The notes under the pieces: generated by a model
The model's database searches: none
Seen by the model: the letters and a program-made list of their open reading frames with translations, nothing else
What the model was told of the DNA's origin: nothing
In this document: one piece after another, positions 1 to 64,000 of the stretch
Layout: each line of letters opens with the position of its first letter
Numbering within the stretch: the first letter of the stretch is position 1
Assembly: GCA_030680575.1 (NCBI GenBank)
Contig: JAUXVI010000013.1
Location: 1 to 64,000, forward strand
Reading direction: 5' to 3'
DNA from: Hylemonella sp.
GTDB lineage: Bacteria; Pseudomonadota; Gammaproteobacteria; Burkholderiales; Burkholderiaceae_C
Length of the DNA stretch: 64,000 nt
Translations under genes and position numbers: made by a program

Positions 1-1
1 C

Positions 2-163
2 ACCAAGAACCGGGGCTCCTTCCCCAGTGATGACGCACTGCTGAAATTGTTCTATCTGGCCCTGGCCAACATCAGCAAAAAGTGGACGATGCCGCTGCGC
101 GACTGGAAGGCTGCATTGACCCGGTTTACCATCCAGTTCGAGGAGAGAATGCCCAAGAATTAA
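2..163 (+). CDS. IS256-family (mutator-type) transposase, C-terminal fragment (cut by window edge)
   Basis: The open frame entering from the left edge encodes 53 residues ending MPKN. It includes the block LFYLALANISKKW followed by W-K-A-A-L-x-x-F-x-I-x-F, typical of the C-terminus of IS256-family DDE transposases, which catalyse cut-and-paste/circular transposition. Only the tail is present; the DDE catalytic core lies outside the window. A terminal inverted-repeat-like sequence follows 10 bases after the stop, so this is the right end of an insertion sequence whose body extends leftwards. Confidence 0.8.
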   Translation, partial: TKNRGSFPSDDALLKLFYLALANISKKWTMPLRDWKAALTRFTIQFEERMPKN

Positions 164-173
164 CGCTCGCCCC

Positions 174-199
174 GTTTACACAAAATTCGGGACACCCTC
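174..199 (+). repeat. Right terminal inverted repeat of the IS256-family element
   Basis: A 26-base sequence beginning GTTTACACAAAATTCGGGAC lies just after the transposase stop. Read from the outside it gives GAGGGTGTCCCGAATTTTG, which I recognise as the usual style of IS256-family ends. The outer boundary is inferred to be 199/200. The left partner is outside the window, so boundary and target duplication cannot be checked. The neighbouring HNH gene reads into this repeat and takes its stop codon from it. Confidence 0.7.
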
Positions 200-634
200 G
201 TTAATTGTTTTTTGAATTTCTGGATAGTTATGCTGTGACACAGAGAACGCCTCTAGTGCTTGGCTAATTTTGGCTTGCTCACGCCGGATCCAGGCCTGAG
301 AGCGCGCCCACTCGAAAAAGATTTCTGGAATAGATGTGTTTGGGGCAAGGTCGTGGCATTCCCGGCACATCAAAAATAAGTTATCAACCGAATCGGAGCC
401 GCCCAGTGATCGCGGAATAATGTGGCAACGTTGAAGCGGAATTCTTTCCCAGCAAAGAAAGACTTCTTTCCAACTTGCATCAGGCCGCTGAATGTCATAT
501 TTAGCTTCGTAGTGAAAACCACAAGCCCAACAACTGGGTTCTCCCCAATCAATAAAGACTCCAATTTCAAGCAGACGCTCTTTCCAATACTCGAATATTT
601 CCCTCTTTGACGGGAGAGCGGTACTCGGATGCAT
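176..634 (-). CDS. HNH endonuclease family protein, 3' end replaced by IS end
   Basis: This is a 152-residue protein if started at the ATG at 634, which has an ideal AGGAGGT ribosome site just upstream; a TTG six codons earlier is less likely. It has a zinc-knuckle CxxC (CWAC) in the first third, then a full HNH core: CHIIPRSLGGSDSVDNL followed by CxxCH. Such domains bind a divalent metal and nick or cut DNA. The last seven residues (EGVPNFV) and the stop lie inside the IS256 terminal repeat, so the native C-terminus was lost. The core is intact and function may survive. The gene is more AT-rich than its neighbours, suggesting acquired DNA. The target is unknown. Confidence 0.75.
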   Translation of the reverse strand: MHPSTALPSKREIFEYWKERLLEIGVFIDWGEPSCWACGFHYEAKYDIQRPDASWKEVFLCWERIPLQRCHIIPRSLGGSDSVDNLFLMCRECHDLAPNTSIPEIFFEWARSQAWIRREQAKISQALEAFSVSQHNYPEIQKTINEGVPNFV

Positions 635-700
635 GCGACCTCCTGCTTTCAACCCGTATGAGCGTTTTTGAGTACGTCTGAGAGTTAGGACTCTGCATGT

Positions 701-720
701 TTGACGTTAAGTCACGTCAA
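701..720. promoter_or_regulatory. Inverted repeat, possible operator
   Basis: TTGACGT and ACGTCAA form perfect 7-base arms around a 6-base spacer. The site lies about 70 bases upstream of the HNH start, a typical place for a dimeric repressor site. No regulator is assigned. Confidence 0.35.
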
Positions 721-745
721 TCTACTGGAATTTTTCAAAATAACC

Positions 746-763
746 ATCCCCAAAATTGGGGAT
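746..763. promoter_or_regulatory. Inverted repeat, possible operator
   Basis: ATCCCCAA and TTGGGGAT form perfect 8-base arms separated by two A residues. It lies about 110 bases upstream of the HNH start. It is short enough to be either an operator or a small hairpin; no T-run follows, so a terminator is unlikely. Confidence 0.35.
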
Positions 764-943
764 ATGTCACAAAGTTGCGCTTCAGGACGCATAGAGAACA
801 ACTTCCCAATGGAACCCGTTCCTCTCGCTCATGGCCGCGGCTGACAACATCACCGCCACTTCCCCCATGAACAATGCGTCGGCATGCATGCGCAAAGCAC
901 GCGCTCAGAGACCTGATGAAAATTTTCGCAAGGAACAGGCGCC

Positions 944-2323
944 TCAGCTCCCCGCCACCTTCATCTTGCTCAACAGGATCGAGCCCACCGTCTTGGCGCC
1001 GTAGTTGTAGGCATCAGCCCCCACGGCCTGGATGCCTTTCAACATGTCCCTCATGTTGCCGGCAATGGTGATCTCGTGCACCGGGTAGGCAATGCGACCC
1101 TTTTCGACCCAGAAGCCGCTGGCACCGCGCGAGTAGTCGCCGGTGACGTAATTGACACCCTGGCCCATCAGTTCCGTGACGAACAGACCAGTGCCGAGTT
1201 TTTCCAGCATGGCGTCCAGGTTGTCGCCAGCCTGGGTCAGGCGCGAGGTCAGGGTGAGGTTGTGCGAGCCGCCAGCGTTGCCGGTGGTCTTCATGCCGAG
1301 CTTGCGGGCCGAATAGCTGCTCAGGAAATAGCCCTGCACCCGGCCGGCCTCGACCACGGAACGCGCCTTCACCCGCACGCCTTCTTCGTCGAACGGCGAG
1401 CTGCCCTTGCCGCGCAGCACGAACGGGTCTTCCAGAATGTCGATGTGCTTCGGCAGCACCGGCTTGCCCAGTGAGTCGAGCAGGAAGGAACTCTTGCGGT
1501 ACAGCGCACCGCCGCTCAGGGCCTGCACCAGCGCGCCCAGCAGGCCGGCGGCCAGCGGCGACTCGAACAGCACCGGCACTTCGCGCGTGCTGATCTTGCG
1601 CGCCTTCAGGCGGCTCAAGGCGCGCTCGGCAGCGTAGCGGCCGATGGCCTGCGGCGAGGCCAGGTCGTCCGGGTGGCGCTGCGAGCTGTACCAGTAGTCG
1701 CGCTGCATGTCGTCGCCCTTGCCCGCGATGGGCGAGACCGAGACCGAATGGCGCGAGCTGGCATAACCGCCACGAAAACCGTGCGTGTGGGCGCTGAAAA
1801 AATGCGACTGCTGCGCCGACACCGATGCGCCCTCACTGTTGGTGATGCGGCGGTCGGTCTGCAGTGCCGCCGCTTCGGTGGCGCGCGCCAACTCGGCCGC
1901 CTGGGCGCTATTGATGGTCCAGGGGTGAAACAGGTCCAGGTTCTTCCTGGCCGCAGAAGGCGACACGATGTCCTGCTCGTCCGGCAGGCCGGCCACCGGG
2001 TCTTCGGCGGTAAAACGCGCGATGTCGAAAGCCGCCTGCACGGTCTGCTCGATGGCGGCACGCGAAAAGTCCGACGTGCTGGCATTGCCGCGGCGGTTGC
2101 CCACGTAGACCGTGACGCCGAGCGACTTGTCGCGGTTGCGCTCCACGTTTTCCAGTTCGCCCTTGCGCACCGAGACACTCAGGCCGCAGCCCTCGGAGGC
2201 CTCGGCGCCGGCATCGGTGGCGCCCAATTTTTTGGCATGCGCCAAGGCGGTGTCCACCAGGTCTTCAAAGAAGGCACGGCTGTAGCTGAAGCCGCTTTCT
2301 GCGCGAGGGTCGGGTTTATTCAT
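944..2323 (-). CDS. pmbA: Metalloprotease PmbA/TldE
   Basis: The 459-residue protein matches PmbA (TldE), the non-metal-binding subunit of the TldD/TldE protease. That protease degrades unfolded peptides and matures modified peptides such as microcin B17 and the CcdA antitoxin. Supporting blocks are ASEGCGLSVSVRKGELENVE near residue 40, an RG-rich central part (KGDDMQRDYWYSSQRH), and the C-terminal GNAGGSHNL, GQGVNYVTGDYSRGASGFWVE and GNMRDM motifs of the family. Start is the ATG at 2323; an upstream TTG would add 23 unconserved residues. It is transcribed divergently from yjgA, the usual beta/gammaproteobacterial arrangement. TldD is not in the window. Confidence 0.95.
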   Translation of the reverse strand: MNKPDPRAESGFSYSRAFFEDLVDTALAHAKKLGATDAGAEASEGCGLSVSVRKGELENVERNRDKSLGVTVYVGNRRGNASTSDFSRAAIEQTVQAAFDIARFTAEDPVAGLPDEQDIVSPSAARKNLDLFHPWTINSAQAAELARATEAAALQTDRRITNSEGASVSAQQSHFFSAHTHGFRGGYASSRHSVSVSPIAGKGDDMQRDYWYSSQRHPDDLASPQAIGRYAAERALSRLKARKISTREVPVLFESPLAAGLLGALVQALSGGALYRKSSFLLDSLGKPVLPKHIDILEDPFVLRGKGSSPFDEEGVRVKARSVVEAGRVQGYFLSSYSARKLGMKTTGNAGGSHNLTLTSRLTQAGDNLDAMLEKLGTGLFVTELMGQGVNYVTGDYSRGASGFWVEKGRIAYPVHEITIAGNMRDMLKGIQAVGADAYNYGAKTVGSILLSKMKVAGS

Positions 2324-2336
2324 AGCGGGAGCTATG
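2321..2336. promoter_or_regulatory. Palindrome at the pmbA/yjgA divergent start
   Basis: CATAGC and GCTATG are perfect 6-base arms around GGGA. One arm contains the pmbA start codon, in the 62-base gap between two divergent genes. It could be an mRNA hairpin or an operator; no regulator is known to me. Confidence 0.25.
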
Positions 2337-2385
2337 ATACTTGGCCGTGCGCAACCCGACCGCGCCCCACCGGATTCCCCCAGAC

Positions 2386-3027
2386 ATGTCACGCAAACCC
2401 AAAAAAGGCTATTACGTCAAAGGCCAGTTCGTCGCCGAAGGCAGCGAACTCGACCTGGAACTCAAGCGCGAGCTCAGAGGCGATACCGACATCAGCCGGA
2501 CCGACCTCAAACGCGAAAGCACCGAGCTGCAAAAACTCGGCGAAGAACTGCTGACGCTGCGCGCCGACCTCCTGGCCAAACTGGATCTGTCGGACAAGAT
2601 GATGGACGCGCTGGCCGAGGCCAAGCGCATCACCAACTTCGAGGGCAAACGCCGGCAGATGCAGTTCGTCGGCAAGCTCATGCGCCTGCTGGAGCCGCAA
2701 GTGATTGAAGCCGCCCGTGCCGCGTTGGCCGAGCAGCACGCCCCCTCCGCCCGCGAGACCAAGCTGCTGCACAGCGCCGAATTGTGGCGTGATCGGCTGA
2801 TTGCCGACGACGATGCCGTGGCGCAGTGGATCAACAACTTCCCGCAGACCGATACCCAGCAGCTGCGCGCCCTGGTACGCCAGGCACGCAAGGACGCCAA
2901 GCCGGCCGACCAGGCCGCCGTGTCGCAAGGCTTGGCACCACGCCAGGGCCGTGCCTACCGCGAGGTGTTCCAGCTGGTGCGCGAGCAATTGGCAGCAGCG
3001 GAAGAATCAGGAGAGAACGATGAGTGA
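2386..3027 (+). CDS. yjgA: YjgA (DUF615) ribosome-associated protein
   Basis: A 213-residue, highly charged helical protein. The N-terminal SRKPKKGYYVKGQFV and the later W-I-N-N-F-P block with QLRALVRQARKD are the signatures of the YjgA/DUF615 family (DarP in E. coli), which associates with late 50S ribosome assembly intermediates. The start is the ATG at 2386; in-frame TTG/GTG codons upstream would add residues not seen in the family. It overlaps mogA by 8 bases, so the two are co-transcribed and probably translationally coupled. Confidence 0.92.
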   Translation: MSRKPKKGYYVKGQFVAEGSELDLELKRELRGDTDISRTDLKRESTELQKLGEELLTLRADLLAKLDLSDKMMDALAEAKRITNFEGKRRQMQFVGKLMRLLEPQVIEAARAALAEQHAPSARETKLLHSAELWRDRLIADDDAVAQWINNFPQTDTQQLRALVRQARKDAKPADQAAVSQGLAPRQGRAYREVFQLVREQLAAAEESGENDE

Positions 3028-3625
3028 CAACCAGGCCTGCGATGCACTGAAGATCGGCATCGTCTCCATCAGCGACCGCGCCTCCAGCGGCACCTACGAA
3101 GACAAGGGCCTGCCCGCCTTGAAGGACTGGCTGAGCCGCGCGCTGAAGAACCCGATCACCTTCGAGCCGCGCTTGATCCCAGATGAGCAAGCCACCATCA
3201 GCGCTACGCTGATCGAACTGGTCGATGCCGGCTGCGCCCTGGTGCTGACTACCGGTGGCACCGGCCCGGCGCTGCGCGATGTCACGCCCGAGGCCACGTT
3301 GGCCGTGGCGCACAAGGAAATGCCGGGGTTTGGCGAGCAGATGCGCCAGATCAGCCTGAAGTTCGTGCCAACCGCCATCCTGTCACGCCAGGTGGCGGTG
3401 ATCCGGCACAAAAGCCTGATCATCAACCTGCCGGGGCAGCCGAAGTCGATTGCCGAAACGCTGGAAGGCCTGAAGGATGCCAATGGCAAGTCGGTCATGG
3501 ACGGCATCTTCGCCGCCGTGCCCTACTGCGTGGACCTGATCGGCGGGCCCTACCTGGAAACCAACGACGCGGTGTGCAAGGCATTTCGTCCGAAGGCGGC
3601 CATTCGCCCGCCACGTACTGCCTGA
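3020..3625 (+). CDS. mogA: Molybdopterin adenylyltransferase
   Basis: A 201-residue MoaB/MogA-fold protein that adenylylates molybdopterin before molybdate insertion into molybdenum cofactor. Diagnostic blocks are IGIVSISDRASSGTYEDKG at the N-terminus, LTTGGTGPALRDVTPEAT in the middle, and the C-terminal LPGQPKSIAE loop. The length and the YEDKG block fit MogA better than MoaB. It starts with ATG inside the end of yjgA, preceded by GGAGAG. It is followed by a non-coding repeat element rather than another cofactor gene. Confidence 0.93.
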   Translation: MSDNQACDALKIGIVSISDRASSGTYEDKGLPALKDWLSRALKNPITFEPRLIPDEQATISATLIELVDAGCALVLTTGGTGPALRDVTPEATLAVAHKEMPGFGEQMRQISLKFVPTAILSRQVAVIRHKSLIINLPGQPKSIAETLEGLKDANGKSVMDGIFAAVPYCVDLIGGPYLETNDAVCKAFRPKAAIRPPRTA

Positions 3626-3641
3626 GTTTTTTCTTCCTGCT

Positions 3642-3912
3642 TTTGCTGGCGCCACGCTGGCTTGGTTGGCACGCTGGGCGGTTGGTATTCAGGGAAGTTC
3701 AATCCGGCCTCATCCAACCCGACCGATCAAGCTGGGTGAGCGGAGCAGCCCGGGCGCAGGGGCCATTCGCGGTTGCCCGCACGTTGGCGAGCCATAGGCC
3801 GTGTTGATGAAGAAACGCTCAACAACCAGACAACCCGGGCCGCGAGCGTGCCCCGGAGAACGGGACCTCCGCTCGCCCGGCGTGCCAACCAAGCCCGCGT
3901 GGCATCAGCCAA
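3642..3912. mobile_element. MITE-like element with long imperfect terminal inverted repeats
   Basis: Bases 3642-3680 and the reverse complement of 3874-3912 pair over 39 positions, of which I count about 34 matching; the inner 30 bases (3651-3680 against 3874-3903) match at 28. The ~190 bases between carry no believable gene. Size (~270 bp), long terminal repeats and lack of a transposase fit a miniature inverted-repeat transposable element or the two ends of a collapsed transposon. It fills the gap between the converging mogA and cysE genes. No clear target duplication was found. Confidence 0.6.
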
Positions 3913-3924
3913 TGGCAGGAACAG

Positions 3925-4698
3925 TTACTTCCCAACCAGTTGATTGAGCTTGGCCGCCTCGAAGTGCTCTTCGCGCGCCGCATCGCCGGGCACGCAGCCA
4001 GCCGAGGTCTGGCCCGAGGAGAGTTTCTCGATCGCCTGCCACAGCAGCGCGATCTGGTGCTCCTGCGACGAGGCGTTGTCGATCAAGCCCTTCATGGCCT
4101 GGCTCAGCGGGTCGTCGTCCTGCGTGATGCCGTAGGCGGTGAATTTCTTTTCCGGTGCCGTCACGTCAGCGCTTTCGCCTTCCTTGGACGGGATGATGCG
4201 CGCCGGGATGCCCACGGCGGTGGCGCCGGCCGGCACCGGCTTGATCCCCACCGCATTGCTGCCGATCTGGGCACCGTCGCCGACTTCAAAACCGCCCAGC
4301 ACCTTGGCGCCGGCACTCACCACCACGTCGCGCCCCAGCGTCGGGTGGCGCTTGGTGCCCTTGTAGAGCGAGGTGCCGCCCAGCGTGACGCCGTGGTAGA
4401 TCGTGCAGCCATCGCCCACCTCGGCGGTCTCGCCGATCACCACACCCATGCCGTGGTCGATGAAAACGCGCTGGCCGATCTTGGCCCCGGGATGGATCTC
4501 GATGCCGGTGAGCCAGCGGCTCAGGTGCGAAATGAAACGCCCCAGCCATTTCAGGCCGTGGGTCCAGCACCAGTGGCCCCAACGGTGGAACAGCAGCGCA
4601 TGCAGGCCGGGGTAGCAGGTCAGCACCTCCCAGCCGCTGCGGGCGGCCGGGTCGCGGTCGAGGATGCACTGGATGTCGGAGCGGAGGCGGGCAAACAT
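3925..4698 (-). CDS. cysE: Serine O-acetyltransferase
   Basis: The 257-residue protein transfers acetyl from acetyl-CoA to L-serine, the first step of cysteine synthesis. After an N-terminal helical part ([17 protein letters not shown]) comes a left-handed beta helix of hexapeptide repeats containing [24 protein letters not shown] and [11 protein letters not shown], with the catalytic His/Asp region of the family. A C-terminal tail of ~70 residues holds a CysK-interaction-like extension but does not end in the classic Ile. It is co-directional with trmJ upstream (9-base gap), so probably one transcript. Confidence 0.95.
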
Positions 4699-4707
4699 GG
4701 CTGCAGT

Positions 4708-5508
4708 TTATCGCTTCGCCTTGTCGGCCGTCTCCAGCATGGCCTTGGCAACACCTCTGAGGATATGGATTTCCTCCTGCGTCAGTTCGGCGCGGTTGAA
4801 CAGGGCGTTCAGGCGCGGCATCAGCTTCTTGGGCGCGGCCGGGTCGAGGAAGCCGACGGCGGTGAGCGCCTGCTCCAGGTGCGTCAGCATACCGGCCACC
4901 TGCGGCACATCGGCCAGCACCGGTGGCGCGGTGGCGGCCTGCACGTCGTAACCCCCCAGGGCCACCCGCCAATCGTAGGCAATCACCTGCAGCGCCGCGC
5001 CCAGGTTGAGCGAGCCGAACTTGGGGTTGGTCGGGATGCTCAGGGCCACGTGGCAGCGGTAGACGTCCTCGTTGCGCATGCCGAAGCGTTCGGAACCGAA
5101 CAGAAAGGCCACGCCCTGCCCCGGCTCGGCATTCGAAGTATTTTCGGCCTCCAGCCCTTGTGGAATATGCGCCGACAGCTCCTTTTTTAATAGCAGATCA
5201 AAGTGCTCGCGCGGCGTGCGCGTGGGCGGGCCGAAGTCGCGTGGTGTCATGGCGGTGGCGCACAGGTGCGTCATGCCGTCCAGGGCTTCGTCCAGCGTCT
5301 CCACGATGCGCGCGTTTTCCAGCACGTCCAGGGCACCGCTGGCGCGCTGGATGGTCTCCTCGCGTCGCAACACATTGGCCCAGCGCGGCGCCACCAGCAC
5401 CAGGTCGTCGAAACCCATCACCTTCATGGCACGCGCCGCGGCGCCCACATTGCCGGCGTGGCTGGTCTGGATCAGGACAAAACGGGTGCGAAAAGTGGGT
5501 GTTGGCAT
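4708..5508 (-). CDS. trmJ: tRNA (cytidine/uridine-2'-O-)-methyltransferase TrmJ
   Basis: A 266-residue SPOUT-fold RNA methylase. It shows VLIQTSHAGNVGAAARAMK at the N-terminus, the S-adenosylmethionine knot region FLFGSERFGMRNED, and the closing LNLGAALQVIAYD. TrmJ methylates ribose at tRNA position 32. Start is the ATG at 5508, matching the usual short N-terminus. Residues ~105-124 (LLLKKELSAHIPQGLEAEN) are encoded by a copy of the window's dispersed 56-bp repeat and sit in a loop before the knot, where homologues are shorter in my recollection. The frame stays open, so the enzyme is probably functional. Confidence 0.93.
   Translation of the reverse strand: MPTPTFRTRFVLIQTSHAGNVGAAARAMKVMGFDDLVLVAPRWANVLRREETIQRASGALDVLENARIVETLDEALDGMTHLCATAMTPRDFGPPTRTPREHFDLLLKKELSAHIPQGLEAENTSNAEPGQGVAFLFGSERFGMRNEDVYRCHVALSIPTNPKFGSLNLGAALQVIAYDWRVALGGYDVQAATAPPVLADVPQVAGMLTHLEQALTAVGFLDPAAPKKLMPRLNALFNRAELTQEEIHILRGVAKAMLETADKAKR
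5139..5194 (-). repeat. Dispersed 56-bp repeat, copy 1 (inside trmJ)
   Basis: Read on the minus strand it carries GCT-N11-AGC-N5-GCGC, then CAAGGGCTGGAGGCC, matching the other copies without gaps. It is sense-oriented in trmJ and read through in frame. Confidence 0.75.
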
Positions 5509-5636
5509 CGAAATCTGGACGAACGGGTAAAATCGCCCTATTGTCGCCGCCCGCATCGCCGGACCGGCCTTTCCCGCTCTTCGTCAGTTGAAGGCAGTCC
5601 CCTCCAGGCCTGTCCCGCAAACCTCACACACAATTT

Positions 5637-6554
5637 ATGTCGACCAACCTGCACCCCATGCTTAACGTGGCCATCAAGGCCGCCCGCGCCGCCGGCGCCA
5701 TCATCAACCGCGCTGCCCTGGATGTCGAGGCGGTTCGCGTTTCGCAAAAGCAGGTGAACGACTTTGTGACCGAGGTGGACCATGCGAGCGAAGCCACCAT
5801 CATCGAAACCCTGCTCACCGCCTACCCGGGCCACGGCATCCTGGGCGAGGAAACCGGCAGCACGCATGGTGCCCAGGATTCGGAATTCGTCTGGATCATC
5901 GACCCGCTGGACGGCACCACCAACTTCATCCACGGCTTCCCGGTTTATTGCGTCAGCATCGCGCTGGCCGTCCGGGGCAAGGTCGAGCAGGCCGTCATCT
6001 ACGACCCGAGCCGCAACGACCTCTTCACCGCCACCAAGGGCCGCGGCGCCTACATGAACGACCGCCGCATCCGCGTCAGCAAGCGCACGCAGTTGAAGGA
6101 ATGCCTGATCTCCACCGGCTTCCCGTTCCGCAAGGGCGACAACTTCCCGGCCTACCTGGCCATGATGAGCGACGTGATGCAACGCACCGCCGGCCTGCGC
6201 CGCCCGGGCGCCGCCGCGCTCGACCTGGCTTATGTAGCAGCCGGTTTCACCGACGGCTTCTTCGAGACCGGCCTGCAGCCCTGGGACGTGGCTGCCGGCT
6301 CGCTGCTGGTGACCGAGGCCGGTGGTCTGGTCGGCAACTTCACCGGTGACTCCGACTTCCTCGATCAGAAGGAATGCCTGGCCGGCAACCCGCGCATCTA
6401 TGGTCAGCTGGTGCCGCTACTGAACAAGTACAGCAAGTTCGCCAGCGCTGGCGACAAGGCGGCAGCACGCCAGGCCGCATCCGACATCACCACCCTCACG
6501 GTTTCCTCGGCATCGGCCGACAACGACGAACGCGATCAGGGCGCGTTCGAATAA
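5637..6554 (+). CDS. suhB: Inositol monophosphatase family protein (SuhB-like)
   Basis: A 305-residue Mg-dependent phosphatase of the FIG superfamily. The metal-binding motifs are all present: LGEETG (~residue 74), [17 protein letters not shown] (~residues 85-100) and the C-terminal [18 protein letters not shown] (~residues 218-235). In proteobacteria SuhB also joins the NusA/ribosomal antitermination complex. The last ~45 residues (after IYGQLVPLL) are an extra Ala/Ser-rich tail compared with E. coli SuhB. It is divergent from trmJ, the usual trmJ/suhB neighbourhood. Confidence 0.93.
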
Positions 6555-6582
6555 ACAGGCGTGATGAACTCGCGCCGCCGGC

Positions 6583-9567
6583 TCAGGCCGGCAGCGTGAG
6601 GGCGTCGATCGGGGCCGGCCGCCCGAACAGGTAACCCTGGAACATGGTGCAACCGTTGTCCAGCAGGAACTGGCGCTGGCCTTCAGTCTCCACCCCCTCG
6701 GCCACCGCCACCAGGTCCATGCTGTGCGCCAGCGCCAGGATGGTGCGCACGATGGCCGCATCGTTGGCATCCTCCAGCACATCGCGCACAAAGGTCTGAT
6801 CGATCTTGAGCTGGTCCAGCGGCAGACGCTTGAGGTAGGCCAGCGAGGAATAACCGGTGCCGAAGTCGTCGAGCGCAAAACGCACACCGGCCTCCCGTAG
6901 CGCGTCCATCTTGTGGATGGCATCCTCCACATCGGACAGCAGCACACTCTCGGTCAGCTCCAGCTTCAGGTATTGCGGGTCAGCACCACTGTCGTGCAGT
7001 ACCGCCAGCACCTGCGCCACAAAATCGCTGCGCCGGAACTGGCGCGCACTGACGTTGACCGACAAGGTCAGCCCCCGTGTGGCCGCTTGCGCACGCCAGA
7101 CCACCAGTTGCTGGCAAGCGGTCTGCAGCACCCATTGGCCGATCGGCAGGATCAACCCGGTCTGCTCGGCCAGGTCGATGAACTCACCCGGCCCCACCAC
7201 GCCGCGCTGCGGGTGCTGCCAGCGCACCAGCGCCTCAAAACCGGTGGTGCGTCCCTGCACATCGACCACCGGCTGGTAATACAGCCGCAACTCCTGGCGC
7301 TGCAGCCCCTGGCGCAGATCGGCATCGAGCAGGGCACGCGCCATCACAGCCGCCTGCATCTCGGGGTCGTAGAAACGCAGCGTGTTGCGCCCGGCCGCCT
7401 TGGCCTGGTACATGGCCACGTCGGCGCGTTTGAGCAGTTCGTCGGCACCCGGTTCGCTGCCGGAAAACAGTGTGATGCCGATGCTGGGCGTGCTGCTGTG
7501 CTGTTTGCCCATCAGTTCGTAGGGCTGGTTCAGCGCAGCCAGAATCTTCTCGGCCACGATCTCGACCTGGCTGGCCGCCTCGCTGGACTCCTCGCTCAGG
7601 CCTTCGAGCATCACCACGAATTCGTCGCCGCCAAAACGCGCGGCGGTGTCGCCCTCACGGATGCACTTCACCAGACGTGTGGCCACCTGTTCCAGCAGTT
7701 GGTCACCGACGTCGTGCCCCAGCGAGTCGTTAAGGTCCTTGAAATTGTCCAGGTCGATGAACAACAGCGCGCAATGGTGGTGGCTGCGTGCGCTGATGGC
7801 CATGGTCTGCATCAGGCGATCCATCAGCAGACGCCGGTTGGGCAGCCCCGTCAACGTGTCGTAGAAGGCCAGGCGCTGGGTTTCGTCTTCGGCGCGTTTG
7901 CGCTTGCTGATGTCGCGCCCGATGCCGCGATAACCGCGAAAACGCCCCTGGGCGTCGAACATCGGGATGCCGCTGATGGAAATCCAGTACGGCTGCCCAT
8001 CCGGGTCCAGCCGCTGCAGCTCCAGATCCTTGAACTGCTCATGCGCCTCCAGCACCCGGCGGTGCGCCGCCCAGTCCTCCTCGGACATGTTCACGGCCCC
8101 GATGTCCCAACGCGTCCTGCCGATGCTGGCCTGCGCCGTGGTGGTCGACTTGCCCAGACGGTAGCCATCAAAACGGGTGAAGCGGAACTGCTCATCGATC
8201 TCCCAGTACCAGTCGGAAGACAGGTCGGTCAGGCTGCGAAAGCGTGCCTCGCTTTCCTGCAGGCGCACTTCCGTCATCTTGCGCTCGGTGATGTCGGTGA
8301 TGGCGCCATAGGTCATGAGGTTTCCGCCGCCCTCAAGGTAGACGACTGCGTTGCCCAGCAACCAGCGCACACTGCCATCCTCGTGACAGACTCGGAATTC
8401 ATGGTGCCAATTGGCGCCATCAAAAGCCGCCGCGCTCATGGACGCCTTGAGTGCGGGCAGATCTTCCGGATGCACGTTCGTCAACAGGAAGGAGGACCCC
8501 TGGCGGGCTTGTTCCGGCAAGACACTGAATATCTTGAAGACGGCGTCGCTGGCAAACGGAAAACTGGTGCGGCCGTCAGGGCCCCTCTGCATCTGGAACA
8601 CCATGTTCGGGATCCGGCTGGTGATCTTCTGGATGAAGTCCAGCCGCTCCTGCAGCGCCTGCGCTGCCAGGTGCTCGTGGGTCACGTCCTGCAACACGCC
8701 GAAATCGGTGCTGCTGCCGTCGCGCCGGAACTGTCGATGCATGCGCGAGCGCAGCCAATGCACCCCGCCATCCGGGTGGCACCAGCGGTATTCGAGCACC
8801 GAACCATCCATGCGCTGGCGTGCCGCCACGAAGGCGGGCAGGTCATCCGGGTGGATAAAGCTGCGCGACTCCTGGCTGCTCATGTCCGGGCCGCGGGCCA
8901 TGCCAGCCAGCTTGAGCAGGCCGTCGGACCAGTGGATGGTCTTGCCATCCGGACTGGCCGTCCAGTGCCCCACACGGGCCAGTCGTTCGGTGAATTCGTA
9001 GAGTTCCAGCTGGGCGTTGAGCTGTTCGTTGGCCCGCTCCAGCGCCATTTCACCGGCACGCAGTGCCTCCTCGGCCATGCGCTCGGCCGTGATGTCCTTC
9101 ACGCGCATGAGGATCAGCTTTTCGCCGAACACCTCGATCACCGAGCCGTTGAGCCGGACCAGGCAAGGCGAGCCATCCTTCAGGAAGACCGTGGCCTCCA
9201 GGCCGCGCAGCCTGCCCTGGGCAAGCAGCGGCGTCAGCGCCTGCTGGCGGGTTTGCGCATCCATCCAGTGACGCAGCTCGACCACGGTATGGCCGATCGC
9301 TTCATCACGTGCATAACCGGTCAGGTTCAGCCACTCCTGGTTGACGTCGACCAGCAAACCATCCGACAGCCGCGACAACACCAGCGCCTCCGGGCTTTCC
9401 TGGAAGGCGGTGGCAAACAGCCGCTCGGAACGCAGACGCCCCTCGATCTCGGCGATGTCCTGGATCGCGGCCTCTTCGCCCTGGCCCAGGTTCAGCATGC
9501 GCAGCTGCGCTACGTCCAGCGCCGCGCGCAGACGTCTGATCTCTTCCATATCGGCGTCAGATTGCAT
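6583..9567 (-). CDS. Multi-PAS GGDEF-EAL c-di-GMP enzyme (cytosolic)
   Basis: A 994-residue protein without an obvious membrane segment. An N-terminal coiled-coil-like region is followed by four PAS-type sensory domains (roughly residues 50-170, 190-310, 315-430, 440-560), a GGDEF domain and a C-terminal EAL domain. GGDEF is intact (RFGGDEFVVML) with the allosteric RxxD site (REGD) five residues before it. EAL is intact (FEALVRWQHP, LELTES, DDFGTGYSSLAYL, KIDQTFV). Synthesis and hydrolysis of c-di-GMP are both possible; the net direction cannot be told. It closely resembles the gene just upstream, a tandem paralogue. Confidence 0.93.
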   Translation of the reverse strand: MQSDADMEEIRRLRAALDVAQLRMLNLGQGEEAAIQDIAEIEGRLRSERLFATAFQESPEALVLSRLSDGLLVDVNQEWLNLTGYARDEAIGHTVVELRHWMDAQTRQQALTPLLAQGRLRGLEATVFLKDGSPCLVRLNGSVIEVFGEKLILMRVKDITAERMAEEALRAGEMALERANEQLNAQLELYEFTERLARVGHWTASPDGKTIHWSDGLLKLAGMARGPDMSSQESRSFIHPDDLPAFVAARQRMDGSVLEYRWCHPDGGVHWLRSRMHRQFRRDGSSTDFGVLQDVTHEHLAAQALQERLDFIQKITSRIPNMVFQMQRGPDGRTSFPFASDAVFKIFSVLPEQARQGSSFLLTNVHPEDLPALKASMSAAAFDGANWHHEFRVCHEDGSVRWLLGNAVVYLEGGGNLMTYGAITDITERKMTEVRLQESEARFRSLTDLSSDWYWEIDEQFRFTRFDGYRLGKSTTTAQASIGRTRWDIGAVNMSEEDWAAHRRVLEAHEQFKDLELQRLDPDGQPYWISISGIPMFDAQGRFRGYRGIGRDISKRKRAEDETQRLAFYDTLTGLPNRRLLMDRLMQTMAISARSHHHCALLFIDLDNFKDLNDSLGHDVGDQLLEQVATRLVKCIREGDTAARFGGDEFVVMLEGLSEESSEAASQVEIVAEKILAALNQPYELMGKQHSSTPSIGITLFSGSEPGADELLKRADVAMYQAKAAGRNTLRFYDPEMQAAVMARALLDADLRQGLQRQELRLYYQPVVDVQGRTTGFEALVRWQHPQRGVVGPGEFIDLAEQTGLILPIGQWVLQTACQQLVVWRAQAATRGLTLSVNVSARQFRRSDFVAQVLAVLHDSGADPQYLKLELTESVLLSDVEDAIHKMDALREAGVRFALDDFGTGYSSLAYLKRLPLDQLKIDQTFVRDVLEDANDAAIVRTILALAHSMDLVAVAEGVETEGQRQFLLDNGCTMFQGYLFGRPAPIDALTLPA

Positions 9568-9655
9568 GTGTGTTCAAGGATGACCCAAGACGCGCGTCTC
9601 GGCAAGTGGTATCACCCCCTGTTGAGAGGCATGGTATCCCATGCCTTGCCACACT

Positions 9656-12600
9656 TTAGCCAATCTGCTCGGCAGGCACCAGCGTGAGCTCATGAATGGG
9701 TGACGGGCGACCGAACAGGTAACCCTGGAACGCCCAGCAGCCGTTGTCCAGCAGGAACTGGTGCTGCCCTTCGGTCTCCACGCCCTCGGCCACCGCCATC
9801 AGGTCCATGCTGCGCGCCAGCGCCAGGATGGTGCGCACGATGGCCGCGTCATTGGGGTCGGTCAGCACATCGCGCACGAAGGACTGGTCGATCTTGAGCT
9901 GGTCCAGCGGCAGCCGCTTGAGGTAGGCGAGCGACGAGTAGCCGGTACCGAAGTCGTCGAGCGAGAAACCGACACCGATGGAGCGCAGTTCGCGCATCTT
10001 GCGCACGGCATCCTCCACATCGGACAGCAGCATGCTCTCGGTCAATTCCAGCTTGAGACGATAGGGGTTGGCACCGCTCGTGCGCAACAGCTCAAGCACC
10101 TGCTGCGCAAAGTCGCTCTGGCGGAACTGGCGCGCACTGACGTTCACCGCCACACTCAGGTCGCGCGTGGCCGCATCGACCGACCAGGCCACCAGTTGCT
10201 GGCAGGCCGCCTGCAGCACCCACTGGCCGAGCGGAATGATCAGGCCGGTCTTTTCGGCCAGGTCGATGAACTCGCCCGGCAGGATCAGGCCGCGCTCGGG
10301 ATGCTGCCAGCGCACCAACGCCTCCACGCCGATGGTGGTGCCGTTTTCGTCGATCACCGGCTGGTAATACAGGCGCAGCTCCTGCCGCTGCAGGCCCTGG
10401 CGCAGGTCGTCTTCCAGCGCCGCCCGGGCCGAGGCCGCGGCCTGCATGCCGGGGTCGAAAAAGCGCAAGGCATTGCGCCCCGCCGCCTTGGCCTGGTACA
10501 TGGCCAGGTCGGCACGCTTGAGCAGCTCGTCCACGCTTTGCAGCTGGTCATGGAACAGGGCAATGCCGATACTGGGCGTGCTGTGGTGGAAATGGCCCAG
10601 CAGCTCGAAGGGCTGGTTGATGGTGGCCAGGATCTTCTTGGCCGCGGCTTCGGCCTGGAAGGCCCCCTCGCCGGCGTAAGGGCTGAGCTCTTCGAGCATG
10701 ACCACGAACTCGTCGCCGCCCAACCGGGCCACCGTGTCGATCTCGCGCACGCATTCACGCAGGCGCTCCGCCACCTGGCGCAGCAACAGGTCACCGACAT
10801 CATGGCCCTTGGTGTCGTTGAGGTCCTTGAAGTTGTCCAGGTCGATGAAAATCAGCGCGCCGTGGCGACGGCTGCGCGCCACCGTGGCCAGCGCCTTGGT
10901 CAAGCGGTCGGTCAGCATGCGCCGGTTGGGCAACCCGGTCAGGGCATCGAAGAAGGCCAGCTGCTCGATGCGCTGCTCCACCTGCTTGCGCTGCGAGATG
11001 TTGCGCCCGACACCGCGGTAACCCAGAAACTTGCCCTTGTCGTCAAAGATCGGCGCGCCACTGACCGAGATCCAGACGCTGGCGCCATCCGGCCCGACCC
11101 GTTCCAGCTCCAGGTCGCGAAACACCTCACGCGCGCGCAACACCTCGCGGTGCGCCTCCCAGGTCGCCTCGTTCATGTTGAGGGCCGGAATGTCCCAGCG
11201 TGTGCGGCCAATGTCGTCGAACCGCGCCAGCCCGGTGCTGGCCTCCAGATTGCCGTCGATGCGGGTGAAGCGGAACTGTTCGTCGATCTCCCAATACCAG
11301 TCGGAGGACAGCTCGGTCAGGCTGCGGAAGCGCTGTTCACTCTCGCGCATGCCCTCCTCCACCCGCTTGCGCTCGGTGATGTCCATGTGCGTGCCGACCA
11401 TGCGCATCGGCATGCCGGCTTCGTCACGCTCGACCACGCGCCCGCGCGCCAGAATCCAGACCCAGTGCCCGTGCTTGTGGCGCAGGCGGTGCTCGGACTC
11501 GAAGAACTGCGTCTCGCCGCGGATGTGCTCGCCCAGCGCATCGGTGGTCGCCGTCAGGTCATCCGGATGCAGCATCTCCTGCCACATCGCGCCGCTCGGA
11601 TCGATCTCGCCGGCTTCGTAGCCCAGCATCTGGCTCCAACGCGCGTTGTAGGTACGCACATTGGTGACGAAGTTGCGGTCCCACAAACCGAGCGCGGCGC
11701 CGCTCAAGGCCAGCTCCAGGCGCTCGGCATTGGCGCGCCGTTCTTTGTCCTGCGCAATGGCGTCCTGCTCGCGCACCCGGCGCTGACGCTGGAACAGGTG
11801 CAGGCCCAGCATGGACACCACGGCCAGCACCACATACAGCAACAGCGACAGCCACATGCGCTGGAACCAGGGCAGGTAGACGGCCGACACATCGCGGCTG
11901 ACCTGGACCACCAGCGGCTTGTCAACCGGGAAACGGGCCGGCTGGATCGTGCGCAAGGCCATCAGGCTGTCAGCGGCGCTCTCCTCGGTACGGCCGCGGT
12001 AGAAGTTGCTGGTCACGCCGCTTTTCTGATGCTGCTCGAACAGCGCGTCGTGCCGGCCCAGTTCGATGACGTCGAGCTGCTGCACGCCCCGGCCCACCTG
12101 CAGAAACTGCTGCCCGCTTTGCGTCAGCAGGGCCGAACGCATGTCGGCGGCATAAAGGATGGAGCGCATCACCACGCCGAAAAAATCCGGATCGAGCTTG
12201 GCATACACCAGGCCGGCAAAACCGCCGTCGGCATCCAGCACCACCCGCCCCACCAGCAGGCTGGTCACACCGCGCGCGCCGACATAAGGCTCTGAAATGT
12301 AAAACCGCTGCGGATCCGGCCGGGCCTGCGGCGTCTTGAAGAACTCGCGTTCGCTGCGATCGGCGCCAACCAGCGTATCCATGCTGTTGGCCACGATGAT
12401 GCCGTTGCGGTCCACGATGCTCATGAAGCGCACGCCGGGCATGGCCTCGGTCAGGGCATGGAGCCGGCGGGCCGCGCGTGCATGGAATTCCGCCCCCTTC
12501 CAGAGCGGAAATTCATCGCGCACCCCCAACAAGGCGTTGTTCACGCCGCCCAACAACTGCTCCAGATATTCGTCCACCACCCGGGCCTGCACCTGGAGGC

Positions 12601-12748
12601 GATCACGCTCGGTATGGCTGGTGTTTCTGAAGTCATGCCAGAGCATGAGTCCCAGCAGGGCGGCGGCCACGAGAAAGACCAAGCCCAACGCCAGCCACTC
12701 GCGGTGCCTGCGTCGTTTCCTGGTGAAGGTCGCTTGTTCCTTGTTCAT
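9656..12748 (-). CDS. Membrane sensor GGDEF-EAL c-di-GMP enzyme
   Basis: A 1030-residue protein starting MNKEQATF at the ATG at 12748; an upstream in-frame start would only extend it. A membrane segment at ~18-38, a periplasmic sensor of ~255 residues (with FMSIVDRNGIIVANS, a CACHE-type feature), and a second membrane segment near 292-313 precede two PAS domains, GGDEF and EAL. GGDEF (RLGGDEFVVML), its RxxD site (REID), EAL (VEALVRWQHP) and DDFGTGYSSLAYL are intact. The PAS-GGDEF-EAL half is very similar to the downstream gene, pointing to a tandem duplication with different sensors. It probably responds to an extracellular small molecule. Confidence 0.93.
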   Translation of the reverse strand: MNKEQATFTRKRRRHREWLALGLVFLVAAALLGLMLWHDFRNTSHTERDRLQVQARVVDEYLEQLLGGVNNALLGVRDEFPLWKGAEFHARAARRLHALTEAMPGVRFMSIVDRNGIIVANSMDTLVGADRSEREFFKTPQARPDPQRFYISEPYVGARGVTSLLVGRVVLDADGGFAGLVYAKLDPDFFGVVMRSILYAADMRSALLTQSGQQFLQVGRGVQQLDVIELGRHDALFEQHQKSGVTSNFYRGRTEESAADSLMALRTIQPARFPVDKPLVVQVSRDVSAVYLPWFQRMWLSLLLYVVLAVVSMLGLHLFQRQRRVREQDAIAQDKERRANAERLELALSGAALGLWDRNFVTNVRTYNARWSQMLGYEAGEIDPSGAMWQEMLHPDDLTATTDALGEHIRGETQFFESEHRLRHKHGHWVWILARGRVVERDEAGMPMRMVGTHMDITERKRVEEGMRESEQRFRSLTELSSDWYWEIDEQFRFTRIDGNLEASTGLARFDDIGRTRWDIPALNMNEATWEAHREVLRAREVFRDLELERVGPDGASVWISVSGAPIFDDKGKFLGYRGVGRNISQRKQVEQRIEQLAFFDALTGLPNRRMLTDRLTKALATVARSRRHGALIFIDLDNFKDLNDTKGHDVGDLLLRQVAERLRECVREIDTVARLGGDEFVVMLEELSPYAGEGAFQAEAAAKKILATINQPFELLGHFHHSTPSIGIALFHDQLQSVDELLKRADLAMYQAKAAGRNALRFFDPGMQAAASARAALEDDLRQGLQRQELRLYYQPVIDENGTTIGVEALVRWQHPERGLILPGEFIDLAEKTGLIIPLGQWVLQAACQQLVAWSVDAATRDLSVAVNVSARQFRQSDFAQQVLELLRTSGANPYRLKLELTESMLLSDVEDAVRKMRELRSIGVGFSLDDFGTGYSSLAYLKRLPLDQLKIDQSFVRDVLTDPNDAAIVRTILALARSMDLMAVAEGVETEGQHQFLLDNGCWAFQGYLFGRPSPIHELTLVPAEQIG

Positions 12749-12879
12749 TCTTGGCTGCGCGCATCCTACCCCATGCACACCCGCTGTCGAGCGAGTTCGC
12801 CCCCCGGAGTTGTCCCGATGCGACAAGAGCGAACTGATACAGTCAATCCCCTGTCAAGAATTGCACACCAGGCACCACT

Positions 12880-15483
12880 TTGGATACCCCGACCCCCATG
12901 ATGCAGCAGTACCTGGCCATCAAGGCCGGGTACCCCCAGACACTGGTGTTCTACCGCATGGGCGACTTCTACGAGCTGTTCTACGAAGACGCCGAACGCG
13001 CCGCCCGCCTGCTCGACATCACACTCACCCAGCGCGGCCAGTCCGCCGGCAAGCCGGTCATCATGGCCGGTGTCCCCTTCCATTCGGTCGAAACCTACCT
13101 GGCCCGCCTCATCAAGCTGGGCGAATCGGTCGCCATCTGCGAACAGGTGGGCGAAGTTGGTGCATCCAAGGGGCCGGTGGAGCGCAAAGTCGTGCGCGTG
13201 GTCACCCCTGGCACGCTGACCGACAGCGCGCTGTTGAGCGACAAGTCCGAAGCCTTCCTGCTGTCGGTGCACCAGGGCCCGCGCCACGGCTGCGGCCTGG
13301 CCTGGCTCAGCGTCACGCAAGGCGAGGTGTTCCTGGCCGAATGCAGCCCCGACGCGCTGGAGGAATGGATCGCCCGCATCGCGCCGGGCGAGTTGATCTA
13401 CAGCGCCGGCGTCACACCGGCTTTCGAGCAGCGCCTGCAGGCCCTGCGCCAGTCCAGCGCTGTCTCCCTGAGCCTGCGCCCGGAATGGCAGTTCGACGCT
13501 GCCCTGGGGCAGGCCAAGCTGCTGGAACTGCTGGGCGCCGCCAGCCTGGCTTCCTGGAGCGCCGACGACCTGCCCCTGGCCCATGCTGCCGCCGCCGCGC
13601 TCTTGGGTTATGCCGAGCACACCCAGGGCCGGGCCTTGACGCATGTACACAGCGTGCGCGTGCAGCGCAACGACGAGCTCATCGACCTGCCGCAGACCAC
13701 GCGGCGCAACCTGGAGCTGGTGCAGACCTTGCGCGGCGAAGACGCGCCCACCCTGTTCTCGCTGCTCGACACCTGCATGACCGGCATGGGCAGCCGCCTG
13801 TTGAAGCACTGGCTGCTGGCGCCGCAGCGCGACCGCGAGCCGGCCAAAGCGCGGCTGGAGGCCATCACCGCACTGCGCACGGGCCCCTGGCAGAAGCTGC
13901 GCGCGCAACTCAAGGGCTGCAGCGATGTGGAACGCATCACCGCGCGCATCGCGCTGCGCCAGGTGCGCCCGCGCGAACTGGTGGCCCTGCAGCAGACGCT
14001 ACAAAAAACAGAGCTGCTGGCGCCCGTTCTACAAGGTCAGACGGCACTTTTGGCCCAGATTTCCCAGCACCTGATGCCGCCGGCCGGCTGCGCCGAGCTG
14101 CTGGCACGCGCCATCCTGGAAGAACCGGCCGCGCTGGTGCGCGACGGCGGCGTGATGGCCAACGGCTTCGACGCCGAACTCGACGAGCTGCGCGCCATCC
14201 AGACCAACTGCGACGGCTTCCTGCTCGACCTGGAAACCCGTGAACGCGCCCGCACCGGCATCGCCAACCTGCGCGTGCAGTTCAACAAGGTGCATGGCTT
14301 TTACATCGAGGTCACGCAGGGTCAGATCGACAAAGTGCCGGACGACTACCGCCGCCGCCAGACCCTGAAGAACGCCGAGCGCTTCATCACGCCCGAGCTG
14401 AAGGCCTTTGAAGACAAGGCGCTGAGTGCGCAAGAGCGCGCGCTGGCGCGCGAGAAGTGGCTGTACGAACAGCTGCTCGATGCGCTGCAGCCGCATGTGC
14501 CGGCGCTCACCCGCACGGCGCGCGCCCTGGCCGCGCTCGACGTGCTGTGTACCCTGGCCGAGCGCTCGCTCACGCTGGAGTGGAACGCACCGCAGTTCGC
14601 CATGGAACCCTGCATCGACATCGTGCAGGGCCGCCACCCGGTGGTGCAGGCGCGGCTGGCCGAAATCAGCGGGCAGGCAGGGCCCTCCGGTAGCCGCGCC
14701 TTCATCGCCAACGACACACGCTTGGGTGTGAAGCAGCGCATGCAGATCATCACCGGCCCCAACATGGGCGGTAAATCGACCTACATGCGCCAGGTCGCGC
14801 TCATCGTGCTGCTGGCCTCCATCGGCTCCTACGTCCCGGCCGCCAGCTGCCGCCTCGGCCCGATCGACGCCATCTACACCCGCATCGGCGCTGCCGACGA
14901 CCTGGCCAACGCGCAGTCCACCTTCATGCTGGAGATGACCGAAGCGGCGCAGATCCTGCACGCCGCCAGCCCCAACTCGCTGGTGCTGATGGACGAGATT
15001 GGCCGCGGCACCTCCACCTTCGACGGCCTGGCGCTGGCCGGCGCCATTGCCACGCAATTGCACGACAAGACGCAGGCCTTCACGCTGTTTGCCACCCATT
15101 ACTTCGAGCTCACCGAGTTCCCGGCCCGGCACCATGCTGCCGTCAACGTGCACGTGAGCGCCACCGAGTCGGGCCACGACATCGTGTTCCTGCACGAGAT
15201 CCAGAGTGGCCCGGCCAGCCGCAGCTACGGCATCCAGGTTGCACGCCTGGCCGGCATGCCGGCGGCCGTGGTCAACCATGCGCGGCATGCGCTGGAGCAC
15301 CTGGAGGCCAATGCCTCGGAGTCGCAGGCGCAAGTGGACCTGTTTGCCCCGCCGCCAGCGGCGGCCGTGAGCACCCCCAGTGCCGTGGAGGCACGGCTGG
15401 CCGAGATCGACCCCGACGCCCTGAGCCCGCGCGAAGCACTGGACGCGCTGTACGTCCTGAAGAAACTGGGAGATAAAAAATGA
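12880..15483 (+). CDS. mutS: DNA mismatch repair protein MutS
   Basis: An 867-residue mismatch-binding ATPase. The mismatch-reading [11 protein letters not shown] (Phe-x-Glu wedge) lies near residue 24. Connector, lever and clamp domains follow, then the ATPase with Walker [15 protein letters not shown], Walker [16 protein letters not shown] and the ATHYFELTE switch. The C-terminal tail has the beta-clamp/dimer region. No ATG precedes the wedge by a normal distance except 12898, so either TTG at 12880 (MDTPTPMM) or that ATG is the start; I prefer TTG by length. Residues ~374-391 coincide with a copy of the dispersed repeat. The gene overlaps the next by four bases (ATGA). Confidence 0.95.
13998..14051 (+). 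repeat. Dispersed 56-bp repeat, copy 2 (inside mutS), weaker match
   Basis: GCT-N11-AGC-N5-GCGC is present with CAAGG at the expected distance, but the right half is diverged. It is sense-oriented in mutS and encodes [15 protein letters not shown] in a helical lever/linker region. Confidence 0.5.
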
Positions 15484-16322
15484 ACAGCCACCTGCCCACC
15501 ATCATCTTCTCGCACGGCAACAGCTTTCCGGCCAGCACCTACCGCATGCTGTTTGCCGAGTTGCGCCGGCGCGGCTTCAAGGTCAAGGCGGTGGACAAGT
15601 TCGGCCACGACGAACGCTACCCGGTCACCAGCAACTGGCCGCATCTGGTGCAGCAGCTGGCCGATTTCGCGGCTGAACACCAGCAAAAAACCGGCGAGGA
15701 GGTCTTTCTGGTTGGCCACTCGCTCGGCGGCTTCCTGAGCCTGATGGCGGCCGCGCGCCACCCGGACCTGGCCAATGCGGTGCTGCTGATCGACTCCCCC
15801 ATCCTGGGTGGCTGGCGTGCCACCGGCGTCAGCGTGGCCAAGACCACGCAGATCATCGGCGCCGTCTCACCCGGTGCCGTGAGCCGCCAGCGACGCAACA
15901 GCTGGCCCGACATCGACACCGCCTTCGAACACTTCCGCCACAAGAAAGCCTTTGCCCACTGGGATGCGCAGGTGCTGCGCGACTACGTGGAGCACAGCAT
16001 GCACGACGAGGACGGCAAACGCGTGTTGAGTTTTGACCGCGACGTGGAAACCGCGATCTACAACACCATCCCCGACAACCTGGACAAACTCCTCAAGCGC
16101 CACCCGCTCAAGTGCCCGGTGGCGTTCATCGGTGGACGGCATTCGGTGGAGATGAAGCAGGTCGGCATGGGCATGACCGAGAAGGTCACCAAAGGCCGCA
16201 TCATGATGCTCGACGGCTCGCACCTGTTCCCCATGGAGCAGCCCGTGGCCACCGCTGCCGCGATTGAGGCCTCGCTGCTGAACCTGCACCGGGTGCGCGA
16301 GCTCAAGAGCAACGGGCACTGA
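15480..16322 (+). CDS. Alpha/beta hydrolase
   Basis: A 280-residue serine hydrolase-like protein. The N-terminal [15 protein letters not shown] supplies the oxyanion region. The nucleophile elbow is GHSLGG (~residue 80), and the C-terminal [11 protein letters not shown] supplies the catalytic His. The acidic member is probably in the strand region near residue 215. The start ATG overlaps the mutS stop as ATGA, so it is co-transcribed with mutS; this hydrolase next to mutS is not part of mismatch repair as far as known. Substrate unknown. Confidence 0.85.
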
Positions 16323-16367
16323 ATCCCGTCGGCCATCATTATTTTCTAGTCAATCCATTTTTCAGCC

Positions 16368-16625
16368 ATGGCAACCCACAACCAACTGGTCAAAGAGCAA
16401 CTCCAGCACATGCTTTTCGGTTCATTGCTTTTTGTGTGTCTGGCCTCGATTGCCGTCGCTTTGGACATCGGGGCGGACAGCATCGTCAAGCTTGGCGGCG
16501 TGAGCCACTTCACCTACCTGGCGATCGAAATCATGGCCCATGCCCTGCTGGTGCTTGATCTGGGTCTTTTCATCCTGTACCTCTACAAATCCAGCATCAC
16601 CCTGGTGAAAGAAATTTTCAGCTGA
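16368..16625 (+). CDS. Small two-helix membrane protein
   Basis: An 85-residue protein of unknown family. Two hydrophobic helices are clear: ~16-34 (LFGSLLFVCLASIAVAL) and ~50-72 (AIEIMAHALLVLDLGLFILYLY). Both termini are probably cytoplasmic. It ends 46 bases before a strong intrinsic terminator shared with uppP. No function is assigned. Confidence 0.65.
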   Translation: MATHNQLVKEQLQHMLFGSLLFVCLASIAVALDIGADSIVKLGGVSHFTYLAIEIMAHALLVLDLGLFILYLYKSSITLVKEIFS

Positions 16626-16671
16626 CAGGGAATCCACGCGGCGTCTTGCCAGCCACCACTTTTCCAGCCAC

Positions 16672-16699
16672 AAAAAAGGCCGCATGCAGCGGCCTTTTT
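16672..16699. terminator. Bidirectional intrinsic terminator
   Basis: GGCCGC and GCGGCC form a 6-base stem with loop ATGCA, preceded by six A and followed by five T. It lies between the converging 85-residue membrane gene and uppP and can work for both strands. Confidence 0.85.
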
Positions 16700-16718
16700 C
16701 TTGCGTGAAACCAGGGCC

Positions 16719-17552
16719 TCAGGCCGTCCACTGCACCGCCCCCGTCCAAGCTGTGGCCAGCACCACGATGCCGAACACGATGCGGTACCAGGCAAAACCA
16801 TTGAAGTTGTGCGTGGAGATGAAACGCAACAACCAGCGCACGCACAACCAAGCGCTGATGAAGGAAAACAGCAAACCGACGCCGAACATCGGCAGGTCCG
16901 CCATGGACAGCAGCGCGCGCTCTTTGTACAGGCTGTAGGCGCCGGCGCCAATCAGCGTCGGGATCGCCAGGTAAAAAGAGAAATCGGTCGCAGCCTTGCG
17001 CGACAGGCCCAGCAACATGCCGCCAATGATGGTGGCGCCGCTGCGGCTGGTGCCAGGCACCATGGCCAGGCATTGCACCAGCCCCACCTTCAGGGCGTCT
17101 TTCCAGTCCATGTCATCCACGTCCTGGATGCGCGGCGCGGTAGCGGCATTGGCCTGACGCTTCTCGGCCCACAGAATGATGAAGCCGCCGATGATGAAGG
17201 TGCTGGCCACCACCACCGGCGTGAACAGGTGCGCCTTGATCGCCTTGCCGAACAACAGGCCCAGCAGCACCGCCGGCACAAAGGCAATCAGCACGTTGAG
17301 CGCAAACTGTTGCGCCTGCTTCTGCGTCGGCAGCGCCACCACCGTGTCGCGGATCTTCTGCCAGTAGACCAGGATCACCGCCAGGATGGCGCCGGTCTGG
17401 ATCGCAATGTCGAACACCTTGGCCTTGTCGTCATCGAAGCCCAAGAGCGAGCCGGCCAGGATCAGGTGCCCGGTGCTAGAAATCGGCAGGAACTCGGTCA
17501 GGCCCTCGACCACGCCCATGATGGCGGCCTTGATCAGCAGCGAAAAATCCAC
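16719..17552 (-). CDS. uppP: Undecaprenyl-diphosphate phosphatase
   Basis: A 277-residue integral membrane protein that dephosphorylates undecaprenyl diphosphate, recycling the lipid carrier for peptidoglycan and conferring bacitracin tolerance. The two catalytic motifs are present: [16 protein letters not shown] near the N-terminus and [11 protein letters not shown] in the middle; about eight hydrophobic helices are seen. An AAGGAG site ends five bases before a GTG at 17552, which I take as start; the GTG two codons upstream overlaps that ribosome site. Monocistronic by context. Confidence 0.95.
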
Positions 17553-17744
17553 GAACACTCCTTGAAAGACCAGCGATTATCGTCTGGCACCGTCGTACGC
17601 GGCGGCAGCTGACACAACGGCAATCCCATTTACCGTCCGTTAACGAGCCGTTAGCCTTCGCGCTCTATCATGTGTCGACCCTGGTCTTCCGGCTCGGCGC
17701 ATGCAGAACCAGACAGATACGGGACTCAACAGCAAGGACGATCG

Positions 17745-19076
17745 ATGAAGAACATCCAGCGAAGCCTGATCGGACTGCTGCTCGGGCTGACCCTCCTCTG
17801 GATCTGGGCCGATGCGGCAGCGCTCGCAGCGGCCCAGGGCTTATTCCCGTGGCGCAACCTCCTGGTCCAGTACACCGGCGTCATGGCCATGGGTGTGATG
17901 AGCGTAGCGATGCTGCTGGCGGCCCGCCCGGCCTGGCTGGAGCACCGGCTGCATGGACTCGACAAAATGTACCGTCTGCACAAGTGGCTCGGCATCTCCG
18001 GCCTGGTGTTCGCCATCTTGCACTGGTTGTGCTCGCAGGGGCCGAAGTGGCTGGTGCAGGCGGGTTGGCTGGAGCGTCCCGCCCGGGGGCCTCGCCCCGT
18101 TGAAACCGTGGACCTCTTTCGCTTTTTCCTGAGCCAGCGCGGCCTGGCCGAGGAGATCGGAGAAAAAGCCTTCTACGTTGCGGTAGCACTCATTGCCATC
18201 GCCCTGATCCGGCGCTTCCCCTACCGCCATTTCTTCAAGACCCACAGGTGGCTGGCTGTCGCCTATCTGGCCCTGGTGGTCCACTCCGTACCGCTGCTCA
18301 ACTTCCGCGACTGGGGCCAGCCCGTGGGCGTCGCGATGGCGCTACTGATGGCGCTGGGCACCGTGGCCGCGTTCATCAGCCTGTTCCGGCGCATCGGCAT
18401 CAGGCGCCGGGTGGTGGGGGAGATCGCAGAGCTCGGCTACCTGGGAGGGGTCAAGGTCAATGCTGTCACGGTCCAGCTCAAAGGCGCGTGGGCCGGCCAC
18501 GAGCCAGGCCAGTTCGCGTTCGTCACTTTCGACGAGCGCGAAGGTGCGCACCCCTTCACGCTGACCTCTGCCTGGACGGGTGACGGCCGGCTGCAGTTCC
18601 TCATCAAGGCCCTGGGCGACTACACCCGCACACTCGAACACACGCTCAAGCCGGGCGACACAGTGACGATTGAAGGACCGTACGGCCGCTTTCATTTCGA
18701 AGGCCCGTCCCGGCGCCAGATCTGGATCGGTGCCGGCATCGGCGTCACGCCTTTCGTGGCGCGCATGAAAGCGCTGGCGGCCCAACCGGACGGCCGGACG
18801 ATCGACCTGATTCACCCGACAGGCGACGTGGATGAACGTGCCCTGCAACTCCTGGACGCCGACGCCAAGGCCGCTGGCGTGCGCCTGCACGTCATGGTGT
18901 CGGCACGCGACGGCCGCCTGACAGGGGAGCGCCTGCGCACCCTGCTGCCCGACTGGCGGGACGCCGATGTGTGGTTCTGCGGTCCCGTCGCATTTGGCAA
19001 CGCCATGCGCCAGGACCTGACGGCACACGGCCTGCCGGCAGAGCGCTTTCAGCAGGAACTGTTCGAGATGCGCTAG
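17745..19076 (+). CDS. Ferric reductase-like flavocytochrome (FAD/NAD(P)H)
   Basis: A 443-residue protein. Residues ~1-225 hold about six membrane helices with His pairs suited to haem (KWLGISGLVFAILHW, THRWLAVAYLALVVH). An FNR-type module follows: the FAD-binding HPFTLTSA, a phosphate-binding GPYGRFHF, and the NAD(P)-binding IGAGIGVTPFVARM, ending in the FCGP motif and the aromatic-poor tail. It probably moves electrons from NAD(P)H across the membrane to ferric iron or another acceptor. The start is the ATG at 17745 with AAGGA upstream. Partner genes are not obvious. Confidence 0.88.
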   Translation: MKNIQRSLIGLLLGLTLLWIWADAAALAAAQGLFPWRNLLVQYTGVMAMGVMSVAMLLAARPAWLEHRLHGLDKMYRLHKWLGISGLVFAILHWLCSQGPKWLVQAGWLERPARGPRPVETVDLFRFFLSQRGLAEEIGEKAFYVAVALIAIALIRRFPYRHFFKTHRWLAVAYLALVVHSVPLLNFRDWGQPVGVAMALLMALGTVAAFISLFRRIGIRRRVVGEIAELGYLGGVKVNAVTVQLKGAWAGHEPGQFAFVTFDEREGAHPFTLTSAWTGDGRLQFLIKALGDYTRTLEHTLKPGDTVTIEGPYGRFHFEGPSRRQIWIGAGIGVTPFVARMKALAAQPDGRTIDLIHPTGDVDERALQLLDADAKAAGVRLHVMVSARDGRLTGERLRTLLPDWRDADVWFCGPVAFGNAMRQDLTAHGLPAERFQQELFEMR

Positions 19077-19203
19077 GCTTTAGCGAGTGCGGTCATCGCC
19101 CCATGGGGTTCAAAAATTTTCCGCTCCGGCACAAGGCTGTTAAATTTCAAACGATGGCTTTATCCCCAAAACCGCTGGAAATTCAAACCGACAGGTACCT
19201 GAC

Positions 19204-19761
19204 GTGAGCAAAACCCGTCCGCCTGTCCACCAGATCGAGCTCTACATCACCGAGCTGTCGGCCCTGTTCAATTCGATGGACCCGACGCCGTTCCATCACC
19301 GCGACCTTGACGTTGATGCGCGTGAGTTTCTGGAAAGTTGGGCCATGGAGTTTCCCCAGGGCAGCCACTTTCAGATCCATGTTCACATTGAAAACATGCC
19401 GCGCGAGAACCCGGAGCCGCTGGTCACCGAGGCGATTCACAACTACTTTGAATACAAGGCCCTGCTGACCCAACGCAACCTGCGCGTGCTGTTGCTGGAA
19501 GGCCGCACCAGCCTGCTGATCGGCCTGAGCTTCCTGGCCCTTTGTCTCCTGGGGGCCGGCATGCTGCCCAACGCCGCGAACGACACCTTCCTGCGGGTGC
19601 TGAAAGAAAGCCTGACCATCTCCGGCTGGGTTGCCATGTGGCACCCGATCCAGATTTTTCTCTACGACTGGTGGCCGCTCGTCCGAAGAGGCCGCATCTA
19701 CAAGCAGCTGCAACGGGCCAACGTGCACGTGCTGCCAGGAAAACGGCAACACGCGCAATAG
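19204..19761 (+). CDS. Membrane protein of unknown function
   Basis: A 185-residue protein with a GTG start at 19204 preceded by AGGT. The first ~95 residues are soluble with charged helices (NSMDPTPFHHRDLDVDAREF). Two hydrophobic helices lie at ~102-122 (LLIGLSFLALCLLGAGML) and ~137-155, and a basic C-terminus follows. I do not recognise a named family. It is convergent with the macB-like permease, 12 bases away. Confidence 0.7.
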   Translation: MSKTRPPVHQIELYITELSALFNSMDPTPFHHRDLDVDAREFLESWAMEFPQGSHFQIHVHIENMPRENPEPLVTEAIHNYFEYKALLTQRNLRVLLLEGRTSLLIGLSFLALCLLGAGMLPNAANDTFLRVLKESLTISGWVAMWHPIQIFLYDWWPLVRRGRIYKQLQRANVHVLPGKRQHAQ

Positions 19762-19773
19762 CTCAGCGCGTCC

Positions 19774-21003
19774 TCACTCGTAGCGCAGCGCCTGGATCGG
19801 CAGCAGGCGCGAGGCGCGCCGTGCCGGGTAGAAGCCGAAGAACACCCCCACCAGCGCCGAGAAACCCACCGCCAGCACGATGGCGCCCACCGACATGCTG
19901 ACCTGCCAGCCGGCAAAGCTGCCCACGGCCCAGGTCGAGACCGCGCCCAGCAGCACGCCGATGGCGCCGCCGATGAGTGACAGCGTCACCGCCTCGATCA
20001 GGAACTGCGCCAGGATGTCGCGTCCGCGCGCCCCCACCGCCATGCGCAGGCCGATCTCGCGCGTGCGCTCGGTCACGCTCACCAGCATGATGTTCATGAT
20101 GCCGATGCCGCCGATGATCAGGCTGATGCCGGCCACCGCCGCCAGCAGCAGCGTCATGACGCGGCTGGCCTCCTCCTGCGCCTGCAGAATTTCCGACAGA
20201 TTGCGCACGCTGAAGGTGTCGTCGCCGCCGGGCGGCACCTTCAGGCGCTGGCGCAGCAGCTCTCGCACGCTCTCCTCCACTGCCTTCATGTCCTGGCCCT
20301 CGCGCACCTTGATGCTGATGCTCCAGATGCGCTTGACGTTGCCGCCCGCGTTCCAGATGCGGTTGCGGAAAGTCGACATCGGCATGATGACCACGTCGTC
20401 CTGGTCCTGCCCCATGGAGTTCTGGCCCTTGCGCGCCAGCACACCCACCACCGCAAAGGGCACGCCGCGCACGCGGATCACCTGGTCGATCGGGTCCTCG
20501 TCACCGAACAGCTCGCGCGCCACCGTCTGCCCCAGCCAGGCCACCTTGGCCGAGCCGGACTGCTCGGCCGCCTCGAACAGCCGGCCGCTCTCCAGCGACC
20601 AGTCGCGCACCTCCAGGTAGTCGTTGGTGGTGCCGAAGATGGTGGTGTTCCAGTTGGCGTTCTGCGCCACCGCCTGCGCCGTGGTGTGCGATGACGGCGC
20701 CACCGCCTGCACCTCGGGAATCTCCACCGCAATCGCTTCGGCATCCTCCTCGGTGAAACGCGAACGCGTCTGCGCCGCCTGGCGCACACCGGCCGCACTC
20801 AGGCTGCCCGGCACCACCAGCATCACGTTCGAGCCCAGGCCTTTCATCTGCTCCTGCACGCGCGCCGTGGCGCCGCTGCCCACCGCGATCATGGTGATGA
20901 CCGCCGCCACGCCGATGATGATGCCCAGCATGGTCAGGATGCTGCGCAGCGTGTTGGCGGCCAGGGCGCGCCAGGCCGTGCGCAGGGCGGCGAGGAAGTT
21001 CAT
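19774..21003 (-). CDS. MacB-type ABC transporter permease
   Basis: A 409-residue permease. Helix 1 lies at ~20-45 (TLRSILTMLGIIIGVAAVI), a large periplasmic MacB domain spans ~46-275, and three C-terminal helices include the NIMLVSVTERTREIGLRMAVGA signature of the MacB/FtsX family. In classic MacB, permease and ATPase are fused; here they are separate overlapping genes. With the ATPase and the MacA-like adaptor upstream it should form a tripartite exporter of macrolides, peptides or similar substrates. The outer-membrane TolC partner is not in the window. Confidence 0.92.
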   Translation of the reverse strand: MNFLAALRTAWRALAANTLRSILTMLGIIIGVAAVITMIAVGSGATARVQEQMKGLGSNVMLVVPGSLSAAGVRQAAQTRSRFTEEDAEAIAVEIPEVQAVAPSSHTTAQAVAQNANWNTTIFGTTNDYLEVRDWSLESGRLFEAAEQSGSAKVAWLGQTVARELFGDEDPIDQVIRVRGVPFAVVGVLARKGQNSMGQDQDDVVIMPMSTFRNRIWNAGGNVKRIWSISIKVREGQDMKAVEESVRELLRQRLKVPPGGDDTFSVRNLSEILQAQEEASRVMTLLLAAVAGISLIIGGIGIMNIMLVSVTERTREIGLRMAVGARGRDILAQFLIEAVTLSLIGGAIGVLLGAVSTWAVGSFAGWQVSMSVGAIVLAVGFSALVGVFFGFYPARRASRLLPIQALRYE

Positions 21004-21752
21004 GCCTGCGGCTCCTGAACGGATACGGGGTTCGCAGCCGGCATCACATCGGGCGCGTTCGGGGCATGCCCCGGCTGCCGCACGTCCTCCACGATCAGGC
21101 CATCGCGAAACACCAGCCGGCGCCGCGCCCAGGCCGCGATGTCGGACTCGTGCGTCACGATCACCACCGTCATGCCCTGCGCATTCAAGGCCTGCAGCAG
21201 CCGCATGATGTCCTCACTGGTCTTGCTGTCCAGCGCACCGGTCGGCTCGTCGGCCAGGATCAGTTGCGGGTCGTTCACCAGCGCGCGCGCAATCGCCACG
21301 CGCTGCTGCTGGCCGCCCGACAGCTCACTCGGCGTGTGCTGCCAGCGCTCGCCCAACCCCACCCGCTGCAGCGCCGCCAGCGCGCGCTCACGTCGCTGCG
21401 GCGCCGTCACGCCGGCATAGACCATGGGCAACTCCACGTTCTCCAGCGCACTGGTGCGCGGCAGCAGGTTGAACTGCTGGAACACGAAACCGATGCGCCG
21501 GTTGCGGATCGAGGCCAACTGGTCGGGCGCCATCGCCTCCACCTCCTCGCCGGCCAACCGGTACTCGCCGGCGCTCGGCTGGTCCAGACAGCCCAAGATG
21601 TTCATCAAGGTGGACTTGCCCGAGCCCGAGGCCCCCATGATGGCCACGAAGTCACCCTCCTCGATGTCCAGCGACACCCCGTGCAAGGCATGCACGGTGC
21701 TGCTGCCCATCGTGTAGGTCTTGGTAAGCTGGCGTGCTTCGATCAAGGCCAT
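21000..21752 (-). CDS. MacB-type ABC transporter ATPase
   Basis: A 250-residue ATPase of the LolD/MacB class. Walker A is GASGSGKSTLMN, the Q-loop FVFQQFNLLPR, the signature LSGGQQQR, Walker B LILADEPTGALDS and the H-loop THE. The C-terminus has a 25-residue Pro/Ala-rich tail. Its stop overlaps the permease start by four bases, indicating coupled translation. It powers the exporter formed with the neighbouring permease and adaptor. Confidence 0.94.
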   Translation of the reverse strand: MALIEARQLTKTYTMGSSTVHALHGVSLDIEEGDFVAIMGASGSGKSTLMNILGCLDQPSAGEYRLAGEEVEAMAPDQLASIRNRRIGFVFQQFNLLPRTSALENVELPMVYAGVTAPQRRERALAALQRVGLGERWQHTPSELSGGQQQRVAIARALVNDPQLILADEPTGALDSKTSEDIMRLLQALNAQGMTVVIVTHESDIAAWARRRLVFRDGLIVEDVRQPGHAPNAPDVMPAANPVSVQEPQA

Positions 21753-21804
21753 GTCGTCTGCTCCACGACAGCAGATGCAAGCACCTGCGCATGCAACAGC
21801 GTAA

Positions 21805-21905
21805 AGCGGGAAACGCCGTGGAACCGGCTTCGCCGGGCCACTGGCGTTGCCCCCTGCAAGGGGGGGGGCGAAGGGACACGCAGTGCCCGTAGCCTGGGGG
21901 TGTGC
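21805..21905 (-). repeat. Intergenic GC-rich hairpin repeat with a nine-G run
   Basis: Between macA-like and ATPase genes lies a stretch with GGCTTCGCCGGGCC and then CCCCC-TGCAA-GGGGGGGGG (21850-21868). I recognise this type of sequence as a common intergenic repeat of Comamonadaceae genomes, from memory. It is transcribed within the operon and could act as an mRNA stabiliser or attenuator. Confidence 0.45.
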
Positions 21906-21913
21906 AACATCAT

Positions 21914-23545
21914 TTAGAACACCATGCGCGGGCCGGTGGTCGCCGGGCGCGTCGAACCTGCCGTGCCCGGGCTCACCATGCCGGTGATCACGGCCGCGCC
22001 TTCCTTCAGCTCGGCCGCTTCGGGTGAATTGGGTGCCAGCAACAGCTCGGTGCTGCTGCCGTCAGAGATGCCCAGACGCACGTTCAGCGCCTTCGGTTTG
22101 CCGTCGGCGTCCAGCACGTGCACACGGCCGCGCGTCACCGTGCGGCCAGCCACCTCGGCCACCATGGCGGCGTAGCGTGTCTTCTGCTCCGCCGTCAGCA
22201 GCTCGCTGATGCGGGCGCGGATGTCGGCTGTGATGCGCTCGCGGGCCTTCGTGCGCTCGACCTCCGGCAGCTCGCGCAGCTGCATGAACTTCGGCCGTGC
22301 CTCGGCGTAGATCGCATCCACCTTCTCGGTCTGCGCGGCATCGAGCTGCAACTCCTTCACCAGCCGGTTGCGGAACTCGGCGGCCGGGCCGCCGGCAGCC
22401 GAAGCCGCCTGCGGTTGAGAGGTATTTTGGGCTGCAGACCCCGTCGTTGCTGCGCCAGCCGCTTCACTATTTGTAGCAGCTGGCGCACTGGCGACGGGCT
22501 CCACACCGGCAATGCGCACGCGCAGCGCCGAGTTCGGCACCTTCAGCGTGCTCTCGCGCACGTCCGTCACCACCCGCACATTGGCCGTCATGCCCGGCAG
22601 CAGGCGGCCGTCCGGGTTGGCAAAGGTCACCACCGCCACATAGGTCACCACGTTGGAAACATTCAGTGCTGCCTTGCGCACCTGGCTGATCTGGCCTTCA
22701 AAGGTACGGCCGGGGAAGGCGTCCACCGTGAAGCTGGCCTTCTGCCCGGTGCGGATGCGGCCCACGTCGGCCTCGTCGATGCTGGCTTCCACCTGCATCT
22801 CGCGCAGGTTCTGCGCAATGATGAACAGCTCCGGCGACTGCAGGCTGGCCGCCACCGTCTGGCCCTTCTCGATGGCGCGCTTGATCACGATGCCGTCCAC
22901 CGGCGAGGTGATGCGCGTGCGCGCTAGGTCGATGCGCGCCTGCGCCAGCGCCGCCTCGCGCTGTGCCACCGTGGCTTGCGCGCTTTTCACCTGGGCCTCG
23001 GTCACGCCCAGCTGCGCCTCGGCCGCCTTCACCGCTTCCAGGCTGGTGTTGACCAGCGCGTTCGACTTGTCGGCCTCGCTGCGCGCGATGAACTCCTTGC
23101 TCACCAGCATCAGGTTGCGGTCGTGCGTGCGGCGCGCCTCGGCCAGGTCGGTCTGCGCGCGCGACACCTGGGCCCGGCTGGCCGCCACATTGGCCTGCGC
23201 CGTCATCACCACGGCGCGCGCGGCGTCTACGTCGGCCTGGGCCGAGCGCACCCGGTATTCAAACGTCTCGGGGTCGATCACGGCAATCAGCTGGCCGGCT
23301 TTCACCTCGGAGTTGAAGTCCACAAACAGGTCCTTGATCTGGCCCGACACCTGGGTGCCCACCGTCACCTGCGTCACCGGGCTCACCGCGCCGCTGGCCG
23401 ACACCGCCGACTGCAGCGGCCCGCGTTCGATCTTGCCCAGGCGGTACTGCACATCCGGCGCGCCACCGCGCTGCAGCCACCACCAGCCGGCGGCGCCCAG
23501 CAGGGCCACCACCGCCACACCCGCCACGAGATATGTTTTCTTCAT
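21914..23545 (-). CDS. MacA-like periplasmic adaptor with an inserted LTxxQ-like domain
   Basis: A 543-residue membrane-fusion protein, longer than typical MacA (~370-390). An N-terminal anchor (TYLVAGVAVVALLGAAGWWWL) precedes the split lipoyl domain (VTVGTQVSGQIKDLFVDFNS and TRITSPVDGIVIKRAIEKGQTV), a long alpha-hairpin, and the beta-barrel domain (ADVGRIRTGQKASFTVDAFPG). Residues ~340-385 are a low-complexity Ala/Thr/Ser linker, partly made by the dispersed repeat. Residues ~387-468 (LVKELQLDAAQTEKVDAIY to LLTAEQKTRYAAM) look like a Spy/LTxxQ helical unit. The membrane-proximal domain resumes after it. It heads the exporter operon. Confidence 0.9.
   Translation of the reverse strand: MKKTYLVAGVAVVALLGAAGWWWLQRGGAPDVQYRLGKIERGPLQSAVSASGAVSPVTQVTVGTQVSGQIKDLFVDFNSEVKAGQLIAVIDPETFEYRVRSAQADVDAARAVVMTAQANVAASRAQVSRAQTDLAEARRTHDRNLMLVSKEFIARSEADKSNALVNTSLEAVKAAEAQLGVTEAQVKSAQATVAQREAALAQARIDLARTRITSPVDGIVIKRAIEKGQTVAASLQSPELFIIAQNLREMQVEASIDEADVGRIRTGQKASFTVDAFPGRTFEGQISQVRKAALNVSNVVTYVAVVTFANPDGRLLPGMTANVRVVTDVRESTLKVPNSALRVRIAGVEPVASAPAATNSEAAGAATTGSAAQNTSQPQAASAAGGPAAEFRNRLVKELQLDAAQTEKVDAIYAEARPKFMQLRELPEVERTKARERITADIRARISELLTAEQKTRYAAMVAEVAGRTVTRGRVHVLDADGKPKALNVRLGISDGSSTELLLAPNSPEAAELKEGAAVITGMVSPGTAGSTRPATTGPRMVF
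22422..22477 (-). repeat. Dispersed 56-bp repeat, copy 3 (inside macA-like gene)
   Basis: On the minus strand it reads GCTACAAATAGTGAAGCGGC, then TGGCGCA at the expected spacing, ending with GCAGCCCAAAAT. It is sense and in frame, encoding ATNSEAAGAATTGSAAQNT in the Ala/Thr/Ser-rich linker. Confidence 0.6.
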
Positions 23546-23770
23546 GCGGCGATTGTAGGAACAGCCCCCCTGCCCCCCGGTCAAGTCGGGTTTCTGCCAT
23601 GTAAAGACACGGCAAACCTGGCCGCCCCTTTGCCGTCTCTTGGTCGTCGTTCACGCCAGCCCATGGCATTTCACGCCACGCCCGCCGCACTTCGTCGCAC
23701 CGCACTGGCCGTGCCCGCGCCGTCCGCGCACAGTCCGCTCCACGGTTCAACCCACCCCCTGGAGACCCCC

Positions 23771-24184
23771 ATGCAACTCACCCCCGTCATCGCCATCCAC
23801 CTCAGCGCCGCCCTGGCGGCCACCGTCATCGGCCCCTTCGCCCTGTGGGCGCGCCGCGGCCGCACCCAGCGCCCGCGCCTGCACCGCGCCTTCGGCTACG
23901 CCTGGGTCACGCTGATGCTGGCCACCGCCATCTCGGCCCTCTTCATCCACGGCGACCAGCTGCCACACCTCTACGGCTACGGCCCGATCCATCTGCTGAT
24001 CCCGGTGGTCTTCGTTGCCCTGTTCGGCGCCTTCTGGTACCTGGCGCGCGGCAACATCGCCGGCCACCGCCGCACCATGCAGATCACCTACGTCGCCTCC
24101 TGTATCGTGGCCGGCGGCTTCACCCTCCTGCCCAGCCGCTACCTGGGCCAGTTGCTCTGGGGCCAATGGCTCGGCCTGGTTTGA
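23771..24184 (+). CDS. DUF2306-family membrane protein
   Basis: A 137-residue protein with four hydrophobic helices. It has the family pattern HRAFGYAWVTLMLATAISALFI and HRRTMQITYVASCIVAG. DUF2306 proteins are predicted membrane proteins of unknown role. Start is the ATG at 23771 after a GGAGA site. A 17-base gap separates it from the next small membrane gene, and both lead into the two-component genes, so the four may be one transcript. Confidence 0.8.
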   Translation: MQLTPVIAIHLSAALAATVIGPFALWARRGRTQRPRLHRAFGYAWVTLMLATAISALFIHGDQLPHLYGYGPIHLLIPVVFVALFGAFWYLARGNIAGHRRTMQITYVASCIVAGGFTLLPSRYLGQLLWGQWLGLV

Positions 24185-24201
24185 ACGTCAAGGAGAACCT
24201 C

Positions 24202-24507
24202 ATGCAAAACACCCCCTATTCGTCCTCATCCTCCGACGCCGACCTCAACCGCCTGGCGCGCAAGCGTGCCGGCGCCAAGCTCGGCTGGTACATCCATGCC
24301 GCGGTCTACGTGGCCGTCAACGTCCTGCTGGCGCTGCTCTCGGCGCGCAGCCAGCACGCCTGGGCGCTGTTCCCCGCGCTCGGCTGGGGCCTGGGCCTGC
24401 TGATCCACGGCGCCGTGGTCTGGCTAGCCCTGCCGGGCAGCGGTCTGCGCGCGCAGCTGGAGCAACAGGAACGCCAGCGCCTGAGCCAGCAACGCGACCC
24501 CTGGTAG
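24202..24507 (+). CDS. 2TM-domain small membrane protein
   Basis: A 101-residue protein with an N-terminal polar Ser-rich stretch, then ARKRAGAKLGWYIHAAVYVAVN, the mark of the 2TM domain family often fused to or next to LytS-type kinases. Helices lie at ~28-47 and ~53-74, followed by a charged Gln/Arg tail. The AAGGAG ribosome site is strong. Its position just before a LytS-like kinase supports a role with that sensor. Confidence 0.8.
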   Translation: MQNTPYSSSSSDADLNRLARKRAGAKLGWYIHAAVYVAVNVLLALLSARSQHAWALFPALGWGLGLLIHGAVVWLALPGSGLRAQLEQQERQRLSQQRDPW

Positions 24508-24549
24508 CAAACCGCCGCCAGAGCACCCCGCCTCGTTCATACTTGCACC

Positions 24550-25602
24550 ATGCACGCGACCGAACCTGACCAACCCGCCCCGCTGCTGCCCGGCCTGCTG
24601 CGGCGCGGGCTGATCGTGCTGCCCGTCAACACCCTGATCGCCCTGCTGCTGACGCTGGTCATGCGCGAACCGTTCTGGCAGAACATGGTCTATTCCAACC
24701 TGATCGGTCTGTGCATCTGGGGCCTGGTCGAGTTTGGCGCGCACCGCTTCATCCACCCCGGCGCCAACAGCGCGCTACGCTGGGCTGTCGTCAGCCTGCT
24801 GGCCGTGCTGTTCGGCTACGCGCTGGGCAGCCGCCTGGCCAGCCTGCTGGTGGGCCATTCGCTGCTGGCCTACTGGCAGTTCGAGCCGGGCCGTGCCGCC
24901 GGCATGCTGCTGGTGGCGGTGCTGGCCGGCAGCGGCCTCACCTACTACTTCGCCTCGCGCACGCGGCTGGCGCAAACCCGCGCCCAGGCCGAAGCGGCGC
25001 AGCGCCATGCGGCCGAGGCGCGCCTGCGCCTGCTGGAAACGCAGTTGGAACCGCACATGCTGTTCAACACCCTGGCCAACCTGCGCGCGCTCATCACCAC
25101 CGACCCGCCGCGCGCCACCGCCATGCTCGACCGCATGATCGCCTACCTGCGCGCCACGCTCAGCGCCTCGCGCCAGGGCACGCACCCGCTGGCGGCCGAG
25201 TTCGAGCGCCTGCAGGACTACCTGGAACTCATGGCCGTGCGCATGGGCGCGCGCCTGCACTACACGCTGAACCTGCCGCCCGAGCTGGCCGCGTGCCCGG
25301 TGCCGGCGCTGCTGCTGCAGCCCTTGGTGGAAAACAGCATCACGCACGGGCTGGAACCCAAGGTGGAAGGCGGCAACATCACAGTGCAGGCGCGGCGCGA
25401 CGGTGCGCAGCTGGTGCTGGAGGTGATCGACACCGGCATCGGCCTGGATGCCGACAACGGCACCTCCGGCGGCACCGGCTTCGGCCTGGCCCAGGTGCGC
25501 GAACGCCTGGCCACCGAATACGGCGCGCAGGCCGCTCTGAATTTTGTAGCTGATGGCGCAGGCGGGACAAGGGCTACCATCACATTTCCTTGCCAAACAT
25601 GA
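24550..25602 (+). CDS. LytS/YehU-type sensor histidine kinase
   Basis: A 350-residue kinase. Four or five membrane helices lie in residues ~15-140. The His_kinase domain (PF06580 type) follows, with phospho-acceptor LETQLEPHMLFNTLANL (~residue 170), and then an ATPase domain with N-box PLVENSITHGLEP and G-boxes IDTGIGLDAD and GTGFGLAQVRERL. The last ~20 residues overlap a dispersed repeat yet still fit the family ending GGTRATITFP. It overlaps the response-regulator gene by four bases (ATGA). The signal is unknown, probably envelope-related. Confidence 0.92.
   Translation: MHATEPDQPAPLLPGLLRRGLIVLPVNTLIALLLTLVMREPFWQNMVYSNLIGLCIWGLVEFGAHRFIHPGANSALRWAVVSLLAVLFGYALGSRLASLLVGHSLLAYWQFEPGRAAGMLLVAVLAGSGLTYYFASRTRLAQTRAQAEAAQRHAAEARLRLLETQLEPHMLFNTLANLRALITTDPPRATAMLDRMIAYLRATLSASRQGTHPLAAEFERLQDYLELMAVRMGARLHYTLNLPPELAACPVPALLLQPLVENSITHGLEPKVEGGNITVQARRDGAQLVLEVIDTGIGLDADNGTSGGTGFGLAQVRERLATEYGAQAALNFVADGAGGTRATITFPCQT
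25534..25588 (+). repeat. Dispersed 56-bp repeat, copy 4 (3' end of the kinase gene)
   Basis: GCT-N11-AGC-N5-GCGC is present, then GACAAGGGCTACC and ATTT at the exact spacing of the intergenic copies. It is sense-oriented and encodes ALNFVADGAGGTRATITF. Confidence 0.6.
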
Positions 25603-26429
25603 ACACCCGCCCGACCGCCCTGATTGCCGAAGACGAACCACTGCTGGCCCAGGCGCTGCAGGCCGAGCTGGCGCGCGCCTGGCCGGCACTGCAGGTGCTG
25701 GGTGTGGCCGGCAACGGCGAAGCGGCGGTGGCACAAGCGCTGGCGCTGCAACCCGACGTGCTGTTCTTCGACATCCGCATACCGGCCCTGAGCGGGCTGG
25801 AAGCCGCCGCCGCGCTGGCCGACGCCTGGCCACACAACGGGCTGAAGGACGGGCCGCAGAACAAACACTTCCCCGCGCTGGTGTTCGTCACCGCCTACGA
25901 CCAGTACGCCGTGCAAGCCTTCGAGGCGCAGGCGGTGGACTACCTGCTCAAACCCGTGCAGCCCGAGCGCCTGCAAAAAACCGTGGCCAAAGTGCAGCTA
26001 GCCCTTGCCAACCATGCGCCAGGCGCTATGAATTTTGAAGCAACGCTGACGCAGCTGCGCCACTTGCTTGCCGCTCCCACAACAGCAGCGGCCGCCCCCA
26101 GCGCACCGCTGCGCCTGCTGCAGGCCAGCGTCGGCCAGGCCATTCGCATGGTGCCGGTGGACGAGGTGCTGTATTTCGAAGCCGCCGACAAATACGTGCG
26201 CGTGCTCACGGCGGAACACGAGTACCTGCTGCGCACCCCGCTCAAGGAACTGCTGCCGCAGCTCGACCCGCAGGCCTTCTGGCAGGTGCACCGCGGCACC
26301 GTGGTGCGCGCCGAGGCCATTGAGTCTGTGACGCGTGACGAGGCCGGCAAGCTCTGGCTGCGCCTGCGCGGCAGCCCGGTGCGGCTGGCCGTGAGCCGGC
26401 TCTATGCGCACCTGTTCAAAGCCATGTAG
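25599..26429 (+). CDS. LytR/AlgR-type response regulator
   Basis: A 276-residue regulator. The receiver domain (residues ~1-125) has the acidic pair EDE, phospho-acceptor Asp in LFFDIRIP (~residue 52), Thr in VFVTAYDQYAVQAF and Lys in YLLKPV. A linker of ~35 residues includes a reversed copy of the dispersed repeat. The C-terminal LytTR DNA-binding domain (~165-276) has VDEVLYFEAADKYVRV and FWQVHRGTVV. ATG at 25599 overlaps the kinase stop. It likely controls transcription of a few envelope or carbon-source genes. Confidence 0.93.
   Translation: MNTRPTALIAEDEPLLAQALQAELARAWPALQVLGVAGNGEAAVAQALALQPDVLFFDIRIPALSGLEAAAALADAWPHNGLKDGPQNKHFPALVFVTAYDQYAVQAFEAQAVDYLLKPVQPERLQKTVAKVQLALANHAPGAMNFEATLTQLRHLLAAPTTAAAAPSAPLRLLQASVGQAIRMVPVDEVLYFEAADKYVRVLTAEHEYLLRTPLKELLPQLDPQAFWQVHRGTVVRAEAIESVTRDEAGKLWLRLRGSPVRLAVSRLYAHLFKAM
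25988..26041 (-). repeat. Dispersed 56-bp repeat, copy 5 (antisense, in the response-regulator linker)
   Basis: Read on the minus strand: GCTTCAAAATTCATAGCGCC, then TGGCGCA and GGCAAGGGCTAG at the expected spacing. It is antisense to the gene yet open in the gene's frame, encoding KVQLALANHAPGAMNFEA between receiver and LytTR domains. Confidence 0.65.
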
Positions 26430-26463
26430 CCCGGGGCTGCCCCAACGTTTTTTTACAGCCCCC

Positions 26464-26490
26464 TCAAGTCTTCGCGCGGGCTGCCGTTAA
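26464..26490 (+). promoter_or_regulatory. Sigma-28 (FliA)-like promoter
   Basis: TCAAGTCT, 11 bases, then GCCGTTAA. Against the E. coli consensus TAAAGTTT-N11-GCCGATAA, 13 of 16 positions match with exact spacing. It points away from the response regulator into a gene-free stretch that ends at a strong terminator. Confidence 0.5.
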
Positions 26491-26496
26491 TAAAAG

Positions 26497-26629
26497 TATC
26501 GGGCTCGGTTTTGGCGAACTGCCCGGTGGCCCACCCCTCGGGGTGATGCCGGTTTGTCTCCTCGGCCAGCTTTTAATCAGGGTCTGGTCTTAAGCCCGCA
26601 GGTGCTCCTTTCCTGCGGGCTTTTTATTT
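26497..26629 (+). ncRNA. Candidate small RNA (sigma-28-like promoter to intrinsic terminator)
   Basis: About 130 bases lie between the predicted start (~7 bases after GCCGTTAA) and the T-run. No open frame with a ribosome site is seen. An internal hairpin CACCC-CTCG-GGGTG and the terminal 11-base-pair hairpin give it the layout of a bacterial regulatory RNA. I do not recognise an Rfam family. The alternative is that this is only the 3' region of the two-component operon. Confidence 0.4.
26592..26629. terminator. Strong intrinsic terminator
   Basis: AAGCCCGCAGG (26592-26602) and CCTGCGGGCTT (26612-26622) pair perfectly over 11 bases around a 9-base loop, followed by TTTTTATTT. It ends the rightward transcript; its AA-rich left side may also help end the leftward gene at 26637. 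Confidence 0.9.
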
Positions 26630-26636
26630 GTCCGTC

Positions 26637-26996
26637 TCAGCGGTGCCCGCCACCCGGACGCCCATGCTCAAACCGTTCGTGCCCGCGGTAGCCCGGGGCC
26701 GGGCCACGCTCCCAACCCCGGTGATGGTGCTGGTGGCGCCAGCCGGGCGGCGGGCCGTAATACACCGGTGCCGGTGGCATGTAGACCACCGGGCGCGGTG
26801 GCGGCATGTACACCACGGGCGGGTGCATCACCACCGGCGGGGCACTGGCCACACCCACATGCACGCCGGGTGACGCCACGCCGATGGACCAGTAGATGTT
26901 GTCGCCGTGCGCGTGCGCCGCGCCGCTGGCACCCAGCGTCAGCGCAGCGGCGCATGCCAGTGCGGCAAGGGCTTTGACGGACGTTTTGGCTTTCAT
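26637..26996 (-). CDS. Secreted Pro/Tyr/His-rich small protein
   Basis: A 119-residue protein with a clear signal peptide (KTSVKALAALACAAALTL, likely cleaved after AAHA). The mature part is rich in Pro, Tyr and His: VVYMPPPRPVVYMPPAPVYYGPPPG, then HQHHHRGWERG and a Gly/His/Arg tail. Such proteins are common and unassigned in Burkholderiales; His-rich ends may bind metal. Start is the ATG at 26996. Confidence 0.7.
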   Translation of the reverse strand: MKAKTSVKALAALACAAALTLGASGAAHAHGDNIYWSIGVASPGVHVGVASAPPVVMHPPVVYMPPPRPVVYMPPAPVYYGPPPGWRHQHHHRGWERGPAPGYRGHERFEHGRPGGGHR

Positions 26997-27131
26997 CGCA
27001 TTTCCTTTGTCGGGGCAAAAACACAGGCCCCGTACCCGTCAACGCGCTGCGCCGCAAAGCGACGACGTCCCATCTGTGAAGAACGTCGCCAAAGGTAACA
27101 AGCCCGGGCGCTGCCGGGCTGCGGCCAGGGC

Positions 27132-27881
27132 TCAGCGCGCCAGGTAGCCGCCGTCCACCGGGTAATAGGAGCCGGTCACAAACGACGCCCGGTCCGAACT
27201 CAGCCAGGCCACCAGCTCGGCCACCTCTTCCGGCCGGCCCAGGCGGCCGATCGGATGCGCCGCCACCAGCATGGCGTTCACCGCCTCGTTCTGCTCCAGC
27301 GCGCCGATCATGGGCGTGTGGATGAAACCCGGCCCCACCGCATTCACCCGGATGCCCTGCGTGCCGTAGTCCAGCGCGGCGGTCTGGGTCAGCCCCAGCA
27401 CGCCATGCTTGGCTGCCGTGTAGGCCGGCGAGCCGGAAAAACCCACCGCCCCCAGAATGGACGCCACGTTGACGATGGCACCGCCCCCGGTCTTGAGCAT
27501 GGCGGCGGTCTGGTACTTCATGCCGTAGAACACGCCCGTCAGGTTGATGTTGATCACCTGGGCCCAGCCATCGAGCGGGTAGTCGGCCAGCAGCGCCTGC
27601 GGGCCGCCAATGCCGGCGTTGTTGCAGGCCACGTCCAGCCGGCCGTAGTGCGCCACCGCCTTGGCCACCAGCGCCTCGTTGTCTTGCGGTTGGCCCACAT
27701 CGGCCGCCACAAAGATGGCGTCGCCGCCCTGCTGGCGCACCAGCGCCACGGTTTCCTCGCCGCCGGCCGCGTTCACGTCCGACACCACCACCTTGGCGCC
27801 CTCGCGCGCCCACACCAGCGCAATCGCACGGCCAATGCCCGACGACGCGCCGGTGACCAGACCTACCTTGTTCTTCAACAT
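27132..27881 (-). CDS. Short-chain dehydrogenase/reductase (glucose-1-dehydrogenase-like)
   Basis: A 249-residue classical SDR. The cofactor motif is TGASSGIGRAIAL, followed by NNAG (CNNAGIG), catalytic Ser in NVASILGAVGFSG and Tyr/Lys in YTAAKHG, and the C-terminal FVTGSYYPVDGGY. An Asp after beta-2 (VVVSDVNA) suggests NAD rather than NADP preference. Substrate unknown. The start ATG at 27881 has AAGGAGAAC upstream. Confidence 0.88.
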   Translation of the reverse strand: MLKNKVGLVTGASSGIGRAIALVWAREGAKVVVSDVNAAGGEETVALVRQQGGDAIFVAADVGQPQDNEALVAKAVAHYGRLDVACNNAGIGGPQALLADYPLDGWAQVININLTGVFYGMKYQTAAMLKTGGGAIVNVASILGAVGFSGSPAYTAAKHGVLGLTQTAALDYGTQGIRVNAVGPGFIHTPMIGALEQNEAVNAMLVAAHPIGRLGRPEEVAELVAWLSSDRASFVTGSYYPVDGGYLAR

Positions 27882-28040
27882 GACGTTCTCCTTGTCGTGA
27901 ACCAAAACCTCAAGACCATCTTAGTGCAGCCAGCTTGACCGCCGTGTGACATGGCGCAAGCTTTTTGCCCCGGGGCCGCAGGGCAGACGGCTATGAGCGG
28001 CCACGGGCGCAAGTCCAGGCGGCGGGTCTAAAATCGTCCA

Positions 28041-30104
<2,064 letters not shown>

Positions 30105-30114
30105 ATTGGCAAAT

Positions 30115-30128
30115 TATCAGAACTGATA
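30115..30128. promoter_or_regulatory. Palindromic operator of the HigBA-like operon
   Basis: TATCAG-AA-CTGATA is a perfect inverted repeat ending four bases before the toxin start. It sits in an AT-rich stretch (TTGGCA at 30106, TATAAA at 30127) suited to a promoter. Toxin-antitoxin operons of this class are autorepressed by the HTH antitoxin. Confidence 0.55.
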
Positions 30129-30132
30129 TAAA

Positions 30133-30459
30133 ATGAAGCGCATCCAATGGCTGGGAACGTCACTCAACGAAGTGCGTGAGTTTCCAGCCGATGCGCGTGC
30201 CCTGATCGGTCAGGAACTGCGACTGGTGCAAAACGGCCTGATGCCCAGCGACTTCAAGCCCATGCCCACCGTTGGTTCCGGCGCATATGAGATACGTGTT
30301 CGTGCGGGCAACCAGTACCGTGTGATTTATGTGGCGAAGTTTTCCGACTCGGTTTATGTGCTCCATGGCTTCGTGAAGAAAACCCAGAAGACAGCCCAAG
30401 CCGATCTGGATCTGGCGAAGAGCCGTTACGCCGCCCTGCTGAAGGAGAGAAAGAAATGA
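30133..30459 (+). CDS. higB: HigB/RelE-type toxin (phage-derived Gp49-like)
   Basis: A 108-residue toxin of the HigB/Gp49 family. The core has ARALIGQELRLVQNG, then GAYEIRVRAGNQYRVIYVAKF and VYVLHGFVKKTQKT, with the basic residues (Arg, Lys, Tyr) typical of ribosome-dependent mRNA endonucleases. The order toxin then antitoxin is the hallmark of higBA. The antitoxin start overlaps its stop (ATGA). Confidence 0.85.
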   Translation: MKRIQWLGTSLNEVREFPADARALIGQELRLVQNGLMPSDFKPMPTVGSGAYEIRVRAGNQYRVIYVAKFSDSVYVLHGFVKKTQKTAQADLDLAKSRYAALLKERKK

Positions 30460-30752
30460 ACGAGAAACTGCGCACCGTGGTCGGCAGCGACAACGTCTTC
30501 CGCGACCTCGGCTTTCCCGAAGCCGAGGCGCAAAACCTGCTGCTGCGCGCCGATCTGGTCGTCCACATCCGCAAGGTCATCGCCAAACTGGATCTCACGC
30601 AAGCCGAAGCCGCCAAGCGTGCCGGCATCACCCAACCCCGCATGAACGACCTGGTCAAGGGCCGGACCCAAAAATTCACGCTGGATGCGCTGGTGAACGT
30701 GGCAGCCAGTCTGGGCTATTCGGTCAAGCTGTCACTGAAGAAAACAGCCTGA
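30456..30752 (+). CDS. higA: HigA-like XRE-family antitoxin
   Basis: A 98-residue protein with an N-terminal segment LGFPEAEAQNLLLRADLV and an HTH domain (LTQAEAAKRAGITQPRMNDLVKGR, ~residues 47-70) of the HTH_37 type usually paired with Gp49-like toxins. It should neutralise the upstream toxin and repress the operon at the palindrome 30115-30128. Confidence 0.85.
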   Translation: MNEKLRTVVGSDNVFRDLGFPEAEAQNLLLRADLVVHIRKVIAKLDLTQAEAAKRAGITQPRMNDLVKGRTQKFTLDALVNVAASLGYSVKLSLKKTA

Positions 30753-30798
30753 TACGCAGGCTTACCAAGCCGGTAACCAGACTACAGGAGTTAACTAG

Positions 30799-31476
30799 AT
30801 GACTGAGAAATTTGAGCTCGGCATTATTGACGGTAGCGCAGCCTACCGTCTTGCCAGTCAAGTCATCATCCCTCGATTGAAAGTTGAAGTCTTTCCGAAA
30901 AAAGGATCAGAGCCGTTCAGTCTTCGGGATGAAATCTACGCAATTCTTGCCGACGAGGTAAAGAAAGGCACGATCACCCAGACGGAGCTTGAATCCATCT
31001 CCAGAGTGGATTCAAAAGGCGTCAAATCTACGCTCATGTCGCAGACACGATACTTCGTGCTGCATATTCTCAAGTCGACCGGTGTCGTCATGTCATCCGA
31101 TACTCGCGGAATGTTTATCCTGACAGATGCGGCCGCGATAGAAGAGGAAGAAGAGGAAGACGAAGTAGATGGCGTTGTAACAGCGGGTTCGATTTATGCG
31201 TACACTTTTCCATCGCTGAACGGCTCAATGATCAAGGTTGGAAAAGCATCCGGGAACGTGGAGGAACGAATCAACCAGCAACTCGGTACCGCAAATCCCG
31301 AAGCTCCGCAGATTCTCAAGGTCTGGCCGTCAACCGATGCCGACTCATATGAATTGGCTATTCATAGCGTTTTGAAGGCTAGAGGAAAGCGGGTGAATGC
31401 TCCCCGTGCGAAGGAGTGGTTTCGCACGACCATACAAGAGGTCGACGCGATCATTCAGTTCGTGAAGACCAGCTAA
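30799..31476 (+). CDS. T5orf172/MUG113 (GIY-YIG-like) domain protein
   Basis: A 225-residue protein. The N-terminal ~100 residues look like a winged-helix/Mrr-N type domain (FSLRDEIYAILADEVKKG). An acidic linker (EEEEEEDEVDG) joins it to a C-terminal T5orf172-type domain: SIYAYTFPSLNGSMIKVGKA, ERINQQLGTANPEAPQIL, and ELAIHSVLKARGKR with a final KEWFRTT. T5orf172 is a variant GIY-YIG nuclease fold found in phage and defence-linked proteins. Its codon and base use is visibly more AT-rich than its neighbours, suggesting horizontal transfer. Target unknown. Confidence 0.75.
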   Translation: MTEKFELGIIDGSAAYRLASQVIIPRLKVEVFPKKGSEPFSLRDEIYAILADEVKKGTITQTELESISRVDSKGVKSTLMSQTRYFVLHILKSTGVVMSSDTRGMFILTDAAAIEEEEEEDEVDGVVTAGSIYAYTFPSLNGSMIKVGKASGNVEERINQQLGTANPEAPQILKVWPSTDADSYELAIHSVLKARGKRVNAPRAKEWFRTTIQEVDAIIQFVKTS

Positions 31477-31488
31477 CCCGAATCCAAA

Positions 31489-31770
31489 ATGAAAGCCACC
31501 TGGAACAACACCGTCATTGCCGAGAGTGACGACACCGTGCTGCTGGAAGGCAACCACTACTTCCCCGAGCACACGCTCAAGCGCGAGTACGTCACCTTCA
31601 GCAACCACAAGACCACCTGCCCCTGGAAGGGCGAGGCGCATTACTACTCGCTCATGGTCAACGGCGACATGCTGCCCGACGCCGTGTGGTTCTACCCCGA
31701 GCCCAACCCCGAAGCCCATCTCATCCAGGGCCGCGTGGCCTTCTGGAAGGGTGTGAAGATTGAAGAATGA
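31489..31770 (+). CDS. DUF427 family protein
   Basis: A 93-residue protein with the DUF427 pattern: MKATWNNTVIAESDDTVLLEGNHYFP, then S-N-x-K-T-T-C-P-W-K-G-E-A-H-Y-Y and DAVWFYPEP...RVAFW. The conserved Cys-Pro-Trp-Lys-Gly is intact. DUF427 proteins are small beta-sheet proteins of unknown function. Its stop overlaps the P-loop gene start (ATGA), so the two are coupled here. Confidence 0.88.
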   Translation: MKATWNNTVIAESDDTVLLEGNHYFPEHTLKREYVTFSNHKTTCPWKGEAHYYSLMVNGDMLPDAVWFYPEPNPEAHLIQGRVAFWKGVKIEE

Positions 31771-32375
31771 GCACAACACGTGCCAAGCCCCACAAGCCCG
31801 CGCCCCGCGTGGTGGTCTTTGCCGGGCCCAATGGGGCGGGCAAGTCCACCCATGCGGATGCGATCCTGGCCACGCTTGGCATCACCACCTTTGTCAATGC
31901 CGACTTCATTGCGCGCGGCTTGTCGGGCCGGCACACAGAGGCCGTCACCTTCACGGCCGGGCGCATCATGCTGGAACGCCTGCACCAGTTGGCCGATGCC
32001 GGTGAAGACTTCGCCTTTGAGAGCACACTCTCCAGCCGCACCTTTGCCCCTTTTCTGCGTGACCTCAAGGCCCGGGGCTACGGAGTGGCCATCTACTACT
32101 TTTCCCTTGCCAACGCCCAGCTGGCGGTGCGCCGCGTGAAGTTGCGCGTGGCCATGGGCGGCCACGACGTGCCGACCGATGTGGTACGCAGGCGCTTTGG
32201 GCGCAGCCTCAACAACTTCTATACGCTGTATGCCCCGCTGGCGTCGCGCTGGGCTGTCTTCGATAATTCCAAACCACCCCATGCGCGGCTGGTTGCGACC
32301 AGCGAAGGCGATAATCTGACCATCACGGAACCCGCTCTATGGCTCAAACTGCAAAAAACCGCGAACCGCGCCTGA
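31767..32375 (+). CDS. Zeta-toxin-like P-loop kinase
   Basis: A 202-residue protein with Walker A FAGPNGAGKSTHA (~residues 18-30), FVNADFIARGL and FESTLSSRTF, the pattern of zeta-like toxins that phosphorylate UDP-N-acetylglucosamine. Later comes the Arg-rich lid V-R-R-V-K-L-R-V and VVRRRFGRSLNNF. Two tiny genes follow immediately and may supply the antitoxin. Other zeta-like proteins are not toxic, so toxicity is inference. Confidence 0.8.
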   Translation: MSTTRAKPHKPAPRVVVFAGPNGAGKSTHADAILATLGITTFVNADFIARGLSGRHTEAVTFTAGRIMLERLHQLADAGEDFAFESTLSSRTFAPFLRDLKARGYGVAIYYFSLANAQLAVRRVKLRVAMGGHDVPTDVVRRRFGRSLNNFYTLYAPLASRWAVFDNSKPPHARLVATSEGDNLTITEPALWLKLQKTANRA

Positions 32376-32509
32376 TGCCCACGCCCAAGGCGCTCGAAAA
32401 GGCTTTGGTGCAATCGGCCCAACAGGCCCGCCGGATGGCCAAGGCATTTGGCTTGGAAGTACCTGTGGTGGCTGACAAGACCCGCCGCGTGCCGACGGGT
32501 AGGGCGTAA
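32339..32509 (+). CDS. Small basic protein following the zeta-like gene (56 aa)
   Basis: The ATG at 32339 lies inside the 3' end of the zeta-like gene in another frame and opens a 56-residue frame. It reads MPTPKALEKALVQSAQQARR at residues 13-32, then MAKAFGLEVPVV. It is helical and basic. The tight overlap with the toxin-like gene and the three-base gap to the next small gene argue that it is real. No family recognised; a possible antitoxin or accessory. Confidence 0.55.
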   Translation: MAQTAKNREPRLMPTPKALEKALVQSAQQARRMAKAFGLEVPVVADKTRRVPTGRA

Positions 32510-32512
32510 AGC

Positions 32513-32683
32513 TTGCATCCCAAAGACATCCTGGACACGCCGAACCTCGACGCGCTCTGGGCCAAGGAAGCCGAGGACCGGCTGGCCGCCTACCGCCGGG
32601 GCGAGATCAGCGCCCCACCGCTGGCCGAGGTGCTGGGCAAGTACATGGCCAAGCCGGCCGACACCAAGCTGCACAGTAAGTAG
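32513..32683 (+). CDS. Addiction-module-component-like small protein (56 aa)
   Basis: A TTG start at 32513 opens a 56-residue frame. The core DALWAKEAEDRLAAYRRGEI followed by PPLAEVLGKY resembles the C-terminal part of the putative addiction module component family (RelB-like unstable antitoxins: L-W..E...R...Y..GE......EV). Three genes in a row (zeta-like, basic 56 aa, this one) look like a toxin-antitoxin operon. The N-terminus is shorter than usual for the family. Confidence 0.55.
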   Translation: MHPKDILDTPNLDALWAKEAEDRLAAYRRGEISAPPLAEVLGKYMAKPADTKLHSK

Positions 32684-32729
32684 CTTCACCTGATTCGCAC
32701 GTCAGCGACAGGCGCCACGCACAAAGGCC

Positions 32730-33056
32730 ATGGCACGCCGCCCTCACTACCACGTCTACGTCATCGAGCTCTCGCCGAACGTGCTGTACGAGCCCAAGTT
32801 TCGCAAGAACAACCCGGACTACGTGGAAGGCAAGCCCTGCGTCTACGTGGGCATGACGGGGCTGGACCCGGACGTGCGCTTTGACAAGCACAAGGCCGGC
32901 ATCCAGGCCAACAGTTATGTGACGAAGTACGGCCTGCGCCTGCTGCCAGACCTGTACGAAGGCTTCAACCCCATGAACTACCAGGACGCCCAGGAACGCG
33001 AGGTGGAAGTGGGCATCGACCTGCGCTCGGCTGGCTTTGGCGTCTGGCAGGCCTGA
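32730..33056 (+). CDS. GIY-YIG-like protein
   Basis: A 108-residue protein beginning MARRPHYHVYVIELSPNV, with KPCVYVGMTGLDPDVRFDKHKAG (GIY-YIG equivalents VYVI and VYVGMT plus the Arg/Lys helix) and a late Glu in DAQEREVEVGIDLR. The fold is probably a stand-alone GIY-YIG nuclease domain or a degenerate relative; the GIY motif is not exact. It may cut or bind nucleic acid. It is the second GIY-YIG-type gene in the island. Confidence 0.6.
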   Translation: MARRPHYHVYVIELSPNVLYEPKFRKNNPDYVEGKPCVYVGMTGLDPDVRFDKHKAGIQANSYVTKYGLRLLPDLYEGFNPMNYQDAQEREVEVGIDLRSAGFGVWQA

Positions 33057-33144
33057 ACCGGGGCATGACCGGGTGCTATGCATGCTTATGAGCGTGCTGA
33101 ATGTCGCATAAACTCGCGGCTGCTTCTGCGTCATTCCCTCCTTC

Positions 33145-34314
33145 GTGCAACTCGACCCCACCACCCTGATCTTCATCAATATCGCCAACCTGTTGGCGAT
33201 GTCACTGGCCTTGCCCTTGGTGATGGGGCTCGATCTGAGCCGTGCTGCCCGCCATGTCCGCACCTCACTCATGCTCAAGGCCGGGGCCTGGGTGCTGCTG
33301 GCGTTCACGATACGCTGGACCGGGCAATGGCCCGAGCTGGTACTGGGCACGCTGGCCCTGGCACTGATGTCGCTGAGCCATGTGCTGATCTTCCGTGCGC
33401 TGAGCCTGTGGCTCGGGCCGCGGCCCATGGGCCGGCTGCTGGTGGTGCTGGCAGTGGCCACGCCAATCGGCTTTGCGCTGAGCTTTCACAACTACCCGGT
33501 GCGCGTGGGCTGGATCAGCCTGATGCTGGCCGGGCAGTTGCTGATCCAGGCGCGGGCGACGCTGCTGCCCGCAGCTGACAGCCATAGCCGCGGTGGCTGG
33601 CGCTACCTGCTGTTCGGCTGCCTGTTCATGATGGCCGTGCTGATGGTTTTCCGCGGTGTCTTCGGCGCCTTTTTCCCGGAACTCAGCCCGAACTTCAACA
33701 CCCCGTCGCCCCTCATCGTGCTGACGCTGGTGGCGACCAATGTCGCGCTGGTGCTGGGCAATATCGCCTTGCTGGCGGCCTGGCGCGAGGAGGCCCAGCA
33801 GCAGTTGCGCACGCTGGTGGTCACGGATGCGCTCACGGGCCTGCTCAACCGCAACGGCTGGGCCGAGCACGCGGGCCAGACGCTGCGCTACGCGCAACGC
33901 CACGGTTTTCCGCTGTCGCTGCTGATGTTCGACCTGGACCACTTCAAGCGCATCAACGACACCCACGGCCACGAAACCGGCGATGTGGCGCTGGCGTTTT
34001 TCGGCCGTCTGCTCAAGAATTTTCTGCGCGCGGGCGACGTGAACGCCCGACTGGGCGGCGAAGAGTTCTGTGTGCTGCTGGTGCACGCCGACACAGCGGC
34101 GGCACAGGCTTTCGACCAGCGCCTGCGCGCCGAACTGGCCCAATCTGCGCCGCAGGCCATCCCCTGCACCATCGACTTCAGCACCGGCCACGCCCTGTTC
34201 AGCGGCAAGGGTGAGACGCTGGAGTCGCTCATGGCCCGCGCCGACACGGCCCTCTACCGCGCCAAGAACGCGGGCCGCAGCCAACTGGTCAGCGCCGAAA
34301 CGCCGGCCAGCTGA
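33145..34314 (+). CDS. Membrane diguanylate cyclase (GGDEF)
   Basis: A 389-residue protein with a GTG start. About six hydrophobic helices (residues ~8-210) precede a GGDEF domain (~225-385). The active site is RLGGEEFCVLL with the RxxD inhibitory site (RAGD) five residues before; DLDHFKRINDTHGHETGD is the metal/nucleotide region. It makes c-di-GMP from GTP. It is closely similar in layout to the gene at 35492-36667. Confidence 0.92.
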   Translation: MQLDPTTLIFINIANLLAMSLALPLVMGLDLSRAARHVRTSLMLKAGAWVLLAFTIRWTGQWPELVLGTLALALMSLSHVLIFRALSLWLGPRPMGRLLVVLAVATPIGFALSFHNYPVRVGWISLMLAGQLLIQARATLLPAADSHSRGGWRYLLFGCLFMMAVLMVFRGVFGAFFPELSPNFNTPSPLIVLTLVATNVALVLGNIALLAAWREEAQQQLRTLVVTDALTGLLNRNGWAEHAGQTLRYAQRHGFPLSLLMFDLDHFKRINDTHGHETGDVALAFFGRLLKNFLRAGDVNARLGGEEFCVLLVHADTAAAQAFDQRLRAELAQSAPQAIPCTIDFSTGHALFSGKGETLESLMARADTALYRAKNAGRSQLVSAETPAS

Positions 34315-34374
34315 AGCATGAGCCCCCTCACCCTGCCCCCGGTGAACGTTTCATAGAGGAGCCGCCCAACCTGT

Positions 34375-34403
34375 TTGACGCTCCTGACCCGTTGGAACAG
34401 AAT
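34375..34403 (+). promoter_or_regulatory. Sigma-70-type promoter upstream of the exported flavodoxin
   Basis: TTGACG, a 17-base spacer, then CAGAAT, placed 30 bases before the ATG at 34433. It matches 5/6 at -35 and 4/6 at -10. Confidence 0.5.
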
Positions 34404-34432
34404 GAAAATCTGAAGGCAGAGAGGGCCCGGCA

Positions 34433-35104
34433 ATGGCAATCAAGAATCGTGGTCGTGAGGGCGTGCGCCGTCGGGACGTCCTGGCGCTGGCAGAAGGGCT
34501 CATCGGTGCCGTGTCGCTGGGGGCCTGCTTCAGCGCAACGCCAAGCCATGCCGCGCCCATCGCCTTCACTGAGGCGCAATGTGGTGACAAGAGCCTGACG
34601 GGCCGGAAGATATTGGTCGCCTACGCCAGCAAGTACGGCTCCACCGGCGGTGTGGCGGATGCCATCGGCCAGACGCTGTGCGGCAAGGGCGCGACGGTGG
34701 ACGTACGGCTGATGAAGAACGTACGCAACCTGGACGCCTACCAAGGCGTGGTCCTGGGTGCCCCGGTGTACATGGGCAAGTGGCTGCCGGAGGCGGCCGA
34801 CTTCGTGAAACAGAATGCCGAGGCACTGGGCCGGGTTCCGCTGGCGTGTTTTGTGGTCTGCATGCTGCTGCGTGAGCCGACCCCGGAGAACATGGCCAAG
34901 GCACTCGCCTACCTGGACCCGGTTCTCAAGGCCGCGCCAGCGCTCACGCCGGTGGGCGTGGGCGCTTTTGCCGGCGCGCTGGATTACGGCAAGCTGTCGT
35001 GGGCCATGAAGAAGGTCATGCAGTCCATGGGGCAGCCGGAAGGCGACTTCCGCGACTGGAAGGCCATCCACGCCTGGGCAGAGGCATCGACCCTTGTCAG
35101 GTAA
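34433..35104 (+). CDS. Tat-exported flavodoxin-domain protein
   Basis: A 223-residue protein. The N-terminus has a twin-arginine signal (RRRDVLALAEGLIGAVSLGA, cleavage near SHAA). The mature part is a flavodoxin fold: VAYASKYGSTGGVADAIGQ (FMN phosphate loop), LGAPVYMGKWLPEAADFV and the later GALDYGKLSWAMKKVMQSMG, resembling HemG-type flavodoxins. Export of a folded flavoprotein explains the Tat signal. Redox partner unknown. It sits between two related diguanylate cyclase genes. Confidence 0.85.
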   Translation: MAIKNRGREGVRRRDVLALAEGLIGAVSLGACFSATPSHAAPIAFTEAQCGDKSLTGRKILVAYASKYGSTGGVADAIGQTLCGKGATVDVRLMKNVRNLDAYQGVVLGAPVYMGKWLPEAADFVKQNAEALGRVPLACFVVCMLLREPTPENMAKALAYLDPVLKAAPALTPVGVGAFAGALDYGKLSWAMKKVMQSMGQPEGDFRDWKAIHAWAEASTLVR

Positions 35105-35107
35105 AAT

Positions 35108-35163
35108 GCTATCGATTTAGTAGCTTCCGGCGCATATCAGACAAGGGCTACAGCCAATTTTTA
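35108..35163 (+). repeat. Dispersed 56-bp repeat, copy 6 (intergenic)
   Basis: Starts three bases after the flavodoxin stop: GCTATCGATTTAGTAGCTTC, then CGGCGCATATCAGACAAGGG and CTACAGCC-AATTTTT. It is one of the best-preserved copies and lies in the leader of the next small gene. Confidence 0.8.
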
Positions 35164-35189
35164 TTCAAAATCTTCCAGCATCCCCACCC

Positions 35190-35423
35190 ATGCCCGCCCT
35201 CACCCTGCGCCCCGTCAACGCCGATGTGTACAGCGTGCACACGCCCGACGGCGCGCACGTGGGTAACCTCAAGCGCATTGCCGCGGTGTGGAAGTTCAAG
35301 GCGGTGGGTTATGACGAAGCAGGCCAGGTCATACCCGGTGGCGGGCCGCTGACGGACGGGCACAACACGGCGTTGGCAGCGCCGGACGCGGCGGAACTCA
35401 GCACCCGGCTGGGTGTGCGCTGA
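35190..35423 (+). CDS. Hypothetical small protein
   Basis: A 77-residue protein starting MPALTLRPVNADVYSVHTPD with a beta-rich look: GAHVGNLKRIAAVWKFKAVG and a Gly-rich turn. No membrane segment or known domain. The start follows the dispersed repeat. It is probably real given its similarity in codon use to the neighbours. Confidence 0.55.
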   Translation: MPALTLRPVNADVYSVHTPDGAHVGNLKRIAAVWKFKAVGYDEAGQVIPGGGPLTDGHNTALAAPDAAELSTRLGVR

Positions 35424-35491
35424 AGCGGCGCCACACCACCGGCGGCAAGTACACTAGACAACAGCCTGTGCCCTACGGGGCCCCGCCTGCC

Positions 35492-36667
35492 GTGCAGATC
35501 GATCCCACTTCCCTCATCCTCGTCAACGTTGCCAACCTGCTGGTCATGGCCACGGCGCTGCCCTTCATCATGGGCCAGAGCCTGAGCCCGGCGGCCAGCC
35601 ATGCGCGACACTCGCTGTTCCTTAATGCCGCAGCCTGGATCTGCATGCTGGTGTCCAGCCTCTGGTATGGGCAGACACCCGACCTCATCCTGTCCACCTT
35701 GGCCATGGCCTTCATCAGCACCAGCCAGTGGAAGCTGTACCGCGCGCTGGAGAGCTGGCTGGGCCCACGCCCGCTGCGCGGCCTGCTGCGGCTGCTGGTG
35801 TGGCTCATGCCGGTGGGTTATGCGCTGAGCTTCTCCAGCTACCCGGTGCGCGTGGGCTGGGCCAACCTGGTGCTGGCGGCGCAACTGCTCATCGTGGCGC
35901 GCGCCTGCCTCTACCCCAGCAGCCGCGACTTTGGCCGCCGTGCATGGCGCTACCCGCTGTTCGGCTGCCTGGTGGTGATGGCCGGCTTCACCGCGGCGCG
36001 CGGCATCCTGGGTGCGTGGTTCACCGAGCTGTACCCCTTCTTCCGTGCACCCACGCCGGTGAACATTGGGGCGCTGATTGGTGCCAACATGTCGCTGGTG
36101 CTGGGCACGATTGCCATCTTGGCGGCCTGGCGCGAAGAGGCCGAGCGCCAACTGCACAAGCTGGCCAGCACCGACACGCTGACCGGCCTGCTCAACCGCC
36201 ACGGCTGGTCGATGCAGACGCGCCACCCGCTGCGCCAGGCACAGCGCCACGGACACCCGCTGTCGCTGCTGATGCTGGACGTGGACCACTTCAAGCGCAT
36301 TAACGACACGCACGGCCATGAGGTTGGCGACGCGGCGCTGAAGTTCATCGGCCAGTTGCTGCAGCGCTGCCAGCGCGCAGGCGACGTGAGCGCGCGCGTG
36401 GGCGGCGAGGAGTTCTGCCTGCTGCTGCCCTACACCGACGCCGCGGCGGCGCAGGCCTTCGACGCCCGCCTGCGCGCCGAGCTGGCGGCCAGCACAAGCG
36501 CCGCCGGCCTGCCCTACACGCTGGACTTCAGCTGCGGCCACGCACAGTACCGCGCACCGGGCGAGACGCTGGAGTCGCTGATGGCGCGCGCCGACGCCGC
36601 GCTGTACCGCGCCAAGAACAGCGGCCGCGGCCGGCTGGTGCTGTACGAGGCCACCATAACGGCCTGA
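35492..36667 (+). CDS. Membrane diguanylate cyclase (GGDEF), paralogue
   Basis: A 391-residue protein. I take the GTG at 35492 (MQIDPTSLILVN) because it aligns with MQLDPTTLIFIN of the gene at 33145; a GTG 24 bases upstream is also open. Membrane helices fill residues ~8-215. GGDEF is intact (RVGGEEFCLLL) with an RxxD site (RAGD). Both genes share blocks such as HGHPLSLLMLDVDHFKRIND, so they are a recent duplication around the flavodoxin gene. Confidence 0.92.
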   Translation: MQIDPTSLILVNVANLLVMATALPFIMGQSLSPAASHARHSLFLNAAAWICMLVSSLWYGQTPDLILSTLAMAFISTSQWKLYRALESWLGPRPLRGLLRLLVWLMPVGYALSFSSYPVRVGWANLVLAAQLLIVARACLYPSSRDFGRRAWRYPLFGCLVVMAGFTAARGILGAWFTELYPFFRAPTPVNIGALIGANMSLVLGTIAILAAWREEAERQLHKLASTDTLTGLLNRHGWSMQTRHPLRQAQRHGHPLSLLMLDVDHFKRINDTHGHEVGDAALKFIGQLLQRCQRAGDVSARVGGEEFCLLLPYTDAAAAQAFDARLRAELAASTSAAGLPYTLDFSCGHAQYRAPGETLESLMARADAALYRAKNSGRGRLVLYEATITA

Positions 36668-36843
36668 CGTGGCCTGACGCCAGCGCAGGCCGGCGGCGGG
36701 TGGGCTGGCGGCATGGCGCGTGAAAAAATCAGACCCACAACACGTCGCCTGCCTGACAATCGGAGCGGGGCCGATGCCGCGCAAGCCGCGAAGACGGGCC
36801 CGTTTTCTTGAGAACCCAACACCCTTTTACCCAGAGCCGCACC

Positions 36844-37092
36844 ATGAAAAAACTCAACGTCACCATCAATCTCCAGCTGTCCGTGCCGGACGACTGGGAG
36901 CTGGTTGAAACTTCCGAAGGCACGCCGGTGGTGAAGATGCCCAATGGCGTGTTCATGGACCTGGCCATCGAGCCGCTGTTTGCCAGCGACCCCGAGGAAA
37001 CCTGGAGCAGCACCGAGAGCGATGACGAGCTGAACGACATCCTGGACATGGTGGAGAGCGAAGAAGTCGTTTACGAGTTCGTCACCCACTAA
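36844..37092 (+). CDS. Hypothetical acidic protein
   Basis: An 82-residue protein starting MKKLNVTINLQLSVPDDWEL, very acidic in the second half (SSTESDDELNDILDMVESEE). No known domain. It is soluble and may be a small regulator or nucleic-acid mimic, but that is speculation. Convergent with the SRAP gene. Confidence 0.6.
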   Translation: MKKLNVTINLQLSVPDDWELVETSEGTPVVKMPNGVFMDLAIEPLFASDPEETWSSTESDDELNDILDMVESEEVVYEFVTH

Positions 37093-37133
37093 CCGTGTTG
37101 CCGGGTGCCTGCTGCTACAGGCGCCAAAGGCTC

Positions 37134-37157
37134 AACCCGCGGCTCAGCGGGGTTTTT
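37134..37157. terminator. Terminator hairpin between converging genes
   Basis: AACCCGC and GCGGGGTT (one bulged G) enclose GGCTCA, followed by five T on the plus strand. The SRAP stop codon lies inside the loop, so the last bases of that gene double as the terminator of the plus-strand gene. Confidence 0.55.
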
Positions 37158-37845
37158 CCACCGGGTTGGCGGTCAGCCAGTTGGCCGGGTAGGAGCGCAT
37201 GAACTCCCGGGCCTTCTCGGGGCGGGCGCTCAGCCAGGCGTCGTAAGCGCCTTCGTTCAGGATGGCCACCATGCGCTTTTCGCTACCGGGCTGCTGGTAG
37301 CGGTGCATCAGGGCATGGCTGTTGGCGTTCACCGTGAGCAGGGTGAAGCTGGTGATGACCTCACCGTCGGCCCCCTCCCAGCGCTCCCACAAACCCGCCA
37401 CACCCATGGGCTTGCCGTCCACCCGGGCGATGCGCGTGGGCACGGCCTTGCCGCTGCGCCAGTCGTCTTCCATGAACGCCATCATCGGCACAATGCAGCG
37501 CTGCCCGGCCAGCCAGGCATCGCGGAAGTTGTTGGAGGTGGTGACGATTTCCGAGCGGGCGTTGACCAGCTTGGTGGAACGCAGCTTGGCGTCCGACGCC
37601 GACTTGACCCAGCGCGGCACCAGGCCAAACTGCCCGGCCACCAGCTCACGTGTTAACGCAGGCGGCGGTGCATCAGCGTCGGCCTCTGCCACCGCTTCGG
37701 CTTCAGCCGGGGCCGCACCCAAGCGGATGAACACACCCGGCTGGCGCGGCCACACCGTACGCCCCACGGGTGAAGTGGGGGCTTCCACATGGAAGGCGTC
37801 GGCATAAAGGGAAGCGGTTAACACGCTCTCGTAATGGGAACTCAT
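37144..37845 (-). CDS. SRAP (YedK/HMCES-like) protein with Cys2 replaced by Ser
   Basis: A 233-residue SOS-response-associated peptidase-fold protein. YedK/HMCES seal abasic sites in single-stranded DNA by a thiazolidine crosslink through the exposed Cys2. Here the protein starts M-S-S-H-Y, with AGT (Ser) at codon 2 where TGT (Cys) is expected. Other active-site parts are kept: VNARSEIV (Asn and Glu) and NANSHALMHRYQQPG (His). A ~25-residue Ala/Glu-rich insert lies at ~47-65. Without Cys2 the crosslink should not form. The C-terminus lies in a terminator hairpin. Confidence 0.85.
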   Translation of the reverse strand: MSSHYESVLTASLYADAFHVEAPTSPVGRTVWPRQPGVFIRLGAAPAEAEAVAEADADAPPPALTRELVAGQFGLVPRWVKSASDAKLRSTKLVNARSEIVTTSNNFRDAWLAGQRCIVPMMAFMEDDWRSGKAVPTRIARVDGKPMGVAGLWERWEGADGEVITSFTLLTVNANSHALMHRYQQPGSEKRMVAILNEGAYDAWLSARPEKAREFMRSYPANWLTANPVEKPR

Positions 37846-37882
37846 GCGGCGATGCTAGCGCACTGCCGTGCAGGCGGCGCAA

Positions 37883-38614
37883 TCAGCGTGCCACGCGCTT
37901 GAGCCGGACCAGCACATTGGTCATGGTCGTGCCGTCCGGGCGCGTCACCGGCACATCCTTGACCTCGACATAAGCCAGGCTGCGAACCAGTTCGCTGAGC
38001 TTCTTGAAACCGTAGTTGCGCGGGTCGAAGGCCGGCAGGATCTTGCCGATGTGGCTGCCGATGCCGCCGAGTGCGGCCCAGCCGTCGTCGCGTGCGTTGG
38101 CATCGATGGCGGCCCTCATCAAGTGCTGCAGGTTGCCCAGATCGGCGGCCACCTCCTGCTGCGCCTCGGCCGGCTCGTCGCGCAGGATTTCCGTGTAGAC
38201 GAACTTGTCGCAGGCCGCCACAAAAGGCTCCGGCGTCTTGCGCTCACCAAAGCCGTACACCGTGAGCCCGGCTTCGCGGATGCGGGTGGCCAGGCGGGTG
38301 AAGTCGCTGTCGGACGACACCAGACAGAAGCCGTCGACGCTGCCCGCGTGCAGGATGTCCATGGCATCGATGATGAGCGCCGAGTCGGTGGCGTTCTTGC
38401 CGCTGGTGTAGCTGAACTGCTGAATGGGCTGGATCGCCATCTTGTGCAGTTCGTCTTTCCAGCTTCGGAGGTTCTGCGTGGTCCAGTCGCCATACGCACG
38501 CTTGATGGTGGCCGTGCCGTAGCGCGACACCTCGGCCAGGAGCTCCTGGATCACCGAGGCCTGTGCATTGTCGGCGTCGATCAGTACCGCGAGTTTTTCG
38601 TTGTTGGTCGCCAT
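37883..38614 (-). CDS. NYN-domain protein with OST-HTH/LOTUS tail
   Basis: A 243-residue protein. The N-terminal NYN (PIN-like) RNase domain has LAVLIDADNAQ, TDSALIIDAMDIL and FCLVSSDSDFTRLATRIREAG, giving the acidic residues for metal binding. After ~170, DDGWAALGGIGSHIGKILPA and DPRNYGFKKLSELV form an OST-HTH/LOTUS RNA-binding domain. LabA-like proteins of this kind are thought to process or bind RNA. Start is the ATG at 38614. Confidence 0.88.
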   Translation of the reverse strand: MATNNEKLAVLIDADNAQASVIQELLAEVSRYGTATIKRAYGDWTTQNLRSWKDELHKMAIQPIQQFSYTSGKNATDSALIIDAMDILHAGSVDGFCLVSSDSDFTRLATRIREAGLTVYGFGERKTPEPFVAACDKFVYTEILRDEPAEAQQEVAADLGNLQHLMRAAIDANARDDGWAALGGIGSHIGKILPAFDPRNYGFKKLSELVRSLAYVEVKDVPVTRPDGTTMTNVLVRLKRVAR

Positions 38615-38684
38615 GTTCCCTCCCTGTTCGACATTGATCGTACCGTTTCTCGCTGCAAAACGGTAGAAGTCCAGCGATGAAGTT

Positions 38685-38740
38685 GCTACATTATTTATAG
38701 CTTCCTGCGCATATCCGATGAGGCTTCGAATTCAATTTGA
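38685..38740 (+). repeat. Dispersed 56-bp repeat, copy 7 (intergenic)
   Basis: GCTACATTATTTATAGCTTC, then CTGCGCATATCCG at the standard spacing, and ending CAATTTGATGC as copy 8 does. The AAGGGC part is diverged (GAGGCT). It sits in the leader of the DUF938 gene. Confidence 0.75.
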
Positions 38741-38770
38741 TGCATGAATTTCGGCAGCTATCATGCCGCC

Positions 38771-39397
38771 ATGACCGAGCCCGCCTTCAGCCCCGCCGCC
38801 GAGCGCAACAAGCAGCCCATCTTCGACGCGCTGCGCCAAGTGCTGCCCGCGCAGGGCCACGCACTGGAGATTGCCAGCGGTACCGGCCAGCACGCGGCCT
38901 GGTTTGCCGCCCATCTGCCGCAGTGGACATGGTTGCCCAGTGATGCGCAGACAGATCTCTTCTCGTCCATCACCGCGCACGCGGCCGCGGCGCGCCTGCG
39001 CAACGTGCAGCCGCCCCGGCTGCTGGACGTGCTGGCCGAGCGCTGGCTGCCGGATGACGAAGCAGGCCAAGCCCCGCGGTTCGAGCTGGTCTACTGCGCC
39101 AACATGCTGCACATCGCGCCCTGGGCCTGCTGCGCCGCCTTGATGCGCGGCGCAGCAAGGCACCTGGCGCCCGGTGGCGTGCTCGTGACCTACGGCCCGT
39201 ATCTGGAAGACGGCGTGCCCACGTCAGAGGGCAACCTGGCGTTCGACCAGAGCCTGCGCGCACAAGACCCGGCCTGGGGCATCCGCCGGCGCGAAGACGT
39301 GGAACGTGAAGCCCAGCACGCTGGCCTGCGCCTCGCCGCACGTCACGCCCTGCCGACCAACAACCTGCTGTTGGTATGGGCGCGGCTGGCGCCGTGA
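38771..39397 (+). CDS. DUF938 family S-adenosylmethionine-dependent methyltransferase
   Basis: A 208-residue class I methyltransferase-like protein. It has SPAAERNKQPIFDALRQVLP and the motif I ALEIASGTGQHAAWFAA, then WLPSDAQTD, LVYCANMLHIAPW and a late YGPYLEDGVPTSEGNLAFDQ, the DUF938 signature. Substrate unknown. I chose the ATG at 38771 (MTEPAFSP); an in-frame ATG at 38744 starts next to the dispersed repeat. Confidence 0.85.
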   Translation: MTEPAFSPAAERNKQPIFDALRQVLPAQGHALEIASGTGQHAAWFAAHLPQWTWLPSDAQTDLFSSITAHAAAARLRNVQPPRLLDVLAERWLPDDEAGQAPRFELVYCANMLHIAPWACCAALMRGAARHLAPGGVLVTYGPYLEDGVPTSEGNLAFDQSLRAQDPAWGIRRREDVEREAQHAGLRLAARHALPTNNLLLVWARLAP

Positions 39398-39423
39398 TGC
39401 CCGGCCAACGGATAATTGATCCC

Positions 39424-39897
39424 ATGAATCTCTCTCTGTCTCTTTTTCCCCTGGGCTGGCAGCACTACCTGCTGGGTGGCCTGTTGATCGGCCTTGGCAC
39501 GGCGCTGTTGTTCGTCTTCACCGGCCGCATCGGCGGCATGAGCACGGTGTTCTCCAGCACCTGGTCTTACGTGGTGCGCGGGCCGTTCTTCCAGCAACCG
39601 CGCTTCACCGGCTCGCGCGGCTGGCGGCTGGTGTATGCGGCGGGGCTGATCGTCGGCGCCGCTATCTGGTGGCTGGGCTTTACTGACGGCACACCGCTGG
39701 CCACGCGGGTACCTGCTTGGCAGCTGCTGGTAGGCGGCTTCTTCGTGGGCTACGGAGCGCGCCTGGGCAACGGCTGCACTTCGGGCCACGGCATCTGCGG
39801 GCTGGGTTCGCTGCAATGGCCGTCGCTGATGGCGGTGCTGACCTTCATGGCCACCGCCTTCCTGAGCGCCAACCTGGCGGCGAGGTGGTTGGCATGA
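39424..39897 (+). CDS. YeeE/YedE-family transporter subunit (PmpA-like)
   Basis: A 157-residue membrane protein with four to five helices and the key motif YGARLGNGCTSGHGICGLG, holding the Cys of the sulfur-compound (thiosulfate/persulfide-type) YeeE/YedE transporters. It pairs with the next gene, overlapping as ATGA; the two half-size proteins equal one full YeeE. Such PmpAB pairs commonly serve sulfide detoxification, but no BigR or sulfur dioxygenase gene is adjacent. Confidence 0.85.
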   Translation: MNLSLSLFPLGWQHYLLGGLLIGLGTALLFVFTGRIGGMSTVFSSTWSYVVRGPFFQQPRFTGSRGWRLVYAAGLIVGAAIWWLGFTDGTPLATRVPAWQLLVGGFFVGYGARLGNGCTSGHGICGLGSLQWPSLMAVLTFMATAFLSANLAARWLA

Positions 39898-40325
39898 GCA
39901 TTCAACAAAACTCCCTGCCGCGCGCTCTGGCCACGCTGGCCGCGGGCGCCCTGTTCGGCTTTGGCCTCTCGCTCTCGGGCATGGTGAAGCCGGAAGTGGT
40001 GTTGAGCTTTCTGCAGTTCTCCGACTTCGGCCTGATGCTGGTGATGGGCGGCGCGGTGACGGTGGTGCTTGTGGCCTACAAGGTGGTACCGCGTGTGCTG
40101 AACCGCCCGCTGCTGGGTGACTACTTCCACACCCACCCGAGCGAATGGAACCGTGACACGCTGGTGGGCGCGGCGCTGTTCGGCATCGGCTGGGGCCTGT
40201 GCGGCGTCTGCCCCGGCCCGGCCATTGCGGGCCTGGGCACCGGCAACCTGGACCTGCTGTGGGCACTGGGCGGCATTGCGCTGGGTGCGCTGGTGCAAGG
40301 TCTTGTGGCCAGCAGGCGCAGGTAA
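39894..40325 (+). CDS. YeeE/YedE-family transporter subunit (PmpB-like, DUF6691)
   Basis: A 143-residue membrane protein, the second half of the split YeeE-type transporter. It has GALFGFGLSLSGMVKPEVVL and the conserved GWGLCGVCPGPAIAGLGTG with two Cys. A fragment similar to its C-terminus (ALGGIALGALVQGLVASR) recurs at 41851-41904. Confidence 0.85.
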   Translation: MSIQQNSLPRALATLAAGALFGFGLSLSGMVKPEVVLSFLQFSDFGLMLVMGGAVTVVLVAYKVVPRVLNRPLLGDYFHTHPSEWNRDTLVGAALFGIGWGLCGVCPGPAIAGLGTGNLDLLWALGGIALGALVQGLVASRRR

Positions 40326-40417
40326 GGCGCAACCCCACGCGGGATGCGACATGGCCATTCGTCTGCTGCGAGGGGGCGGGCGTGACAGCCCGCTCGCGTG
40401 CCACTACACTAAGCCTC

Positions 40418-40708
40418 ATGCGCCCCTCCGAAGCCCTCTCCCTGCACCGCAACCGCATTCGCGAAATTGCGCTGAGCCACCGCGTCAGCGGTGTGCGAGT
40501 GTTCGGCTCGGCCCTGCGCGGGGAAGATGGACCAGGCAGCGACCTGGACTTGCTGGTGGACCCCACCGCGCAGACCACGCTGCTGGACATTGGCGCCATC
40601 CGCCATGAGTTGAAAAATCTGTTGGGCTTGGAAGTGGATGTGCTCACACCCGCTGGCCTGCCTCCCAAGTTCCGGGACCAGGTGCTGCGCGAGGCCATGC
40701 CCGTATGA
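40418..40708 (+). CDS. mntA: MntA-type nucleotidyltransferase antitoxin
   Basis: A 96-residue minimal nucleotidyltransferase. The active-site signature GS-x10-DxD is exact (GSALRGEDGPGSDLDLLVD). In MNT/HEPN systems the MNT protein AMPylates and silences the HEPN RNase. The partner follows with an ATGA overlap. Start ATG at 40418. Confidence 0.88.
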   Translation: MRPSEALSLHRNRIREIALSHRVSGVRVFGSALRGEDGPGSDLDLLVDPTAQTTLLDIGAIRHELKNLLGLEVDVLTPAGLPPKFRDQVLREAMPV

Positions 40709-41055
40709 GCCGGGCGGACCCGCTGCGCATTGCAGACTACCTGCAACACATTCTGGAAGCCGTCGACAACATCCGCGACTACACCGCAGGCATGGATCTG
40801 GCTGCTTTCATGGCAGACCGCAAGACGCGCGATGCCGTGGTGCGCAACCTGGAAGTGATTGGCGAAGCATGTAACAACGTGGCCAAGCATCACCCGGACT
40901 TTGCGGCAAACCACACGGCCGTACCCTGGAGCTTTGCCTATGAAATGCGCAACGCCCTGTCGCACGGCTACTTCACCGTGGACCACACCATCGTCTGGCA
41001 AACCATCCAACAAGACCTGCCTGAGTTGCGGGCACAGATCGCCCAGTTGATCTAA
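40705..41055 (+). CDS. hepT: HepT-like HEPN RNase toxin (DUF86)
   Basis: A 116-residue HEPN protein with the catalytic RxxxxHxY motif intact (RNALSHGY), DAVVRNLEVIGEACNNVAK as the DUF86 helix, and the usual WSFAYEMRNAL. The Tyr three residues from the His is the AMPylation site in characterised HepT. It is coupled to mntA, forming a complete type VII-like toxin-antitoxin pair. Confidence 0.88.
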   Translation: MSRADPLRIADYLQHILEAVDNIRDYTAGMDLAAFMADRKTRDAVVRNLEVIGEACNNVAKHHPDFAANHTAVPWSFAYEMRNALSHGYFTVDHTIVWQTIQQDLPELRAQIAQLI

Positions 41056-41115
41056 AAACGCACTACCGCCGTGGTGCGCCGGCATTGCGCTGTGCGCGCT
41101 GTTTAAAGCGTCATC

Positions 41116-41253
41116 TCAACGGCGAATGACACGGAGCAGTATCACCACGACTGCGATGACCAGAAGAACGTGAATGAAGCCGCCCATGGTGTACGAGGAA
41201 ACCAGGCCCAGTAACCAGAGGACGACCAGGATGACGGCAATAGTCTCAAGCAT
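41116..41253 (-). CDS. Small hydrophobic protein, lmo0937/DUF5670-like (45 aa)
   Basis: A 45-residue protein beginning MLETIAVILVVLWLLGLVSS, with a second helix FIHVLLVIAVVVILLRVI. The ML-x-T-I-A-V-I-L-V-V-L-W-L-L-G pattern and the central Tyr/Gly are those of the lmo0937/DUF5670 family, frequently induced by stress. AGGAG lies upstream. Too short for many gene callers. Confidence 0.8.
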   Translation of the reverse strand: MLETIAVILVVLWLLGLVSSYTMGGFIHVLLVIAVVVILLRVIRR

Positions 41254-41372
41254 GTTGTTCACTCCTGTGGATGTTGTCTGAGGTCATGACCCCAAGACCT
41301 GGCGATTTCGGTTGACAAGGAACAACCCCGGATGGAACCCCAAGGTAGTTCCCGGCCATGACCGGAGCAGCG

Positions 41373-41684
41373 TTATTTCACCCGCATGTCGTTCTTGACG
41401 GATTTGACGCCCTTGACGCCACGCGCCAGTTCAACCGCTTTGTTGATGTTCGCGGAGGAGCTGACGAAACCGCCCAGCTGAACGATGCCTTTGAAGGTTT
41501 CGACGTTGATCTCGGCTGATTTCAGGGTGGGCTCGTCGAAAATGGCCGCCTTCACTTTGGTGGTGATCACGGTGTCATCGATGTATTCGCCGGTGCCTTC
41601 TTGCGTGGAGGTGGATGCGCATCCCGCCACGACGAGCATCAGCACAGAAAAGAAGAAAACAGCAAACCGATTGGATAATTTCAT
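41373..41684 (-). CDS. BON-domain lipoprotein (OsmY-like)
   Basis: A 103-residue lipoprotein with lipobox LVVAGC (~residue 20). A single BON domain follows: DDTVITTKVKAAIFDEPTLK, then VETFKGIVQLGGFVSSSANI and VKGVKSVKNDM. BON proteins bind membrane phospholipid or hydrophobic ligands and often respond to osmotic or envelope stress. Start is the ATG at 41684 with AGGGAG upstream. Next to the 45-residue stress-type membrane protein. Confidence 0.88.
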   Translation of the reverse strand: MKLSNRFAVFFFSVLMLVVAGCASTSTQEGTGEYIDDTVITTKVKAAIFDEPTLKSAEINVETFKGIVQLGGFVSSSANINKAVELARGVKGVKSVKNDMRVK

Positions 41685-41850
41685 AGTCGTACTCCCTGGG
41701 TTGCAAAGAAATTTCATGGTGCTCCCGTGCGTTGTCGCTGTCAAGACAGCCACATCGTTCCAACCGGCTCACCGTCCAAGGCTGTCACATCCAGGGCGTT
41801 TCTCTAATGAGGGCGCGCGGCTTGATAACCCAAAGCAGCTACTTCTGTAA

Positions 41851-41904
41851 GCGCTCAGCAGCATTGCGCACGGTGCGCTGGTGCAGGGGCTGGTGGCCAC
41901 CCGC
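41851..41904 (+). pseudogene. Remnant of a second PmpB/YeeE gene (C-terminal fragment)
   Basis: Eighteen codons read ALSSIAHGALVQGLVATR, matching ALGGIALGALVQGLVASR of the intact gene at 39894-40325 at 13 of 18 residues, and the DNA is similarly alike. No upstream part of the gene is present. The surrounding ~330 bases (41685-42017) hold no other recognisable gene. Confidence 0.55.
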
Positions 41905-42017
41905 AAGGCTCGTTACCCGGCCAGGCCGGTGGTTCCGGGCGCCAGCGCTTATCGCTTGGGTGACTGCGGCGCCGGCCGGGTGCAGGCATGCTCACACATC
42001 GTTTTGGAGAAGCCCCG

Positions 42018-43142
42018 ATGGATGCCAGCACCTGTTTTCGTTTCTGCGTCGAGCGCGATGACCTGCACACCACCCGCCTGCTGAGCGACCCTGATGCGCC
42101 GTCCGCGCGGGCTCTGGTTGAGGGCGAGGTGCGTTTGCGTGTGCAGTCGTTCGCGCTGACGGCCAACAACATCACCTATGCCGCCTTCGGCGACAAGATG
42201 AAGTACTGGCAGTTTTTTCCGAGCGGTGCCGAGGGCTGGGGCTGCATCCCGGTCTGGGGCTTTGCCGAGGTCACGGAATCGCGCTGCGCGGACGTACCTA
42301 CCGGCCAGCGCGTCTATGGCTACCTGCCGATGGGGCACTACCTGGTGGTACAGCCAGCGCGCGTGAACCGGCACGGTTTCATGGACGGCGCGGCGCACCG
42401 GCGCGAACTGGCCGCCGTCTATAACCAACTGGTGTTTTGTGCCACCGACCCAGGCTACGACCCGGCGCTCGAAGGCCAACAGGCCGTCTTGCGTCCGTTG
42501 TTCACAACGTCCTTCCTGATCGACGACTTCATGGCCGAGCACGGTTTTTTCGGTGCGCACCAACTGCTGCTGTCCAGCGCGTCGAGCAAGACGGCCTACG
42601 GCACGGCCTTCTGTCTTTCGCGCCGCAACGGTGCCCCCCGGGTACACGGGCTCACATCGAATGCCAATCTGGACTTCACGCACGGGCTGGGCTGCTATGG
42701 CGCGGTGAGCACCTATGAGCAGGTGACCGCGCTGGACCCCAGCGTGCCCACGGTCTACATTGACTTCGCGGGCAATGCCGGGCTGCGCCGCACGATCCAT
42801 GAGCACTTCGGCAGCGCGCTGACCTACAGCTGTTCGGTCGGCGGCAGCCACTGGGAGTCGCTCGGCGGCGGTGGTGGGCTGCCCGGGCCGAAGCCCGAAT
42901 TGTTTTTTGCCCCGGCCCAAGTCAAGAAGCGCGTTGCACCACCGCCCGAGGGCTGGGGACCCAGCGGCTTTGAACAGCATCTGGGACTGGCCTGGAAGGC
43001 CTTCCTGCAAACCGTGAACAACCCCAGCCAGCCTTGGCTCACGATCCGCACAGCCCGAGGCACCGAAGCCGTGACCGCAGCCTACCAGCAACTGCTGGCC
43101 GGCCGCGGCGATGCGCGCGAAGGGTTGATGCTGGCGCTCTGA
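42018..43142 (+). CDS. DUF2855 family protein
   Basis: A 374-residue protein of the DUF2855 family (a medium-chain-dehydrogenase-like fold lacking a classic Rossmann motif). Blocks are LTANNITYAAFGDKMKYW, GWGCIPVWGFAEVTES and LTSNANLDFTHGLGCYG, with SSASSKTAYGTA where the cofactor loop would be. Function unknown. ATG at 42018 follows GGAGAAG. Confidence 0.82.
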   Translation: MDASTCFRFCVERDDLHTTRLLSDPDAPSARALVEGEVRLRVQSFALTANNITYAAFGDKMKYWQFFPSGAEGWGCIPVWGFAEVTESRCADVPTGQRVYGYLPMGHYLVVQPARVNRHGFMDGAAHRRELAAVYNQLVFCATDPGYDPALEGQQAVLRPLFTTSFLIDDFMAEHGFFGAHQLLLSSASSKTAYGTAFCLSRRNGAPRVHGLTSNANLDFTHGLGCYGAVSTYEQVTALDPSVPTVYIDFAGNAGLRRTIHEHFGSALTYSCSVGGSHWESLGGGGGLPGPKPELFFAPAQVKKRVAPPPEGWGPSGFEQHLGLAWKAFLQTVNNPSQPWLTIRTARGTEAVTAAYQQLLAGRGDAREGLMLAL

Positions 43143-43153
43143 GTGCTCACGCG

Positions 43154-44023
43154 CTACGGCCGTGGCGCGCTGGCGGCCAACGCCGGGGCCACTGCAGCCC
43201 CTGTGACCAACTTGCGCACCTCCAGCAGCTTGGCGCGCAGGCGCCGGTGGTTGACCGGGCCGGTACGGATCAGCATCTTCTGCCCGGCGGACAAGGCCTC
43301 CAGCCGCGGGTCGGCAAACTCGTAGCGCACCCAGGGGCGCTCGGAGGGCACCGGCCCTTTCACCTCCACCAGTTGCACGCCCACCGGGCCGTCCTGCACC
43401 GGCGCGGCCAGCAGTTGGTCGAGCACGGCCACCAGCCGGTCGTTGAAGTAGCGCTTGGGAAAACCCACCTCTTCATAAGCTTGCTGGAACAGCGGGTACA
43501 GGCTGACGTACAGCTTGACGGCCTGCGCCGTGTCCACCGATTCGACGAACAGCACGAACGGGGTGTAGCGCTGGCTGTTGTCGGGGTGGATGGTCTCGGT
43601 GCCGGCAGCGCCTCGGGTGCTGAAGCGCCCGGGCGTGGGGTTTACCGGCCAGACCTGGGGCGGCGCGTGTTCGCGCCCCAGGTTGTCGACCGTGGCCACC
43701 ACGCGGCGCGCAAAGCTGTCGAGTTGCAGGAAGGTGAGCACGTTCTTTTTGCCCAGCAGGTCGGTCAGCGCGGCTTGCACGTAGGCATCGGAATCCGCCA
43801 GGGCCGGCAGGGGCTTGGGCGGCGCTTCGGGTTCGGCGGCGGGCACCGGGTACTGGATGGCAGGCTCGGACGCGACCGGGGCGGGGGGCGGGGCGGCCGG
43901 TGTGACCACCGGTGGCGCAACAGGCTCGGGCGCCACCTCGTTTTGGCGCAGCCAGCCGAAGTAGGCGGCACCCAACACCGCCGCCGCCAAGACAACCCCG
44001 ATCACGACTCTGGATTTGTTCAT
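43154..44023 (-). CDS. DUF3014 family membrane-anchored protein
   Basis: A 289-residue protein with an N-terminal anchor (VVIGVVLAAAVLGAAYFGWL), a Pro/Ala/Val-rich stretch (~35-75), then the DUF3014 domain with DAYVQAALTDLLGKKNVLTF, RRVVATVDNLGRE and KRYFNDRLVAVLDQLLAAP. Role unknown; periplasmic domain expected. Start ATG at 44023 with GGGGAAG before it. Confidence 0.85.
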   Translation of the reverse strand: MNKSRVVIGVVLAAAVLGAAYFGWLRQNEVAPEPVAPPVVTPAAPPPAPVASEPAIQYPVPAAEPEAPPKPLPALADSDAYVQAALTDLLGKKNVLTFLQLDSFARRVVATVDNLGREHAPPQVWPVNPTPGRFSTRGAAGTETIHPDNSQRYTPFVLFVESVDTAQAVKLYVSLYPLFQQAYEEVGFPKRYFNDRLVAVLDQLLAAPVQDGPVGVQLVEVKGPVPSERPWVRYEFADPRLEALSAGQKMLIRTGPVNHRRLRAKLLEVRKLVTGAAVAPALAASAPRP

Positions 44024-44153
44024 GCCTTCCCCCTGTGCGCGCTTGAAAGAGAGGAACCATGCTAGCACCGCCTGCGCGCTGCCCCTTCAAAAAGCTGATT
44101 GCAGTGGCCTGCAGGCCCTCCTACACTGCGGGCTTCACATCAGGGAGGACAAC

Positions 44154-44540
44154 ATGAGCCAGAACTTCAACCCGGTCGGCTGGTTTGAGCTGTACGTGGA
44201 CGACATGGCACGCGCCAAGAAGTTTTACGAAGCGGTGTTTCAACGCCCACTGGCCGACCTGCCTGCGTCGCAGAGTGGCGACACGCAGATGGCGCTCTTT
44301 GCCATGGACATGTCCGTCCCGGGGTGCGCCGGTGCCTTGGTCAAGAGCCCGCGCAACAAGCCAGGCGGCGGCGGGACGATGATCTACTTCACCTGCCTGG
44401 ACTGCGCGGTGGAAGCGGCACGTGCGGCTGCGGCCGGTGGCACGGTGTGCCAGCCGCGCGTGAGCATTGGCGAATACGGCTTCATTGCCATCGTGCAGGA
44501 CACCGAGGGCAACACCATCGGCCTGCACTCGCGCCAATAA
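44154..44540 (+). CDS. VOC-family (glyoxalase/bleomycin-resistance-like) protein
   Basis: A 128-residue protein with GWFELYVDDMARAKKFYEAV at the N-terminus, a central ACC-binding-like GGTMIYFTCLDC and DTEGNTIGLHSR at the end, the paired beta-alpha-beta-beta-beta units of the VOC superfamily. Metal ligands are not clearly all present. Substrate unknown. AGGGAGGA precedes the start. Confidence 0.85.
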   Translation: MSQNFNPVGWFELYVDDMARAKKFYEAVFQRPLADLPASQSGDTQMALFAMDMSVPGCAGALVKSPRNKPGGGGTMIYFTCLDCAVEAARAAAAGGTVCQPRVSIGEYGFIAIVQDTEGNTIGLHSRQ

Positions 44541-44550
44541 ACTCCGGCCC

Positions 44551-44877
44551 ATGGCCTACGACCTTCATCTGATCGACCTGATGCGCACAGCCGTCAGGCG
44601 GCAGCACGGTTTTACCGAAAAACGCATGTTCGGTACCTGGTGCTGGATGTATGAGGGCCACCTGGTGTGCGGCGCGGGCACGGGGCGCTATCTGTTCCGC
44701 GTGGGCAAGGCGCTGGAGGCGCAAGCGCTGGCGCGCCCGGGCGCCACGCGCATGGAGGCCAGCGGCCGGCGCATGAGCGGCTTCATCTGGGTGGATGCCG
44801 ATGCCGCGCTGGACGAGGGGCTGGAGAGCTGGATCGAGCTGGCCATGCAGTGCGTGCGCGGCCTGCCACCGAAGTAG
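44551..44877 (+). CDS. TfoX N-terminal domain protein
   Basis: A 108-residue protein similar to the TfoX/Sxy N-terminal domain: TEKRMFGTWCWMYEGHLVCG, with GRYLFRVGKALEAQAL and the closing SGFIWVDADAALDEGLESWIELA. TfoX controls competence in some bacteria, but stand-alone N-terminal domains have no proven role. Ten bases after the VOC gene, so probably co-transcribed. Confidence 0.82.
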   Translation: MAYDLHLIDLMRTAVRRQHGFTEKRMFGTWCWMYEGHLVCGAGTGRYLFRVGKALEAQALARPGATRMEASGRRMSGFIWVDADAALDEGLESWIELAMQCVRGLPPK

Positions 44878-44968
44878 ATGCGCCCACCGCGGCCGACTCG
44901 CCGCCGCAGTTTCTGCTTTACCATCAGGCCATCAGGTCCCATCCCGAGACCCAAGCTAAGGAGGTCTT

Positions 44969-45112
44969 ATGGCCAAAGGCGAACAGCGCAGCAACAAGAT
45001 GGCGAAGAAACCCAAAAAGGACAATTCGCCGCCCAAACCGCCCTCGGGCTCGGACCGCCCCATGGCGCCCATCACCAGCGTGATTCCGCGCGGCAAAGAC
45101 AAGAACAAGTAA
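44969..45112 (+). CDS. Small basic conserved protein (47 aa)
   Basis: A 47-residue Lys-rich protein starting MAKGEQRSNKMAKKPKKDNS and ending IPRGKDKNK, preceded by a perfect TAAGGAGGT site. Small Lys/Pro-rich proteins of this kind (MAKG-Q-R-S-N style) are common in proteobacteria, unassigned. Confidence 0.7.
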   Translation: MAKGEQRSNKMAKKPKKDNSPPKPPSGSDRPMAPITSVIPRGKDKNK

Positions 45113-45470
45113 GCGCGCGGGCCAGCCCGCCGCCAGGCTGGCTTTGCACATGGCAACCCATCGCTGGAACGCGCACGGCAGGACCATCGAGCCTGCCGCT
45201 GGGCACCGCTCTGGTCAACGCAGCGCGGAGCAAGCAAGCATCTCCCTCTTGAGCAACTGAGCGTTGCGGATGACCGCAGGCTGGCTGGCGTCTTGCCGGG
45301 CAGACCGTCTCCCCAATAACCTTGTTCAACGCAAGGGTTATCCCTCATCAATACCCATGCGTGTATGTCGACAATGAAATGAGCGACCAAAAACAGGCGT
45401 TGGGGACGAGGTCTTGACTGCAAGGTGAGACATCGGCGTTCCTCTGCGCACCAAAAAAGAGGATCTCGAC
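45113..45470. other. Intergenic region before the chemoreceptor gene, no feature recognised
   Basis: About 360 bases without a gene, repeat or clear promoter. A TTGACT lies at 45414-45419 without a good -10. No sigma-28 box was found here. Confidence 0.5.
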
Positions 45471-47441
45471 ATGCGCTTCATCGGCAATCTGAAAGTCATC
45501 AACCGCTTTGCCTTGCTTGGCGTCATCGGGTTTGTGCTGACCCTGGCCCCCACCCTGCTGTATGTGCGGATGGCCTACCAGAACATGCAGGCCGCGCAAG
45601 TCGAAGCGCGGGGCATTCCGTTCACCAAGGGTGTCTTGAAGGTGATCCAGTTCACGCAGCAACATCGTGGCCTGAGCGCCCTGGCGCTGGGCGGCAATAC
45701 GGCAGCGCAGTCGGATCGCGGCAACAAGCAGGCCGAGGCCGACAAGGCCTATCAGGCACTGGCCACGCTGATCGAAAGCGAAAGCCTGCTGGAGCCGGCC
45801 TTGAAGTCCGAATGGCAAACGATCCTGAAGGACTGGAAAACTCTGAGCGGCCAGGTGGCCGGCGGCAGCCTGGTGGCGCCGCAGAGTTTTGCGGCCCACA
45901 CCGTGCTGATTGAAAAACTGCTTGCGCTGACCGACCGTCTGGCCGATGGCTTCGGCCTGTCGCTGGACCCGGAACTCGAGAGCTACCAGTTGATCCAGTC
46001 GGTGCTGTATGCCCTGCCGGTGCTCAGCGAAGAGCTGGGCAAGTCACGCGCGCGCGGCAGCGTGATGCTCGCCAACAAGGGGGCCACACCGGCCGAACGC
46101 CAAGCGCTGGCGGTTTTCATGGCACGGGCCCGGGTGGAGCAGGAGCGCGTCATCCTGGCGTATGGCAAGTCAGCGGCCGCCAATGGCAACATCAAGCAGG
46201 CCCTGGATGGTCAGGTGCAGGCGATGGTGTCGTTGACGCAACAGGCCATCAAGCTGGCGACGGAGCAGGTGATCACGCCGGAAGAGCTCAGTTATGCCTC
46301 GGGTGACTATTTCATCTTGCTGACCAAGACGATTGATGCCCAGGTCAAGCTCAATGACATGGCGATGGACGTGCTGGGCCAGTTGCTTGACAGCCGCGTC
46401 ACCAACCTGCAGCGCCAGTTGCTGGTGCTGATCGGCGTGCTGCTCACCCTGGGTGTGCTGGGCGCGATGGTGGGCATCGCGGCAGCGCGCTCCATCACGC
46501 AGCAGCTGGGCGGCGAGCCGAGCGAGGTGATGGCGATTGCGGACGCCGTGGCAGAGGGTGATCTCAGCTCCAGCATCCAGCTCCAGCCGGGCGCACCCAG
46601 CAGCATCATGTCGGCGATGGCGGCCATGCAGAGCTCGCTGCAAAAGGTGGTCGGTACCGTTCGCCACAGCTCGGAGGCGTTGGCCTCAGCCAGTGACCAG
46701 ATTGCCCAGGGCAATCAGGATCTGAGCGCCCGCACCGAAAGCCAGGCCAGCGCCCTGGAACAAACCGCGGCCTCGATGGAGGAGCTCGGCTCCACCGTCA
46801 AACAGAACGCCGACAACGCCCGCCAGGCCAACCAGCTGGCACAAAGCGCTTCCACCGTGGCCGTCAAGGGCGGTGAAGTGGTGGCCCAGGTGGTGGACAC
46901 CATGAAGGGCATCAACGACAGTTCACGCAAGATCAACGACATCATCAGCGTGATCGACGGCATCGCCTTCCAAACCAACATCCTGGCCCTGAATGCCGCC
47001 GTGGAAGCCGCCCGTGCCGGCGAACAGGGCCGCGGTTTTGCCGTGGTGGCCAGCGAAGTACGCAGCCTGGCCGGGCGTTCTGCCGAAGCAGCTAAGGAAA
47101 TCAAGACCCTGATCTCTGACAGCGTGGAGCGGGTGGAACAAGGCACCGCCTTGGTGGATCAGGCCGGCAGCACCATGCAGGAAGTGGTGAGCAGCATCCG
47201 CCGTGTGACCGACATCATGGGCGAGATCAGCGCCGCCAGTTCGGAGCAGAGCGCCGGTGTGGCTCAGATCGGTGAAGCCGTGGTCCAGATGGACCAGTCG
47301 ACACAGCAGAACGCCTCGCTGGTGGAAGAGATGGCCTCGGCCGCCTCCAGCCTGCGTTCCCAGGCGCAGGAACTGGTGCAGGCCGTGGCCGTGTTCAAGC
47401 TGTCGCAAGGCAAAGGGCCCGCCTTGCTGGCTGCTGCTTGA
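45471..47441 (+). CDS. Methyl-accepting chemotaxis protein
   Basis: A 656-residue chemoreceptor. Helix 1 lies at ~14-33, a large all-helical periplasmic sensor at ~34-315 ([18 protein letters not shown] looks NIT-like), helix 2 at ~317-337, then HAMP and the signalling hairpin with [20 protein letters not shown] and [20 protein letters not shown]. The C-terminus ends GPALLAAA without a CheR-binding pentapeptide. It signals to CheW/CheA. Ligand unknown. Confidence 0.93.
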
Positions 47442-47589
47442 CCGACCGCGGGCGGCTGCTGCGGTGATGCAGCGGCCCGTTTTCCGCCTCGAATCCGGCG
47501 CTCTTTACAGCATCTTTACAGAAGCGAAATTCGGCCACGCAGCCCATCGGGCATGCTGTCCGCATGTGCTCACTGAAAGGTCGACGCCA

Positions 47590-48246
47590 ATGAAAAAACA
47601 AGTGGTACTGACTGCGGCCATGCTGGCCAGCGGTCTGTGTCTGGCGCAGGACGTCGGGCGCGTGATTTCCATCACCCCCATCGTGCAGCAGATGGCGGTA
47701 CCACGCCAGGTGTGCACCACCGAGCAGGTGGCGGTGCAAGCGCCCAAATCGGGCGCAGGCGCACTGATGGGCGCCATTGCCGGCGGGGCCATCGGCAACT
47801 CGGTCGGCAGTGGCGCGGGCCAGGCCGCGGCCACCATGATCGGCCTCGTCGGCGGCGCTGCTCTCGGCGACAAGATCGAGGGCACCCCCACACCGCAATT
47901 GCAAAACGTGCAGCGCTGCGGCGTGCAGACCGTCTACGAAAACCGCGGGACGGTCTACCACGTGGTCTACGAATACGCCGGCAAGCAGTACACGGCGCAG
48001 TTGCCCTACGACCCGGGCCGCACGATGGCGGTCCAGATCACCCCGGCCGGCGCGAACCCGGCAACGGCACCGGTCAGCAACGCCATTGCACAGCCGCCGG
48101 TGTATGTACAACAACAGCCAGCGCCTGTGGTGGTCACGCCAGCGGCCTACCCGGTCTACTACCCACAGCCCTACTACCCGCCCATCGGCATTCAGCTGGG
48201 CTTCGGCTACTGGGGCGGCTACCGGGGCCACCGGCACTGGCACTGA
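47590..48246 (+). CDS. Glycine-zipper 2TM-domain secreted protein
   Basis: A 218-residue protein with a signal peptide (QVVLTAAMLASGLCLAQ). A Gly-zipper hairpin follows: GALMGAIAGGAIGNSVGSGA and AATMIGLVGGAALGDKIEG, as in outer-membrane-associated glycine-zipper proteins. The C-terminal part is Pro/Tyr/Gln-rich (PPVYVQQQPAPVVV, YPQPYYPP) with a GYRGHRHWH end. Two Cys (CTTEQ, QRCG) may form a disulfide. Envelope role, exact function unknown. Confidence 0.85.
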   Translation: MKKQVVLTAAMLASGLCLAQDVGRVISITPIVQQMAVPRQVCTTEQVAVQAPKSGAGALMGAIAGGAIGNSVGSGAGQAAATMIGLVGGAALGDKIEGTPTPQLQNVQRCGVQTVYENRGTVYHVVYEYAGKQYTAQLPYDPGRTMAVQITPAGANPATAPVSNAIAQPPVYVQQQPAPVVVTPAAYPVYYPQPYYPPIGIQLGFGYWGGYRGHRHWH

Positions 48247-48266
48247 GGCACGCGCAGCCGTAGCGC

Positions 48267-48857
48267 CTAGGACGCCGCCCGCCCGAGCGCGCGCATCTGG
48301 CCCTGCCACTTCTTCACGCCGGCCTCGCCCAGCTTGTCCACCATGCCGACGAGCGTCTCGTTCACCGGCGCGATGCCGACAAAACCCAGGATGTTGCGCT
48401 CCAGCGACTTGAGGCTGTGAGCGCGGAAGTACCAGCGGTACACCAGCGCCGGCATGCCCATGGTGACCACCACACGCGCACTGCGCCCGGTCAGGCCCTT
48501 GCGGCCGAAGGGGTTGTTGCCCTCGGCGCTGAAAGCAAAGCCGGGCCGTGCCACCTGCTCCAGAAAACCCTTGAGCAGTGCCGGCATATCACCCAGCCAG
48601 AGCGGGAAAAACAGCACCAGATGCTCGGCCCAGGCGATGTCGTCCTGCGCGGCCTGCAGCGTGGTGGGTAGCGTGCCCTGCTCCCAGGCCTGCTGGCTGC
48701 GCAGCAGCGGGAAGTCGAGCCGGGCAACATCGGTCCAGCGCACCTCGTGGCCGGCCGCCGATGCGCCTTCGGCATAGGCCTCGGCCAGCGTGTGGCACAG
48801 GTGCGGGGTCACGGCGTCCGGGTGACCCTGGATCAGCAGGATGCGTTGGCCAGCCAT
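48267..48857 (-). CDS. NAD(P)H dehydrogenase (quinone), flavodoxin-2 type
   Basis: A 196-residue oxidoreductase with ILLIQGHPDA (FMN-binding start), FFPLWLGDMPALLKGFLEQV (characteristic of KefF/MdaB/NQO-like proteins), and NPFGRKGLTGRSARVVVTMG. It probably reduces quinones with NAD(P)H using FMN or FAD. ATG at 48857 after GGAGC. Confidence 0.87.
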   Translation of the reverse strand: MAGQRILLIQGHPDAVTPHLCHTLAEAYAEGASAAGHEVRWTDVARLDFPLLRSQQAWEQGTLPTTLQAAQDDIAWAEHLVLFFPLWLGDMPALLKGFLEQVARPGFAFSAEGNNPFGRKGLTGRSARVVVTMGMPALVYRWYFRAHSLKSLERNILGFVGIAPVNETLVGMVDKLGEAGVKKWQGQMRALGRAAS

Positions 48858-48929
48858 GTGTTGCTCCGGCAGTGGATCAGGCACCATGGTGGCACGACCC
48901 GCGCAGCGTGTCCATGGGCCACCTCAAAC

Positions 48930-48985
48930 GCTATCATTTCGATAGCTGCTTGCGCATATTCCACAAGGGCCACCTGCCAATTTGA
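48930..48985 (+). repeat. Dispersed 56-bp repeat, copy 8 (intergenic)
   Basis: GCTATCATTTCGATAGCTGC, a perfect GCTATC/GATAGC inverted repeat, then TTGCGCATATTCCACAAGGG and ending CAATTTGATGC. The best-preserved copy; it lies in the leader of the ferredoxin gene. Confidence 0.85.
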
Positions 48986-49031
48986 TGCCAAATACAATCT
49001 GGGTGGTCTGAACCGCATCACCCCTTCTCGC

Positions 49032-49325
49032 ATGAGCCCCACCGATACCCCGGAATTTTTCATCGGCCGCACCGAAGCCTTCGACCAGCCCTTCGACGCC
49101 TGGCCCCAGCAGCCGCTGCTGCTGTCTATGGAGCAAGGCGGCATCGACTGGCCAAGCTCGTGCCGCAACGGCAGCTGCCGCACCTGCATCGGCCAGCTGG
49201 TCAGCGGGCAGGTGCGTTACGCCATCGAATGGCCCGGCCTCACCCAGGAAGAACAGGAAGAGGGTTACCTGCTGCCCTGCGTTGCGCACCCGTGTTCGGA
49301 CGTGGTGCTGCGCGAGGGCTACTGA
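49032..49325 (+). CDS. 2Fe-2S plant-type ferredoxin
   Basis: A 97-residue ferredoxin. The cluster ligands are C-x4-C-x2-C (CRNGSCRTC) and a fourth Cys in LLPCVAHPCSDV, the plant-type pattern. It shuttles electrons; no specific partner is adjacent. Start is the ATG at 49032. Confidence 0.9.
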   Translation: MSPTDTPEFFIGRTEAFDQPFDAWPQQPLLLSMEQGGIDWPSSCRNGSCRTCIGQLVSGQVRYAIEWPGLTQEEQEEGYLLPCVAHPCSDVVLREGY

Positions 49326-49349
49326 CGTCGCCCCCCGGATCGACGCCGC

Positions 49350-50264
49350 TCAGGCGTTGAGCGTGCCGCGCAGCAGTTCGGGCAGGCGGTCTGCACTCAT
49401 GCGGAAACCACAGGCCTGCGCGTGGCCGCCGCCGCCCATGCTTTCGGCCAGCGCAATGCAGTCGTAGTCGCGCTGCGAACGCAGGCCGGCTTTCACCACA
49501 CCGTTGCCGGCGGCGCTCCACATCAGCGCAAAGGTACCGCTCTGCTTGGACAGGATGTCCCCCACCAGGCTATGGAACATGCCAGGTGCGTTGACCATCA
49601 GGCCCGGCACGCCGTTGAAGACCAGCGGCTGCGCACCGGCGGCGATATCGCCGCACAGCTTGCGGTACTTCTCGTCCATGGCCTGGCCGCGCGCCATGAA
49701 GTCCTGCAGTTGCGCGGGCGTGAAGGAAGCGATCTCGGCCCAGCGCTCGAATGTCTGCGGCTCCATGTCGAGCGCGGCCAGGAAGCCGGCGCTCTCTTCA
49801 AACTCCCATTTCCAGATGTCGCGGTCTTCAATGAAGCGCACCAGGTCGGGCAGCGCACGGTCTGCCTGGAAGAACTCCCAGGCCAGGCGCGAGCCGGACT
49901 TGGCCATGTCGAAGTGCACCACGCCGCAACGGCAGGCGAAGCCGGTGAGTTTCTCAGCGGCGCTCTTGTGGTGGTCCAACATCACCAGCTTGGCGGCGCG
50001 TTGTTCGATCTCGCGCATCAGTTCGGCATCGAAGGAGAAATCGAGGATGTAGACGGCGCGGCCGTCGAGCGGTGGCAGGTCGGCCACGGTCTTGACGTCG
50101 CCATGGTCCAGGCCGTGGAATTCGGCGTGGCCTTCATAAAACAGCCAGGCCGCCAGCGCGGCGCCAAAGCCGTCGGGACAACGGGCGTGATACAGGATGA
50201 GGGGCTGGGGATCGTGACGGTCAGGCGAAATCAGCAAGGCCAACGGCAGAATAGTTTTCTTCAT
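49350..50264 (-). CDS. DHH/DHHA1 phosphoesterase
   Basis: A 304-residue protein. LYHARCPDGFGAALAAW begins the DHH domain, DHHKSA gives the name motif, and the C-terminal DHHA1 domain has ESMGGGGHAQACGFRM. These proteins hydrolyse small oligonucleotides or cyclic dinucleotide breakdown products, or act as phosphatases; the exact substrate is unclear. In a c-di-GMP-rich genome an oligonucleotide (nanoRNA) role is worth considering. Confidence 0.88.
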   Translation of the reverse strand: MKKTILPLALLISPDRHDPQPLILYHARCPDGFGAALAAWLFYEGHAEFHGLDHGDVKTVADLPPLDGRAVYILDFSFDAELMREIEQRAAKLVMLDHHKSAAEKLTGFACRCGVVHFDMAKSGSRLAWEFFQADRALPDLVRFIEDRDIWKWEFEESAGFLAALDMEPQTFERWAEIASFTPAQLQDFMARGQAMDEKYRKLCGDIAAGAQPLVFNGVPGLMVNAPGMFHSLVGDILSKQSGTFALMWSAAGNGVVKAGLRSQRDYDCIALAESMGGGGHAQACGFRMSADRLPELLRGTLNA

Positions 50265-50306
50265 GCCCCCGATTGTCGCCGCTGTCACCCCCCTTTTTCA
50301 GACGCC

Positions 50307-51398
50307 CTAGCGTTTGACCTTGAACGACGATGGCTTGCGCACCGGGCTGGGGACTGAGGGTTTGCCAGACGCCTTGCCGGGTGTTTTGGTAGACGTTTTC
50401 GCCGCGCCCTTCACTGGCAGCTTGCCGGCTGTTTTGGCCGCGCTCTTCGTTGCCGGCGTTTTGACTGTCGGCTTCTTGACGCGGATCAGCCCCTCGCTGG
50501 CCAGCGCCTCCTTGCGCAGCTGGCGCTCGGCATCGAGCTTCTTGCCTTCGGTCAGCCACTGGGTGAACTCGGCTGGCGTTTCCAGCGTGATGCGCCCAAG
50601 CCGGCCGGCACGGAAGTCGGACAGCACCAGCTCGGCCGCCTTTTGCAGGTTGACGCGTGCACCGGCCAGCAGCGCGCCGTTGCGCCGGCCGATCTCTTCC
50701 AGCAACTGCTCGTCACTGAGCTGCGCCACGGCATCCAGCTTGTAACGTGCCGCCAGCAGACCGGCATAAGGCGCCTTGATGTAGTCCAGCAGCTCCAGCG
50801 CCACCTCTTCCTCGTCGAAGGCATTGCGCCCCACAGCACCACTGGCCGCCAGGTTGTAGCCGCTCTTGGCAACGATGATGCGCGGCCACAGCATGCCCGG
50901 CGTGTCGTAGAGGTAGAAACCGTCAGTCAGCGTGATGCGCTGCTCCATGCGGGTGATACCGGCCTCGTCGGCCGCCTTGGTGACGCGCCGGCCGACCATG
51001 GTGTTGATCAGGGTGGACTTGCCCACATTGGGAATGCCGCAGATCAGCACACGCATGGGCTTGGCCATGCTGCCGCGCGTGGGGGCCAGCGCCTGGCAGG
51101 CCGTGATGAGCGCCTTGGCCGGTGCCGCCATGCCGGCATCGAGCGCAACGGCGCGTGTTTCCGGCAGGCTGTTGTAGTGCGTCAGCCATAACGCGGTGCG
51201 CTCCGGGTCGGCCAGGTCCTGCTTGCTCAGGGCCTTGAGCGTGGGCTTGTGCGCCGTGAGCTTGGCCAGCATGGGGTTGGCGCTGGAGCCGGGCAGGCGC
51301 GCGTCGAGCAACTCGATGACCACATCAATGTTCTTGATGCGCTCTTCGATTGCCTTTTGGGTCAGATACATGTGACCCGGGAACCACTGGACGGCCAT
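50307..51398 (-). CDS. Ribosome-biogenesis GTPase RbgA/YlqF-like
   Basis: A 363-residue circularly permuted GTPase. It begins VQWFPGHMYLTQKAIEERI; G4 is SKQD, G1 GIPNVGKSTLIN, G3 DTPGMLWP, in the permuted order. It should help assemble the 50S subunit. The C-terminal ~70 residues are a Lys/Thr/Ala/Pro tail (KTPATKSAAKTAGKLPVKGA) of unusual length that may bind RNA. Start is the ATG at 51398, fitting the family; 42 bases before the DHH gene. Confidence 0.92.
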   Translation of the reverse strand: MAVQWFPGHMYLTQKAIEERIKNIDVVIELLDARLPGSSANPMLAKLTAHKPTLKALSKQDLADPERTALWLTHYNSLPETRAVALDAGMAAPAKALITACQALAPTRGSMAKPMRVLICGIPNVGKSTLINTMVGRRVTKAADEAGITRMEQRITLTDGFYLYDTPGMLWPRIIVAKSGYNLAASGAVGRNAFDEEEVALELLDYIKAPYAGLLAARYKLDAVAQLSDEQLLEEIGRRNGALLAGARVNLQKAAELVLSDFRAGRLGRITLETPAEFTQWLTEGKKLDAERQLRKEALASEGLIRVKKPTVKTPATKSAAKTAGKLPVKGAAKTSTKTPGKASGKPSVPSPVRKPSSFKVKR

Positions 51399-51496
51399 GG
51401 CTTGTTTTTCTTCTGTCTGGAGGGGAAAGATCAATTCAACAGGGTGAATTGTGACCCACCGCATAAGCGGGCCGCCACGGCACCGATAATCGGCGC

Positions 51497-51733
51497 ATGG
51501 CCCACCCACCCCGAATTCCTTCCCGCCAGCGCGACAAGAACGCCAACGACCTGCTGATCAAGGGCATCGTCGTGGCGTTGATCGGGCTGGCGGTGCTGCT
51601 GGCGCCCTATGTCAGCCAATCGCCGGAGATGCAGGCCATCCTGGCCGGCTCAGCGCTGGTGGGTTGGTTCGCGTTGGTGCTAGGCATCGCCTTCATCGTG
51701 CAGCATCTGTTGCGTCGCCGCGCCGGCAAATAG
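51497..51733 (+). CDS. Small two-helix membrane protein
   Basis: A 78-residue protein with helices at ~22-42 (GIVVALIGLAVLLAPYV) and ~48-70 (ILAGSALVGWFALVLGIAFIV), a basic start and a basic RRRAGK end. Family unrecognised. Its 3' end overlaps the 3' end of gshA on the other strand by 54 bases. Confidence 0.7.
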   Translation: MAHPPRIPSRQRDKNANDLLIKGIVVALIGLAVLLAPYVSQSPEMQAILAGSALVGWFALVLGIAFIVQHLLRRRAGK

Positions 51734-53263
51734 GCCGAGCCGCTGGGGCGACACGTATTCCTGCCGGAAAACCTCGAACGGCATGGTGTCGGCCGCTTCA
51801 ATCGCTTTCTGATCGCGTCGCGACTGCTCGGCCAGCGCGTCGAAGCGCGCCTGCTGCGGTGCCGACCACGGCTGTTCCAACAGCACCTCGCGCGTGTGCC
51901 GTGAACGTTCGCGCGTGAAGCGCAGGAACGAGTTGTCATGCTCGGCCATGGCCGCCAGCACACGGGCCGACGGCAGTGCCGTGGCATCCTGCAACATGGC
52001 CTGGGCAGACTGCACCGCCTGGCTGTAGTCCTGGCCGCCGTGCATCGCGTCCAGCGTTTGCGCGACCGGGCCAAAAGCCTGCAACAACTCACTCCCCCAT
52101 TCAACCAGGCCCACCTCGCGTCCACCGCGCAACAGCGGCAGACCGGGCTCACGGCCGCGGGCGGCGGTGAGGTTCTGGTTGTGCGCCAGTTCGGCGATTT
52201 CCTGCGGCGTGTCGGGCGGGCTGTCGCTCAGCAGGCAATGCAGCAGGAAGACATCGATGAAGCGCATGGTCTGCGCGTTGATGCCCACCGGCTCGAACGG
52301 GTTCAGGTCGAGCAGGCGCACCTCCACGTACTCGACACCGCGCTCGCGCAGCGCATGCAGCGGCCGCTCACCCGGGAAGATGGTGCGCTTGGGGCGGATG
52401 TTGCCGTAGAACTCGTTCTCGATCTGCAGCAGGCTGGTGGCGAGCTGGATGTAGTCGCCGCCGGGGTTGAGGATGCCCAGACCTTCGTAGGCTGGCCAAG
52501 GGCGCGTGAGCGCGTCGTGCAGCGAGGCGGCATAACCCTCCAGGCTGTTGTAGCTCACCGCCAGCGAGGCCTGGGCATCGCTCTGGTAACCCAGCCGCCC
52601 CATGCGCAGTGAGGTGCCGTGCGGCATGTACAAGGTGTTGTTGGTCAGCGGCTGCAGTTCATGCGGCCGGCCAAGCACAAAGTTCGAGCACACCGCCGGT
52701 GAGGCACCAAACAGGTACAGCAGCAAAAAGGCGTGGCGGCGGAAGTTGCGGATCAACGCGAAGTACTGCTCGCTCGTGACCCCGGGCAGCGACCAGTTGT
52801 AGTGGATGCCCGAAATGGTCTGCATGCGCCGGCCGTAGCGGTGGCCCAGGCCCATGCGGTAGACGCTCTTGGCGCGGCCGATGTTGGACGAACCGTAACG
52901 GCCCAGCGGAATGGTTTCGTCGGTCGGCAGGCCGCAGGGCATGCTGGAAACCCACAGCATCTCGTCACCGGCCTCGCGCAGCACGCGGTAGGTGTACTGG
53001 TGGATTTCGGTCAACTCGTCCAGACAGGCCTGCACCCCGGCGTGCACGCCGGTGATGAGTTCAAGCTGGGACTCGCTGTAGTCAGTGGTGATGTGCGGGT
53101 GCGTGAGGGCCGAGCCCAGCGCGGCCGGATGCGGCGTCAGTGCCAGCATGCCGTCGGGCAGCGCGCGCAGGCTTTCCTTCTCGATGCCGCGGCGGATGCC
53201 CCGCAAGCGCTCGGGCGCCAAGGCCCCCAGCCGCGCGGCCAAACCGGCATGCGCAATAGTCAT
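51680..53263 (-). CDS. gshA: Glutamate-cysteine ligase
   Basis: A 527-residue E. coli-type GshA, first enzyme of glutathione synthesis (ATP-dependent joining of Glu and Cys). Key blocks are RGIEKESLR, ITTDYSESQLELIT, MPCGLPTDETIPLG, GSSNIGRAKSVYRMGLGHRYG and NGYIQ-like ILNPGGDYIQLATSLLQIENEFY with EVRLLDLNPFEPVGI. ATG at 53263 gives the family's usual N-terminus. gshB is not adjacent. Confidence 0.95.
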   Translation of the reverse strand: MTIAHAGLAARLGALAPERLRGIRRGIEKESLRALPDGMLALTPHPAALGSALTHPHITTDYSESQLELITGVHAGVQACLDELTEIHQYTYRVLREAGDEMLWVSSMPCGLPTDETIPLGRYGSSNIGRAKSVYRMGLGHRYGRRMQTISGIHYNWSLPGVTSEQYFALIRNFRRHAFLLLYLFGASPAVCSNFVLGRPHELQPLTNNTLYMPHGTSLRMGRLGYQSDAQASLAVSYNSLEGYAASLHDALTRPWPAYEGLGILNPGGDYIQLATSLLQIENEFYGNIRPKRTIFPGERPLHALRERGVEYVEVRLLDLNPFEPVGINAQTMRFIDVFLLHCLLSDSPPDTPQEIAELAHNQNLTAARGREPGLPLLRGGREVGLVEWGSELLQAFGPVAQTLDAMHGGQDYSQAVQSAQAMLQDATALPSARVLAAMAEHDNSFLRFTRERSRHTREVLLEQPWSAPQQARFDALAEQSRRDQKAIEAADTMPFEVFRQEYVSPQRLGLFAGAATQQMLHDEGDA

Positions 53264-53414
53264 GGCTGCTATCTCATTCTTCTGATCGGACCCGGAAATT
53301 AACACGGACGAGCCAAATCGTCCGGCGTAAGGGCTTGTGGCAGGTCAGACATCATGATCCGGGACAGCCGGATCGGAATGAGTCGGCGGCAGAGACGGCC
53401 GGCCGATCGAGGCG

Positions 53415-53714
53415 TCAGGCCTGCTCGTCGAGCAGGCGGCCCATCATCTTTTTCTCGGTCTGGATGACCTTCAGGTTGGCGTCAAAGGCATAACCGGCGC
53501 TCTTTTGATCCACCAGGTCCTTGGCCAGCGCCTCGCCGGGCACCGCCGCCCGGCGGGTATGGGCCTTGACGCCGCCCTCGGCCACGGCTTCCTGCGTCAC
53601 TTCCTCGCGGCGAAAGTTGCCGGTTTCCACATTCGCAATGTTGTGGGCAGACGAGCCCATGCGACGCTGCGCTGCGTTGAGACCGGATTGGGCAATGGTG
53701 GAGGCGACGTTCAT
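53415..53714 (-). CDS. Mini flagellar basal-body rod-like protein
   Basis: A 99-residue protein with a rod N-terminal motif (IAQSGLNAAQRRMGSSAHNIANVETGNFRREEV) and a rod-like C-terminal helix (NLKVIQTEKKMMGRLLDEQ), but without the middle domain of FlgB/FlgC/FlgG. It belongs to orphan basal-body-rod-like proteins found away from flagellar operons. ATG at 53714. The role, if any, in the flagellum is unproven. Confidence 0.75.
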   Translation of the reverse strand: MNVASTIAQSGLNAAQRRMGSSAHNIANVETGNFRREEVTQEAVAEGGVKAHTRRAAVPGEALAKDLVDQKSAGYAFDANLKVIQTEKKMMGRLLDEQA

Positions 53715-53853
53715 GGCAGGACCTTGGAACCTATGGCTGCAATTTAACAAACCTGGGCGCGACCCGAGCGTTCAGGTTTGTAACAATTCGTACAAACAGA
53801 CGCCGATAATGGCCGCCGTCGAAACCCCGTCCGTACGCGCTGATTTGCTCCCA

Positions 53854-54063
53854 ATGACCGCCCAGCCCAGCCCTCTTGAAGCCACCCAAGCCTTGTTTGC
53901 CGAACTGCAACAGCGTGCACGGGACGCCGGTCTGACCCTGCGCACACCGCCACCCGTGCCCACCACCTGCTGCGGGCGCGGCTGCAACGGCTGCGTGTGG
54001 GAAGGCTTTTATGGCGCAGCGGCGTACTGGCGGCAGGAAGCAGAGCTGGTGTTGCAAGGCTGA
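53854..54063 (+). CDS. Oxidoreductase-like domain protein (PF09791 type)
   Basis: A 69-residue protein with the motif P-P-x-P-T-T-C-C-G-R-G-C-N-G-C-V-W-E-G-F-Y: CCGRGCNGC gives four clustered Cys that bind metal in this family. Start at ATG 53854 (MTAQPSP) fits the short family N-terminus; an ATG at 53809 would add 15 residues. Function unknown. Confidence 0.8.
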   Translation: MTAQPSPLEATQALFAELQQRARDAGLTLRTPPPVPTTCCGRGCNGCVWEGFYGAAAYWRQEAELVLQG

Positions 54064-54073
54064 AGGATTCCAG

Positions 54074-54373
54074 ATGCGCATTTTCATGCTCGTCGGCCTC
54101 TGCTACGGGCTGTCAAGTCTCATCACCTTCGCGGTTTACGCGGTAGACAAGTCCGCCGCACGAACAGGTGGCCGGCGCGTGCCTGAACGCACGCTACACC
54201 TTCTGGCGCTGCTGGGCGGCTGGCCGGGGGCGCTGCTGGCCCGGCAATGGCTGCGCCACAAGTCACGCAAACCAAGGTTCTCCGCCATGTTATGGCTCAC
54301 GGTGCTGGGGAATGTGGCCTTAGCCGTGCTGCTGACTTCCGTGCAAGGTGGTCGCTGGGTCTGGCTGCATTAG
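54074..54373 (+). CDS. DUF1294 family membrane protein
   Basis: A 99-residue membrane protein with helix 1 at ~3-22, YAVDKSAARTGGRRVPERTL, a second helix with LLALLGGWPGALLARQWLRHKSRK and a third near the end. This is the DUF1294 pattern. Function unknown. It closely follows the small Cys-cluster gene. Confidence 0.82.
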   Translation: MRIFMLVGLCYGLSSLITFAVYAVDKSAARTGGRRVPERTLHLLALLGGWPGALLARQWLRHKSRKPRFSAMLWLTVLGNVALAVLLTSVQGGRWVWLH

Positions 54374-54504
54374 GCGCCGACCGTTCCCCAGGCCCCGGCG
54401 CCCCCAGTTTGCAAAAGGAGACGAAGCCAGTACAGTGGACTCGCTGGTCGCCTCCGGGCATCAGTGTGCTTTCGTCCCCAAAATCACACCCAAGGGAGAC
54501 TCCG

Positions 54505-54885
54505 ATGCGAAATACACAAAAGATGGTTCAAACCTTCCTGATCGCGCTGCTGTCAGCTTTGCTGTCCGTCTCGGCGTTCGCCCAAGGCGCCGGCACGGCC
54601 AACCCATCGCGTCAGACCCTGAGCGCCACACCCGACGGCAAGTACCTGGTCGACGCGACAGGCAAGAAGAAACTGCAGTACCTCGACTCCGCCAAGGCAT
54701 TTGTCCCGACCATGGTGGACGACCAGACGGACGGCAAACTGAGTCTGAACAAGGACACCTTGAGCAAAGGGCTCAGCTTCTACCCCTGCAATTGCCGCAA
54801 TGAGTGCATCCGCTGGGATGCGAACGGAAAGTGCCTGCAAACCTACCGAACCTGCGACATCTGCGTCAAGGGCGACTCTGACTAG
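54505..54885 (+). CDS. Secreted small Cys-rich protein
   Basis: A 126-residue protein with a signal peptide (FLIALLSALLSVSAFAQ). The mature part has DGKYLVDATGKKKLQYLD and a C-terminal cluster of Cys (CNCRNEC, GKCLQT, TCDIC). No family recognised. The Cys residues may bind metal or make disulfides. AGGGAGA precedes the start. Confidence 0.65.
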   Translation: MRNTQKMVQTFLIALLSALLSVSAFAQGAGTANPSRQTLSATPDGKYLVDATGKKKLQYLDSAKAFVPTMVDDQTDGKLSLNKDTLSKGLSFYPCNCRNECIRWDANGKCLQTYRTCDICVKGDSD

Positions 54886-54886
54886 C

Positions 54887-55798
54887 TCACTTTTGAGACA
54901 GCATCGCCATCGCACGCGAGACCTCATGCGAACCCTGGGCTGAGCCATTGGGCGGCACGGTCTCGCCCGCGCGGTCGGTCACCTCGGCCAGCTGAGCTGC
55001 CAGGCGTTCGTCCGCATCGCTGCCGAAGCCGACCCAGGCGCCTTGCGTCATGGTGATGTGGGCGGCCTCGACGCTGCCGGCGCCGGCGCACAGGGTGGTG
55101 CGGGTCGGCGCATCGGCGCTGGCCAACACCAGCATGGCCGGCACCACGGCTTCGGGCTTGAGCGCTTGCAGCACCGCTTCGGGCATCAGGTCTTCGGTCA
55201 TGCGCGTGGCGGCCGTCGGCGCCAGGCAGTTGACGCGGATGTCATGCTTGGCACCTTCCAGCGCCAGCGTCTGCATCAGGCCGACAAGGGCCAGCTTGGC
55301 CGCACCGTAGTTGGACTGGCCGAAGTTGCCGTACAGGCCAGTGGAGGACGTCGTCATGACGATGCGGCCGTATTTCTGTTCGGTCATGATGGGCCACACC
55401 GCTTTCGTGCAGTGCACGGCGCCCATCAGGTGCACGTCGAGCACCAGGCGAAAGTCGGCCAGATCCATCTTGGCAAAGGTCTTGTCGCGCAGGATGCCGG
55501 CGTTGTTGACAAGAATGTCGACGCGACCCCAGGTGTCCATGGCCTGCTGCACCATGGCCTGCACGGCAGCGAAGTCGGTTACCGAGGCGGCATTGGCAAT
55601 CGCCTCGCCGCCGGCGGCACGGATCTCGTCCACCACCGCCTGTGCCGCCGTGGCGGAACCACCGGAGCCGTCGCGCGCGCCGCCCAAATCGTTGACCACC
55701 ACCCGGGCACCACGCGCGGCCAGTGCCAGCGCATGCTGTTTGCCCAAGCCGCCGCCGGCGCCGGTCACGATGGCCACTCGGCCCTTGAAGTCGATCAT
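54887..55798 (-). CDS. Short-chain dehydrogenase (3-hydroxyacyl-CoA dehydrogenase-like)
   Basis: A 303-residue SDR with TGAGGGLGKQHALALAARGA, VVNDLGGARDGSGG, catalytic SSTGLYGNFGQSNYGAAK and the extended C-terminus of MFE-2-type 3-hydroxyacyl-CoA dehydrogenases. It probably works in fatty-acid or sterol-side-chain oxidation with NAD. No other beta-oxidation gene lies nearby. Confidence 0.87.
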   Translation of the reverse strand: MIDFKGRVAIVTGAGGGLGKQHALALAARGARVVVNDLGGARDGSGGSATAAQAVVDEIRAAGGEAIANAASVTDFAAVQAMVQQAMDTWGRVDILVNNAGILRDKTFAKMDLADFRLVLDVHLMGAVHCTKAVWPIMTEQKYGRIVMTTSSTGLYGNFGQSNYGAAKLALVGLMQTLALEGAKHDIRVNCLAPTAATRMTEDLMPEAVLQALKPEAVVPAMLVLASADAPTRTTLCAGAGSVEAAHITMTQGAWVGFGSDADERLAAQLAEVTDRAGETVPPNGSAQGSHEVSRAMAMLSQK

Positions 55799-55890
55799 GC
55801 TGTTTCCTTCCGCTTGGTTAGCCTATGCTGTGAATCCTGCAAATCTTAATTCACCCTTTTTCCGAAACCGGTCACCTGTCTGACAGCACC

Positions 55891-56760
55891 ATGCAACTGA
55901 ACTCCGAAGTCGTCACCGCTCCACCGCGCGCCGCTGCCACGGTGGTCATGCTGCGCGATGCCCCCGAAGGCCTGGAGGTGTTCCTGCTCAAGCGCCACGG
56001 CAATTCGGACGTGCTGGGCGGCGCTTATGTCTTTCCCGGCGGCAAGGTCGACGAGGCCGACGCTGGCCTGGCCGCCCACCTGAACCAGTCGCCGGCCGAA
56101 TTGCACGCTGCTCTGGGCGACACCGAACTGGACCTGCCAACGGCCACGAGTTTTTATGTGGCAGCGCTGCGCGAAGCATTCGAAGAGTCGGGCGTGCTGT
56201 TTGCCACCGAGGCAGACGCCGCGCAGTTGCAACAGGCCGCTGCACTGCTGCGCCAAGGGTTGGCCTTCGATGCCATGCTGGCGCAACTGGCATTGCAGCT
56301 GGACACACGCAGCGTGCTGCCCTGGTCGCGCTGGATCACGCCGCGCATGCCCTCGGTCAGCAACAAGCGCTTCGACACGCGCTTCTTCGTGGCCGCCGTG
56401 CCGGCGCAGCAGACGGCGCGCCACGATGACTACGAGGCAACCGACAGCGTCTGGCTGGCACCGCGCCTGGCACTGCAACAGTACTGGGATGGTCAGATCT
56501 CGCTGGCACCGCCACAGATCATGAGCCTGGCGCATCTGGCGCGGCATGCGTCGGTGACCAGCGTGCTGACTGAGGCGCAGCATCGTTTGCCACCGGTGAT
56601 CCTGCCGGAATCGTTTGATGACAACGGCCTGCGCGTGATCTGCTACCCCGGTGACGAGCGCCACCCGGTCTCGCAGCGCGCCCTGCCCGGCCCGACGCGT
56701 CTGCATTTTCGCAACAAGCGCTTCGAGCCGCACAGCGGCTTCGAGGGTCTGTTCGTCTGA
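55891..56760 (+). CDS. NUDIX hydrolase (NUDT19/acyl-CoA-type, insertion-containing)
   Basis: A 289-residue protein with VVMLRDAPEGLEVFLLKRHG, FPGGKVDEADAG, and a Nudix box tail AALREAFEESGVLF. About 45 residues separate the first Gly-rich part from the REx-x-EExG, as in the NUDT19-like branch that acts on acyl-CoA-type or large nucleotide substrates. Divergent from the SDR gene. Confidence 0.85.
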   Translation: MQLNSEVVTAPPRAAATVVMLRDAPEGLEVFLLKRHGNSDVLGGAYVFPGGKVDEADAGLAAHLNQSPAELHAALGDTELDLPTATSFYVAALREAFEESGVLFATEADAAQLQQAAALLRQGLAFDAMLAQLALQLDTRSVLPWSRWITPRMPSVSNKRFDTRFFVAAVPAQQTARHDDYEATDSVWLAPRLALQQYWDGQISLAPPQIMSLAHLARHASVTSVLTEAQHRLPPVILPESFDDNGLRVICYPGDERHPVSQRALPGPTRLHFRNKRFEPHSGFEGLFV

Positions 56761-56874
56761 GGCGGCAGGCACGGCAACACCGGGCGACGAGCGGTCTTGC
56801 GCCCGCGCAGCGCGGCCACTAGCATGCCCTCCCACACCAGCGGCAAGCAGCCGCGGTCCAAAGGGAGGCGCACG

Positions 56875-57747
56875 ATGGACATCAAGGCTCCGTGGGAATT
56901 GCCCGGACTCAGCGGCGGTCTGGCTTCCTACCGTTACCGCTTTCTGGCCGAAGGTGACTCCTGGTTTTCGATCGGCGAGCTGCCACCCTGGGCCACATCC
57001 AATCTGCTGTTTGAGCTGCGGCAAAGCAGCCTCAAGAACGACGTCGTCGTCAACTGCGCCCATCAGGGCGACACGCTCACCCACATGGTGGAGATGTGGC
57101 ACGACGCCAATTTCACCGGCCTGCTGGACGGCCCGATCCAGCGGCCCTGGGATGGCATCCTGCTGTCCGCCGGGGGCAATGACCTCATCGATGCCAGTCT
57201 GGTGCCCGGCAGCGAGCCCAGCCACAAACGCCTGCTGCTGTTGCCGCACGAACGGCCGGAACAGCCCAGCCTGGGCAGCGACTATGTGTCCGAAACGGGC
57301 TGGCAGCTTTTCCTGTCTTACCTGCAGGCCAACATCAAGACCCTGATCGAACGGCGCGATCACAGCCCGAGCCACGCACCGCAGCTGGGCTGGAAGGCAC
57401 CGATCTTTCTGCACACCTACCACCAGCCCACCGTGCGCAATGCGCCCGCCGGCCCGCTGGGCCCCTGGCTCTACAAGGCCGTCACGCATTACCAAGTCCC
57501 CGAGCCGCACTGGCAGTTGGTGGGTGACGAGCTGTTCGGCCGCCTGCGCAGCGCTTTGCTCGGCGTGGCGTCGGACAGCGACCGCGTGTTTGTCTTCGAC
57601 AGCTCTGGCGCCGTGACGCTGGCCGCCGCCGTGCCCGGCTCGACCGGCGCCAGCGGCGACTGGCAGAACGAAATCCACCTCACGCCGCAGGGCTACCGCA
57701 AGGTGGCATCCGCCCTGCTGGCCTTCATCGAGGGCCACATGCCTTGA
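56875..57747 (+). CDS. SGNH/GDSL-type hydrolase
   Basis: A 290-residue protein with block I FLAEGDSWFSIG (catalytic Ser in GDSW), block III LLSAGGNDLI, and block V NEIHLTPQGY giving the His, i.e. a SGNH hydrolase. The ester or sugar substrate is unknown. ATG at 56875 has AAAGGGAGG upstream. It is convergent with the cfa operon. Confidence 0.85.
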   Translation: MDIKAPWELPGLSGGLASYRYRFLAEGDSWFSIGELPPWATSNLLFELRQSSLKNDVVVNCAHQGDTLTHMVEMWHDANFTGLLDGPIQRPWDGILLSAGGNDLIDASLVPGSEPSHKRLLLLPHERPEQPSLGSDYVSETGWQLFLSYLQANIKTLIERRDHSPSHAPQLGWKAPIFLHTYHQPTVRNAPAGPLGPWLYKAVTHYQVPEPHWQLVGDELFGRLRSALLGVASDSDRVFVFDSSGAVTLAAAVPGSTGASGDWQNEIHLTPQGYRKVASALLAFIEGHMP

Positions 57748-57754
57748 AGCCGCA

Positions 57755-58183
57755 TCAGCTGTTGGCGCGTTGCTTCAACCAGCGCATCAGTGCACCCACC
57801 AGCGGCAGCTTCTCGTACAACTCCTCCGCCGCATCCCAGTAGTCGCGGTGAAAGCAGATGCGCCCATCCGGCGCCAGCCTGAGGTGCGTGGCGCCGCGAA
57901 TGGTCTGCTGCACGTCCGGGCTGAACTTGCGGAAGCGGAAATGGAAGTCCCAGGTGAGGAAGCATTGCTCGCCATCAACCACGCGACTGGTGATGACGAA
58001 ACGCGGCTCGTGCAGGTTCTCGTACATGTGGCCGAAGATGCGACTGATGGCCGCAATGCCACGCACCTCGTTGAAGGGGTCCTTGAACCAGGCGTTCTCG
58101 GTATAGAACTCGCCGAAGCGCTCGACGCTGAGGGGCGTCAATGCTTCAAAGAAGACCACGATGCGTTCGATGGCGTGACTCAT
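57755..58183 (-). CDS. NTF2/SnoaL-like protein, last gene of the cfa operon
   Basis: A 142-residue alpha+beta barrel-type protein: ERFGEFYTENAWFKDPFNEV, FLTWDFHFRF and FHRDYWDAAEELYEKL are the DUF2358/SnoaL-like pattern. No catalytic residues assigned. Its start overlaps the SDR stop by four bases, the last link in the operon. It often accompanies such lipid-modifying operons. Confidence 0.83.
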   Translation of the reverse strand: MSHAIERIVVFFEALTPLSVERFGEFYTENAWFKDPFNEVRGIAAISRIFGHMYENLHEPRFVITSRVVDGEQCFLTWDFHFRFRKFSPDVQQTIRGATHLRLAPDGRICFHRDYWDAAEELYEKLPLVGALMRWLKQRANS

Positions 58184-58974
58184 AGTCCGGTGAACTTTCG
58201 CACAAGTGGGAAATAAAGGCGATAGGGCAGCAGGCGCAGCAGCTTCATCCAGCGCGTGAAGCGCTTCGGGTAATGGATGTCGAAGTCACCGCGTGCCCAG
58301 CCCGCCAGCATGGCCTGTGCCGCCTGCTCAGGGGTGATGAGGCCGGGCATCTTGAATTCGTTCTGGGCCGTCAGCGGCGTTTCGACAAACCCCGGATTGA
58401 CCAGACTGACGCCAATGCCCAGCGGCTGCAGATCGAGGTAGAGCGTCTCGGCCAGGTTGATGAGCGCGGCCTTGGTCGGGCCATAAGCCAGGCTTTGCGG
58501 CAGGCCGCGAAAACCCGCCACGCTGCTGACCAGGCTGATGTGACCGCTACCCCGGGCCCGCAGCCCCGGCAGCACGGCGTCGAGCACATACAAGGCGCCC
58601 AGGTAGTTGATGCGCTGGTGCACCAGCATCTCCTTGAGATCGAAGGCATCGGCCCGCAGCGCGCGGTAATGGCCGGCGCAGTACAGCACCAGGTCGATCG
58701 CCTGCCGGGCCTCGATGCTGCGCGCGGCGGCCTGCACCTGCGCCAGGTCCGTCACGTCCAGCGGCAGGGCCACGGCACGCAAGCGGCCTTGTCCATCGCT
58801 GCCCGGGTGCTGCGCCACCCACGCATCGAGGGCCTGGGCATGGCGGGCCGAGACAAACACGGTGGCGCCCTGTGCATGCAATGCCGAGGCCGTGGCTCGG
58901 CCGATGCCGCTGGAGGCACCGACCAGCCAGACCGTCTTGCCGTGCCAGTCTCGCAGGGGGGTGTTGAACGTCAT
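58180..58974 (-). CDS. Short-chain dehydrogenase/reductase (cfa operon)
   Basis: A 264-residue SDR with WLVGASSGIGRATASALHA, YCAGHYRALRA, VSSVAGFRGLPQSLAYGPTKA (Ser, Tyr, Lys) and a longer C-terminal KRFTRWMKLLRLLPYRLY. It may act on a lipid intermediate. ATG at 58974 overlaps the upstream gene by four bases. Confidence 0.88.
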   Translation of the reverse strand: MTFNTPLRDWHGKTVWLVGASSGIGRATASALHAQGATVFVSARHAQALDAWVAQHPGSDGQGRLRAVALPLDVTDLAQVQAAARSIEARQAIDLVLYCAGHYRALRADAFDLKEMLVHQRINYLGALYVLDAVLPGLRARGSGHISLVSSVAGFRGLPQSLAYGPTKAALINLAETLYLDLQPLGIGVSLVNPGFVETPLTAQNEFKMPGLITPEQAAQAMLAGWARGDFDIHYPKRFTRWMKLLRLLPYRLYFPLVRKFTGL

Positions 58975-59537
58975 GGCAGCCGCTTGCTGAAGGACAGTGT
59001 GACCTCCCCCAGTGTCACGCCCCACTTGCTCATGGTGGCGCGGTTGAGCATGACGCGGTCGTTCATCAGGTACATCCAGTCGTCGAAGCGCACCTCGATG
59101 ATGCGGCCATCCACCGGCAGGCTCAGGGTGTAGGCCCAGTAGAAGGCATTGCCCTGCTCTTCACCCACGGCCTCGCCCACCACGTCGTCGGCGCGGCCGC
59201 TGTAGCGGCCCTGCCCGCCCGTACCGGGCTCGCGCTGGAGGCGCCAGATGCGTTTTTGTGTCGTGCCGCCGGAGTAGACAAAGTCTTCGTCCAGCACGCC
59301 CTCCTCGCGGCCGGCGTCGCCCTGCCAGCTGCATTGCATGACCACGGTAAAGCGCTTGACCACCTTGCCGGCGCGGTCGGTGAAGACGCCATAGGCGTCG
59401 ATGGTGCCGTTGAAGTAGCGCCGCAGATCCAGCAGCGGGGTCTGGCCGGCGTAATCACCGATCCTGGGTGAAGCGCAGCCAGACAGTGAAGCCGCACCGA
59501 GCGCGGCGGTACCGGCGAGGAGGAGACGTCGTTTCAT
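58971..59537 (-). CDS. DUF3833 family lipoprotein
   Basis: A 188-residue lipoprotein (lipobox LSGC near residue 20), with LLDLRRYFNGTIDAYGVFTD, RAGKVVKRFTVVMQCSWQG, and FYWAYTLSLPVDGRIIEVRFDDWMYL, the DUF3833 signature. The family occurs almost only beside cfa-type genes. Coupled to both neighbours by ATGA overlaps. Confidence 0.88.
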   Translation of the reverse strand: MKRRLLLAGTAALGAASLSGCASPRIGDYAGQTPLLDLRRYFNGTIDAYGVFTDRAGKVVKRFTVVMQCSWQGDAGREEGVLDEDFVYSGGTTQKRIWRLQREPGTGGQGRYSGRADDVVGEAVGEEQGNAFYWAYTLSLPVDGRIIEVRFDDWMYLMNDRVMLNRATMSKWGVTLGEVTLSFSKRLP

Positions 59538-60814
59538 GAGTTGCCTTTCGTGCCGCCGGAGCAGCGGATGAAAAACCGATACAGCAGGCCGGCCGCCAGC
59601 AGCTTGAGCAGACAGGGCAGCAGGCCGTAGGCGATGCCCAGCGCCTGCAGCGCCTGCGGCTCGCGTGTGCCCGGCACATAACCGAAAAGACCCAGCAGCG
59701 GCAGCGCCAGGCCGGCGGCCAGTGCCAGGTTGAGCTTGGTGGCAAAGTTCCACCAGCCGAAGTAGGCGCCTTGCGCCTGGCCCAGGTCACCGGCACGCGC
59801 CATCAAGCCGCTGAGCAGGGCGCCGGGCAGGGCCAGGTCAGCACCCAGCGCCAAACCGGACAGCATGCAGATCAGGACAAAGGGCAGCGCGTCGCCCGCC
59901 CCCAGCCCGCTGGCCCAGACAAACACGCCGATCGCCAGCAGCATGCCGGCCAGCCAGCAACGCGCCAGGCCAAAACGCCGCACGCCGCGCAGCCACAAGG
60001 GCATGGACAGCGCGGCACACAGGAAATAACTGCCCAGGACGAGCGGCTCCAGCGAAGGCGGCGCCTGCAAGCGGTCCTGCACGAAGAACAGCACCAGCGT
60101 GGCCGGCACGGCGCTGGCAATACCGTTGAGCATGAACACCGCCAGCAGACGGCGAAAGGCGGGGCGGCGCCAGGGCAGCCACAGCGCAGCCGCCCGCGGC
60201 GCTGCCGGGTCGTGCTGCAGCTGGGGGCGCGGCGCACGCAGCCAAGCCAACCAGCCCAGCACGAGTGCCAACCAGAACAACAGCACGGTGGGCGCCAGCC
60301 CGAGCAGGACCGGCGCCAGCGACGCCAACAGCACGCCCAGCAGCCCCTGGCCTTCGCGCCAGGCCACCAGCCGGCTTTGCTGCACCGCATCGCCCGCCAG
60401 CAGCGCGCCCCAGGATTGGTGCGCCACCATGACCGCGCTGTAGCTGGCATAGGTCAGCATCAGCAGCACGGCACTGGACCAGAGCAAGGCCTGCGGTTGC
60501 TGGGTTAGCGGGAAAAAAAGCAGCAGAAAGCCCAGCGCCAGCAAGCCACACGCCGCCGCCGCCCATGCCAGAACGGTACGCGCCGAGCGACGGAACAGAC
60601 GATCACACCAACGCCCCAGCAGCGGGTCGATCAGGGCGTCGAGCAGGCGGGTTGCCAGCAGCACGGCACCGAGCGCGGCCAGCGGCACACCGAACTCACG
60701 TGCGTAGTGGTTGGGCAGCAGCACGTACAGCGGCAGGGCGACAAAGGCCAGCGGCAGCCCCATCAGGCCGTAACGCCAACCCTGGCCCAGCGTGAGCGTG
60801 TGTGTGTTGGACAT
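59534..60814 (-). CDS. MFS_2/GPH-type transporter
   Basis: A 426-residue membrane protein with about 12 helices, YARAFGVPLAALGAVLLATRLLD-like (YAREFGVPL), ARLLDALIDPLLGRWCDR as the MFS_2 family (MFSD2/GPH) region and GGWNFATKLNLALAAGLALP-like (WWNFATKLNLALAAGLALPL). MFS_2 members move sugars or lysophospholipids. In this operon a lipid or precursor is plausible. Confidence 0.85.
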   Translation of the reverse strand: MSNTHTLTLGQGWRYGLMGLPLAFVALPLYVLLPNHYAREFGVPLAALGAVLLATRLLDALIDPLLGRWCDRLFRRSARTVLAWAAAACGLLALGFLLLFFPLTQQPQALLWSSAVLLMLTYASYSAVMVAHQSWGALLAGDAVQQSRLVAWREGQGLLGVLLASLAPVLLGLAPTVLLFWLALVLGWLAWLRAPRPQLQHDPAAPRAAALWLPWRRPAFRRLLAVFMLNGIASAVPATLVLFFVQDRLQAPPSLEPLVLGSYFLCAALSMPLWLRGVRRFGLARCWLAGMLLAIGVFVWASGLGAGDALPFVLICMLSGLALGADLALPGALLSGLMARAGDLGQAQGAYFGWWNFATKLNLALAAGLALPLLGLFGYVPGTREPQALQALGIAYGLLPCLLKLLAAGLLYRFFIRCSGGTKGNS

Positions 60815-60835
60815 GGGATGCGTCGGAACCCGGCG

Positions 60836-61474
60836 TCAGTTGCTGCTGGCCACCGTCTGCCCCAGCAAGGCTTGGCGCAGGCGCGGCTCGGACGTCTTGT
60901 CCGACAGCCAGATGCCGAAAAACAGTTGGGCAAATTCGGCGTCCATCACCTCGGCTGTCAGGCGGCCGTTGGCCAGGAAACGCGCACCCTGCCCCGGCAG
61001 GTAGATGCCCAGCAGACGATCGCCGGGTTCCACATCAGGAAAGGCTTGCGTCATGGCCTGCAGCCAGGCCTGTGCCTGCGTTTCGGAAAAACGACCGAGC
61101 CGGCGCATTTCGTCGATGGAACGCTGCGCGATGTCGCGCCCCTTGAAGCCGCGCAGGTAGCGCAACTCCAGCGCATAACGCTGCCGCGCCAGCGCGGCGC
61201 TGTCGAAGCCGGGTTCGACCCACAGACTGGCCTGGTAGACATCAAAGCCCCAGAAGCTGAAGCGCGAAGCACCGGCCAGCCGCGGCTGCGCCAGCTCGGT
61301 GGCCACCGGCACCGGCACGGCAGTTTGCGCCTGCGCCGCTGGTTGCAGGCAAAAAATGGCTGTAGCCCATACCAACAATGCGCGAGCCGCTATTTTTTTT
61401 GTAGCGTGAACTGCACCACGTCGATGTTCGCCTCGTCGAAAGCTGCTTCGCAGTAAGCCAGATAGAACTCCCAT
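60836..61474 (-). CDS. Chalcone-isomerase-like periplasmic protein
   Basis: A protein of up to 212 residues in the chalcone isomerase-like fold (SRFSFWGFDVYQASLWVEPG, then ALELRYLRGFKGRDIAQRSI). A signal-peptide-like stretch (KKIAARALLVWATAIFCLQP, ending AQAQ) is made by the dispersed repeat that straddles the cfa stop. The start is doubtful: the ATG at 61474 lies 85 bases inside cfa; TTG codons near 61378 are the alternatives. Homologues follow cfa in similar operons. Confidence 0.75.
   Translation of the reverse strand: MGVLSGLLRSSFRRGEHRRGAVHATKKIAARALLVWATAIFCLQPAAQAQTAVPVPVATELAQPRLAGASRFSFWGFDVYQASLWVEPGFDSAALARQRYALELRYLRGFKGRDIAQRSIDEMRRLGRFSETQAQAWLQAMTQAFPDVEPGDRLLGIYLPGQGARFLANGRLTAEVMDAEFAQLFFGIWLSDKTSEPRLRQALLGQTVASSN
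61350..61405 (-). repeat. Dispersed 56-bp repeat, copy 9 (across the cfa/chalcone-isomerase-like junction)
   Basis: On the minus strand: GCTACAAAAAAAATAGCGGC, then TCGCGCATTG and TATGGGCTACAGCCATTTTT. It contains the cfa stop codon (frame 2) and the signal-peptide part of the next gene (frame 1). Confidence 0.8.
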
Positions 61475-62619
61475 AAGCGCATGAACCTTTCGTCAAAACC
61501 CAGTTGCAGAATGCGGCGTCGCTCGGCCAGGAACTGGTGGCGCCAGCGCCGCAGCGTCTCGGCGTAGTCGGGTCCGAAGGCCAGCTCATCCACCACCTTG
61601 AGGCCGGCCGCTTCGGCCTGGCGGCGGAACTCGCTGGGGGACGGCAGGCAGCCGCCGGGAAAGATGTACTGCTGGATGAAGTCGGTCGAGTTCACATAAC
61701 GTTCGAACAGCGCGTCGTCGATGACGATGCTCTGGATGCAGGCACGACCACCGGACTTGAGCAGGCGGTGCACGGTCTCGAAGTACTGCGGCCAGTACTC
61801 GCGGCCCACGGCCTCCACCATCTCGATGGAGCAGATGGCGTCGAACGGGCCGTCGTGGATATCGCGGTAGTCCTGCAGCCGCAGGTCGGCACGCTGGCCC
61901 ATTCCCAGACTCACGCCCAGACGGGCCAGGCGCGCCTGCCCCCAGGCCAGCTGCTCGGTGCTGAGCGTGACGCCGACCATGCTGGCGCCGAACTCGGTGC
62001 TGGCCATCTCGGCCAGTGCGCCCCAGCCGCAACCGATCTCCAGCACGCGGTCGCCCGGCCCAACGCCCGCCATGCGCAGCGCACGACGCACCTTGGCCTG
62101 CTGCGCCGGCACCATGTCACCGTCCGGCCGACCCTCGAACCAGGCCGAGGAGTAGTTCATGGTCTCGTCCAGCCAGAGCTTGTAGAAGGCGTTGCCGAGG
62201 TCGTAGTGGGCGTGGATGTTTTTCTTGCTGTTGGCTTTGGTGTTGCGATGCAGCAGGTGACGCAGCCGGTACAACAGGCTTCCAAGCCAACTGCCGTAGA
62301 TCACGCCCTCGATCTCCTGCCGGTTGCGCACGAACAGGCGCAGCAGCTCGGCCAGCTGCGGCGTACTCCAGTCGCCGGCCATGTAGCTTTCGGCAAACCC
62401 GATGTCGCCGGACTTGAGCACCGCACCGAACACGGCCCAGTTGTGCAGCACCAGGGTCGCCGTGGGCTGCTCACCCCGGCCGAACTGCTGCACCGTGCCG
62501 TCGGGCAGGTGCAGGGTCAACGTGCCATGGCGCAGGCGCTGCAGCAGCTGGAAGACAGTGCGCGCGCTGGCCGGGGCGCCGCGCGGAAGCGTCAGGGTGG
62601 GTGCGGTGGTGCTGTTCAT
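61390..62619 (-). CDS. cfa: Cyclopropane-fatty-acyl-phospholipid synthase
   Basis: A 409-residue methyltransferase that adds a methylene from S-adenosylmethionine to unsaturated acyl chains. It has SESYMAGDWSTPQL-like (FAESYMAGDWS), HYDLGNAFYKLWLDETMNYS, VLEIGCGWGALAE (SAM motif I), EMVEAVGREYWPQYF and QQYIFPGGCLPS. It is shorter than E. coli Cfa at the N-terminus in the usual way of the DUF1365-linked branch. Stop codon lies in a dispersed repeat. Related RpoE-ChrR-controlled operons in Rhodobacter make modified fatty acids. Confidence 0.95.
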   Translation of the reverse strand: MNSTTAPTLTLPRGAPASARTVFQLLQRLRHGTLTLHLPDGTVQQFGRGEQPTATLVLHNWAVFGAVLKSGDIGFAESYMAGDWSTPQLAELLRLFVRNRQEIEGVIYGSWLGSLLYRLRHLLHRNTKANSKKNIHAHYDLGNAFYKLWLDETMNYSSAWFEGRPDGDMVPAQQAKVRRALRMAGVGPGDRVLEIGCGWGALAEMASTEFGASMVGVTLSTEQLAWGQARLARLGVSLGMGQRADLRLQDYRDIHDGPFDAICSIEMVEAVGREYWPQYFETVHRLLKSGGRACIQSIVIDDALFERYVNSTDFIQQYIFPGGCLPSPSEFRRQAEAAGLKVVDELAFGPDYAETLRRWRHQFLAERRRILQLGFDERFMRLWEFYLAYCEAAFDEANIDVVQFTLQKK

Positions 62620-63413
62620 GAGGAGGAAGACGTGGGGTTGGAACGGGTGACGAATTCCGGCGGCGGGGCCGGCTTGGCAAAAAACGGAACGCGCTTGAAC
62701 CACAGGCGGCAGGCCTGCCAGTGGATGTGCGCAATCAGGCCCAGCGTCATGGCCGGGTGTCGCCACAGGGCCTTGCGGATGGCTTGCGGCGTCACCGGTT
62801 CGAGCACGCCGCTGACGCTGGTCTGCAGCAAGGGGCCCTGGGCGTCATCGAGGTCGACACGCACCACGGTGTGGGACACGCCGGCACGCGCCGTGCGCAT
62901 GAAACGGAAGCGGTAGTCGCCTTCGACACGACAGAAGGGCGAGACGTGGAATACCTTGGTCGCCCGCAGCTCCTGGCCGTAGCGCGGTGACTCCAGCAAG
63001 TAGCAGTGGCGTTCGCCGAAGGTGTTGTTGACCTCCGCCACGATCGCGCGCAGGCGACCGTCGGCCGCATGGCAATACCAGAAGCTCACCGGCTTGAAGG
63101 TGTAGCCCAGCACGCGCGGGTAGCAGTGCAGCCAGACCTCGCCATCGACGTCTTTGATGCCGTGGCTGTGCAGCAGCTCCTCCACCCAGCCGAGTGCACC
63201 GCCCTGCGCTGCGCTGCGGCCATCGCCGTGGTCGGCATCAAAAAAGCTCAACCAGCCGGCACGGTTGAAGGCCAGCGCGCCCCCGCCCTGCCGCGGCATG
63301 CTGCGCAAGGGCAGCATGAGAAAAAACGTCGGGTAGGCAAAGGCGTGCCGTGCCGGCCGCAGCCGCGTGTGGCGCACCTGGCCAAAACCAATAAGCGGGG
63401 TGGCCGTGCTCAT
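62616..63413 (-). CDS. DUF1365 family protein (cfa operon)
   Basis: A 265-residue protein with HTRLRPARHAFAYPTFFLML, the HC-Y-P-R-V-L-G-Y-x-F-K-P-V-S-F-W-Y-C-H block, and KVFHVSPFCRVEGDYRFRF, the DUF1365 signature. DUF1365 proteins occur in lipid-modifying operons with the FAD oxidoreductase and Cfa. Overlaps both neighbours by four bases. Confidence 0.93.
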   Translation of the reverse strand: MSTATPLIGFGQVRHTRLRPARHAFAYPTFFLMLPLRSMPRQGGGALAFNRAGWLSFFDADHGDGRSAAQGGALGWVEELLHSHGIKDVDGEVWLHCYPRVLGYTFKPVSFWYCHAADGRLRAIVAEVNNTFGERHCYLLESPRYGQELRATKVFHVSPFCRVEGDYRFRFMRTARAGVSHTVVRVDLDDAQGPLLQTSVSGVLEPVTPQAIRKALWRHPAMTLGLIAHIHWQACRLWFKRVPFFAKPAPPPEFVTRSNPTSSSS

Positions 63414-64000
63414 GGGTAAGCCGGCTCGCGCAAGGCAATGTCCATCAGCAGCTGGCGCGCCACGTCCAGCCCGGCTTTCAGGCCGTCTTCGTGGAAGCCG
63501 TAACCCATCCAGGCGCCGCAGTACCAGGTGTGCTGCCGGCCCTGCAGTTGCGGCATGTCGGCCTGGGCGCGGATGGCGGGCACGTCGAACACCGGGTGCG
63601 CATAGCCATACGCGCCCAATACCTGCTTTTCGGCAATCGCCTGCACCGGGTTGAGCGAGACGATGACCGGCTGCGCAAAGGGCAAGGGCTGCAACTTGTT
63701 CAGCAGGTAGTGCAGGCAGACGCGGCTGTGCTCCTGCGCGGTGGCCGGTGCGCGTTCGTAGTTCCAGGCCGCCCAGGCCCGGCGGTTGGCCGGCAGCACC
63801 GCGGCATCGGTGTGCAGCACGGCGCGGTTGGCCTGGTAACGGATGGCACCCAAGGTGCGGGCTTCCAACTCCGAGGGGTGACGCAGCAGGCTCAGTGCCT
63901 GATCGGAGTGCGTGGCCAGCACCAATTTGTCAAAACGCTCGGGTCCTTTGTCCGTAAAGACCGTGACACCATCCGCATCACGCTCGATCAGGCGCACCGG
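63410..64000 (-). CDS. FAD-dependent amine oxidase-like protein, C-terminal part (cut by window edge)
   Basis: At least 196 residues, N-terminus beyond the right edge. It has FDKLVLATHSDQALSLL, AAWNYERAPATAQEH and the FAD-contacting end YCGAWMGYGFHEDGLKAGLDVA, typical of flavin-containing amine oxidase/desaturase relatives that precede DUF1365 and cfa. It is probably near the head of the operon and acts on lipid acyl chains or a related substrate. Confidence 0.88.
   Translation of the reverse strand, partial: PVRLIERDADGVTVFTDKGPERFDKLVLATHSDQALSLLRHPSELEARTLGAIRYQANRAVLHTDAAVLPANRRAWAAWNYERAPATAQEHSRVCLHYLLNKLQPLPFAQPVIVSLNPVQAIAEKQVLGAYGYAHPVFDVPAIRAQADMPQLQGRQHTWYCGAWMGYGFHEDGLKAGLDVARQLLMDIALREPAYP

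Follow-up and report, generated by a model that had tools for sequence, protein, structure and literature searches.

We identified a candidate small RNA (sRNA) gene in the stretch of DNA analysed here (the window, 64,000 nucleotides), which is contig C19 of a 3.42-Mb genome (G000) that is 93% complete. The element occupies positions 26464-26629, and we interpret it as a sigma-28-transcribed anti-Shine-Dalgarno (anti-SD) sRNA, a probable metabolic repressor similar to RF02278 and S17 that would be under motility control. We estimate the probability of this reading at about 0.58. It is drawn from features of the DNA, namely a promoter-type box, a transcription unit, the conservation of both, an accessible seed in the predicted fold and sites in the same genome that are complementary to this seed.

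The sigma-28 (FliA)-type promoter box extends from 26464 to 26490 on the plus strand (full sequence TCAAGTCTTCGCGCGGGCTGCCGTTAA). It can be written as TCAAGTCT-N11-GCCGTTAA or, equivalently, as a -35 element TCAAGT (26464-26469), 13 intervening bases and a -10 element GCCGTTAA (26483-26490). Scored against the 16-position E. coli FliA consensus, the box matches 13 positions. The same match with N11 spacing had been reported in a first-pass annotation of this DNA, and we confirmed it: across the 64 kb, this is the only site with at most three mismatches, whereas dinucleotide shuffles of the window contained 0.05 such sites on average (at least one site in 5 of 100 shuffles). A looser search for the box, allowing two mismatches, gave two sites in the window versus 0.72 expected. 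The exact pattern TCAAGT-N13-GCCGNTAA has a single match in the entire 3.42-Mb genome, which is this box; with one mismatch, it was found in seven places, and since a reversed control gave four, these sites are mostly noise. The annotation had also placed an 11-bp terminator with a T-run about 100 bases past the box. Such a terminator is present at 26592-26625 on the plus strand, with stem 26592-26602/26612-26622 (AAGCCCGCAGG/CCTGCGGGCTT), a 9-base loop (26603-26611) that carries a second anti-SD motif, GCUCCUUU, and a T-run from 26621. It was absent from the results of a simple terminator scan because the scan is limited to loops of 8 bases. The predicted sRNA is thus ~130 nt long (26497-26626, plus strand), with the start placed 7 nt past the -10 element and the end at the T-run. 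The predicted fold of the region 26490-26640 has an energy of -60.1 kcal/mol (z = -2.75), a value equalled by 2 of 200 shuffles.

The unit is flanked by two genes that do not belong to it: upstream, a LytTR-type response regulator gene (lytR-like; 25590-26429, plus strand; Pfam LytTR and Response_reg) and downstream, in convergent orientation, an open frame for a His/Gly/Pro-rich predicted secreted protein (26637-26996, minus strand), for which no Pfam match was found. A DNA search of 100 relatives recovered the unit in four genomes, all from one genus (4 of its 26 genomes, including the window's own, which was placed in this genus by a classification tool). The other three carriers are Curvibacter delicatus NBRC 14919 (G002), Curvibacter sp. 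PD_MW3 (G024) and Curvibacter sp. GWA2_64_110 (G025), with identities to the unit in the window of 91%, 98% and 85%, respectively. The match in G024 runs from 26462, two bases before the -35 element, to 26625, inside the T-run; that in G025 shares this first base and extends to 26634, and that in G002 begins at 26445. Another member of the genus, G018, has lytR and a similar secreted-protein gene close together, and no such box was found in the fetched locus.

Identity alone does not support conservation above the neutral level, since the value for G025 (85%) is no higher than at four-fold degenerate sites of lytR (85%) and that for G002 is only slightly above it. The case for conservation therefore rests on the contrast between the box and its spacer and on the limits of the conserved block. 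Among the four carriers, none of the 14 box columns varies, versus 9 of the 13 spacer columns (Fisher p = 1.5e-4); between the window and G025 alone, the corresponding counts are 0/14 and 7/13 (p = 0.0019). The covariation signal is weak, because the single compensatory pair (C-G to U-A in G025, in hairpin 1) was reached in 123 of 500 shuffles. Conservation extends beyond the stems to the loops and the linker, including the seed and the terminator loop. The relatives also bear on the claim that no reading frame lies between box and terminator, which holds in the sense that no conserved one does. Frames ending within the transcript have at most 16 codons, and a TTG-started frame of 45 codons (26554-26691) reads through the terminator. 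We rejected a small protein encoded by the latter: its translation breaks down within a few residues in both G024 and G002 and, in G025, differs from the second residue on, and such early divergence in three relatives indicates that the frame is not a conserved protein.

Conserved sequence at this place could also be explained without any regulatory RNA, if the element were nothing more than the lytR terminator embedded in conserved sequence. The narrow distribution of the unit, and the identities of G025 and G002 at or near the four-fold level, would agree with this explanation, but we consider it quite improbable. A small GGGGCTGCCCC hairpin followed by a T-run is located just past the lytR stop codon (26433-26454; not in the list of the simple terminator scan) and is likely a separate terminator of lytR. 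Moreover, in G024 and G025 the box, rather than the lytR stop, marks the start of the conserved block, the loops and the linker are conserved rather than the stems alone, and the block survives separation from lytR in G024. While lytR and the RNA are adjacent in the window, G002 and G025, the lytR ortholog of G024 extends to C8:221,945 and is separated by ~9.6 kb from the RNA match, which begins at C8:231,505, and the nearest predicted frame upstream of the RNA unit points in the opposite direction. Four minus-strand frames are predicted in the intervening segment (G024:C8:221946-231504), three of them long and one shorter. A frame of the secreted type similar to that in the window adjoins the RNA in G024 and in a more distant genome, G027 (by eye). 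With lytR so far off and the nearest frame opposed, the unit appears to travel with its box and its downstream neighbor, not with lytR; and since box, RNA and terminator stay together in G024, the unit is self-contained. We regard the assignment of the element as a putative stand-alone sRNA gene with a sigma-28-type promoter as well supported by the sequence.

In the predicted structure, the RNA begins with hairpin 1 (26498-26527, plus strand, as are all elements of the RNA) and hairpin 2 (26528-26550), in which 97.9% and 100% of alignment cells, respectively, are paired in the four carriers. They are followed by a linker with the anti-SD seed UUUGUCUCCUC (26553-26563), predicted to be mostly unpaired, and by hairpin 3 (26564-26589; GGCCAG...CUGGUC; 92.3% of cells paired), which takes the position of the first hairpin of RF02278-type RNAs. 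The seed, which did not figure in the first-pass annotation, is complementary to extended Shine-Dalgarno sites. Across the folds predicted for the four genus carriers, its bases are unpaired with values of 0.8-1.0, except for the CC dinucleotide (0.4-0.6), and the terminator loop GCUCCU(U/C)U is unpaired with values of 0.90-0.97 (0.97 in the window RNA). The hallmark of an anti-SD sRNA, a motif located in an unpaired region, was thus found in the predicted fold, with the CC about half paired.

Outside the genus, the gene order kinase - lytR - RNA - secreted gene - glutaminyl-tRNA synthetase is the same in G027 as in the window (by eye). The RNA of G027 was matched by a full-length model, R1 (E = 0.0027), and by a model of the 3' core, R2 (E = 4e-12, with G027 itself included in the model). 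It retains an identical GCCGTTAA -10 element, AGTCTCCTC and the stretch GUCUCCUC, which is common to all four genus carriers as well; it also has a terminator, CCCGCAGG/CCTGCGGG, as in the window but without an anti-SD motif in the loop, and a GCCAGC/GCTGGC hairpin in place of hairpin 3 (by eye). The -35 element is degenerate (TTAATT), the 5' part is unrelated and the predicted fold leaves the seed half paired. Conservation of the promoter elements, which had been proposed as a check, is accordingly complete within the genus, where -35 and -10 are invariant in the four carriers, and partial in G027, where only the -10 element is preserved.

Model R1 gave matches in 8 of the 399 genomes of the family. 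Apart from those in G000 and G002, they include the syntenic ortholog in G027 (L067) and an RF02278 copy (L064), and we rejected four other loci (L065, L066, L068 and L069) as orthologs, because they look like chance matches. R2 matched 57 of the 399 genomes at E up to 0.02. Among the 27 R2 loci that were read, six are RF02278-type RNAs (G292, G103, G441, G188, G296 and G271), two are 3' ends of amtB-like genes (G112 and G398), and one, in G210 (L185), has TCTCCTC ahead of a terminator; most of the others appear to be ordinary terminators. The locus in G197 (L197, minus strand, near 1501-1580) consists of GTTGTCTCCTC, a GGTAC hairpin, TTCAAGCCCG and a terminator, at a place different from that in the window. 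It is a further RF02278-like candidate, without a match in Rfam at E values up to 0.05. The pattern GCCGTTAA-N50..80-GTCTCCTC is no evidence by itself, because it occurred four times in the 399 genomes and equally often in a reversed control.

Flagellin loci from 12 genomes were used to compare the box with flagellar promoters (27 loci entered, of which 2 were too short and 25 were scored). The best upstream site reached at least 12 of 16 consensus positions in 10 of the 25. In each of the four carriers, one flagellin gene is preceded by TCAAGT-N14-CCCGATAT, at a distance of 94-98 bases from the point where the family match begins; an additional flagellin gene, with a TAAAGT...CCCGAAAA box, is present in G002, G024 and G025. 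As TCAAGT precedes flagellin in all four, the -35 element of the window is the flagellin -35 element of the carrier strains. The -10 element GCCGTTAA differs from the flagellin CCCGATAT, and the spacing in the window is one base shorter than in the TCAAGT flagellin group. When ~180 kb of flagellar sequence from G024, G002 and G025 (regions L052-L061) was searched strictly for the window-type box, G024 and G002 each yielded a single site; the two sites correspond in position and are oriented opposite to the operon. TCAAGT-N13-(G/A)CCGATAA was observed between flgI- and flgH-like genes (by eye), antisense to the operon, in three genomes (L054:12412-12438, plus strand; L056 near 18910, minus strand; G000:C31:7296-7322, minus strand) and could belong to an antisense RNA.

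FliA (TIGR02479) scored above the cut-off in 20 of the 26 genus genomes, including G002, G024 and G025, but not in the window's own assembly (93% complete). This genome does encode FlgM, the anti-sigma-28 factor (Pfam), flagellin and a row of flagellar rod and hook genes (by eye). On its contig C31, flgN- (by eye) and FlgM-type (Pfam) genes are located near the start, and in G024 fliA follows flgN by ~50 bases. A local tblastn search with the G024 FliA found nothing in the 341 bases past flgN at the end of C31. Our initial explanation that the contig merely breaks before fliA was wrong, as the end piece beside flgN is other sequence. These bases (L074, G000:C31, 1-341) contain a 53-residue end of a frame, transposase-like by eye and without a Pfam match. 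Because they do not encode fliA, the gene of this strain may lie in an unassembled piece, or may have been displaced or lost. The suggestion of a sigma-28-dependent sRNA made in the first-pass annotation consequently stands in part: the box is kept and the unit is intact apart from lytR, but the window's own assembly lacks fliA and the unit occurs in only 4 of 26 genomes.

The absence of fliA from the assembly and the degenerate -35 element of G027 leave room for a real sRNA that is transcribed from another promoter, or cut by RNase E from a longer lytR transcript, next to a coincidental sigma-28 box. A precedent is Bordetella S17, which in the available text of a preprint (PMC11722255) is said to be transcribed from a sigma-A promoter and processed to a short form, and RF02278-type RNAs of related genera lie between osmC- and ilvA-like genes with no visible box. 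We consider this explanation rather unlikely: the box is invariant while its spacer drifts, the unit of G024 is intact from the box on with lytR ~9.6 kb off, and a scan of positions 25900-27200 found no sigma-70-like promoter.

To predict targets of the sRNA, we searched its own genome for exact GAGGAGACA(A/C)A sites. Of the six found, one corresponds to the opposite strand of the RNA gene. All five remaining sites are ribosome-binding sites, each with its end 1-4 bases upstream of an ATG. It counts against reading these genes as targets that any 11-mer with AGGAG in it would be expected at such sites in any case. According to Pfam, the five genes encode a cytochrome c, a CMD-family protein, a catechol-type dioxygenase, a TctC receptor and a dehydrogenase of the NAD-binding 6PGDH/3-hydroxyisobutyrate dehydrogenase type. 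The dehydrogenase gene has the site in all four carriers, as GAGGAGACACA, of which the window RNA matches only 9 bases without a break. The predicted duplex energies of the five targets range from -22.4 to -24.7 kcal/mol, versus a background mean of -13.4 kcal/mol (sd 3.7, n = 129 predicted starts), and 4 of the 129 background starts reach -22.4 kcal/mol. The seed is predicted to point to mRNAs for metabolic, uptake or redox proteins, rather than to the c-di-GMP genes with which the first-pass annotation had associated the RNA.

In the model that we propose, FliA (sigma-28) would transcribe the free-standing sRNA gene from the box at 26464-26490 while flagella are being built or are running, and transcription would stop at the intrinsic terminator to yield the ~130-nt RNA. 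The seed UUUGUCUCCUC, aided by the second anti-SD motif in the terminator loop and presumably by Hfq, would pair with extended ribosome-binding sites that read GAGGAGACA(A/C)A. Pairing would block translation of mRNAs for proteins of solute uptake, catabolism and redox reactions, with the TctC receptor, the catechol-type dioxygenase, the 3-hydroxyisobutyrate-type dehydrogenase, the CMD-family protein and the cytochrome c as predicted targets. If the model is correct, the RNA is expressed in a FliA-dependent manner and its biological purpose would be to couple swimming with metabolism. A sigma-28-transcribed sRNA could also act in another way, as a sponge or by pairing inside coding regions, as the available text of PMC10578931 describes for E. 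coli MotR and FliX; UCUCCUC would then be incidental. This is very unlikely in our opinion, given that GUCUCCUC matches the start of RF02278 and is kept not only in the four genus carriers but also in G027, where the rest of the 5' part is unrelated.

A scan of a collection of 84,980 species with the pattern CAAGT-N13-GCCGWTAA-N45..75-TCTCCTC returned 27 stretches, a count that is uninformative because ~30 are expected by chance under even base use (our own estimate). The 12 stretches that were read comprise three Curvibacter orthologs, one locus with the full architecture (L125) and eight that do not have it by eye. L125 comes from an uncultured Burkholderiales metagenome-assembled genome (CALHRD010000010.1). 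It has CCTCAAGT-N13-GCCGTTAA, a strong hairpin, GTGTCTCCTC, and then GCCGGGC/GCCCGG and eight T; the element lies at ~985-1104 on the minus strand, flanked (by eye) by a short open frame and a NikR-like gene, and Rfam yielded no match to it (E up to 0.05). Judged by this sequence, L125 may be an independent use of the same wiring and a second candidate for a sigma-28 anti-SD RNA. That Burkholderiales have repeatedly set RF02278-like anti-SD RNAs under the flagellar sigma factor, with the effect that cells would silence uptake and catabolic genes at translation while swimming, and with the window element and L125 as two independent cases, is a tentative proposal to which we give somewhat less than even odds.

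Two other groups of anti-SD-like elements were observed. A short AGTCTCCT(C/T) directly precedes a terminator downstream of amtB-like genes in four genomes (G000:C24:3938-3997, i.e. L198, and L180, L190 and L200) and may mark an anti-SD RNA derived from a 3' UTR. In two genomes of another genus (L151 and L165, reverse strand), a nearly identical stretch of ~100 nt just downstream of lytR contains ACCCCGACTCCTCTGAGTCCCCTCCTCCTCCGGGGT and a terminator; it is another likely anti-SD RNA near the same place.

The window RNA had no match to Rfam at curated thresholds. With relaxed thresholds, it scored 24.7 bits with RF02278 (Betaproteobacteria toxic sRNA; cut-off 50, E 0.0025-0.004), 24.4 bits with RF02837 (anti-hemB; cut-off 49.5, E 0.0005) and 19.9 bits with RF02344 (ar14; cut-off 58.8), in each case below the score for membership. 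The part common to the window RNA and RF02278 comprises UGUCUCC (positions 1-7 of RF02278), a hairpin, UU(A)AGCCCG and the terminator. Compared with the RF02278 5' core UGUCUCCUCC, the window RNA has UGUCUCCUC, in which the tenth base differs. Both RF02278 hairpins are present in order, and instead of CUCCUC in the loop of the first hairpin, there is CUCCUUU in the terminator loop. Since the build is similar but the score is below the gathering cut-off, the window RNA is RF02278-like without being a member of the family. RF02278-type copies were also seen in several genera of the family (L064, L070 and L172-L176, near 1500-1630), mostly flanked by osmC- and ilvA-like genes. Four of seven scanned osmC-ilvA loci scored 54-68 bits and three scored 42-49.9 bits, and no sigma-28-like box was seen before the copies at these loci.

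No RF02278-type RNA with a sigma-28 promoter was recognizable by title among the literature matches listed, and a search for work on Curvibacter sRNAs or on flagella and FliA in this genus returned nothing relevant. Such a version would wire flagellar gene expression directly to metabolic translation in Comamonadaceae. The switches of RF02278-type RNAs vary, and the anti-SD module would prove to be recombinable with new promoters.

The closest known counterparts of the window RNA are RF02278 RNAs (Burkholderia ncS03/05/27/62 and bdhR1) and the related Bordetella S17S, with which it shares the UGUCUCC seed, a hairpin, UUNA and the terminator, as well as predicted pairing at the ribosome-binding sites of genes for transport and catabolism, one of them mmsB-like. 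The available text of PMC11722255 describes RNAs of the RF02278 type from across the Betaproteobacteria and connects them with carbon use and transport. There, S17 lowered fusions of mmsB (3-hydroxyisobutyrate dehydrogenase) and of transporter genes ~2-fold, its proposed sites are at ribosome-binding sites, compensatory changes support the pairing for one regulator gene, and RNase E processes the RNA to the short form. In contrast to RF02278, the window RNA has an extra 5' part with two hairpins and no CUCCUC in the first loop; it differs from the osmC-ilvA copies in genomic place, and it is preceded by a sigma-28-type box in place of the sigma-A promoter of S17 (PMC11722255). With E. coli UhpU, MotR, FliX and FlgO, as described in the available text of PMC10578931, it shares its small size, an expected FliA promoter and the coupling of flagella to other functions, and the sigma-28-dependent Campylobacter sRNAs CjNC1 and CjNC4 (available text of PMC4626219) show the same likeness. 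The four E. coli RNAs are derived from UTRs, while the predicted targets of the window RNA are metabolic ribosome-binding sites. More than one anti-SD motif is also present in the alpha-proteobacterial AbcR1/2 and NfeR1, whose targets include periplasmic binding proteins and metabolic enzymes; transcription of AbcR1/2 uses LsrB/RpoH1 and not FliA (all from the available text of PMC8844928). Finally, Neisseria NmsRA/NmsRB have unpaired anti-SD motifs and down-regulate TCA-cycle mRNAs (available text of PMC5362039), in which they resemble the window RNA, and they differ from it in control and genomic place.
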